Positions 1 to 37,369 of a stretch of 37,369 bases of DNA are shown in pieces; position 1 is the stretch's first letter; each line of letters starts with the position of its first letter. Position numbers and translations under genes: made by a program. The notes below the pieces were generated by a model that saw only the letters and a program-made list of their open reading frames with translations, had not been told where the DNA came from and ran no database searches. This DNA is from Candidatus Poribacteria bacterium (GTDB lineage Bacteria > Poribacteria > WGA-4E > WGA-3G), in contig JAJEIP010000042.1 of NCBI GenBank assembly GCA_022827885.1, forward strand, positions 1 through 37,369, read 5' to 3'.

Positions 1-216
1 CTAAAAGCCGGTGAGATGTCCATCCACCACGGGCAGATGATTCACGGGAGCCTCCCGAACCATTCCACGCGTCGGAGATGTGGCTTGACGGTTCGCTACA
101 TAGATCCATCGGTGAGACAGGCAGAGGAGAATTCACTGAAACGTCCTTGGAAACCGATTCTGCTGCGTGGCGAAGACCGATACCATAATTTCACAACTGT
201 CCCAAATCCATTTTAA
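1..216 (+). CDS. Phytanoyl-CoA dioxygenase family protein, C-terminal fragment (5' end outside window)
   Basis: The reading frame is open from the first base and ends with TAA at 214-216, giving the last 71 residues of a protein that begins before the window. It carries the C-terminal hallmark of the phytanoyl-CoA dioxygenase (PhyH) family of Fe(II)/2-oxoglutarate oxygenases: a histidine followed by Gly-Ser (HGS, residues 15-17 of the fragment), then PN, a run of arginines and a G-L-T-V-R-Y stretch (residues 28-33). In this family the histidine is the distal iron ligand and a downstream arginine binds 2-oxoglutarate. The HxD half of the iron site is outside the window, and the substrate cannot be told. 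An ATG at 16 is internal, not the start. Confidence 0.8.
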   Translation, partial: LKAGEMSIHHGQMIHGSLPNHSTRRRCGLTVRYIDPSVRQAEENSLKRPWKPILLRGEDRYHNFTTVPNPF

Positions 217-221
217 TAGTT

Positions 222-316
222 TTCGGTTATCAGTTAAGAGGTTTTCGTTTAATAAAACCCTCTTGTAACCGACAACTGAAAGGGTTGACCAGCAACCCAC
301 ACTGACAACTATTAAA
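222..316. repeat. Dispersed intergenic repeat, copy A
   Basis: This spacer between the PhyH fragment and the flavoenzyme gene contains an imperfect inverted repeat (CGGTTA...AGAGG against CCTCTT...TAACCG) followed by a module at 275-316. The module matches 33571-33612 at 35 of 42 positions without gaps. Inside it GGGTTG pairs with CAACCC. The copy ends 11 bases before the ATG at 328. Related but weaker sequence lies at 34974-35113. Confidence 0.7.
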
Positions 317-327
317 ACTCTAAAAAA

Positions 328-1500
328 ATGCGATCTCGTATATACGATACCATTATCATCGGTGCCGGCGGCATGGGGAGTGCAACCGCATACCATCTCG
401 CCAAATCTGGTGTAGACGTGCTTGTCTTAGAACAGTTTCAGCGCGGACACAGGTTCGGCAGTTCCCACGGTGAAACCCGTATCATCCGGTTTTTCTACGA
501 TAAACCCTTCTACACCGAGCTGATGAAAACCGCCTACGCCGAATGGCGCGACCTCGAATCGGTATCAGGGAAGCCGCTGCTGTTTATCACAGGGAGTGTC
601 GGTATCGGCGCAAAGGGAAACCCCTATGGACGCGCGACACGGCAAAGTTTAGATGCCGCAGGCGTTGAATCCCAGTGGTGGGATACGGCACAGTTAGCAG
701 AACGTTTTCCACAATTCCGATTGACGGATGATATGGAGGTCCTTTATCAGAAGGACACAGGTTTTCTCCGTGCCGCCGAGTGTGTCTCCACCCACTTGCA
801 GTTGGCGGAACAATACGGTGCGGAAATCCGGGAGGAGACCCAGGTAACCGACATCGATTGGCAGACAGATGTACCAACCGTTCGGACCGAAAATACCCAA
901 TTTCAGGGTAGGAAAGTCATCGTGACAGCGGGGGCATGGGCTGGCACCCTACTCGCGGAATTGAATCTCCCGCTCACGGTTACAAAACAACAGGTGTGCT
1001 ACTATCAACCCACAGACAGCGAACGTTTCCAGCCAGATCGGTTTCCCGTCTTTACGGAAGTGACCCCTGATGGGGAATTCATCTATGCCGTTCCGGCTTT
1101 TGGTGCTTTTGATAAAGGCGGCGGGGTGAAAATTGCACGACACGGAAGAGGACAGGTCATCTCCCCTGATACACCCGAGCGCACGCCTGATGCAGATTAC
1201 ATCGCTCATATAGACGCTTACGTCCAAGAACGCCTCCCAGAACTTGGAAAAACCACGCATACCGAGGTCTGCCTCTATACTGAAACGCCAGACGAAGACT
1301 TTATCATTGACGCGCATCCGCACTGTCCGGATCTCCTGATTGCGGCAGGATTTTCAGGGCACGGCTTCAAGTTTTGTGCCCTCGTCGGACGTATTCTGAG
1401 CGAACTCGTCCGAAACGGTAAGACCGGTTTTGACATTCATCCATTTCGTATTGACCGAGAACACAAAATCTCAAGCGGTATTCCAAGGTTAGGATCATGA
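328..1500 (+). CDS. Sarcosine oxidase / N-methyl-amino acid oxidase-like FAD enzyme
   Basis: This 390-residue protein belongs to the monomeric sarcosine oxidase (MSOX)/N-methyltryptophan oxidase family, which oxidatively demethylates secondary amines to an amine, formaldehyde and H2O2. The N-terminal dinucleotide-binding motif IIGAGGMGSA lies at residues 10-19. The C-terminal region has the family signature CLYTETPDEDFIID (from residue 315) and GFSGHGFKF (351-359). Cys315 sits where the covalent 8-alpha-S-cysteinyl FAD attaches in Bacillus MSOX, so a covalently bound flavin is expected. Length matches the family. Its stop overlaps the next start (ATGA, 1497-1500), so the two are probably translationally coupled. 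The exact amine substrate is not determinable. No strong Shine-Dalgarno is visible before ATG 328. Confidence 0.88.
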   Translation: MRSRIYDTIIIGAGGMGSATAYHLAKSGVDVLVLEQFQRGHRFGSSHGETRIIRFFYDKPFYTELMKTAYAEWRDLESVSGKPLLFITGSVGIGAKGNPYGRATRQSLDAAGVESQWWDTAQLAERFPQFRLTDDMEVLYQKDTGFLRAAECVSTHLQLAEQYGAEIREETQVTDIDWQTDVPTVRTENTQFQGRKVIVTAGAWAGTLLAELNLPLTVTKQQVCYYQPTDSERFQPDRFPVFTEVTPDGEFIYAVPAFGAFDKGGGVKIARHGRGQVISPDTPERTPDADYIAHIDAYVQERLPELGKTTHTEVCLYTETPDEDFIIDAHPHCPDLLIAAGFSGHGFKFCALVGRILSELVRNGKTGFDIHPFRIDREHKISSGIPRLGS

Positions 1501-2966
1501 CAAAGCAGAGGCGAATACAACTAATTGTGGGTGCGGTTTCCGTTGGTGTTGTGTTAATCTGCGTTCTGTTGTTCTTCCTCATACCCCGCGGTTCCGATCT
1601 CACCATCCAAGCACCCGCGCCGCCGCGGGAAGTTGCATCTACTCCCTTGCCCCCACCGATCCCTTCAGTCATTGCTGTAAAGGCGAATTTGCCCATACAG
1701 GATATCAAAACGTTAGCGGAATCCGCGCTCAGAGACTATCTCAGCAAACCCATCCAACGAAAAGATGGCGCGATTACATACGCCATTAAACTGGATATTG
1801 ATTCTCTCACGATGACGGGATCCTCAGATGGAACTATATCCGTAAACGTTCCGTTCCAGTTCAGCGGGTGGGCACGCGTTTCAAAAAAAATCCTCGGGCA
1901 GGTCATCCAGAAACGTGAAGATATTCAAGGAACCGCGACCGCCTCACTCACTCTTACCCCAACACTTAACTCGGATTGGCGGATAACCGCCGAAACGACC
2001 TCTGATATTTTCATCCGGAGAGCAGAAATAGAGATTTTGGGTATCAGGATTTCAGTGCGTCGGATTCTTACCGAATTGGTGCGGGAGGCAGTCCTTCCTA
2101 AATTAGAGAACCTCATCGTCAAATACATCACCAACATAGACGTAAAGACTCGCGTTGCCGGTTTATGGACAAAGCTTCACGAGTCGATAGTTATCAATCA
2201 AGACCCGCGAATCTCGCTCACTATAGAGCCGTTGAGAATCCTCGCGCAGCACTTGTCGAGTGACGGGAAAATACTTTCGTTCAGCCTCGGCATAGAAACC
2301 TATATTCAAGCGAATATGGGGGATGCATTAACGGATGCTCCCGATAATACGACCACCGACTTGCCAGACATCCGGTTCGTGGATGCCCTTGAATCCGGCT
2401 ATCACATCATGGCACCGATTGAAATAACCTACGTCGCTGTTGAAGACTTCGCCAAGCCGCATGTTGAAAAATCTCACAAACTCAAAGGGATTGATACACT
2501 TGTTAAAAATTTGACCCTCTACGGCAGCGGCACCCAGCTCGCCGCAGGGATTACATTCAGTATGCTCTCGTTAGGCGCGGAGGGACAACTCTACCTGCTC
2601 GGAACGCCCGTGTATGACGCGACGACGATGTCCGTTTCTGTTGCTGAATTCGACTATACACTAACCACCCGAAGTCTACTCTTGGATATTGCACAAACCG
2701 TCGGCGAGGGCTTCTTTCCAGACCTCCGCGCGACAGTCGAAGATAAACTCGTCTTTCCATTAGAAGATCGGCTCACCGAACTCCATAAGAAGTTAGCAGA
2801 GGTCATTGCAGAACGCCAGATCGGTTCATACGTCGTTTTGCGCGGCACTGTAGATACCATTACACCAGAAGCACTTTACCTCACGCAGACAGGTGTGCAT
2901 ATCCCATTCCGCTTACAGGGTGATCTCATCTGTGAGGTGAATATTAGTTCTTCCCAGTTTCCATAA
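1497..2966 (+). CDS. DUF4403-like membrane-anchored periplasmic protein
   Basis: This 489-residue protein starts with a short basic stretch and one hydrophobic segment (about residues 6-30), then a proline-rich linker (about 38-56), and is otherwise soluble. That layout suggests an inner-membrane-anchored periplasmic protein or an uncleaved signal. The body is rich in beta strands and lacks cysteine motifs. It resembles DUF4403, a family with repeated beta-rich modules proposed to be related to lipid-binding folds; this is my recognition from sequence pattern, not a search result. It overlaps the flavoenzyme gene by 4 bases and is followed 18 bases later by the ceramidase-like gene, so the three probably form one transcript. 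Its function is unknown. Confidence 0.6.
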   Translation: MTKQRRIQLIVGAVSVGVVLICVLLFFLIPRGSDLTIQAPAPPREVASTPLPPPIPSVIAVKANLPIQDIKTLAESALRDYLSKPIQRKDGAITYAIKLDIDSLTMTGSSDGTISVNVPFQFSGWARVSKKILGQVIQKREDIQGTATASLTLTPTLNSDWRITAETTSDIFIRRAEIEILGIRISVRRILTELVREAVLPKLENLIVKYITNIDVKTRVAGLWTKLHESIVINQDPRISLTIEPLRILAQHLSSDGKILSFSLGIETYIQANMGDALTDAPDNTTTDLPDIRFVDALESGYHIMAPIEITYVAVEDFAKPHVEKSHKLKGIDTLVKNLTLYGSGTQLAAGITFSMLSLGAEGQLYLLGTPVYDATTMSVSVAEFDYTLTTRSLLLDIAQTVGEGFFPDLRATVEDKLVFPLEDRLTELHKKLAEVIAERQIGSYVVLRGTVDTITPEALYLTQTGVHIPFRLQGDLICEVNISSSQFP

Positions 2967-2984
2967 TTTTTGAGGAGCCCCACG

Positions 2985-4337
2985 ATGCCAACAACTCTTA
3001 AAGCAGGAAGTGCCAGCACGAATATCACGCCGCCACTCGGCACGAGAATACCGGGCGGTTTCCGACCGAGATACGCTGAAAATGTCGACGATGAACTTTT
3101 TGCCAAAGCAGTCGTCATTGATAACGGCACAACGCGTATCGCAATCGTTACGTGCGATCTCATCGCTATACCAGAGAAAGTCGCTGATGCCGCCAAAACA
3201 CGTATCGCCGATAGATGCGATATTCCACCGGCACACGTCATGATCAATGCCACGCATACACACACTGCTGTCGCAATCGCAGATCTGCTGGGTGTCGATG
3301 AAGATACCGAGTATACCGAGTGGGTACCGCTGAAAATCGCCGATGCCGTTGAACTCGCAGTCTGGCGGCTCAAGCCAGCACGCGTCGGATTCGCCAGTGT
3401 TGATGAAGAACGCATCACTTTCAATCGACGGTGGCACATGAGAGATGGGACGGTCCGTTTTAACCCCGGTATCGAACACCCAGATCTGGTGAAACCGACC
3501 GGGACAATCGATCCAGAGGTGGCGATGATGTTCGTTGAGGCTGCCGATGATGGAACTCCGATCTCCGCGGTTGCGAACTTTTCGCTCCACTATATCGGCA
3601 CGGACAATAGCAATGCCCTCTCCGCGGACTATTTTGGGCACTTTGATCGACGCATGCGACATTATCTCGGGGATACGTGTATCTCACTTCTCTGGAACGC
3701 CGCATCGGGCCAGATTAACAATACCGACTTCAGTGGGCGGACGAAATGGACAGCGAGTGGACATCAACAGGCGGTAAAAATGGCGAACGTTCTCGCGGGA
3801 CATTTTATTGTGGAGAAGCAACTCATGGAGATGCACGAAACCCTGGATCTCAGCGGCGACCTTGCCACACTGACATTCCAACGTAAAGAGATTACCGCTG
3901 AAGACCTGAAAATTGCCGAACAGGTGTTGTCTGTACCACAGGGGACTTACGATGCCTACGAAACGGGTCCGTTTAGTTGGGTCGTCGGGGAACGGATACC
4001 GAACGCACTGGTTGATGTCTACGCCCGTGAATGCCAGCGATTGGCGAAGTTACCAACGCAGATGACTGCCCCCGTTCAAGTCATCCGTCTGGGTGAAGCG
4101 GCGATTGTCGCATTACCGGGTGAGGTGTTCGTTGAGACGGGCATGAATATCAAGTCGAAATCCGACGCGAAGCCAACATTTCTCGTCAGCTTAGCGAATG
4201 GATATATCGGCTACATCTGCACGGATAAGGCGTTGATAGAAGAAGGCGGATACGAGACATGGGCAGCGAAGTCCTCACTTCCGGCTGTTGGGACAGCCCC
4301 AACGATGGAGAGACTCGTCGCCTCGATGTTGCGTTAA
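2985..4337 (+). CDS. Neutral/alkaline ceramidase-like domain protein (hydrolase of unknown substrate)
   Basis: This 450-residue protein resembles the N-terminal domain of neutral/alkaline non-lysosomal ceramidases. Visible family features are TRIAIVTCDL near the N-terminus, NATHTHT (a zinc-ligand histidine region), a second histidine in NFSLHYIGTDN, and, near the end, LPGEVFVETG and GGYE, which correspond to the Glu and Tyr zinc-site residues of ceramidases. The segment that normally holds the nucleophilic serine (Gly-Asp-x-Ser-Pro) reads NAASGQINNTD instead, so true ceramidase activity is doubtful. I chose ATG 2985 because TTGAGGAG at 2969-2976 forms a Shine-Dalgarno site about 9 bases upstream. 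The in-frame TTG at 2970 would consume that site. Confidence 0.72.
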   Translation: MPTTLKAGSASTNITPPLGTRIPGGFRPRYAENVDDELFAKAVVIDNGTTRIAIVTCDLIAIPEKVADAAKTRIADRCDIPPAHVMINATHTHTAVAIADLLGVDEDTEYTEWVPLKIADAVELAVWRLKPARVGFASVDEERITFNRRWHMRDGTVRFNPGIEHPDLVKPTGTIDPEVAMMFVEAADDGTPISAVANFSLHYIGTDNSNALSADYFGHFDRRMRHYLGDTCISLLWNAASGQINNTDFSGRTKWTASGHQQAVKMANVLAGHFIVEKQLMEMHETLDLSGDLATLTFQRKEITAEDLKIAEQVLSVPQGTYDAYETGPFSWVVGERIPNALVDVYARECQRLAKLPTQMTAPVQVIRLGEAAIVALPGEVFVETGMNIKSKSDAKPTFLVSLANGYIGYICTDKALIEEGGYETWAAKSSLPAVGTAPTMERLVASMLR

Positions 4338-4345
4338 AAAAATAA

Positions 4346-4370
4346 AGAGGCAGGTGTAGTACCCGCCTCT
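4346..4370 (-). terminator. Rho-independent terminator for glnB
   Basis: AGAGGCAGGT (4346-4355) pairs with ACCCGCCTCT (4361-4370) with one mismatch and a 5-base loop. On the minus strand the hairpin is followed by a T-rich run (complement of 4333-4345), as expected for intrinsic termination of the gene ending at 4392. On the plus strand there is no T run. The T run overlaps the 3' end of the ceramidase-like gene. Confidence 0.8.
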
Positions 4371-4391
4371 CGGGAAAAATAGAATAGAAAG

Positions 4392-4932
<541 letters not shown>

Positions 4933-6348
4933 CTAAATGTCGTGATAGAGGAAGAATTCGTAGGGATGCGGTCGCATGTTGATTGCATCGACCTCATTTT
5001 CGCGTTTGTAATCAATCCAGGTGTCCAAGACGTCTTGGGTGAACACATCGCCTTTGAGGAGATATTCGTGGTCTTCCTCTAAGGCATCCAAGGAATCACC
5101 GAGGGACACTGGCGTAGACTCGATGTCCGCGAGTTCTTCGGGTTCAAGGTCATAGAGGTCTTTGTCCAGGGGTTCACCCGGATGGATGCGGTTCTGTATG
5201 CCGTCAAGCCCTGCCATGAGCAACGCGCTGAAGGCGAGATACGGGTTACAGGACGGGTCCGGTGTGCGGAACTCGATCCGTTTTGCCTTCTCGCTCTTTG
5301 AGTAGACAGGTATACGGACACATGCACTACGGTTCCGTTGTGAGTAGGCGATGTTCACCGGTGCTTCATATCCTGGGACCAATCGCTTATAGGAATTGGT
5401 TGTTGGAGCGATAATTGCACAGAGCGAGCGGGCGTGCGTGAGCAAACCACCGATGTAATAGAGAGCATCCTCACTCAGAAGCGAATATCCCTGTGGATCG
5501 TAGAAGATGTTCTTGCCGTTTTTCCACAGACTTTGGTGCACGTGCATTCCGGAACCGTTGTCTTGGAAGAGCGGTTTCGGCATGAAGGTCGCGACCAAAT
5601 TGTTTTCGCGCGCCATATTCTTGATGATGTACTTATACAACGCAATCTTATCGCCAGTCGTTGTTAACTCACCAAAGCGGATGTCGATTTCACCTTGACC
5701 TGCGGTGCCGACTTCGTGGTGGTGAACTTCCACATCAACGCCAGCTTCCAGAAGCTTGAGACAGATCTCTGACCGGAGATCTTGAAGTGTATCGGACGGC
5801 GGTACCGGGAAGTAACCCTCTTTATAACGCGGTTTATATCCAAGGTTCGGGTTCTCTTCACGTCCCGAATTCCAACTGCCTTCAACAGAATCGACAGAAT
5901 AGAAACCGGAATGTTGGTCCTGCCCGTAGCGGATGTCGTTCAGCAGATAGAATTCTGCCTCAGGACCCCAGTAACTTGTATCCGCAATTCCGGTGGATTG
6001 GAGATACGCCTCTGCTTTCTGAGCAATATGCCGGACGTCGCGTGTATAGTTCTCCAACGTAATCGGATCTTTGATGTTACACGTGATGCTTAGCGTCGGT
6101 ACCTTGCAGACCGGGTCGATGAGGGCGGTCGTCGGATCTGGGAAGAGCAACATATCGCTCTCGTTGATTGCCTGGAAACCGCGGATACTCGAACCGTCAA
6201 AACCGGCACCTTCTTCAAAAAGGTCTTCGGTCAACTCACTTGCCATCATGGAGAAGTGTTGCCACATCCCCGGCAGATCCATGAATTTCAGGTCGATTAT
6301 CTTTATATCGTTGTCTTTTGCAAGTGCAACCACCTCACTTGGTGTCAT
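4933..6348 (-). CDS. glnA: Glutamine synthetase, type I
   Basis: This 471-residue GlnA makes glutamine from glutamate, ammonia and ATP and forms cytoplasmic dodecamers. The N-terminal beta-grasp region has [11 protein letters not shown] and DGSSIRGF. The catalytic barrel shows the metal and substrate motifs [18 protein letters not shown] (residues about 209-226) and [10 protein letters not shown]. Tyr399 in [10 protein letters not shown] corresponds to the adenylylated Tyr397 of the E. coli enzyme, indicating a GSI-beta type open to covalent control. The start at 6348 has a full AGGAGG Shine-Dalgarno (6356-6361). A sigma-54-type promoter lies at 6606-6620, about 245 bases upstream, with a structured leader between. 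P-II (glnB) is the next gene downstream, a classical nitrogen-control arrangement. Confidence 0.97.
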
Positions 6349-6378
6349 TACATATCCTCCTAAGTTCGGCTAAGTTAG

Positions 6379-6524
6379 CGCCGAAACGTTTTCGGCGTAA
6401 CCTGATAGCCGAAACTTGCTATCAAAAATCAAAACTTGCTCGATCCAAGGACCGAGCCTACAATCTGATGAAACGGGGTCAGGAAAATGCGGCACAAAAG
6501 CCTTGGTGTTCCTAAACCCGTTTC
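6379..6524 (-). promoter_or_regulatory. Structured glnA 5' leader with four successive hairpins
   Basis: Reading toward glnA on the minus strand there are four hairpins. The first is a long stem, 6509-6524 with 6470-6485 (13 of 16 pairs). The second is 6438-6457 (GCTCGATCC with GGACCGAGC, one G-U). The third is 6404-6423 (GATAGC with GCTATC). The fourth is 6379-6397 (CGCCGAAA with TTTCGGCG). The last ends 18 bases before the Shine-Dalgarno. TTCGGC/GCCGAA boxes recur at 6366, 6380, 6392 and 6408, so alternative pairings are possible. No known riboswitch class is recognised. Confidence 0.5.
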
Positions 6525-6870
6525 GATAACTCAGAAAAATGTCCTAACTCTGTCAACTGAACGTGCAACTCATACCACTTGACGAGTGTCTTACGGATTG
6601 GTTAAGCAAAATTTATGCCAACCAACTGTCATCGGGCAGGGGGCAACATTTGTTGACGGAAATAGGTTAATTCTCGCGTGAAATCACGAGACACAGCGGG
6701 CAAAGCGAGAGAGACAGTCTAAACGCGTCGCTGCCACGGTTTTTGTTCACATCGAATAATAAACGTTCCAAGATACTGCTAAATTATTAGGCATACCGTT
6801 GCCCGTTTTTTGCGCGCAGCGTCTCAACCTAAGTATCGCTTTTACTCAGAACGCGACTGTGAGGTCGCTC
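6525..6870. other. Non-coding region upstream of glnA
   Basis: No credible gene lies between glnA (start 6348) and dcd (stop 6871). Apart from the sigma-54 promoter and leader listed separately, this part holds short inverted repeats: TTGGTT/AACCAA around 6598-6624, CGTGA/TCACG around 6675-6687, and GCGAC/GTCGC at 6853-6868 directly after dcd. None is followed by a convincing T run. Confidence 0.6.
6606..6620 (-). promoter_or_regulatory. Sigma-54 (RpoN) -24/-12 promoter of glnA
   Basis: On the minus strand the sequence reads TTGGCA, six bases, then TTGC. This gives GG (6619-6618) and GC (6607-6606) separated by exactly ten bases, matching the RpoN consensus TGGCAC-N5-TTGCW at all core positions except the C after TGGCA. 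Transcription would start near 6594. No clear NtrC dyad was seen further upstream. Confidence 0.7.
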
Positions 6871-7449
6871 CTACGAGAACTCAATATCTTTGGCAAAACG
6901 GCTCATTTCTGGACCGTTTTGTCCCGCATATTTGTTATCCGGTTTGAGTTGATACGGCAGATGGGCACTTGAAGAAAGCTGCGCAAAAGTGAACGCACAG
7001 ATCCGCATACCGGGATATAACTTAACCGGCATACGACCGAGATTCCCTAACTCTAACGTCGGGGTGCCGATCCAGCCCGGATCAAAGAGTCCCGCAGTGC
7101 TGTGGACGATAATACCGAGCCGTCCCAAGCTACTTCTGCCTTCAAGCCGTGCCAGGACATCGTCTGCTAATTCAAGTGTCTCCTGCGTTGCCGCCAAGAC
7201 AAACTCACCCGGCTGCATCGTGAAGGCATCCCCGTCAGGGACATCAACCCTTCGCATCAGGTCATCAATATCAATCTCTGCACGCAGATCGATGTATGGG
7301 TATTTACTATGCTCAAATACACGAAACGTGTTGCTCAATCTGAAGTCGACAGAACAACTACCGAGTTGTGTTTCCAAGTCAGGCGCGGGGGAGATTTTGA
7401 TTTTCCCCTTATTGATATACTGGATAATATCTTTGTCTGATAAAAACAT
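6871..7449 (-). CDS. dcd: dCTP deaminase (possibly bifunctional dCTP deaminase/dUTPase)
   Basis: This 192-residue protein has the dUTPase-superfamily fold signature of Dcd: GSCSVDFRL near residue 30, EGRSSLGRLG (103-112), HSTAGLFDPGW (116-126) and TLELGN, where Glu133 corresponds to the catalytic glutamate. Dcd deaminates dCTP to dUTP, feeding dTTP synthesis. The sequence around HSTAG and the C-terminal KYAGQNGPEMSR are close to those of the bifunctional mycobacterial-type enzyme, which also hydrolyses dUTP to dUMP; that reading is inference. It follows glcF by 68 bases on the same strand, so it may be the last gene of the def-larE-glcF-dcd run. The Shine-Dalgarno is weak. Confidence 0.9.
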   Translation of the reverse strand: MFLSDKDIIQYINKGKIKISPAPDLETQLGSCSVDFRLSNTFRVFEHSKYPYIDLRAEIDIDDLMRRVDVPDGDAFTMQPGEFVLAATQETLELADDVLARLEGRSSLGRLGIIVHSTAGLFDPGWIGTPTLELGNLGRMPVKLYPGMRICAFTFAQLSSSAHLPYQLKPDNKYAGQNGPEMSRFAKDIEFS

Positions 7450-7517
7450 TACTTTAATTTATGGGCATTGTTCTTCGATGAGATTCGCGTTTCTGTTAAA
7501 AGGGTTTTCCGATTTCC

Positions 7518-8852
7518 TTACTGCTCAGGTAAAAAATCCTCTGGCGAGATACCACGATAGGCGTAGTCTAAAAGGTTCACAGGATGCATTGCTTTCATGG
7601 GTAAGCCACGTTTTTGGATACCGAGTTGAATCTGGAGCAAGCAACCCGGATTTCCTGTCGCGACGATGTCCGCATCCGTTTCGGCGATGTGGTTCATCTT
7701 CCGTTCTAAAATGTCCTGTGACAGTTCCGGTTGTGTGATGTTATAGATGCCAGCACTCCCACAACACCATTCGGATTCCGTTAACTCAATCAACTCCAAC
7801 CCGGGTATCGCTTGGAGAACCTTGCGGGGTTGCGCCTGGACGCTTTGTCCGTGCAGGAGATGACACGGTTCATCATAGGTAACGCGTTTTTCGATTTTTC
7901 CTTTCGGCGCGACCATCTCGATCTCGGCTAAGAATTCGCTGATGTCTCGCATCTTATGGCTAAAATGATCCGCTTTCTCAGCGTAAGCCGTGTCGTGTTC
8001 TAAAAGTGCCTCGTATTCCTTGAGTGTCGCACCGCAACCGGCTGAATTAATGATGATCGCATCTAAGTCCTCCGCTGCAAATGCATCGATGTTCTGCTTC
8101 GCGAGTGATGAAGCCACATCTCGGACACCGTTGTGCAGATGTAACGCCCCACAACAGGTCTGCTGTCGCGGGGTGACAACCTCGCATCCATTTTCTGCTA
8201 AAACCCGAATGGTGGCAACGTTCGTCTCAGTGAAGACTTGGTTCATGATGCACCCGGGTATGAATCCGACACGGTAACGAGTTTCGCCTTCCGCAGGTGT
8301 AATATCGCGTATCGTATATTTCAATCGCGGTGATGGGATCTTCGGGAGTAATGATTCCATCTGCCCGAGTTGTCCCATCAGTTTCAGGATACCCGTCTTT
8401 TGAACGAGCCATCGGATACCGAGTCGCTGATAGAGCCACATCAACTCAAAGATTAGGTCCAATCGTTCTTTGTTCGGTAGAATTTGTTTAAAGACGAGAT
8501 TCGTCCAGAACCGATAAGCGGCGGAGCGCGGTGCGTTCTGTTCATAGATCGCGCGTGCCTCCTCAAGCAGTTCTCCGAAGTGAACACCCGAAGGACAAGC
8601 GGTTTCACACGCTCGGCAGTCTAAGCACCGATAGATATATTCTGACCATTCTTCGTTGAGTGGAGTGGCATCTTCGTCTTTGAAGGCACTCCCCATGAGA
8701 TAGAGTCTACCCCGTGGTGAATCCGTTTCTAAACCTAATTCTCGATAGGTTGGGCAGGTTGGCAGACAGAGTCCGCAGTGTGTACAAGCATCCCATTTCT
8801 TCCAACTAAAAGTCTCTACACCGGTAAGTTGTTGTGTGCGTTGATAGGACAT
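7518..8852 (-). CDS. glcF: Glycolate oxidase iron-sulfur subunit
   Basis: This 444-residue GlcF-type protein has two 4Fe-4S ferredoxin motifs near the N-terminus (Cys23, 26, 29, 33 and Cys76, 79, 82, 86) followed by two CCG domains (CCGALHLHNG and CCGSAGIYN) that bind a further cluster in heterodisulfide reductase-like proteins. The DSPRGRLYLM motif between the ferredoxin sites is typical of GlcF. It transfers electrons from the GlcD/GlcE flavoprotein oxidising glycolate (or D-lactate) to the membrane chain. No glcD or glcE is present here, so the flavin partner must be elsewhere. It starts 3 bases after larE, suggesting co-translation. An anaerobic-type (S)-hydroxyacid oxidoreductase is an alternative. 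Confidence 0.88.
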   Translation of the reverse strand: MSYQRTQQLTGVETFSWKKWDACTHCGLCLPTCPTYRELGLETDSPRGRLYLMGSAFKDEDATPLNEEWSEYIYRCLDCRACETACPSGVHFGELLEEARAIYEQNAPRSAAYRFWTNLVFKQILPNKERLDLIFELMWLYQRLGIRWLVQKTGILKLMGQLGQMESLLPKIPSPRLKYTIRDITPAEGETRYRVGFIPGCIMNQVFTETNVATIRVLAENGCEVVTPRQQTCCGALHLHNGVRDVASSLAKQNIDAFAAEDLDAIIINSAGCGATLKEYEALLEHDTAYAEKADHFSHKMRDISEFLAEIEMVAPKGKIEKRVTYDEPCHLLHGQSVQAQPRKVLQAIPGLELIELTESEWCCGSAGIYNITQPELSQDILERKMNHIAETDADIVATGNPGCLLQIQLGIQKRGLPMKAMHPVNLLDYAYRGISPEDFLPEQ

Positions 8853-8855
8853 ATA

Positions 8856-9689
8856 TTACGAAGTCGTGACCCCCTCGTTTAGGCTCCCGGAGCGATACCC
8901 CTGCAGATCGAGCGCGACATGCGTATAGCCGAGTGTTTTGAAGTGCGTACTGATGTCACTGCGCACGGCTTTTGAAAGCATCCGCGAAATTTCCTCTGCT
9001 TCGAGCTCAATGCGTGCAAGATCGCCGTGGTGTCGAACGCGGAATTGACGGATACCTAAGTCATAGAGAAATTGCTCGGCGGCATCTACTTGTCGTAGCA
9101 GTTCTCGCGTGATACGCATCCCATAAGGAAACCGTGAGGAGAGACACGCAAACGCCGGTTTGTCCCATGTTGGCAGATCCCACGCCTTTGAAATTTCACG
9201 AATCTCTGCTTTCGTTAGGTCAACATCGATCAAGGGTGCTTGGATACCCATCTGCTTCGCTGCATCCATGCCGGGACGATGGTCACCGACATCATCTGGA
9301 ATCGCACCGTAGACAATCGTTCCGACATCATATTTTTCAGCGATCGGACGTAACTTATCGAACAATTCCGTCTTGCAGAAGAAGCATCGGTTCGTCGGAT
9401 TGCTGGCGTAACCCTCCAGATCTAATTCTTGCGTGTCAACGGTTTCAAGGCGAATCCCGATCTGTTTGGCGATTTCCTGTGCAGCTCGCATTTCTCGAAT
9501 CGGATAGGAATCTGAAATGGCGGTAACGGCAAGCGCGTTATCACCGAGGGCGTGTTGTGCCGCCTCCGCAAGAAATGTGCTATCAACACCGCCGGAAAAC
9601 GCAACGATGACCTTCTCATACGAGCGCAAGCACGTATAGAGGTCGTCCAGTTTTGTTTGTAGGATAGATTCAAGTTTCTGTTTTGGCAT
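8856..9689 (-). CDS. larE: LarE-type ATP-dependent sulfur transferase
   Basis: This 277-residue PP-loop ATPase has SGGVDST at 32-38. LarE activates and thiolates the pyridinium dicarboxylate precursor of the nickel-pincer nucleotide cofactor of lactate racemase. The family cysteine in ACLSSRFPYG is Cys182, and a CxxC pair (RCFFCK, Cys102 and Cys105) is also present. This three-cysteine pattern is that of LarE variants that bind a 4Fe-4S cluster and are thought not to sacrifice their own cysteine sulfur; the single-cysteine type is sacrificial. No larA, larB or larC lies in the window, so a different thiolation target remains possible. It sits between def and glcF, all in one direction. Confidence 0.82.
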   Translation of the reverse strand: MPKQKLESILQTKLDDLYTCLRSYEKVIVAFSGGVDSTFLAEAAQHALGDNALAVTAISDSYPIREMRAAQEIAKQIGIRLETVDTQELDLEGYASNPTNRCFFCKTELFDKLRPIAEKYDVGTIVYGAIPDDVGDHRPGMDAAKQMGIQAPLIDVDLTKAEIREISKAWDLPTWDKPAFACLSSRFPYGMRITRELLRQVDAAEQFLYDLGIRQFRVRHHGDLARIELEAEEISRMLSKAVRSDISTHFKTLGYTHVALDLQGYRSGSLNEGVTTS

Positions 9690-9734
9690 AAACTATTCAA
9701 CATGTAACGGCACGCCGGAACGTGCCTACTACTT

Positions 9735-10334
9735 TTAAGAAGGGCGATCGGCCCGCTGCAGTCTCAGCAACGCATCGCTCAGTAGACGACGCTTTAAGCC
9801 GCCGATCCGGTCAATAAAAAGAACCCCGTTGAGATGATCTATTTCGTGTAGCAAAACGCGCGCAAGTAAACCGTCGGCTTCAATACGGATGGATTCACGC
9901 TCGGCATTAATCCCCTCAACGACAATTCGCTCTGGACGTTTCACATCAGCCGTCACATCGGGGATGCTGAGGCATCCTTCTTCGGCAACAATTTCTCCCT
10001 CAGCACTGAGAATTTCAGGGTTAAACAGCACCAACGGTTCATATACTTCGTCGTCAACTTCACCTATATTAATGATGATGATCCTCTTCAAAATACCGAC
10101 TTGCGTTGCAGCAAGTCCAATGCCGTTGCCTGTGGCCTCGAGCGTCATGAACATCTGTTCAGCGAACTGGAGTTCTGCATCTGTGATCTCTGCAACCGGT
10201 TTGGCTCTTTTACGAAGGACTGGGTCGCCATAGTAGCACAGTTGCAAGGGAGCTGTCTCACGCAGGACTACGTTATCTTCTCCATTCACGTCCGAAGCAT
10301 CGACGTTCCTGGGCTTTCTTTTACGTTTCGGCAT
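9735..10334 (-). CDS. def: Peptide deformylase
   Basis: This 199-residue protein contains all three motifs of the metallo-deformylase that removes the formyl group from nascent proteins: GIGLAATQVG (71-80), EGCLSIP (from 119, metal ligand Cys121) and HEIDHLNG (metal ligands His163 and His167, catalytic Glu164). It has about 30 extra residues at the N-terminus, basic at first (MPKRKRKPR), ahead of the usual start of the domain; no internal start codon supports trimming. It heads the def-larE-glcF run and has a sigma-70-like promoter at 10389-10417. Confidence 0.95.
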   Translation of the reverse strand: MPKRKRKPRNVDASDVNGEDNVVLRETAPLQLCYYGDPVLRKRAKPVAEITDAELQFAEQMFMTLEATGNGIGLAATQVGILKRIIIINIGEVDDEVYEPLVLFNPEILSAEGEIVAEEGCLSIPDVTADVKRPERIVVEGINAERESIRIEADGLLARVLLHEIDHLNGVLFIDRIGGLKRRLLSDALLRLQRADRPS

Positions 10335-10388
10335 GTGTTAGGAAACTCTCCGTTTTTGGTGTATCTCCGACGAAAACAACATTTAATT

Positions 10389-10417
10389 ATGGTAGCACTT
10401 CTTGCAAATTCTGTCAA
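10389..10417 (-). promoter_or_regulatory. Sigma-70-type promoter of def operon
   Basis: On the minus strand a perfect TTGACA (10417-10412) is followed after 17 bases by TACCAT (10394-10389). It lies about 55 bases upstream of the def start, with an A/T-rich region beyond it. The sequence CTTTTTGCTTGACAG covering the -35 box is identical to that at 30548-30534. Confidence 0.6.
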
Positions 10418-10514
10418 GCAAAAAGTTTTGCGTATCAGAGGCGTTCAGTTTTCAGCGGTCAGTTGTCAGAAAGAGTTGGGATTCGGAGATCCGTCCTACA
10501 AGAGGGAAAGTGTA

Positions 10515-12053
10515 TCAAAGTGCTGGCATGAGGTAGAGGTAGAAGCCTTCGTCATCGACGATTGAACCTATAAATTCCGCTAAGAGATTGAGGTTATGCT
10601 GGGCAATCAGTTCCGAGTCTAAAGCACGATTCATGATAATGAGAATATCCTGAGATGCCTCGTTCCGCAAGGCGTTTGCTACCTCAATGACTTGGCTGTC
10701 TGGAATATCCACATCGGGCATGCGGACGTTATCCCATCTGACAAAAGATCCTGGCCGATTGCCGTGTACGTAATGAATTTCGTCTTTCTCGAGGTATCCG
10801 ACAATGGTGCTGGCGGCGTAATCTATCTCGCCGACCATCTGCATGTCTTGCATGTCATTTGTGTTGATATATTCAGCTACCTGTTTCCCGTAAGAGAAAA
10901 CGTGTCGGTGTTCCAGTCCAATGGCGGTGATACCTCCGATAAAATGACAGATAAAGATGAAGGTGAAAAACGGAGAAAACAACCGCTGCGGTAATCCGTT
11001 GAGAAATTTGGATCGAAAGTCTATCTCGGGGCAGTCTTTATGAATCCAACCCGTCATTAGGAGTATAATAAACAGGAATCCGTGGTGACGCATGCTACCG
11101 TAATACTTAATATAAAAAAATGATAAAAGTCCAAACATCGCCACGAGATATATGAAAAGTGCGGTCGGACGCTTAAGTAATAACAGCACCCCGCAAAGCA
11201 GCAGAAGACAGCAGAACGGGATTTGGATAGATTGGTAGAAAGCGTACGTCTCTAATTGGTGCTTATTCCAAAAATTAAGCGCGAATTCGGGAATTGGAAG
11301 AAAGGCATAAGAGATAAGTTTGATAACCTTGCTCAACTCTTCCGGTTCGTAGGTAAACCTCCATTCCACAGCGAACCCCGTATCTGGTGGAGGATTGAGC
11401 TGCAAAACTGATGTCATAATACCGATTCCAATAAGGGTAAACCCGATCCAGACGGCGCGTTTATCTGCAGTCGTCTCACCTTCTTGGACAAAGGGGTTTA
11501 GACGGCAACGGTGACAAACGTATTCGCAGCAGAGCGCGACACCTATGGCTATGGTGAGAATTAAGGCATGGACACTCGTATGTGCCAGAAGGAATAGCAC
11601 ACAACCCACCCAGATAAAGCGTTTGTAACGCGCCTTGAAAAGAATGCAGAAGACGGTTATTAGCAGAAGTCCGAGGGCATAGTTTCTCGCGAGAATCGCG
11701 TATTCATAAAGGACGAAGTAACCGAAACAGAAGAGGAATTTCTGGAGAAGGTTGAAGGGGGCGTAACGGACGAAGAGATAAACGGTAATCCCCGCAATCA
11801 GGAGGTGGAACACCTGCATAATGACAGGTGAGTGTGTGAGGCGCGTAAGGGGCATGAGACACAGATGCCACAAGCCCGGATGTCCCTCATATTTGAGATG
11901 CGCGAAAAGCTCAAAGACGGAGCCACTATCACGGGCAAGCAGCCATGCCTGAATCTCGTCGCGCCACATTTCATGATGACTGGCGGTGAATGCGCTGACG
12001 CCAACGAAAAGAAGTGCCAATCCCAAAGCGTAGTGTTTATCTTTCGTCGGCAT
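10515..12053 (-). CDS. GT-C superfamily membrane glycosyltransferase (ArnT/PMT-like)
   Basis: This protein of about 512 residues has roughly ten or more hydrophobic segments and a soluble C-terminal tail. Just after the first membrane segment it carries HEMWRDEIQAWLLARDS and then YEGHPGLWH. These are the acidic loop and following motif seen in PMT/ArnT-like (GT39/GT83-type) transferases that use polyprenyl-phosphate sugars outside the membrane. The acceptor is unknown. I prefer ATG 12053 over GTG 12062 because AAAGGTG lies just upstream of the ATG. It begins 27 bases after the vWA gene on the same strand, so the two are probably co-transcribed. Confidence 0.72.
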   Translation of the reverse strand: MPTKDKHYALGLALLFVGVSAFTASHHEMWRDEIQAWLLARDSGSVFELFAHLKYEGHPGLWHLCLMPLTRLTHSPVIMQVFHLLIAGITVYLFVRYAPFNLLQKFLFCFGYFVLYEYAILARNYALGLLLITVFCILFKARYKRFIWVGCVLFLLAHTSVHALILTIAIGVALCCEYVCHRCRLNPFVQEGETTADKRAVWIGFTLIGIGIMTSVLQLNPPPDTGFAVEWRFTYEPEELSKVIKLISYAFLPIPEFALNFWNKHQLETYAFYQSIQIPFCCLLLLCGVLLLLKRPTALFIYLVAMFGLLSFFYIKYYGSMRHHGFLFIILLMTGWIHKDCPEIDFRSKFLNGLPQRLFSPFFTFIFICHFIGGITAIGLEHRHVFSYGKQVAEYINTNDMQDMQMVGEIDYAASTIVGYLEKDEIHYVHGNRPGSFVRWDNVRMPDVDIPDSQVIEVANALRNEASQDILIIMNRALDSELIAQHNLNLLAEFIGSIVDDEGFYLYLMPAL

Positions 12054-12080
12054 CGGTATCACCTTTGTTTAACTGTCGTT

Positions 12081-13160
12081 TTACTGGATCGTGAGGCTTG
12101 AAATCGGTAGCCATAAACCACCTGTGCTCTTGGCAATGAACTTCTGAAAGGGTTCGTCGCGTCCGATAACATCTACCTTGATTTTAGCAGTTTTCATCTT
12201 TACCATCACGTCTATTGAAGAGTACGCGCCGCTTACATATTCGTCTGTAACAAATATGAAATGCACCTCAGCGTCCTGTCGGAATGTAATCTCATCGGCG
12301 GCTCGGATAAGTGCGTCCAGACCGTTCTCGTCTCCGCGGAATTTCAGTTGTGCCAGCACCTTCTTAATCTGAGAAACCGAACGCATTTGCGGGATCACTT
12401 CGAAATCCAAACCGAGTAAACCATACCCGGTTCCAGCCCGGAAGGTAACGACGCCGAGAGTGAAGTCGATATTCGCGTTGTCGAAGAGATCTGTCATAGA
12501 ACTGAGGTGCTCCCGTACTGCAGCAACATCGTTTCTCATGCTCCCACTGCCATCAATAACAAAGACGATGTCAACGAGATCGGTGCCTCGGTTTGCGACA
12601 ATATGTTTCCCTATCTTGGTGAGGGCTAAATCGGGAAGCGTGAGTCCTCCAATATCGGAGGTGGGTTGCTCATTCGTCCCGCCTAAAAACCCACGATTAG
12701 CACTGCCGGCTTTTCCATGACCTGATATACGTGAACCCAATCCACTGCCGCTACCACTGCTGCCTAATCCTGATACAGGTTTCGCGCGTAACCCCTTTCC
12801 GTAGGTGTGTTCTCCTGGCACAGTGACGGCAAGTTCCGGTGTTTGTAGTTCAACGATGGCATCTTCAGGCGATACTGGTGCCGCTGCGGTCTGAAGCGTG
12901 GGAGGTTGTACCTCGACCGTTTCCATCCGTTGCCTGGTTTCAGGGACTGTAGAGGGTTGTATGGGCAGGTGGCGAAGCCTCTTCAAGGGACGCACGGAAC
13001 TCCGCAATCGAATCTTGACGATGTCAAACTCTGTGACCGGTTTGGGCTGCCACTCGAGTCTTTGCCGGTATAAGGTGCCGAGTAGCAGCATCAGGAGAAT
13101 ATGAAACCCGATGGAAATGAGAAGGGCATGTGGGATGTTTTTCCTAAGAAGGACCTTCAT
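12081..13160 (-). CDS. Membrane-anchored von Willebrand factor A domain protein
   Basis: This 359-residue protein has a TonB-like layout: a short basic N-terminus, one hydrophobic segment (about residues 11-30), and a long extended linker rich in proline then glycine/serine (about 66-170). A C-terminal vWA domain follows with the metal-ion-dependent adhesion motif DGSGSM at 203-208 and later Asp/Thr positions of the fold (VTDEY). vWA domains bind protein ligands through a divalent metal. No TonB C-terminal domain is present; instead the vWA domain sits where it would be. It is divergently transcribed from the rhamnose mutarotase gene, with a TATAAT-containing promoter at 13216-13245. The binding partner is unknown. 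Confidence 0.75.
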   Translation of the reverse strand: MKVLLRKNIPHALLISIGFHILLMLLLGTLYRQRLEWQPKPVTEFDIVKIRLRSSVRPLKRLRHLPIQPSTVPETRQRMETVEVQPPTLQTAAAPVSPEDAIVELQTPELAVTVPGEHTYGKGLRAKPVSGLGSSGSGSGLGSRISGHGKAGSANRGFLGGTNEQPTSDIGGLTLPDLALTKIGKHIVANRGTDLVDIVFVIDGSGSMRNDVAAVREHLSSMTDLFDNANIDFTLGVVTFRAGTGYGLLGLDFEVIPQMRSVSQIKKVLAQLKFRGDENGLDALIRAADEITFRQDAEVHFIFVTDEYVSGAYSSIDVMVKMKTAKIKVDVIGRDEPFQKFIAKSTGGLWLPISSLTIQ

Positions 13161-13215
13161 TTTCTTTTCCCTGCCTTGGTGGTGTGTTCAGGTACTGTCT
13201 GTGAGTCCAGAAATT

Positions 13216-13245
13216 ATTATAGCACTATGTCTAATCTTACTTCAA
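13216..13245 (-). promoter_or_regulatory. Sigma-70-type promoter of vWA gene
   Basis: On the minus strand TTGAAG (13245-13240) is followed after 18 bases by a perfect TATAAT (13221-13216). It is about 55 bases upstream of the vWA start. A small palindrome, CTTCA-AG-TGAAG (13240-13251), overlaps the -35 box and could be an operator. Confidence 0.6.
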
Positions 13246-13258
13246 GTGAAGAAAAAAG

Positions 13259-13287
13259 TTGACGAAAATGTTGAAATTTGGTATCAT
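13259..13287 (+). promoter_or_regulatory. Sigma-70-type promoter of rhamnose mutarotase gene
   Basis: TTGACG (13259-13264), a 17-base spacer and TATCAT (13282-13287) lie 70 bases upstream of the start at 13357. The promoter is back to back with the vWA promoter, and the CTTCA-AG-TGAAG palindrome lies between them. Confidence 0.65.
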
Positions 13288-13356
13288 ATAAATACTGATA
13301 AAAAGAGAGTTTCGGTTGACCCGCTGAAATAATCCGAAAGGCACTAAAAAACTAAA

Positions 13357-13689
13357 ATGAAACACTACGGCTTAACGCTGAATCTCAAAAACGATCCGTC
13401 CGTTATTGAAACATATAAGGCATATCACCGAGATGCATGGCCCGAAGTGATTGATGCGCTGAAAGCAGTTGGTATCACGAGGATGGATATTTATCTGCTC
13501 GGATGCCGTCTGTTTATGGCAATGGAAACGATTGATACCTTTGATATAGAACGCGATTTTCCGCGCTATCTCGAAGAGAACCCGAAATGCAAAGCTTGGG
13601 ACGAATTAATGAGAACCTTCCAAGAACCTGTAACGGAGGCACAGCCGGACGAATGGTGGGCACAGATGGAGCCTGTCTTTGAATTATAA
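13357..13689 (+). CDS. rhaM: L-rhamnose mutarotase family protein
   Basis: This 110-residue protein belongs to the RhaM/FucU-like ferredoxin-fold mutarotase group (L-rhamnose mutarotase, DUF718). The conserved block Y-H-R-D-A-W-P-E-V spans residues 23-31 and includes the candidate catalytic His24; the middle contains YLLGCRLFMAMET and the end a WW pair. RhaM interconverts the alpha and beta anomers of L-rhamnose to feed the isomerase. No rhaA, rhaB or rhaD lies nearby, so the sugar may be rhamnose or another deoxyhexose. The following kinase gene starts about 7 bases after the stop. Confidence 0.85.
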   Translation: MKHYGLTLNLKNDPSVIETYKAYHRDAWPEVIDALKAVGITRMDIYLLGCRLFMAMETIDTFDIERDFPRYLEENPKCKAWDELMRTFQEPVTEAQPDEWWAQMEPVFEL

Positions 13690-13696
13690 CGCCAAA

Positions 13697-14548
13697 ATGA
13701 ATATATCCTCTCCGATGCCTACGACTTTTCTATCGGTCGGTCATTTCTGTTATGATGTCTCGCCAAACGGTTATATCCTTGGTGGATCTGCTTCGTATTC
13801 AACACTAACTGCGCGAAATCTCGGGCACCATGCCCGGGCGGTTACAGCGGTTGGATCGGACTTTGATCGGGAGAATCCACTGTTGGAAGGCATAAAGACT
13901 CTCTATCATGAATCTCCTGAGACAACAATCTTTGATAACCAATACGATGCGAAGGGACGCAGGCAGCAATTTATCCTTGGGAGTGCACAGCAATTAAGGG
14001 GAAACCACATCCCCCGTGAATGGCGGACCAGTGATATAGCCTACTTGTGTCCGATTGCAGATGAGGTTTCCACTGAAGTCGTTCACTGTTTCAGCGACGA
14101 AACGTTAATAGGGGCAACACCGCAAGGCTGGCTCCGACAGTGGGATGCCAGTGGTAGGGTTGAGGCAAAGCGATGGGGAACAGCAAAGGACATCTTACCG
14201 CATATTGATATATTAATCCTGAGTGATGAGGATCTCCGCAGTTATCCAGATGAACTTGAAAAATATATCGGGTTAACTTCAATTGTTGTCCTGACACAAG
14301 GCGCACAAGGGGCAACCCTTTTTCAAAATGGGACGCAGCTTGAATCCGCTGCCTACTCCGTTACAGAGGTGGATCCAACAGGCGCAGGGGATGTTTTCGC
14401 CACCGCCTTTTTGATTAACTATTATCAGAGTCGTTCTGTCAAAGAGGCACTGAACTTCGCACACTGTGTCGCCTCTTTCGCTGTTGAAGGGATTGGGACC
14501 TCTTGTATACCGAAACTGCCGCAAGTTGTGTCGAGATTACAGACGTAG
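13697..14548 (+). CDS. PfkB family sugar or nucleoside kinase
   Basis: This protein of about 283 residues belongs to the PfkB/ribokinase family, which phosphorylates sugars or nucleosides with ATP. The N-terminal glycine pair region is GGSASYSTL, and the C-terminal catalytic signature is DPTGAGDVFATAF, whose Asp acts as base. It is shorter than most sugar kinases and resembles the smaller group annotated simply as PfkB domain proteins, so the substrate is unclear. I place the start at ATG 13697, seven bases after rhaM; an upstream in-frame TTG at 13679 would overlap rhaM. Co-transcription with rhaM suggests a sugar substrate. Confidence 0.8.
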   Translation: MNISSPMPTTFLSVGHFCYDVSPNGYILGGSASYSTLTARNLGHHARAVTAVGSDFDRENPLLEGIKTLYHESPETTIFDNQYDAKGRRQQFILGSAQQLRGNHIPREWRTSDIAYLCPIADEVSTEVVHCFSDETLIGATPQGWLRQWDASGRVEAKRWGTAKDILPHIDILILSDEDLRSYPDELEKYIGLTSIVVLTQGAQGATLFQNGTQLESAAYSVTEVDPTGAGDVFATAFLINYYQSRSVKEALNFAHCVASFAVEGIGTSCIPKLPQVVSRLQT

Positions 14549-14652
14549 TTCGCGAAGGTTAGGGGCCTAATGTGACGGGCAACCTACAAAAAAGGCATCG
14601 GGATTCAGAAGCCACTTTACAAAAATGGACGCTTGCATGAAGAGAGAAAACT

Positions 14653-15543
14653 ATGGCAATTACCTACGACTTCATTGTATACAGTAGTAGAACATCGGCA
14701 ACAGACTGGATTCTCGGGATGAAGGCTGTTCACGGAGAGGTACCGCTGGATATCGTCATACCTCACGAGTATGGGACATCAGAACCTGACAATTCTGATG
14801 TCGTTGGTGTTTTAACAGCCGAAGGATTGGAACGCGAGAGCACCGACGGGTTAGAACTTTACCGATACCTCCGACAACTGAATCCAAAGAAAAATAACTC
14901 ATTCGGATACAATGAGGTAGTCATTCGGAATATACATGCGCGTCTCAGTGGCCTGAAGGTTGATGAAGAGATACGGGTGCAAGTTACATACAGCGAGCGG
15001 AGAGAAGCTTATACCCAGTTTTCGTATCATATTAAGTTAATAGGCATTTTTGGAGGTACAGATGCGTCCGAGTTGGTGAACCGACCGAATGAAATTGCAA
15101 CACCATCGTCAACAGAAAAGGAACCATCGCCTCAGGAGCAGATCAATTTTAGTAATACGGGACAGCCGGTTTATAAAACAACCAATACCTTGGAAAAATT
15201 AATAGATTTTACGCAAAATCTCCAAAAAGAGTTGGGACAGACGCGCAGAGAACTCGAGGATATGTCAAATAAAATTCGACTCCTCGAAGAGGAGCGAAAG
15301 CAGTTTGAAGACGAACGGCGGAGATTCAGCGAAACCTTGAACCTGATTGAAGACATTTTTGACCGACTCAACCGGTTGGAACTTTTCGATTCACGCATTC
15401 AAGACCTTGAGGAGGACCGGTATCAACTTCATAATCTTCAGCAAACCTTGCGGAAATTCCTCGTAGCGTTACATCAGCAAGCCCGGACAGCCCTGCAAGA
15501 ATACACCGATGGGACAGAGAACGGATTAGACAAACGCCCTTGA
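14653..15543 (+). CDS. Hypothetical protein with N-terminal beta-rich domain and C-terminal coiled coil
   Basis: I do not recognise this 296-residue protein. Residues 1 to about 135 look like a compact alpha/beta or beta-rich domain without signal peptide or cysteines. Residues 136-175 form a Ser/Pro/Thr-rich linker. Residues from about 180 to 275 are strongly charged with heptad-like leucines (for example IRLLEEERKQFEDERRRF), predicting a long coiled coil. It is probably a cytoplasmic structural or scaffold protein. It lies between the PfkB kinase and a sugar isomerase on the same strand, with 104 bases of spacer upstream and 37 downstream. A purine-rich AGAGAG lies before ATG 14653. Confidence 0.6.
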   Translation: MAITYDFIVYSSRTSATDWILGMKAVHGEVPLDIVIPHEYGTSEPDNSDVVGVLTAEGLERESTDGLELYRYLRQLNPKKNNSFGYNEVVIRNIHARLSGLKVDEEIRVQVTYSERREAYTQFSYHIKLIGIFGGTDASELVNRPNEIATPSSTEKEPSPQEQINFSNTGQPVYKTTNTLEKLIDFTQNLQKELGQTRRELEDMSNKIRLLEEERKQFEDERRRFSETLNLIEDIFDRLNRLELFDSRIQDLEEDRYQLHNLQQTLRKFLVALHQQARTALQEYTDGTENGLDKRP

Positions 15544-15580
15544 AAGATTCCCATTAGGACAATAAAAGGAGAAAATCCTT

Positions 15581-16381
15581 ATGATGAAATTAGGGACTAT
15601 GTCTCTGAATGTGAGAAATACGACTGCTTCTGCTTTCGCACAAATCGTGTACGATCTCGGTTTTGATGTTATCGAGTTACATTCAAGCGCGTTTGAATCC
15701 ACCGATGCAAACTACCTACGAGACCTGAAGAAAGATCTCGCACGGAAAGGATTGCCGTTAGGTTATATCGGGGTTAGCAACAACTTTGGGCGTCCCGTTG
15801 CTGAGCATCCCGAACAAGTTGCCCTCATAAAGCAGTGGATTGACGTTGCCGCTTTTATGAGTTGTCCGATCGTCCGAGTCTTTGCCGCTTATGTTCCTGA
15901 GGACTGCGATGATGAAGAGACTTTGTGGCCACCGATGATTGAAGCCTTCAAGGAGGTCGCTGAATACGGTTATGAATCAGGAATCCTCGTCGGGCTACAG
16001 AATCATAACCACAACAACGTTACACGCGATGGGGCTGCCGTTTTACGCGCTTTGAATGGAACGAATCATCCCTATTTCACACATATCTTGGATACTGGAC
16101 AGTATGCAGGATCCCCCGGCGCAAGTGGACATCGCGGTTCTTCACATCCCGGCTATGACTGCTATGCAAGTATTGAACAGACTGCACCGCATGCCATTTA
16201 TGTCCGGACGAAGTTTTATCAGATTGATAGCGGCGTGGAGGAATGGTTGGATTATCCTCGCGTTTTAGATATTCTGCGCGGGGTTAACTATAACGGATGC
16301 CTCTCGGTCGTCTATGAAGGGGAGTCCGACCCCATTGACTCCATGCGTAAGGCGAGAAGTTATCTGGAATCTTTACTGTAG
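15581..16381 (+). CDS. Sugar phosphate isomerase/epimerase family protein (TIM barrel)
   Basis: This 266-residue protein belongs to the xylose isomerase-like/AP-endonuclease family 2 barrel group. Visible metal-site segments are VIELHSSAFES near residue 30, VGLQNHNHN in the middle, a HILDTGQY strand, and VYEGESDP near the end; these supply the Glu, His and Asp ligands of the barrel. Family members isomerise or epimerise sugars or polyols, but the substrate cannot be read from sequence. AAGGAGA lies about 8 to 13 bases before ATG 15581; a second ATG follows immediately. The alcohol dehydrogenase begins 8 bases later, so the two are probably one operon. Confidence 0.82.
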   Translation: MMKLGTMSLNVRNTTASAFAQIVYDLGFDVIELHSSAFESTDANYLRDLKKDLARKGLPLGYIGVSNNFGRPVAEHPEQVALIKQWIDVAAFMSCPIVRVFAAYVPEDCDDEETLWPPMIEAFKEVAEYGYESGILVGLQNHNHNNVTRDGAAVLRALNGTNHPYFTHILDTGQYAGSPGASGHRGSSHPGYDCYASIEQTAPHAIYVRTKFYQIDSGVEEWLDYPRVLDILRGVNYNGCLSVVYEGESDPIDSMRKARSYLESLL

Positions 16382-16389
16382 GAGAAAAA

Positions 16390-17493
16390 ATGAAAACGCG
16401 TGCCGCTGTTATGTATGAACATAACCAACCCGTCGTTGTTGAGGAGCTTGAGTTAGATGATCCTAAGGACAACGAAGTGCTCGTTCGGACCGCTGCGAGT
16501 GGCGTTTGTCATTCCGATCTATCCGTGGTAACCGGGACTATCTACTACGACGCCGCTGTCGCGCTCGGACACGAAGGGGCTGGCGTGATTGAGCGTGTTG
16601 GCAAGGATGTAAACGGTTTTCAGTCCGGTGATCCGGTGATTTTGTCTTTTGTGAGTTACTGCGGCAGTTGTCGAATGTGTCAGATGGAGCGCGTCTGCCT
16701 GTGCGAAAGTTATGATGTGCCTCGCGGGTTCCTGTTAGATGGCACTTATCGCCTCCACAACAGTTCAGGCGATGGAATTCTCCAGATGGCACGGATCGCA
16801 ACCATGTCAGAATACATGGTTGTCCCGCAACAGAATCTCGTCAAAATTGACCCACAGTATTCGTTAGAGAATGCCGCGCTCGTGGGATGTGGTGTGACGA
16901 CAGGGGTCGGGGCAGTGCTTAACACCGCAAAGGTGGAACCCGGCAGCACCGTAGCCGTTATCGGGACCGGTGGGGTCGGGTTGAATGCTATCCAAGGGGC
17001 AGTCCTCGCGCAAGCAGAACGGATTATCGCTGTCGATATTGCGGCGAAGAAACTCAACTTTGCCAAAAAATTCGGGGCAACGGATGTCGTTAACGCCGCT
17101 GAAAATGATCCAGTTGAAGCCGTTCGCGAGTTGACAGATGGCTTAGGGGTCGATTACGCATTTGAGGTTATTGGGAATCCGAAGACGATTCTGCAGGCTT
17201 ATGATATGGTCCGACCTGCCGGGAGTGCCGTCATTGTAGGTATGGCACATCATGAATCCGAATTCAGTATTCCGGCACAACGTTTCGTCTCAAGTGAGAA
17301 ACGATTAATCGGTTCATTTTATGGGTCCTGTCAACCGCGGGTAGATATGCCGAAACTTCTGAATCTGCATGCAGAAGGTAAATTGAAACTCGATGAACTC
17401 ATTACACGCCACTATCGACTGGAGCAGATTAATGAGGCTTTTGCGGATATGGAAGCCGGAGAAAACGCGCGCGGCGTTATTGTTTTCAATTAA
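16390..17493 (+). CDS. Zinc-dependent alcohol dehydrogenase (MDR family)
   Basis: This 367-residue medium-chain dehydrogenase has the catalytic zinc ligands Cys40 and His61-Glu62 (GHEGAGVIERVG), the four structural zinc cysteines at 91, 94, 97 and 105 with classical spacing, and the Rossmann motif GTGGVGLNAIQ. It is closest in pattern to class III-like enzymes, the group that includes glutathione- or mycothiol-dependent formaldehyde dehydrogenases and NDMA-type alcohol dehydrogenases. It probably oxidises an alcohol or hemithioacetal with NAD(P). GGAGAAAAA directly precedes ATG 16390. Its stop is followed at once by the repeat that begins the methyltransferase frame. Confidence 0.88.
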   Translation: MKTRAAVMYEHNQPVVVEELELDDPKDNEVLVRTAASGVCHSDLSVVTGTIYYDAAVALGHEGAGVIERVGKDVNGFQSGDPVILSFVSYCGSCRMCQMERVCLCESYDVPRGFLLDGTYRLHNSSGDGILQMARIATMSEYMVVPQQNLVKIDPQYSLENAALVGCGVTTGVGAVLNTAKVEPGSTVAVIGTGGVGLNAIQGAVLAQAERIIAVDIAAKKLNFAKKFGATDVVNAAENDPVEAVRELTDGLGVDYAFEVIGNPKTILQAYDMVRPAGSAVIVGMAHHESEFSIPAQRFVSSEKRLIGSFYGSCQPRVDMPKLLNLHAEGKLKLDELITRHYRLEQINEAFADMEAGENARGVIVFN

Positions 17494-17538
17494 TTGTCAG
17501 AACCAGGATTTACAGGATTCAGGGATTTGCAGAATAAG
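17494..17538 (+). repeat. Dispersed 'CAGGATTTACAGGATT'-type repeat at gene start
   Basis: The stretch contains CAGGATTTACAGGATTCAGG and then GATTTGCAGAATAAG, itself an internally repeated GGATTxxCAG pattern. I recognise this type of sequence from intergenic repeats in several uncultured and cyanobacterial genomes, but cannot verify copies elsewhere from this window. It is in frame with the methyltransferase. Confidence 0.5.
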
Positions 17539-18312
17539 AAAACCATCCATAGCACAGTTCGCAACCAATTTAGCCAACATGCCGACTACTATGCGCAAAG
17601 TAGCGTTCATGCCAAAGGGGATACACTAAACGCACTCCTCGACTTTGCAGACCCTAAAGGAACGGAACAGACGTTAGACATCGCTACTGGAACAGGTTTC
17701 ACAGCGTTTGCGCTCGCACCCAAGGTGGCACATGTTGTCGCGACCGACCTAACCCCGGAAATGGTTGAGAAGGCAGTTGAACTCGCACAACAGCAAGCGA
17801 TAAAAAATATTGCGTTTTCCGTTGCCGCTGCTGAGGCACTACCGTTTGCTGATGCGTCGTTGGATTTGGTAACCTGTCGATTGGCGCCACATCATTTTCA
17901 AGATGTGCGGGCATTCTTAAGCGAGGTCCATCGGGTTTTGCGGACAGACGGACTCTTCTGCATGAACGATTCTGTCTCACCGGAATCAGAGAAATTGAGA
18001 GCGTGGCAGAACCGCGTTGAGAGACTCCGAGATAACTCGCATGTGTATGGCTACCCACCCTCGCAATGGGATGCGATGATTACGGATGCTGGGTTTTCTC
18101 TCGAAAAAACAGCGCACACCCGAAACGCACAGATGTCGTTTCTTTGGTGGGTACGTCCGGAGAAAAACCCGCCAGAGGTCGTGCAAGAGATTCGGGATGC
18201 GTTTGCGCAACTCTCGCCTGATGAGGCACGAGAGCACTATACTGTCCAGCCAGAAGGTGATGACTTCTATTTCTCGTGGCCCACGTACACCGTTAAAGCG
18301 AGGCGAAGATAG
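17494..18312 (+). CDS. Class I SAM-dependent methyltransferase (UbiE-like)
   Basis: This protein of up to 272 residues has motif I LDIATGTGFTAFAL, the acidic strand-2 end VVATDLTPEMV, and a post-motif TCRLAPHHFQD, as in UbiE/COQ5-type methyltransferases. The methyl acceptor is unknown. No ATG is available before the domain. The frame opens with TTG at 17494, directly after the dehydrogenase stop, and a second TTG lies at 17527. The bases 17494-17538 look like a widespread intergenic repeat (TCAGAACCAGGATTTACAGG...), so about the first 14 residues (SEPGFTGF...) would be repeat-encoded. The conserved part begins near residue 17. The end lies 20 bases from the convergent receptor gene. Confidence 0.8.
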   Translation: MSEPGFTGFRDLQNKKTIHSTVRNQFSQHADYYAQSSVHAKGDTLNALLDFADPKGTEQTLDIATGTGFTAFALAPKVAHVVATDLTPEMVEKAVELAQQQAIKNIAFSVAAAEALPFADASLDLVTCRLAPHHFQDVRAFLSEVHRVLRTDGLFCMNDSVSPESEKLRAWQNRVERLRDNSHVYGYPPSQWDAMITDAGFSLEKTAHTRNAQMSFLWWVRPEKNPPEVVQEIRDAFAQLSPDEAREHYTVQPEGDDFYFSWPTYTVKARRR

Positions 18313-18332
18313 GACGCTACGATATCTCAAGC

Positions 18333-21161
18333 TTAGAAGGTTTGTGTCAAGCGCACCATTGACAAACGCCCGATTTCTGGGGATCCGATAAATTGTTGGT
18401 GCCTACGGTTCAGTAGATTCTGGACTGTTAACGAAAGACGGGGTCTGGGACCGATAGGCAAATCGTAACCGGCGTTTAAATCAAATGTGTAATACGATTC
18501 AAGATCACCGATGTAAACACCCGATCTCACAGGAAAGCCAGCCACATAGCGCATTCGTAGCCCGACACCTAATCCCATATCCGCGTTAAGATATTGAATG
18601 CTTGCCCCGAATTTGTTTTTTGGCGCGTTGAGCGCGATGTCACCAAGTCCATCAACATCTTCAAAGAGGTCTTTGCTGACAAACGAATAATTCGCACCGA
18701 AACTCAAACTCGGATTGAGGTAATAGGTAAAACTCAGATCTAACCCGTTGAGCGAAATATCACCATAATTCCGATAAGTGAGCATGATGGCGTTTGGGTC
18801 TGCCGCCTGTTCGGGTGTCACCGTGCCAAAAGGTATGAAAGCAGAACCGTTATTTTCGGTTCCCGCTACGAATAACGTTACTAACTCATCAACAGGCGAA
18901 CCGTTGCCGTTCCCACCTTGAGTGGGCGCGTCGAACGCAAGCAGGGCCTGATGAAGTACCGCGTTTTGCGGATCGGCTAACGCCACTGTGATCTGCTTAC
19001 CGAGAGAGGCTCCCAACGTTACTGGATCTAAGAACACGTTTGGGGTTTCAACGACCAAAGGACCCACGAAATCCTTAATTCGTGAGTGATAGACATCAGC
19101 AGAGAATGCCAACTTATTCATGAGGATGCCTTTGTAACCAACCTCATAAGTTTGTGTAATCGTTGGCTTAAGTGGGTTAACATCGTTCACATCTTCAACA
19201 TCGACAAAGTCCCCTGCCTGCGGATCCAGCGAGCGTAAGACATTTTTGACCCCTATGACCTGCTGCGGAATGAGGGTGTCAAACCCATCGGAGAGTGCCT
19301 CGATAATGGGGGTTGGGAGACCTTGCGCGGTTAGACCTGCTTCAAAAATCGGCTGCACGCCGCTCATGACGGCACTACGTCCGATACTCCACATAACGTT
19401 GGTGAAAACAGGATCGTCAAGTGGAATGTGTGTCTCTGTCGGAAGTTTTGCCAACGGTGAGAAAGGAGAACGGAATTCTGGACGACCGTCCCCACTTCTT
19501 TTGAAGGTGAATCCTGTTTCGGAACGGACCCCTTGTGCCCGTATGTCTATATTCGGACTGAAGCCTAATGCGGGTTGAAAGTTACTCCCTAACTGAAACG
19601 GATCTTTGGCTGATAGAATATCCAGAAACAGGTCGGAAGTGCGCGGCGTATTGAAGGCACGGTTATAGGTGGCTCTTAAATTGTGATCGTTATTGGGTTG
19701 ATAAGCAACTGCAATACGCGGTGAAAGGACGATGTTTTCGAGTTGGTTGTGGTCATCAACCCGTCCCGCAGCAATGAGCTTTAACTGCGGAAGGATTTTA
19801 GTCTCTGACTGCAAATACGCACCCATCTCGTTAATGTTGTCATCTGCTTCATTAATGCCGTTAATTGTTCCTTCTGTATCAGGACGGGTCAGCAGCACAT
19901 CCATTCCATAAGTAAAACGCTGCCGCTCACCAAAACTATAGCCGTGCTGGATCTGCCCGACATATAGGTCGGAATTGTCAATAGTCGGATCACCGCTCCG
20001 TAGGACGTAGGTATCCCCGGCATCACTCCGATTCCAAAAGGCTTGCACGAAAAGGTCTTTGTAAATGAACCGCCCTTGGGCGTAACCGTAGGTCCAGTTT
20101 TTCGCTTGACCTGCCCCGATACCCGTTAGTTCAATCCCGGTGGCTTGCGTGAAACCACTGGCAAGAATCGTGGTCATATCGGTGTTGGGACGATAATCAA
20201 CGCGAAATTCACCGCTGGCTCTGTAGGTATCAGGTATCGGTTCTCCCGCACCTTCAAGATCCTCTTTCGCGCGTCCTTCCTGCCAATCATTCCCTCGAAA
20301 GAAGTTACCTGAGAACTTATAGCCGATTGTTTCATTGACAACGCCTGCGTGTCGGAGGGAACTCATGAGTATACGCCGTTCACCACCGCCGATACTGACG
20401 GTTGTCCCTTGTGAAGTGAATGGCGAACGAGTGATGATGTGCATGACGCCGTTAGCACTGTTGGGACCGTAAAGTGCGGCACCGGGACCCGAGACGACTT
20501 CAATCTGTTCAATATCTTCGCTTATAGTAGGAATGAAACTGTAACTATTGACCCGCAGTGAAGGAACACTCGCAATCCGGTTGTCAACGAGGGACAGCAG
20601 TGAACCTGAGAAAGCGTTGTTGAAACCACGGATGACAACGTACGATGCCCCCAATCCAGCGGTCACAACATCCACCGCACGCACCGATTTTAAATGCTCG
20701 GTAACACTTGGCGCGACCCGGTCCTTTATTTCCGAATCCCCAATAAGAGCGACTGATGCCGGTGCCTCAAGCACTTTTTCCTGACGACGCGATGCCGTAA
20801 CGGAGACCTTTTCAAGTTGGATCACTTCTGAAGAGAGGGCAAGTTCTACCGATTTCGTTTCATCAACAGCAAGCGCGACATCCGATATAACCGTCTCCGT
20901 ATAACCGGGTAAGGAGGCAGTAATTGTATAAACTCCAGCAACTAAGTCTAAAATTTCAAGTGTGCCAGTTGTGCTGCTAACACCTGGCATAACAGCACCG
21001 TCCTCATGCGTGACGGTAATAGAAACATTGTTCAGGCGGTTGCCAGTTCGGATATCTGTCACGGTAATGTTCAATGTAGCGGCTGATGCTGATACGATAG
21101 CAACGATGAAAATAATGAATGAAGCGAGTAATAAAACACCAAGTCGATTTGGGGATTCCAT
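18333..21161 (-). CDS. TonB-dependent outer-membrane receptor with N-terminal carboxypeptidase-regulatory-like domain
   Basis: This 942-residue receptor has a signal peptide (residues 1 to about 27, ending ASA), a CarboxypepD_reg-like beta-sandwich (about 28-112), and a TonB-box-like EKVSVTASRR. A plug domain follows (about 115-255) containing VVIRGFNNAFSG and the SGPGAALYGPNSANGVMHIITR signature, then a beta barrel ending in phenylalanine, the usual signal for BAM-mediated assembly. Such receptors import siderophores, cobalamin or carbohydrates using energy from TonB. The substrate is unknown; the neighbouring kinase gene weakly suggests a sugar. AAAGGAGA lies 9 bases before the start. No SusD homologue is present. 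Confidence 0.9.
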   Translation of the reverse strand: MESPNRLGVLLLASFIIFIVAIVSASAATLNITVTDIRTGNRLNNVSITVTHEDGAVMPGVSSTTGTLEILDLVAGVYTITASLPGYTETVISDVALAVDETKSVELALSSEVIQLEKVSVTASRRQEKVLEAPASVALIGDSEIKDRVAPSVTEHLKSVRAVDVVTAGLGASYVVIRGFNNAFSGSLLSLVDNRIASVPSLRVNSYSFIPTISEDIEQIEVVSGPGAALYGPNSANGVMHIITRSPFTSQGTTVSIGGGERRILMSSLRHAGVVNETIGYKFSGNFFRGNDWQEGRAKEDLEGAGEPIPDTYRASGEFRVDYRPNTDMTTILASGFTQATGIELTGIGAGQAKNWTYGYAQGRFIYKDLFVQAFWNRSDAGDTYVLRSGDPTIDNSDLYVGQIQHGYSFGERQRFTYGMDVLLTRPDTEGTINGINEADDNINEMGAYLQSETKILPQLKLIAAGRVDDHNQLENIVLSPRIAVAYQPNNDHNLRATYNRAFNTPRTSDLFLDILSAKDPFQLGSNFQPALGFSPNIDIRAQGVRSETGFTFKRSGDGRPEFRSPFSPLAKLPTETHIPLDDPVFTNVMWSIGRSAVMSGVQPIFEAGLTAQGLPTPIIEALSDGFDTLIPQQVIGVKNVLRSLDPQAGDFVDVEDVNDVNPLKPTITQTYEVGYKGILMNKLAFSADVYHSRIKDFVGPLVVETPNVFLDPVTLGASLGKQITVALADPQNAVLHQALLAFDAPTQGGNGNGSPVDELVTLFVAGTENNGSAFIPFGTVTPEQAADPNAIMLTYRNYGDISLNGLDLSFTYYLNPSLSFGANYSFVSKDLFEDVDGLGDIALNAPKNKFGASIQYLNADMGLGVGLRMRYVAGFPVRSGVYIGDLESYYTFDLNAGYDLPIGPRPRLSLTVQNLLNRRHQQFIGSPEIGRLSMVRLTQTF

Positions 21162-21250
21162 TATGCTATCTCCTTTGTTTGGGGAATGTTGTTGGACACG
21201 ACCTCAATGGCCATAATATAAAAAGCCGAATGATTCTGGAGGGGTGTCCG

Positions 21251-22201
21251 TTATAGGAAATGTTCAATTTCGGAAGGAGTTGGTAGTGCAGGAATTACGC
21301 CGACTTTCTGGGTTGCCAACGCTCCTGCGGCATTTGCGTATCTCATAATGGTATCAAGCTGCCCCTTTTCGAGCGATGTTAGGTCTGTATGTTGCATCAA
21401 TTGGGTGAGCATCGCAGCGACGAAGGCATCCCCCGCACCGAGGGTATCCACAACCTCCACCTCAAATCCATCAACATAGCCTTCAGCAGAACCGTTCGTG
21501 TAATAGCAGCCGCGTTCGCCTAACGTGACAACAAGCAGTTTCGCACCGAGTCCAAGAATGCGATCCACTCCATTTGCCAATTCCACATCGTCTGTGATAA
21601 ACTCCCACTCCTCTTCCGAAATTTTGACGATATCTGCGTAGGGCATCACTTCCCAGATCCAGTGCTTGGCATCGTTCTCGTTATCCCAGAGCATCAACCG
21701 TAAATTCGGATCGTAGGAAAGTGTCGCACCCCCCGATTTTGCGGACTGGATTGCGTGAAGGGTCGCTTCTCGACTCGGCGAGTGGCTGAGACTGACAGAA
21801 CCGTAGTGGAAGAGTTCTGTCGATTGGACATAATTAGTGTCGATTTCATCCGGAGAGAGTTGGATGTCGGCGCCCGGATGTCGATAGAAGGTGATGTCTT
21901 TCATACCATCAGAGCGCGTGGCGACGAAGGCTAAGGTCGTGCGAGATCCTTCACCCGCGATGAGGTAATCGGTATTGACCCTGTTCTGTTGGAGCGTTTC
22001 GCGTAGGAAATCGCCGAACGCATCTGCGCCGACTTTACCGATAAACCCAGCATCTATGCCGAGTTTCGTTAAGCCCACCGCAACATTCGCGGGGGCACCC
22101 CCTGGGGCTTTGACAAATCCCGGGGCTTCTGCGAGCGTCACATCAGGGGTTGTAGAGACAAAGTCGATGAGGAGTTCACCGATACATAAAGCTTTTGGCA
22201 T
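21251..22201 (-). CDS. Fructokinase-like PfkB carbohydrate kinase
   Basis: This 316-residue kinase begins MPKALCIGELLIDF, typical of fructokinases and 2-keto-3-deoxygluconate kinases. It has the N-terminal GGAPANVAVGLTKLG glycine motif and the C-terminal catalytic VDTLGAGDAFVAA, where Leu replaces the usual Thr of DTxGAGD. The product would be a sugar 6-phosphate, most likely fructose 6-phosphate. I chose ATG 22201, preceded by GAGGAAT, rather than an in-frame start at 22231 that overlaps the toxin gene. The gene begins 23 bases after the toxin-antitoxin pair in the same direction and may share its transcript. Confidence 0.88.
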   Translation of the reverse strand: MPKALCIGELLIDFVSTTPDVTLAEAPGFVKAPGGAPANVAVGLTKLGIDAGFIGKVGADAFGDFLRETLQQNRVNTDYLIAGEGSRTTLAFVATRSDGMKDITFYRHPGADIQLSPDEIDTNYVQSTELFHYGSVSLSHSPSREATLHAIQSAKSGGATLSYDPNLRLMLWDNENDAKHWIWEVMPYADIVKISEEEWEFITDDVELANGVDRILGLGAKLLVVTLGERGCYYTNGSAEGYVDGFEVEVVDTLGAGDAFVAAMLTQLMQHTDLTSLEKGQLDTIMRYANAAGALATQKVGVIPALPTPSEIEHFL

Positions 22202-22224
22202 AGATTGTAATTCCTCGGCGAGTT

Positions 22225-22545
22225 TCAGCACTCAATGTAAACAATTTGGCGAGGTTGAATGTTTCTGAGGACTTCGTGTAACTGAGGCATTAGAGGGAGT
22301 AGCAACTCTAATTGATTTCGAGGTGAGATAAGCACAACAACTGCAATGTTAAAGCGTTCGAGGTTTTGTTGTGATTCAATGTTCTGATCGGCAGTCACCC
22401 AAACATCAAATTCATTTTCCGCTCTGGTCAACAATTCACCGTTTTTCATGCCAGCCCAGCCTTTTTCTTGCACGGTGAAAGTGGTATGTTCAGGGAGTTC
22501 CCACTTCAGTTTTCTGGGTAGACATTCGTCAATGAGTATTCGCAT
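22225..22545 (-). CDS. DUF5615 PIN-like toxin
   Basis: This 106-residue protein matches the small DUF5615 (PIN-like, Mut7-C-type) family: MRILIDECLPRKL at the N-terminus, the middle acidic strand DVWVTADQNI, and VVVLISPRNQ. The conserved Asp/Glu residues (Asp6, Glu7, and the two Asp of DVWVTAD) would form a metal-dependent RNase site. It overlaps the DUF433 gene by 17 bases, the usual partner order (antitoxin first). Toxicity is inferred from family and context only. Confidence 0.8.
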   Translation of the reverse strand: MRILIDECLPRKLKWELPEHTTFTVQEKGWAGMKNGELLTRAENEFDVWVTADQNIESQQNLERFNIAVVVLISPRNQLELLLPLMPQLHEVLRNIQPRQIVYIEC

Positions 22546-22780
22546 GGACGTGTGTTAGAAGCATCTCTTTCGCCAGTTCCAATGTCTTGACGGCTTGATT
22601 GCGACTGACAGACGGAAAATCCTCCAAAAATTCATCAAGCGTCTCCCCACCCTCTAAATAGTCAATTAGGTTTTTTATGGGGACGCGGGTATTTTTGAAG
22701 ACCGGTGTTCCGCTCATGACCTCGTTATTGCAAGTAATGAGTCCTTCAACTGCCTGCGTTGTCTTTTCATCAAATTTCAT
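22529..22780 (-). CDS. DUF433 antitoxin
   Basis: This protein of about 83 residues belongs to the DUF433 family (VapB-like HTH antitoxins): VMSGTPVFKNTRVPIKNLIDYLEGG followed by LDEFLEDFPSVSRNQAVKTLELA is the family signature. I chose ATG 22780 because ACGGAGAA lies eight bases upstream; an earlier ATG at 22804 is possible. The end overlaps the start of the toxin gene. Such antitoxins often repress their own promoter, here 22818-22846. Confidence 0.83.
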   Translation of the reverse strand: MKFDEKTTQAVEGLITCNNEVMSGTPVFKNTRVPIKNLIDYLEGGETLDEFLEDFPSVSRNQAVKTLELAKEMLLTHVHANTH

Positions 22781-22817
22781 GGATAATTCTCCGTTTTCAT
22801 GCAATCTCTATATTTTA

Positions 22818-22846
22818 AGAATACCCTAAAATTCTGTAGATGTCAA
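22818..22846 (-). promoter_or_regulatory. Sigma-70-type promoter of the toxin-antitoxin pair
   Basis: On the minus strand a perfect TTGACA (22846-22841), 17 bases and TATTCT (22823-22818) lie about 40 bases upstream of the antitoxin start, just before the end of the neighbouring oxidoreductase gene. Confidence 0.6.
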
Positions 22847-22870
22847 GTTTTACACACGCTACGGGTAAAA

Positions 22871-23953
22871 TCAAAATGTGGTGCGCAGATCTTGTGCCTG
22901 CCCGGTCTGTGCCGACCGGTACCCCGCATCGAAAATTTCTATGACGTGCCGGGCATGTTCCGCCGTGACAATCGTCGGTTTATCCTCGCGGATCCAATCC
23001 ACCAACTGCATAATGTCCTCATAGACGTGCGATTCCTGAATGCTGCGATGCGGTCCCACAACGTGTGGGAGTTCCCCATCCGGGGCATCAATGGGGTTCC
23101 CATTCAGCAAATTGCCTTCAATCGTGCCATGGGTGCCGTGAATTGCCAGTCTACCTCTGACGACAGAACCAGCGGCTGCACCGTAGACAAAGCCGTAGAA
23201 TGCCTCGCCGAAGTCAAGCAAAATGAAGGTATTATCGTCCATGTCGCACGGGAGCATCTCACCTCGGAATTCGCGTTCCTTGAGGCGCACACCGGAGAAC
23301 GCCGTTACACGTTTCGCAGGTCCGAGGATGCCGGTCAGTGTATGCAAGCCGTAGACAGTCATATCATAGAGCGGGCCGCCCCCCGGTTTGCGGAAATACC
23401 ATGCCGGATTGATATTGGAGAGAGGATCGTCCCCATGTCTGACAGATTCGTTTTCGTGGTATCTTCCGAAGGCAGAACCAGCGGCTGCCCACGTCAACGT
23501 TCCGATGGCACCCTCAGCAATAAGGCTGCGAATTTCTTGATGGATTGGACGGAGCATCTCGCCAGGGGAAGCCACTAATTTCACGCCTTTACGCGCCGCC
23601 GATTCAATGAGATCGTCCGCTTCATCGACGGTAGTCGTCATCGTTTTGTTGAAATGGGCATGGAGCCCGTGTTCAATGGCGAGTTTGCCCTGCTCATAAT
23701 GCAAACCGATAGGCGATGCAATGCTGACTGCATCTACATGTCCGTCTGCTAAAAGGGCTTCATAGGTTTCATACGCATACGGTATGTTGAATTTCTCACA
23801 TGCCGCTTGTGCCCTACCGGGGACAGGGTCACAGACAGCCGTTACCTGTAATCTATCTTGGACATCGTCTTGCGTGAGATGAGGCAGAATACCGCGCACG
23901 GAGATACTTCCTACACCGACGACCCCGATGCGTACTCTGTCACTGGTTGACAT
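22871..23953 (-). CDS. Gfo/Idh/MocA family oxidoreductase
   Basis: This 360-residue NAD(P)-dependent sugar or inositol dehydrogenase-like protein has the N-terminal Rossmann motif IGVVGVGSISVRG and the following acidic strand VTAVCDP. The EKP-like position of the family reads FNKTMTTTVDEAD, so the usual Glu-Lys-Pro is altered while the Lys is kept. The C-terminal domain ends in a VEIFDAGYRSAQTG-like helix. Substrate unknown. I chose ATG 23953, which has GGAGGAAA upstream. A longer in-frame extension to 24166 only translates the duplicated spacer and is not real. The NAD-dependent epimerase gene lies upstream on the same strand. Confidence 0.88.
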   Translation of the reverse strand: MSTSDRVRIGVVGVGSISVRGILPHLTQDDVQDRLQVTAVCDPVPGRAQAACEKFNIPYAYETYEALLADGHVDAVSIASPIGLHYEQGKLAIEHGLHAHFNKTMTTTVDEADDLIESAARKGVKLVASPGEMLRPIHQEIRSLIAEGAIGTLTWAAAGSAFGRYHENESVRHGDDPLSNINPAWYFRKPGGGPLYDMTVYGLHTLTGILGPAKRVTAFSGVRLKEREFRGEMLPCDMDDNTFILLDFGEAFYGFVYGAAAGSVVRGRLAIHGTHGTIEGNLLNGNPIDAPDGELPHVVGPHRSIQESHVYEDIMQLVDWIREDKPTIVTAEHARHVIEIFDAGYRSAQTGQAQDLRTTF

Positions 23954-23954
23954 A

Positions 23955-24175
23955 ATATTTCCTCCGAAAGCCAAAAATCGTAGCACGCAACAACGGCGCG
24001 TGCGGAACCAATAAGAAGGGTTTTTGCCAAATCGCCTTGACTGCGCGCAAGCAAAATTAGAAAAACATGATATTTCCTCTGAAAGCCAAAAATCGTAGCA
24101 CGCAACAACGGCGCGTGCGGAACCAACAAGAAGGGATTTTTGCCAAATCGCCTTGACTGCGCGCAAGCAAAATTA
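23955..24175. repeat. Tandem duplication of an intergenic spacer (two copies of about 106 bp)
   Basis: Copy 1 (23955-24059) and copy 2 (24070-24175) are offset by 115-116 bases. They differ at only three places that I see: two substitutions and one inserted base. Together they fill the whole spacer between the epimerase stop and the oxidoreductase start. Each copy includes the Shine-Dalgarno and a GCACGC/GCGTGC hairpin. Copy 2 places its ribosome site before ATG-TTT-TTC-TAA on the minus strand. Confidence 0.9.
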
Positions 24176-24179
24176 AAAA

Positions 24180-25061
24180 TTATCGCCATGAGGTCTCGTG
24201 GTGCCATCCAACAGCATTTTTCAGTTTATCGCAATTGATAAACGATTGATGTCCCTCAAGCGTCCTCACCTTCGGCAGAAATTCGGGTTTAAAACGCCTA
24301 ACCAATTCTTGAGAAGATTCCAAAGCGGAAGTATCATCGGCATTCAGAAAATAGACATCGTGTGGGGGTAGCGTATCCGCTTTCTCCATGATCAGGCGGT
24401 GCGCACTCGCGACATCTTCACTCCCAACCCAACACCAGAGCCACGGGGTCCACGCCGTTGTCGGTTTAGCGTTCTCCGCCATCTGCTCTCTCCGTTCTTC
24501 TGGACTGATACCCGCAGGACGCGTAACATAGGTGCGAATGCCGTAAGCGCGAGTATAACTTGCTAACAAATCTTCGCCACACCGTTTAGAGAAACTATAA
24601 GAATCTTCAGGATAACACGGGTGCTCCTCGTCTATAGGGAGGTAGTCTACTGGAATGTGGGTTTTGCTGATTCGGAAGCCGTGCCCCAATGCGCAATTGC
24701 TGCCCGACATCACCACCGTTTGGACACCTGCCTCAATCGCTGCTTGCATGAGGTAGTAAGTACCGAGCATATTCGTTTTAAAAGTTGCATCGAAAGGAAT
24801 GCCTCTCTGTTCAGCATCTGCGCGCATATCCGGATGGTCAACGGGACCCGGTTGGGCACCGAGGTGTTGGATAGCGTCTACACCTTCAACGGCACGCTGA
24901 CAGTCCTCAAAGTTGTTCAGGTCGCCTTGGATGAAAGGGAGATGTGAGAATTCCCCTGGTGGTGTTCTGCGCGACATCAGCACCAATGAGTGCTGATCCG
25001 CCAATTCTCGGATTACAAACTCGCCGAGCCTACCACTCGCGCCAGTTATCAATACTTTCAT
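24180..25061 (-). CDS. NAD-dependent epimerase/dehydratase family protein
   Basis: This 293-residue extended short-chain dehydrogenase has the N-terminal GASGRLGEFVIREL nucleotide-binding motif, an FIQGDLNN acidic turn, the NMLGTYYLMQAA strand, an active-site serine in MSGSNCALG, and the catalytic YSFSK (YxxxK). Family members epimerise or dehydrate nucleotide sugars or reduce ketones; several sugar-acid dehydrogenases also look like this, so the substrate is open. It lies upstream of the Gfo/Idh gene in the same direction, separated by the duplicated spacer. Confidence 0.85.
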   Translation of the reverse strand: MKVLITGASGRLGEFVIRELADQHSLVLMSRRTPPGEFSHLPFIQGDLNNFEDCQRAVEGVDAIQHLGAQPGPVDHPDMRADAEQRGIPFDATFKTNMLGTYYLMQAAIEAGVQTVVMSGSNCALGHGFRISKTHIPVDYLPIDEEHPCYPEDSYSFSKRCGEDLLASYTRAYGIRTYVTRPAGISPEERREQMAENAKPTTAWTPWLWCWVGSEDVASAHRLIMEKADTLPPHDVYFLNADDTSALESSQELVRRFKPEFLPKVRTLEGHQSFINCDKLKNAVGWHHETSWR

Positions 25062-25377
25062 TTTTTAATTATTCCTTGCGGAGAAGTAACGTTATTTGAA
25101 ACTTCAAGATTGTTGTGTTGGAGCTGAAGAAATACGCAGAAATACCCAAGCAAAGACACCAAGCAAAACACCTCCACTTCGTTACGGACTACGTTTTTGT
25201 TGCTGTTTTAACGCAAGCTGTCATCTTTGTAGCATAACCTATTCGGTTGTGCATCTTCGAACGCAAACTATGGTAGATTTTAGAATTACCTACTTTTTGA
25301 TAATGTCGTATTAGCTTCAATCTCGTAATCGAGAATCTTCTTATTTTAACGCTCCGACCGCCGTCTGACAAATTGAA
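25062..25377. other. Gene-free region upstream of the epimerase
   Basis: No credible coding sequence is seen. On the minus strand this would be a leader of about 370 bases for the epimerase if the promoter at 25441-25469 is used. It contains a TCTCG-TAAT-CGAGA hairpin (25321-25334) and a partly palindromic GGTAGATTTTAGAATTACC (25271-25289). A short 60-codon frame at 25189-25371 has no supporting features. Confidence 0.5.
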
Positions 25378-25406
25378 TTGACAGGCAGATAAGTATCCTC
25401 TATTAT
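25378..25406 (+). promoter_or_regulatory. Sigma-70-type promoter of the alpha/beta hydrolase gene
   Basis: A perfect TTGACA (25378-25383), a 17-base spacer and TATTAT (25401-25406) give a start near 25413 and a leader of about 88 bases. It faces the minus-strand promoter at 25441-25469. Confidence 0.65.
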
Positions 25407-25440
25407 GTCGTAGAGTTTACGTGGAAGCACAATTGCCAAC

Positions 25441-25469
25441 ATTATAGCAGTGCTGAAAATTTTGGTCAA
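25441..25469 (-). promoter_or_regulatory. Sigma-70-type promoter facing the epimerase gene
   Basis: On the minus strand TTGACC (25469-25464), 17 bases and a perfect TATAAT (25446-25441) predict a start near 25434, inside the leader of the opposite gene. The predicted plus and minus transcripts would overlap by about 20 bases at their 5' ends. Confidence 0.6.
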
Positions 25470-25500
25470 GTGAACCGTATCCATAGAAGGAGGACTGTTA

Positions 25501-26535
25501 ATGTATAACGCTGAAACACATTTTAAAAACTTATACGATACCGTGCCGAGACAGTATGAATTCCACGAGACCACCCGGGAAGGGTTGTTGACATGGCAGG
25601 CACTTTTTCGTCCGAAGTTGCGAGAGATCCTCGGTTTGGACAACATGGAATCCGATCTCGAAGGATACGTCCCGAAAGCAGAACAACTCGAAGTCTTGGA
25701 TATGGATGATCATTTCCGAGAGAGTTGGTATCTGTGGGTCGAGCCGACGGTGCCGCTGCCGTTTTACCTACTCCGTCCGAAAACGATTGAAGGCAAAGTG
25801 CCGCTCATCCTCGCACCACATGGACACAATCATCCGCATCTCTACGCCGGCATCGCACACACAGAAGCAGAGGAAGAACACATGCTCGAAGGGGAGCGGG
25901 ACATCGCTCGACAGGCAGCCGTTGAGGAAGGCTATATCGCCATTGCACCGACAACACGAGCGTTTGGTGAAACGCGCACAGACGCGGATAAGCAGGCGAA
26001 TAATACGCACTCCTGCCGACACCAATTGGTTCATAGCATACTCGTTGGACGGACCCCGATTGGTGAGCGGGTATGGGATATGTCGCGCCTGATTGATTGG
26101 GCGATAGCGGATTTACCCATAGATGCCGAACGCATCGCGATTACTGGCAACTCCGGCGGTGGGACGGTATCGCTTTTCGCCGCGGCATGTGAAACACGTA
26201 TTGCTGTGGCAGTGCCGAGTTGCTATTTCTGTACGTTTGAAGGAAGCATCGGCATGATCCGCCATTGCGAATGCAACTATGTGCCGGGGGTCATGCGACT
26301 TGGGGAGATGTACGATGTCGCAGGCTTAATCGCACCGCGTCCATTTTGCGCGATTGCGGGACGAGGAGACGGGATTTTCCCGATAGATCACGTCGAGTTC
26401 GCGTATGAACGCTTGAAGACTATCTACACAGTCGCTGGTGTGGCGGACAGGTGCGAGCTCTTTATCGGGGAAGGTGGACACCGTTATTACAAAGCCGGCG
26501 CGTGGCCCTTTGTGCGACGGTATTTCCAAAGTTAG
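25501..26535 (+). CDS. Alpha/beta hydrolase (acetyl xylan esterase/dienelactone hydrolase-like)
   Basis: This 344-residue alpha/beta-hydrolase resembles the Abhydrolase_7/acetyl xylan esterase group. It has LILAPHGHNHPH for the oxyanion region, the nucleophile elbow GNSGGG with Ser218, a downstream Asp290 (GRGDGIFP) and His327 (GEGGHRYYK), which together form a plausible catalytic triad. No signal peptide is visible, so it is cytoplasmic. The substrate is probably an ester of a carbohydrate or related metabolite. AAGGAGGA precedes ATG 25501. Its stop shares two bases with the stop of the convergent sugar transferase gene (26532-26535). Confidence 0.83.
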   Translation: MYNAETHFKNLYDTVPRQYEFHETTREGLLTWQALFRPKLREILGLDNMESDLEGYVPKAEQLEVLDMDDHFRESWYLWVEPTVPLPFYLLRPKTIEGKVPLILAPHGHNHPHLYAGIAHTEAEEEHMLEGERDIARQAAVEEGYIAIAPTTRAFGETRTDADKQANNTHSCRHQLVHSILVGRTPIGERVWDMSRLIDWAIADLPIDAERIAITGNSGGGTVSLFAAACETRIAVAVPSCYFCTFEGSIGMIRHCECNYVPGVMRLGEMYDVAGLIAPRPFCAIAGRGDGIFPIDHVEFAYERLKTIYTVAGVADRCELFIGEGGHRYYKAGAWPFVRRYFQS

Positions 26536-28022
26536 CGCGACCCCTTTTTAATTGCCCATAGGGTCTTCAAGATAATCTTGATGTCCAAGGCGAGAGACCA
26601 ATTTTCGATGTAATACCGGTCATAGGAGATTCGCGCTTCAAGGGAGGTATTACCGCGCAAGCCGTTGACTTGTGCCCACCCGGTCATGCCAGATTTAACG
26701 CGCTGCCGAGCGAGATAGTGCGGAATCGATTCGCGGAACGTATCAATTAATCCAGACATCTCTGGACGGGGACCGACAAGACTCATATCGCCTTTGAGAA
26801 CATTGAAGAATTGCGGCAATTCGTCTAAACTCCAGCGTCTCAAGAATTTCCCAAGTCGGGTTTGCCGCGGGTCGTCGCTTTTTGCCCATACATGTCCGAC
26901 TTTTTCCTCAGCATCAACCTGCATGGAACGGAATTTGTAAATCTTGAACCGCGTTCCACCCCTACCGACCCGTTCCTGACGAAAAATTGCTTTGCCCGGT
27001 GAGGTTAAGCGTATAGCGATTACAATTGTTAGCATGAGCGGGCTTAAGGCTATCAACGCCGATGCGCTAAGGACGATGTCTATAAGACGCTTGACGATAC
27101 CGCGTCCGCCCTGCATCGGTGTCTCCCTTAATTGTAGTACCGGTATATCCTCAAAAAAGGTAATCGTGTTCCTGCTGTCCCTGATGAATTCGGAGAGTTC
27201 AGGCAGTACGTTGATTTGGACGGGTATTCCTTCGCAGGCGTGGAGAATCTGCAGGAGGGTGTCATTCGGCACCGTCGGGGATACGATGAAAAGCGTATCA
27301 AGTCGATGTTTTCGCACCAGTTCAAGGATGTCTTGGCTTTTCCCAAGGAACTGCAATTGGTTTTCGGGTAAGAGGTTGTGTGATGTGTCTGTAACCTCTA
27401 AGGGGTTGTGGGCGGGTGTAACCTCTAAGGGGTTGTGGGAGGGGTTTGTAACCCCGATTTCTCCGATGATCCCTACCACTTCGTAACCGCTATCCGCTTT
27501 GGTATTCAGAACGTTGATGAACTTTTCGACGCGGCCATCGTAGGTCCCGACAATTGCCAGTCGATTTACGCCGACCCCTTGGGCGTGAATAGATTGGCGA
27601 AAACGGTGAAGCACCAATCGCCCCAAAAACAACCATACGAGACTGAAACCGGTAGCCAAGAGCATAACCCAGCGCGAGTACGCATCGTGATGGAAGATGA
27701 AAAAGAGGGCGGCTAACGTGGCGATGAGCGAGATACCCGCGGCTTTGCAGAGCGTCCAAAATGCCGAAAACGTCGCATTACTTTCCGGACGATAGAGTTT
27801 TAGTGCCTTCAACGTCATTAGCCATATTATTGCCATGAGAGGGATAAGCCGAAAGTAGTCGTCAAGGGGTGGGGATCCCCCTTTGTGCAGGGACAGGACT
27901 TCAGGAGTCCACCCCGATTCAAATCGGACCCAGTATGCTACGACAATTGCAGTGGCGATGAAACAGATATCTAACAGGACTGTAATCGCAATAAGCAAAT
28001 GATCGAGCGTTTTACTGTTCAT
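26532..28022 (-). CDS. Undecaprenyl-phosphate sugar (glycosyl-1-phosphate) transferase
   Basis: This protein of about 496 residues is an exopolysaccharide-type polyprenyl glycosylphosphotransferase (WbaP/CpsE/WcaJ-like). It has four or so N-terminal membrane segments, a middle cytoplasmic nucleotide-binding-like domain, and a C-terminal bacterial sugar transferase domain. That domain contains [18 protein letters not shown], the catalytic [24 protein letters not shown] and [13 protein letters not shown]. It would load the first sugar phosphate onto undecaprenyl phosphate to start capsule or O-antigen units. The start ATG 28022 is preferred over an upstream start at 28064. The middle domain carries an in-frame 27-bp repeat (27392-27445). 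Confidence 0.9.
27392..27445. repeat. In-frame 27-bp tandem repeat within the sugar transferase gene
   Basis: Two adjacent near-identical 27-base units start at 27392 and 27419, with a degenerate third unit just before (27371-27390). Translated on the minus strand they give HNPLEVT, HNPLEVT and HNLLPE, joined by short Thr/Ser/Pro linkers. The repeat lies between the nucleotide-binding-like region and the catalytic domain. Confidence 0.8.
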
Positions 28023-28314
28023 TGTTTGATATAGAATGCAGATGGCAAACCCATATTGAAGCATGGGTTGTGCTTAACGTGCCTTTCGTATTATGTGTCA
28101 GCGTTATGTAGTGTTCTGAGGTGTGATTTGAAACCGTGTTAGTAGACGCCAGCAACCCTGTTAAGTATATCAAATCTGTCCCAGGCTTGCAAATTAAAAT
28201 AGTGGGGCAACGTTCACTATAGACTGGATGTGACCAAATTAGAGGGATGGAAATTTTACTGATAAATTGCAAGCAATATGCTATGCTATCCCTATATTTA
28301 GGAGGAGGTACACA
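28023..28314. promoter_or_regulatory. Divergent intergenic region with a minus-strand promoter and hairpin
   Basis: On the minus strand TTGCAA (28192-28187), 17 bases and TATACT (28169-28164) form a plausible sigma-70 promoter for the sugar transferase. AACCCAT/ATGGGTT (28048-28054 and 28063-28069) is a perfect hairpin 26 bases upstream of the start. No clear promoter was found for the plus-strand gene starting at 28315. Confidence 0.5.
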
Positions 28315-29403
28315 ATGGCGAATCAACTAAAAGTGGGGATTGTTGGAGCACACCGTGGGAGTTCTTATTTTCAACCGTTTCAAGCGATAGCAGAAACTGA
28401 TGTAACGGCGGTTTGTGACATCAATGAGGCAACACTCCAAAGCGTCGCAGAACGATTTGATGTTCCTCAGCAGTTTACGGATTATACAGCAATGCTGGAC
28501 GCCGTGGATATTGTTGTCCTTGCTACACCTGAAAACTTGCACGTTCCACAGTCGATTGAAGCACTGGAAGCCGGAAAACACGTTATCAGTGAGGTGACCG
28601 CTGCCGTCAAATTGGAAGAATGTTACGATTTGGTTCGGGCAGTCCGGAAAGCATCTGCCAAATACACGATGGCTGAAAACACGTGCTACTCCAAGCCAAA
28701 TGTCCTCATCCGGAGTATGGTTGAGGCGGGCATGTTCGGCGATGTCTATTTCGGAGAAGGGGAGTACCTCCACAACATCAAGTCACTCCATCACGATGCA
28801 GCGGGCAATCCGACGTGGCGTTACTACTGGCAGGTCGGTATTAATCGATGTAACTATGCGACACATAGCCTCGGTCCCGTGCTCCAGTGGTTTGGGAGTC
28901 GTGTCGCGAGTGTCTGTTGTCTGGGAACCGGCACTAACACCGATCCTGAGCACGCCATGGAGGATACGGTGATGATGTTGTGTAAGACGGCGTGTGGTGG
29001 GTTAATCAAGATCCGAATTGACATGCTCTCAAATCGTCCTGCGAATTCCTATTTCAGTTTGCAAGGGACGGAAGGGTGCTATGAAGGTTCGCGGGGACTC
29101 AACGCGGCACCGAAGATTTGGTTGAGCGAGTTCGGTATAAGTGAACAGTGGAGACCGCTCTCCCAATTTGAAGATTTACTACCTGAACGCTGGAAGAACC
29201 CGCCTGCTGAGGCAGAAAATGCTGGCGACCTCGGCGAGTATTTTAAAGTGCGGGATTTTGTGGATAGCGTTCTCACCGACACGCCACCACCGATGGATGT
29301 CTATACAGCGATGGATTTCACTGTACCGGGTTTGGTTTCGGAACAATCCATTGCGAACGGTGGAGCACCCATGGAGGTTCCAGATTTCCGAAAAATGGAA
29401 TAG
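28315..29403 (+). CDS. Gfo/Idh/MocA family oxidoreductase
   Basis: This 362-residue protein has the family Rossmann start VGIVGAHRGSSYFQPF, the acidic strand VTAVCDIN and the segment GKHVISEVTAAVKLEE, in which the usual EKP reads SEVTA, so the catalytic lysine is missing at that position. The C-terminal alpha/beta domain contains HSLGPVLQWFGSRV, typical of the many uncharacterised Gfo/Idh proteins of marine heterotrophs. ATG 28315 has AGGAGGAGG just upstream; an earlier in-frame ATG at 28267 adds nothing conserved. The substrate is unknown and, because of the altered motif, ordinary dehydrogenase activity is uncertain. It converges with the zinc ribbon gene, with 22 bases between the stops. 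Confidence 0.87.
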   Translation: MANQLKVGIVGAHRGSSYFQPFQAIAETDVTAVCDINEATLQSVAERFDVPQQFTDYTAMLDAVDIVVLATPENLHVPQSIEALEAGKHVISEVTAAVKLEECYDLVRAVRKASAKYTMAENTCYSKPNVLIRSMVEAGMFGDVYFGEGEYLHNIKSLHHDAAGNPTWRYYWQVGINRCNYATHSLGPVLQWFGSRVASVCCLGTGTNTDPEHAMEDTVMMLCKTACGGLIKIRIDMLSNRPANSYFSLQGTEGCYEGSRGLNAAPKIWLSEFGISEQWRPLSQFEDLLPERWKNPPAEAENAGDLGEYFKVRDFVDSVLTDTPPPMDVYTAMDFTVPGLVSEQSIANGGAPMEVPDFRKME

Positions 29404-29425
29404 TAGAACATGGAACCTGCGTGTA

Positions 29426-29599
29426 CTACTCTGCTTCGACAGGTTCAAAAACCAGTCCGCAGCTGCTACAACGGTATCCGCTGTCTGGTTCGGATTCCAC
29501 CAGTGGAAAGAGCATCCCACAACAGATAGGACACGGCTCATCAATTTCCATCTCGGCTTGTTCTATTTCGCCGGAGCGGTTTTCAAATTCGACGATCAT
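29426..29599 (-). CDS. Small zinc-ribbon protein
   Basis: This 57-residue protein has two cysteine pairs, CPIC and CSSC, separated by about 18 residues, a treble-clef/zinc-ribbon pattern. It has no other domain. GAGGAGA lies upstream of ATG 29599; longer in-frame extension toward 29755 overlaps the rhodanese gene and is rejected. It is the last gene of the DUF971-rhodanese-zinc ribbon set, 13 bases after the rhodanese stop, and may handle zinc or support Fe-S or sulfur transfer; this is inferred only from its neighbours. Confidence 0.75.
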   Translation of the reverse strand: MIVEFENRSGEIEQAEMEIDEPCPICCGMLFPLVESEPDSGYRCSSCGLVFEPVEAE

Positions 29600-29612
29600 G
29601 TCTGTTCTCCTC

Positions 29613-29948
29613 TTAATATCTCTGCAGAGTTGGATCAATCTCGGCTGCCCACTCGTCGATACCCCCTGCGAGATTTTTGGCATCACGGAATCCGTTTTGG
29701 TGTAGGTAGGCGACGGCATAGAGGCTCCGCGTCCCGTGGTGGCAATAGACGACAATTTCTCGGTCGGATGGAAGGTTCTCGACGTGGTGTGGCAATGTGT
29801 TAAGCGGTATTAGCTGAGCACCTTCAAGGTGCACAATGTCATATTCGCTCGGTTCGCGGACATCTAACAAAAACACGGATTCGTTTTCGTCGAGTTTCTG
29901 TTTCAATTCATGCGTCGAAATTTCAGGAAGTGACGGCGTGGTTTGCAT
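29613..29948 (-). CDS. Rhodanese-like domain sulfurtransferase
   Basis: This 111-residue single rhodanese domain has LLDVREPSEYDIVHLEGA and the active-site loop YCHHGTRS with Cys69, which would carry a persulfide. Single-domain rhodaneses move sulfane sulfur to acceptors. It starts 3 bases after the DUF971 stop, with GAGGAAG upstream. Location directly behind the SUF genes suggests sulfur trafficking linked to Fe-S assembly, but a general detoxification role cannot be excluded. Confidence 0.9.
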   Translation of the reverse strand: MQTTPSLPEISTHELKQKLDENESVFLLDVREPSEYDIVHLEGAQLIPLNTLPHHVENLPSDREIVVYCHHGTRSLYAVAYLHQNGFRDAKNLAGGIDEWAAEIDPTLQRY

Positions 29949-29951
29949 TGC

Positions 29952-30347
29952 TCAGTTTTCTTCCTCCGTCTGAATAGGAGACTTTTCATAAAGGGGCACA
30001 CATTCTGGACAAGGACACGTCTCGCGTAGGACTTCAAATGGATAGATACCCGTATCGTGTCCATCGTTCCAACTGAATTGGACCGCGTAACGACCGACTA
30101 ACTGGATGTCAAGCGGTTGAATATCGTCTGAGACCTCAATGAGGGTTATATCTCCGTCGCCTTGCGGTGAAAAGAGGGAATGGACATCTCTGCCTTTGTG
30201 CCGGATGATAGCGCATTCCGCGCACGGGCACATCTGCCGGAGATAGGTGTATGGATACCAACTGACATGTCCGTCCTTCCACGCTATCTGAAAGGCATTG
30301 GGATGTTTCTTGAGAAGTTTCGGTTGTTTCGCTAACCTGTTCGTCAA
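29952..30347 (-). CDS. DUF971 domain protein
   Basis: This 131-residue protein carries one DUF971 domain. The sequence FQIAWKDGH and LRQMCPCAEC is followed after an IQLVGRYAVQFSWNDGHDTGIYPFEVLR stretch by CPCPEC, giving two CxCxxC-type cysteine clusters. DUF971 is found fused to or near Mrp/ApbC-type Fe-S carriers and at the N-terminus of gamma-butyrobetaine hydroxylase, where it binds zinc. The start is TTG 30347; GAGG (30358-30355), seven bases upstream, is the ribosome site and lies within the terminal hairpin of the mobile-element-like sequence described next. No ATG or GTG alternative exists before the domain. Confidence 0.83.
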   Translation of the reverse strand: MTNRLAKQPKLLKKHPNAFQIAWKDGHVSWYPYTYLRQMCPCAECAIIRHKGRDVHSLFSPQGDGDITLIEVSDDIQPLDIQLVGRYAVQFSWNDGHDTGIYPFEVLRETCPCPECVPLYEKSPIQTEEEN

Positions 30348-30354
30348 TGTGCCA

Positions 30355-30505
30355 CCTCACGATAAATCGTGAGGCTTGCTTCTCAGGCTATGGTTCGTAA
30401 CTTTACCTGCATACCCCTGAGGGGTCCAAGCGACCCACGATGCAGAACCTCAGACACTTCCGACTTTGGAAGTAGAACGAACGTTCTAACGTCTTCGAGT
30501 TACTG
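30355..30505 (-). ncRNA. Omega-RNA-like right-end sequence
   Basis: On the minus strand the stretch from 30505 to 30355 contains several GC-rich short stems and ends in ACGAACC...GCCTGAG-AAGCAAG followed by the CCTCACGA hairpin, the layout I associate with TnpB omega RNA scaffolds. What follows directly (30348 downward) would be the guide position and is here the DUF971 start. No nearby TnpB is present, so any function would depend on one elsewhere. Confidence 0.45.
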
Positions 30506-30510
30506 CCTAT

Positions 30511-30540
30511 ATTCTAACAAATTTGACAGGCTTCTGTCAA
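30511..30540 (-). promoter_or_regulatory. Promoter with palindromic -35 region within the mobile-element-like sequence
   Basis: On the minus strand TTGACA (30540-30535), 18 bases and TAGAAT (30516-30511) form a sigma-70-like promoter pointing at DUF971. TTGACAG-AAGC-CTGTCAA (30540-30523) is a perfect 7-base-arm palindrome covering the -35 box and could be an operator. The start would be near 30504, so the transcript would begin with the omega-RNA-like sequence. Confidence 0.55.
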
Positions 30541-30628
30541 GCAAAAAGGAGCGGTATTCCTTCTCGCCTTAAAAGACGAGGTTTCCATACCGAAGATTTT
30601 GATGATGTAGGTTGGGGCACACGGCGGG

Positions 30629-30651
30629 AGAAAAGCGCGTGTGGCTTTTCT
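30629..30651. other. Hairpin after the DUF59 gene
   Basis: AGAAAAGC (30629-30636) pairs perfectly with GCTTTTCT (30644-30651). It lies 17 bases downstream of the DUF59 gene stop (minus strand). There is no T run on either side, so intrinsic termination is only weakly supported. Confidence 0.4.
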
Positions 30652-30667
30652 AAAGACCCGACTACTA

Positions 30668-30967
30668 TTAAAAAATACCGAGTTCGTCCTTTGCGTCTTC
30701 GGTCATCAGTTCTGGTGTCCAACGCGGGGTCCAAACGACGTTAACATTGACTTCCTCAACACCCTCCATCTGCTGCGTGACATGCTGTGTCCCGTTCACA
30801 ATTTGCCCGCCAGCGGGGCATCCAGGGCTTGTGAGGGTCATTGTAATGTCTACAGTTGTGTCGTTGATGTCAACACCGTAGATAAGTCCCATATCGACGA
30901 TATTGATCCCAATTTCCGGATCGATAATTTGTTTGATACTTTCTAATACGCTTTCTTCGGATACCAT
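30668..30967 (-). CDS. DUF59/MIP18 family Fe-S assembly protein (SufT-like)
   Basis: This 99-residue protein is a single DUF59 (MIP18/Cia2-like) domain with IDPEIGINIVDMGLIYGV and TLTSPGCPAGGQI, whose Cys is the conserved residue of the family, and VWTPRWTPELMTEDA at the end. DUF59 proteins such as SufT and PaaD-like proteins assist Fe-S cluster maturation of target proteins. Its place 33 bases behind the Rieske gene and in the SUF cluster fits that role. It has no Mrp ATPase domain. Confidence 0.9.
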   Translation of the reverse strand: MVSEESVLESIKQIIDPEIGINIVDMGLIYGVDINDTTVDITMTLTSPGCPAGGQIVNGTQHVTQQMEGVEEVNVNVVWTPRWTPELMTEDAKDELGIF

Positions 30968-31000
30968 CGAGATTCCCTCCTACGAAGTTTGGGTAATTAA

Positions 31001-31312
31001 TTAGTCGACGCTGACGAAAATGTCATCGTCTTCAATTTTGACGGTGTAACAATCGACAGGTTCGACAGCGGGCATACAGAGCGGTTTTCCAGTTTTCACA
31101 CAAAAACGTGCACCATGCCGTGGACACTCTATCTCGTCTCCAGTGAACCAGCCTTCCCCCAAAGGACCGCCATCGTGTGTGCAAACGTCTTCCATAGCGT
31201 AGAACTCTCCATTAACATTAAAGAGTAGCACGGGAACGAAGTCAACTTCGACCAATTGTTTCGTGCCGGGTGGCACTTCGCTTACTTTTGCAACTTTATA
31301 GAATTCTGCCAT
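31001..31312 (-). CDS. Rieske-type [2Fe-2S] ferredoxin
   Basis: This 103-residue protein is a stand-alone Rieske domain: CTHDGGPLG and CPRHGARF give the two Cys and two His ligands of the cluster. It looks like the ferredoxin components of ring-hydroxylating dioxygenases, yet lies in a SUF cluster, where such Rieske proteins are often found behind SufU. It may donate electrons to cluster assembly or be a client. Start ATG 31312 has AAAGGAAA upstream. Gap to SufU is 37 bases. Confidence 0.92.
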   Translation of the reverse strand: MAEFYKVAKVSEVPPGTKQLVEVDFVPVLLFNVNGEFYAMEDVCTHDGGPLGEGWFTGDEIECPRHGARFCVKTGKPLCMPAVEPVDCYTVKIEDDDIFVSVD

Positions 31313-31349
31313 AGTTTCCTTTTTCTCGGTAAAGATACGGTTCTTGTTT

Positions 31350-31736
31350 TTATTCCTCTTCGCCGGGCCAACCTTTGATACCGTAAGCACCGGCTTTGAG
31401 AACCTTGAGTGCCAATAATGCACATTTGAGACGGACGGGACCTAAGGGAATACCGATCATATCTAAGATGTCGTCTCGCGAGAGCTTCTTGACTTCCGTA
31501 AGACTTTTACCTTCAATCTCCTCAGTTAACATAGAAGCAGCAGCTTGACTAATGGTACAACCGTGCCCGGAAAAACGCACCTCTGTAATAACATCGTCTT
31601 CAACAATGAGGTCAATGCGGATTCGATCCCCGCAAAGTGGATTGTCTTCTTCATGGGAGATATTAGGATTCGGCAATGTTCCATAGTTGCTCGGATTTTC
31701 GTAATGGTCAAGCAACTCTTCCTGATATACGTTCAT
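31350..31736 (-). CDS. sufU: Fe-S assembly scaffold/sulfur acceptor SufU
   Basis: This 128-residue SufU/IscU-like protein has the three conserved cysteines in NPLCGD, GHGCTIS and RLKCALLA, with the insertion between the second and third that marks SufU. In Gram-positive-type SUF systems SufU is a zinc-dependent acceptor of sulfur from SufS. Its ATG overlaps the SufS stop in an ATGA, implying tight coupling, and AAGGAG lies seven bases upstream. A longer start at 31784 would lie inside sufS and is rejected. Confidence 0.93.
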   Translation of the reverse strand: MNVYQEELLDHYENPSNYGTLPNPNISHEEDNPLCGDRIRIDLIVEDDVITEVRFSGHGCTISQAAASMLTEEIEGKSLTEVKKLSRDDILDMIGIPLGPVRLKCALLALKVLKAGAYGIKGWPGEEE

Positions 31737-32998
31737 CCCACGCTCCTTCTCTGGCTCCGAGTCATTAGTTTTTGTGTTCTGCACAGCCCTTCGTATAACC
31801 GGTCCACTTCTTCGATTGTATTATAAAGGTAAAAACTCGCACGAGCAGTGGCAATAACATCTAACCGCTTCATCAGCGGTTGTGCACAGTGGTGTCCTGC
31901 GCGGATAGCAATACCGTGCGTATCCAAGACACCAGCCACGTCATGCGGATGGACACCCTCCATGTTAAAAGAGATAACACCTGCTTTTTGATGCGGTGAA
32001 GACGGGCCATAGAGCGTGAGACCTTCGATTTCTTTTAAGCGTTTGTGTGCGTATTTTAGGAGTTCTTGTTCGTGGACCTGAAGGGCAGCTAAATTTGCGT
32101 CTGTAATGTAGTCAACGGCATGTCCAAGTCCGATCGCTTCGGCGATACTTGGGGTCCCTGCCTCGAACTTGGCGGGAAGTTCAGCATAGCTGGATACCTC
32201 GCGTTCTACGCTCCGAATCATTGAACCACCACCGAGGAAAGGGGGCATCTCCTCAAGCAGTTCCAATTTACCGTATAGGACACCGATACCCGTCGGACCA
32301 CACATTTTATGTCCAGAGAACGCCAGGAAATCACAATCCAGCTGCTGAACGTCGACCTGAAAATGCGGCACCGATTGCGCTGCATCAACAACGACCTTTG
32401 CGCCAACAGCGTGTGCAGCCGTAATAACGGACTGGATCGGATTAATCGTCCCGAGTACATTAGAAACATGCCCTATAGCGACAAGTTTCGTTCTTTCAGT
32501 GAGGTGGTCCTGAAGTTGTGTGAAGTCAAGCAACCCTTCGTCAGTTATCTCCATAAACCGAAGTACCGCGCCAGTGCGCTGTGCCAGCAACTGCCAAGGC
32601 ACGAGGTTGCTATGATGTTCCATGACGGTGAGAACAATTTCGTCGCCTGCTTGGATGTTCGCGCTGCCCCAACTGTAAGCGACGAGGTTAATGGATTCCG
32701 TCGTGTTCCGTGTGAAAATAATCTGCCGTGCCCGCGGGGCGTTAACCAACTGTGCTACCTTCTCACGAGCCGTTTCATACTGTGCCGTCGCCTCTTCTGA
32801 GATACGGTAGATACCGCGATGGATGTTAGAGCGATACGTATCGTAATAGGCATCCATCGCTTCAACGACCGGGCGCGGTGTTTGTGTTGACGCGGCATTG
32901 TCGAGGAAAGCCAACGGTGGGGTCGTCGCAAAAATCGGAAAATCTGCGCGGATTCTCTCCACATCAAGAGGACGAAACTGAGATGTATCCATGTTCAT
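31733..32998 (-). CDS. sufS: Cysteine desulfurase SufS
   Basis: This 421-residue PLP enzyme of the SufS/CsdA type removes sulfur from cysteine as a persulfide. It has HHSNLVPW near the middle, the PLP lysine in SGHKMCGPTGIG, and the active-site cysteine in RAGHHCAQPLMKR. It works with SufU, whose start overlaps its stop. The N-terminus LDVERIRADFPIF is typical for the family. Upstream lies a spacer of 135 bases holding polypurine/CTTCCA repeats before the glutaredoxin gene. Confidence 0.95.
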   Translation of the reverse strand: MNMDTSQFRPLDVERIRADFPIFATTPPLAFLDNAASTQTPRPVVEAMDAYYDTYRSNIHRGIYRISEEATAQYETAREKVAQLVNAPRARQIIFTRNTTESINLVAYSWGSANIQAGDEIVLTVMEHHSNLVPWQLLAQRTGAVLRFMEITDEGLLDFTQLQDHLTERTKLVAIGHVSNVLGTINPIQSVITAAHAVGAKVVVDAAQSVPHFQVDVQQLDCDFLAFSGHKMCGPTGIGVLYGKLELLEEMPPFLGGGSMIRSVEREVSSYAELPAKFEAGTPSIAEAIGLGHAVDYITDANLAALQVHEQELLKYAHKRLKEIEGLTLYGPSSPHQKAGVISFNMEGVHPHDVAGVLDTHGIAIRAGHHCAQPLMKRLDVIATARASFYLYNTIEEVDRLYEGLCRTQKLMTRSQRRSVG

Positions 32999-33014
32999 TA
33001 CCTAAGTAAGGACG

Positions 33015-33100
33015 GAATCAAAAAATAGAAGGAAGGGGATGGAAGGAGGGAAGGGCGGAAGGATGGGTGCCCAAACTTCCAATCTTCCAGTCTTCCAACC
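33015..33100. repeat. Purine-rich tract, hairpin and CTTCCA repeats between sufS and glutaredoxin gene
   Basis: A purine-rich tract, about 50 bases with few pyrimidines (33018-33067), is followed by a GGAAG-GA-TGGG / CCCA-AA-CTTCC hairpin (33057-33080). Three CTTCCA units then follow with 8-base spacing (33076-33100). It lies within the SUF transcript on the minus strand. Confidence 0.55.
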
Positions 33101-33133
33101 AAGCCGCTTCCAACCTTGTCTTTGTCCATGTGC

Positions 33134-33475
33134 CTATCTGCTTGGAAACCCAATACTGACAGCGGCAGGCCCATGATCCTCACACGCCTGATCGGTCGGA
33201 ACGTCGGTTTCAGCATCGCTGGATTTAACGATCCCTTCTGAAACCAGATAGTGTTCGACTTCATCCCCACTGACATCGGCGAGCATTATATCGTCAATTT
33301 GGACGCACGGCTGATAAGGCTGCCGCGTCTTCTGAACCATTTCACGATAGTTGTTTTCGTTGTTAATGATGTCTCTATCTTCATACGCCAAACCGTATTT
33401 GGCGAAGATGGCACGGACACCATTGCTCCATCCGCAGACGGGCTTCATGTAAGCGATAATTTTGGGTTGACTCAT
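33134..33475 (-). CDS. Monothiol glutaredoxin-like protein (CGWS)
   Basis: This 113-residue protein has a glutaredoxin fold with MKPVCGWSNGVRAIF near the start. The active site is Cys14-Gly-Trp-Ser, so monothiol rather than the dithiol CPYC, and VQIDDIMLADVSGDEVEHYL matches the conserved glutathione-binding end. A C-terminal extension of about 30 residues carries one further Cys. Monothiol glutaredoxins bind and pass [2Fe-2S] clusters, so within the SUF cluster it is a likely cluster carrier. Its site differs from the CGFS of classical Grx4/Grx5. Confidence 0.82.
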   Translation of the reverse strand: MSQPKIIAYMKPVCGWSNGVRAIFAKYGLAYEDRDIINNENNYREMVQKTRQPYQPCVQIDDIMLADVSGDEVEHYLVSEGIVKSSDAETDVPTDQACEDHGPAAVSIGFPSR

Positions 33476-33493
33476 GGTGAGTTACTCCTTTTT

Positions 33494-33612
33494 TGGGGTT
33501 ATCGGTTGTCGGTTATTAGTTAAAAAGCGATGTGGTAAACGAAAACCTCTTAACTCTCACTGCGAGGCAAACTGAAAGGGGTGCGTAGCAACCCGCACTG
33601 AAAACTATTCAA
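33494..33612. repeat. Dispersed intergenic repeat, copy B
   Basis: This is the same family as 222-316: a GGTTATxAGTTAA stretch, CCTCTTAACT, and the 42-base module (33571-33612) that matches copy A at 35 of 42 positions. The module runs into the last codons and stop of sufD (minus strand, stop at 33605-33607), so the repeat supplies the end of that gene. Confidence 0.7.
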
Positions 33613-34966
33613 GTTTACGCGTAACAGACGTATTCAACTCATCCCGAACAGATTCTAACGGGATCCGTTGCATGACAGGTTCAAAAAATCCGTCAATGAT
33701 CAGCTTCTCCGCATCTGTGTAGGACAGGCCGCGGCTCATCAGGTAAAAAACCTGATCGGTATCAATCTTTCCAGCAGTTGCACCGTGTGTACACCGCACC
33801 TCATGTGCCTCAATTTCCAGTCCTGGCAAGGTATCTGCATGTGCACGTTCGCTGAGCAGAAGGTTATCATTCTTCTGATACGCATCGGTATGGTTCGCCG
33901 ACGGATAGACATAAATGTTTCCACCCCATGCCGTCTGCGACCTATCTTTTAAGACAGTCCGATACAGGAGGTCACTGGTGGTATGCGGTGAAGTATGTTC
34001 CTGTGCCGTGCTAACATCGAAATGTTGACGGGCATCCGTGAAAGCCAATCCGAGCATTCGCGCGCTGCTGCCAGCACCATCCAAAAGAGCGGCTTGATTT
34101 ATTTTGCTAAACCTACTACCGAATGTGGCAGTGACCCAGCAGAGCTGCGCGTCCCTGGCGACAATAGCACGGTGCGAAGCGAAGTTCCAGACCTGTCGAT
34201 TCCAACCTTGAACTTGCACATAAGTCACGTTGGCATTTTGTCCTGCGAAAATCTCGACTGCACCACTATGTAAGCCGCTCGTCTCTGGATGTGTAGACGA
34301 GTTGTCCTCCAGAATCGCAACCTCACTGCCTTCTTCAGCAATGATAAGCGTGTGTGATAGATCCGCATATTCCGTTTCGGACATCCTAATGTAGACGCGA
34401 AGCGGCACTTCAACTTTTACGCCTTTTGGGATATGTAACAGATAACCGCCTTGCCAGAAAGCACCGTGGAGCGCATCAAACTTGTTGTGTTGCGCAATAT
34501 TCCCGCTCTTTAGCGTCGTTTCGAGGGTGACCGCCCTGTTCATGAAGTAGGTACGCAGGAGTTCTGGACGTTCTTGCAGCGCAGTCGGGAGATGTGCAAA
34601 GTAGACCCCTTTTTCTTTCAGAATTGGCATAGCAGAACTGTGCTGAAGCTGTCCATCGACTTGCACCAAGAGTCCAACTGTTTCTGTGGCAGGGTCCTCT
34701 ATATTTTCTGCAGATCCTTCACCGTTTGTCGGCAGATTCGGATAATATTTTTCAAGTGCGAAGCCACGCATCGATCGCCGACTCCGGCGCCAATAGTCTT
34801 GAGTGCGGATATCAACGGTGCGTCGCCACACATCATCTTTCGTCGTATGGGGCATCGGCAAGGATTCATAAAGCGCGTAAGCCTCCAGCCGTTTTTCACG
34901 CATCCATTTTGGTTCAGTTTCTGATATTTTTTGAAGGAATTCTTTTGAAAATTCGCCTTTTTGCAA
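33605..34966 (-). CDS. sufD: Fe-S cluster assembly protein SufD
   Basis: This 453-residue SufD has the family pattern EPKWMREKRLEAY near the start, a beta-helix core, and the C-terminal [27 protein letters not shown] segment shared by SufB and SufD. SufD with SufB and SufC forms the scaffold SufBCD. The start is TTG 34966 with AAGGA upstream; no ATG precedes the conserved EP-W region. The last codons lie in a dispersed repeat. It is 147 bases downstream of sufB. Confidence 0.92.
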   Translation of the reverse strand: MQKGEFSKEFLQKISETEPKWMREKRLEAYALYESLPMPHTTKDDVWRRTVDIRTQDYWRRSRRSMRGFALEKYYPNLPTNGEGSAENIEDPATETVGLLVQVDGQLQHSSAMPILKEKGVYFAHLPTALQERPELLRTYFMNRAVTLETTLKSGNIAQHNKFDALHGAFWQGGYLLHIPKGVKVEVPLRVYIRMSETEYADLSHTLIIAEEGSEVAILEDNSSTHPETSGLHSGAVEIFAGQNANVTYVQVQGWNRQVWNFASHRAIVARDAQLCWVTATFGSRFSKINQAALLDGAGSSARMLGLAFTDARQHFDVSTAQEHTSPHTTSDLLYRTVLKDRSQTAWGGNIYVYPSANHTDAYQKNDNLLLSERAHADTLPGLEIEAHEVRCTHGATAGKIDTDQVFYLMSRGLSYTDAEKLIIDGFFEPVMQRIPLESVRDELNTSVTRKLE

Positions 34967-34973
34967 TTTTTTG

Positions 34974-35113
34974 TTATCCTTTATTGGTTATCAGTTTTTC
35001 GGTTAAGAAGCGATCTTTAAAAATCCATCGGAGTTTGACGTGCCGCAACGGGGTACGAATTACGACAAGAACGCTCTTAACCGATAACCGAAGACCGAAA
35101 ACTGACAACCCTC
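34974..35113. repeat. Dispersed intergenic repeat, copy C (diverged)
   Basis: The spacer between sufB and sufD holds GGTTATCAGTTTTTCGGTTAAGAAGCGAT (first 20 at 34985), similar to copy B, and ends in CTCTTAACCGATAACCGAAG and AAAACTGACAACCCTCTTAACC (near-repeats of one another and of the left arm). The arms are inverted and could form a long imperfect stem. Similarity to copies A and B is partial. Confidence 0.5.
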
Positions 35114-36532
35114 TTAACCAATCGAACCTTCCATTTGAAGTTGGATAAGACGGTTCATCTCAACAGCGTATTCCATGGGAAGTTCCTTGACGAGCGGTTC
35201 AATGAACCCATTAACAATCATTGTGGAGGCTTCCTCTTCCGAAAGTCCGCGGCTCATGAGATAGAAGAGCTGCTCTTCTCCAATTTTGCTGACACGCGCC
35301 TCGTGTTCAATGTGGGTGTCATTTTCGGCAATTTCAATGACCGGATAGGTATCCGAACGCGAATCCTTGTCAAGAAGGAGCGCATCACAGACGACGTGCG
35401 ATCTACATCCCTTCGCGCCTTTCGCGACATCGACCCATCCGCGGTAACTCGATCGTCCACCATCTTTGCTGATACTCTTTGAGATAATCTGCGAAGAGGT
35501 ATTAGGAGCACAGTGATAGACTTTCGCGCCTGCGTCCTGATGTTGCCCTTTGCTGGCGAAAGCGATTGAGAGAATATCACCACGTGCCCCAGGTTCCATC
35601 ATATACACACTCGGATACTTCATTGTCAACTTACTGCCAAGGTTCCCATCCACCCATTCCATCTGTGCATCTTCATAAGCAACCGCCCGTTTCGTCACGA
35701 GATTATATACGTTGCCCGCCCAGTTCTGGATAGTCGTGTAGCGAACCCGAGAACCTTTCATACACACAATCTCAACAACCGCGCTGTGTAAAGATTCACT
35801 GCTGAATGTAGGGGCAGTGCACCCTTCAACGTAATGAACCTGCGAACCTTCGTCAGCAATAATGAGCGTCCGTTCAAACTGCCCCATGTTTTCGCTGTTG
35901 ATACGGAAATAGGCTTGCAGTGGGTATTCTACCTTTACGCCCGGTGGCACATACACGAAACTGCCACCGCTCCAAACCGCACTATTGAGTGCCGCAAACT
36001 GGTTATCCGCAGACGGAATGATGGTGCCGAAGTATTTCTTCACCAGATCCGGATATTCTTTGACAGCGGTATCGGTATCCAGGAAAACAACACCGATTTT
36101 GTCCAATTCTTCAACGATGTTATGATAGACAACTTCAGAGTCATACTGCGCGCCGACACCCGCAAGGAACTTTCTTTCGGCTTCAGGGATACCGAGCCGG
36201 TCAAAAGTCTTTTTGATGTCGTCCGGGACATCGTCCCAGCTACGTTCACTCCGGTCAGAGGCTTTAACGTAGTAGTAGATGTCGTCAAAATCGAGTTGCG
36301 ACAGGTCCCCACCCCATTTTGTCATCGGCTTCTGTTTGAAGATCCGATACGCATCAAGCCGATACTGTCGCATCCAGTCGGGTTCGTCTTTGATGTCACA
36401 CATCTGATTGATAACATCTTCGTCTAACCCTTTACGTGACTTGAATGTCGGTTTGATATTGTCATGGAACCCGTATTGGTATTCTTTACTAATTCCGAGT
36501 TCTTCTATGGTGTTCTTTTCAGAAGTTGCCAT
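35114..36532 (-). CDS. sufB: Fe-S cluster assembly protein SufB
   Basis: This 472-residue SufB scaffold subunit has [13 protein letters not shown] at the start, then [31 protein letters not shown], and the C-terminal [26 protein letters not shown] and [19 protein letters not shown]. The VEGC cysteine and the C-terminal conserved residues fit the sulfur and cluster-binding role of SufB. AGGAGGG precedes ATG 36532. It follows sufC by 50 bases. Confidence 0.97.
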
Positions 36533-36582
36533 TTTATCCCTCCTTTTAGATTACCGAATATGCGTCGAATCACCGCTCGAAT

Positions 36583-37368
36583 TTATTCAGTTTCTTCCAC
36601 TATACCGTGTTTCGCTCGAATCGGATCGTAGCCTTCTGCCTCTAACATCTGTGTGAGTTCCCAACCCCCCGATTCAACAATTCTTCCGTCAAGCAGGATA
36701 TGCACAAACTCTGGTCGGATATAGTCCAGCAATCGCGGATAATGCGTAATAATTAGGACACCGAGGTTCGAACCGACGAGTTTGCTGACACTCTCACCAA
36801 CGATTCGGACAGCGTCGATATCAAGCCCGGAATCCGTTTCATCCAGAATAGCGATTTTCGGTTCAAGCATTGCGAGTTGCAAAATCTCCGCACGCTTTTT
36901 TTCGCCACCGGAGAACCCGTCATTGAGATAGCGTCTGGCGAAGGAATCGTCAACACCGAGCTGCTTCATTTTTTCGCGAAGTTCGCCCCGGAATTCGCGC
37001 ATCGGAATAAGCCCCTCGTTATCGGAACCGTTTTCGCCTTTTTTACGGACTGCGCTAACAGCGAGTCGTAGAAAATTCGCTAAACTCACGCCTGGAATTG
37101 CTGTCGGATACTGGAAAGCAAGGAAAAGTCCGAGTTTCGCTCGTTCGTTCGGCTCCAACTCCAGAATATCGATTCCGTTAAAAATCACTTCGCCAGAATC
37201 AATATCGTAGAGCGGATGTCCCATCAAACCACTCGCGAGGGTGCTTTTGCCACACCCATTTGGTCCCATAAGCGCATGGATCTCGCCCGGTTTTACAGTT
37301 AAACTGAATCCCTTAACAATCGGTTTACCCTGGACACTAATGTGTAAGTCTTTGATGACCAACTCATT
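36583..37368 (-). CDS. sufC: Fe-S cluster assembly ATPase SufC (5' end outside window)
   Basis: SufC is the ABC-type ATPase of SufBCD. It has Walker A MGPNGCGKST, the ABC signature FSGGEKKRAE, and Walker B AILDETDSGLD. The reading frame stays open to the window edge: upstream of TTG 37362 the codons for Asn-Glu run to 37368, so the true start most likely lies outside and the gene is cut by the window. The protein seen is about 262 residues, nearly full length (about 250-260). Confidence 0.97.
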   Translation of the reverse strand, partial: NELVIKDLHISVQGKPIVKGFSLTVKPGEIHALMGPNGCGKSTLASGLMGHPLYDIDSGEVIFNGIDILELEPNERAKLGLFLAFQYPTAIPGVSLANFLRLAVSAVRKKGENGSDNEGLIPMREFRGELREKMKQLGVDDSFARRYLNDGFSGGEKKRAEILQLAMLEPKIAILDETDSGLDIDAVRIVGESVSKLVGSNLGVLIITHYPRLLDYIRPEFVHILLDGRIVESGGWELTQMLEAEGYDPIRAKHGIVEETE

Positions 37369-37369
37369 G

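Follow-up and report, generated by a model that had tools for sequence, protein, structure and literature searches.

A 259-bp mobile element without genes interrupts the start of a DUF971 gene in a genome of Candidatus Poribacteria, and it is probably a non-autonomous IS200/IS605 element of tnpB lineage whose RNA may be used by TnpB proteins in trans. We lean, by a slender balance, towards a broader reading, in which an IS605/TnpB lineage is specialised for start codons: its left-end hairpin would dock a substitute Shine-Dalgarno sequence, essential genes would go on being translated, and the lineage would include a tnpB-less member that uses its own promoter to make a guide RNA against gene starts. 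The window, by which we mean the whole stretch of 37,369 nucleotides analysed, holds the element at 30343-30601 on the minus strand; the original prediction placed it at 30349-30591, which differs slightly and trims both ends. A congener, G041, carries a 262/263 identical copy (99.6%) at an unrelated locus with the same limits; the match begins at query position 6 and breaks off at 268, which fixes the limits of the element.

The features on which the argument rests are the following, and they include everything that the original prediction had named: the CCTCACGAT/ATCGTGAGG hairpin, the GAAGCAAG stretch (which precedes the terminal hairpin at the right end), a second hairpin, the promoter, the palindrome over its -35 box and a TTG 7 bases past GAGG.

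30343..30601, minus strand: complete non-autonomous IS200/IS605-type element, 259 bp, with the left end at 30601 and the right-end TTGAC at 30347-30343
30602..30605, minus strand: target TCAT, adjoining the left end; joined to the G that came next, it held the former DUF971 ATG start
30552..30592, minus strand: left-end hairpin CGGTAT...ATACCG, at a position common to the other copies tested
30546..30551, plus strand: Shine-Dalgarno AAGGAG, pointing outward from the base of the left-end hairpin on the strand opposite to the element; it has no use at this site, where the plus strand has no gene beyond it
30511..30540, minus strand: predicted sigma-70-type promoter TTGACA-18-TAGAAT, kept in copies of the family
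30523..30540, minus strand: operator-like palindrome TTGACAgaagccTGTCAA (TTGACA...TGTCAA) over the -35 box, present in most copies and in tnpB elements
30377..30504, minus strand: structured core RNA, probably omega-RNA-like, identified by covariation, matches to model R1 and likeness to tnpB 3' ends
30416..30421, minus strand: pseudoknot 5' arm CUCAGG, pairing with 30382-30387
30382..30387, minus strand: pseudoknot 3' arm CCUGAG, pairing with 30416-30421
30355..30374, minus strand: right-end terminal hairpin CCTCACGAT-TT-ATCGTGAGG, with GAGG in its 3' arm
30345..30347, minus strand: candidate DUF971 TTG start codon, from the TTGAC end of the element
30323..30342, minus strand: putative guide position GAACAGGTTAGCGAAACAAC, the first 20 nt past the element; with TCAT it equals the empty allele
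29952..30347, minus strand: DUF971-type protein (PF06155 GBBH-like_N), 131 aa
30668..30967, minus strand: upstream FeS_assembly_P (DUF59/SufT-like) gene, the ancestral operon neighbour of DUF971

On the minus strand the element begins CAAAATCTTCGG and closes CATTGAC; it has subterminal hairpins at both ends, no terminal inverted repeats and, by comparison with the empty site, no target duplication, and no ORF of tnpA or tnpB kind was found inside it. The predicted promoter (30540..30511) matches the consensus at 11 of 12 positions, compared with 0.3 such promoters per region in shuffled sequence, and the predicted 5' end of the core RNA (30504) lies about 7 nt past the -10 box. The element region also folds better than its shuffles (z = -4.6).

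Sequence searches of genomes, on which all copy counts here are based, found three more right-half copies in the same genome (5.1 Mb, 148 contigs) at 90-92% identity, adjoining bamA, a tolB-like gene and a gene for a protein of 1,300 residues. The RNA pattern occurs in 28 database contigs, every one of which bears the label Candidatus or uncultured Poribacteria, and viral contigs gave no match. The ends are those of tnpB-bearing elements, the left of TCAT^CAA..TTCGG..GGAAACC type and the right GAAGC(AC)AAGCC-hairpin-TTGAC. The own genome has 26 PF07282 matches; several of the resident tnpB elements have the left end in common with the element (in L031, TTCAT^CAATATTCGGACAGGAGACCCC...GGGGAGGAAGGTCC) and likewise the right end (in L031-L033, GAAGCACAAGCCC-hairpin-GGGTGCC/CTATTGAC), and elements with intact tnpB in congeners (L140, L068, L071) have the same ends. 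A search for tnpB elements sharing these ends had been suggested as a check, and it found them in the own genome and in the genus; together with the near-identical copy in G041, this bears out the proposal of a gene-less IS200/IS605-type element. We envisage a derivative of the tnpB lineage that has lost tnpB but retains the hairpins of both ends, the promoter of the left end and an omega-RNA-like transcript that stands alone, and which a Y1 transposase would move in trans. No Y1 transposase with the ends of this element was found, though both the genus and the own genome carry Y1 genes: in the congeners examined, the left end of full IS605 elements is of TTTAAC type, contig C59 of the own genome holds an unrelated Y1 element, and a left-end match adjoins one congener Y1 gene (L152).

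Two further observations concern the relatives of the element. L144 (G053:C41), also gene-less, is a plain deletion that consists of the left end, the promoter, the last 31 codons of tnpB and the right end. The tnpB elements L236-L265 have a structured leader of about 66 nt (GTTGGCAGACA...GCGTAACCGCAAGGTTACG...GGGGTTAA) between promoter and tnpB, highly conserved and present in almost all congeners (in the own genome at C143:117392 and C2:14145), which is possibly a regulatory RNA of tnpB.

Most copies of this family lie exactly at gene starts. Both ends could be defined for 28 copies, a count in which L128 and L133 are one same insertion, and each of these has TCAT or TCAC as its target. The complement of the target (ATGA or GTGA) opens an ORF of at least 60 codons reading away from the element in 22 of the 28, and in 21 the other flank also bears a Shine-Dalgarno sequence, so that insertion has parted the Shine-Dalgarno from its start codon. 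Both conditions together hold at 5.1% of 5,602 control TCAY sites (P about 1e-21), and at 2.8% of the 1,035 TCAY sites outside long ORFs (P about 1e-27). At bamA, the ancestral AGGAGGAGATTGATC^ATGAATG is uninterrupted in G027 and G041. Copies at start codons lie antisense to the host gene, insertion in sense, as at DUF971, being found in 1 of 28. In one subgroup (L128, L129, L130, L132, L133 and L135) the target is TCAC rather than TCAT; TCAC being the complement of GTGA, the start codons would be GTG.

Read on the gene strand, the left end consists of an A-rich stretch, AAGGAG or similar, the hairpin and 5-11 nt before the host start codon. Of the 43 copies tested, 42 have a Shine-Dalgarno sequence at the base of the hairpin (26/27 element copies with a clear stem and 16/16 tnpB-type or other copies), compared with 7-10% in shuffled local sequence; explicit stems were used for this count, given that weak A/U pairs lengthen the stem and minimum-energy folds therefore undercount. 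With the hairpin excluded, the Shine-Dalgarno lies 7-13 nt from the host start codon. We propose that insertions into start codons survive by means of outward translation signals at the element ends: at the left end, the hairpin would bridge the gap between the Shine-Dalgarno at its foot and the host start, and the gene would be translated. The 43 left ends are related, so that their common Shine-Dalgarno is conservation and not independent origin, and it could instead be required by the transposase.

Intrinsic target choice alone might produce the same bias, if the true target were longer (for instance TTTCAT with a nearby CTCC) and translation rescue played no role. Many targets of the family do read TTTCAT, and tnpB-bearing elements of the group also lie at ORF starts, with a weaker bias (6/12, in a count that left out a few regex matches inside tnpB). 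However, the Shine-Dalgarno at the hairpin base is retained while the hairpin itself varies, and insertions at genes as important as bamA require continued translation; we regard target choice alone as unlikely.

Variant left ends were also seen. In L126 an insert whose ends are complementary has enlarged the hairpin loop to 108 nt, and the hairpin base, the Shine-Dalgarno and the start-codon spacing are all retained. L037 and L045, tnpB elements of the own genome with a TTATC-type target, likewise carry AAGG/GAGGA where the left-end hairpin begins to pair, and their target adjoins an ATG; this hints that outward ribosome sites may extend beyond the TCAY group.

The core RNA is a conserved scaffold with a pseudoknot, adjoining the right end. 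When 24 copies are aligned, five helices and the pseudoknot are borne out: 92.2% of cells are paired, whereas column shuffles give 82.4% and slid alignments no more than 46.8%; 14 pairs are changed on both sides, and covariation is 0.316 as against 0.150. The pseudoknot arms vary together (CUCAGG/CCUGAG in the window, elsewhere CUCGGG/CCCGAG, GCGGU/ACCGC and GCAGU/ACUGC), although this helix scores only 69.9% paired, the second subtype being shifted by one column in the alignment. The covariance model, R1, recovers 4 copies in the own genome; of the 38 genomes that represent the genus, 17 are positive, with up to 10 copies per genome. Many copies (L107, L115-L138), unlike the window type, have an extra 5' domain between promoter and core, with the sequence GGCAAGTCGGAAGTGTCTGCC...GGACACG...CGTGTCC or TGGAAATGGCGA...TCGCATACCACACATTTCCA.

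No copy of the core RNA was found to adjoin a tnpB gene or to overlap the 3' end of one. Comparison of the element with the tnpB right ends of its own genome by blastn gave no match, and homology was therefore sought with the covariance model. When R1 is run on 21 loci of tnpB type, its two best matches, in L261 and L206 (E 0.09 and 0.23, weak scores when taken alone), fall on the tnpB 3' end and align GGGCnGCUUG...CCC-nUCG; the best-pair Smith-Waterman alignment of the core with tnpB 3' ends was marginal. The tnpB elements of L031 type keep the order seen in the core RNA, in which a hairpin and GUGG come first, then two pseudoknot arms with GUAAG between them, and last GAAGC, the terminal hairpin and TTGAC; no counterpart of its 5' half was found in the tnpB elements. 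Because these pieces, each weak, are taken together with the position of the RNA and the anatomy of omega RNA (PMC8612924, PMC10097598), we judge the core RNA to be quite probably omega-RNA-like; since no copy adjoins tnpB, we do not class it as omega RNA. Its guide would be GAACAGGTTAGCGAAAC, over the DUF971 start. The 20-base sequence of TCAT and the first 16 guide bases, TCAT+GAACAGGTTAGCGAAA, has exact matches in three congeners (G027, G036 and G041) and none in the own genome, which is what a guide directed at the empty allele would lead one to expect. The original prediction of an omega-RNA-like leader with its guide position on the DUF971 start is supported by these matches, by the covariation and by the likeness to tnpB 3' ends. 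TnpB proteins acting in trans may use the element RNA, with the flank as guide, to cleave empty sites, and the element would thereby be regained; other work has proposed, and found support for, such guide-RNA-based retention of elements by TnpB (PMC8612924, PMC11870625).

Two other accounts of the RNA have to be weighed. With ends and no transposase gene, the element is of the kind called PATE (palindrome-associated transposable element), known from IS605 as ends-only elements that may keep a tnpB 3' remnant, for example one of 271 nt in Halanaerobium hydrogeniformans (PMC7290912), and one member of the present family is itself a plain deletion with 31 tnpB codons. The RNA might then be a functionless, decaying remnant of tnpB, and the start-codon bias might arise as other insertions are lethal. 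Compensatory changes in several RNA helices and a conserved 5' half that is absent from tnpB are against this, as are a promoter retained with its +1 at or just before the RNA 5' end and the intergenic TCAY control, which gives 2.8% compared with 75% for the family; we give it perhaps the same small chance as target choice alone. Less probable still is a cis-acting RNA (riboswitch, attenuator or ribozyme) spread with the transposon. An Rfam search at gathering and relaxed thresholds gave no match, and at DUF971 the RNA does lie in a 5' leader, but almost every other copy runs antisense to the gene beside it, where the RNA can be no leader, and the RNA is collinear with the omega-RNA end of tnpB. 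Self-splicing, as in an IStron, and a riboswitch were both set aside on account of this antisense orientation to the host gene, which most copies have.

At DUF971 the insertion can be compared with its empty site. Every one of the 38 genomes in the genus set has the gene and, among the 30 loci inspected, only that of the window carries the insertion, the 29 congeners being without it; a comparison of the region upstream of DUF971 in relatives had been suggested, and the orthologues indeed lack the element. G027, G036 and G041 have the exact empty site TCAT^GAACAGG at the orthologous locus, within ...ACCTRCATCAT|GAACAGGTTAGCG (the left part in G027 and G041 differs by one base), and their DUF971 begins with ATGAACAGG; the window reads ...CTACATCAT|element|GAACAGGTTAGCG. 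Insertion 3' of TCAT split the start codon AT^G, and the frame now runs TTG ACG AAC AGG, with TTGAC contributed by the element. Since an in-frame TGA lies 12 bases upstream and the first 23 codons contain no further in-frame ATG, GTG or TTG, this TTG alone is available as a start. GAGG stands 7 bases before it, and because GAGG is paired within the 3' arm of the terminal hairpin, translation of DUF971 may be weak. In close congeners DUF971 follows closely behind the DUF59 (SufT-like) gene, and no obvious promoter of its own was seen there. DUF971 has here gained a predicted promoter, and we infer that both this promoter and the TTG are used. The element would now provide promoter, leader, GAGG and TTG, with GAGG-7-TTG at the right end doing a job analogous to that of the left-end Shine-Dalgarno; the prediction that it supplies promoter and ribosome site thus holds at the level of sequence and extends to the start codon. 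The surroundings are a SUF-type Fe-S locus (29613-34966 of the window, minus strand) with SufD-like, glutaredoxin, SufS-like, SufU-like, Rieske, DUF59, DUF971 and rhodanese genes.

The genes flanking the window copy are about 89% identical to those of G041 over sufT and upstream, and locally up to 96% in DUF971. As the element itself is 99.6% identical, it would appear to have moved recently or horizontally, and genome comparison shows the insertion at DUF971, seen in the window genome alone, to be recent. The original prediction had gone further and proposed a domesticated element, now an mRNA leader, with possible RNA-mediated control of sulfur or Fe-S genes; on this reading selection would maintain the leader for its control of DUF971 and Fe-S genes. 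The promoter with its operator-like palindrome, the structured leader and the GAGG inside a hairpin would suit such a role, but the absence of the element upstream of DUF971 in the congeners inspected, the near-identical copy at an unrelated gene of another species and the further copies at unrelated genes such as bamA and the tolB-like gene largely refute it, leaving it very improbable. By its distribution the group is best regarded as a mobile family and not as a sulfur regulator.

Genes entered by mobile elements are usually broken. If the ends of this element truly replace the host ribosome-binding site, a transposon would have a simple way to live in essential genes; this would also explain how guide RNAs of TnpB lineage come to address the starts of genes, from which regulators like TldR might plausibly arise, and the tnpB-less members would represent a clean natural case of trans-acting guide RNAs. 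A search of the open literature, which leaves most subscription papers outside, returned no paper on start-codon insertion with a substitute Shine-Dalgarno and none on TnpB in Poribacteria, and the novelty of the former is provisional.

Guide RNAs encoded apart from their nuclease are known as the stand-alone trans omega RNAs of IscB in Ktedonobacter. The separation of guide RNA and nuclease is the same there, but those RNAs belong to the IscB family and not to a mobile start-codon element. PATEs (PMC7290912) resemble the Poribacteria element in being short and gene-less, with both hairpin ends and a tnpB 3' remnant with the right end kept, and they are moved in trans, as the Poribacteria element would be; the latter differs in keeping a left-end promoter directly before a conserved, reorganised RNA that is probably omega-RNA-like, and its family, compared with one copy of the PATE, spans the genus and beyond and is inserted precisely at start codons. 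With the omega RNA (reRNA) of ISDra2 TnpB (PMC8612924, PMC10097598) it has in common an RNA that finishes at the right end, a guide (here putative) beyond the element, a pseudoknot and a target motif equal to the left-flank sequence, whereas the Poribacteria RNA does not overlap tnpB, has its own predicted promoter and has a 5' half unrelated to tnpB. Finally, the RNA-guided TldR repressors (PMC13418256) likewise connect an RNA of TnpB lineage to gene starts; the Poribacteria element, in contrast, has no nuclease-dead TnpB and no sign of a regulatory target.
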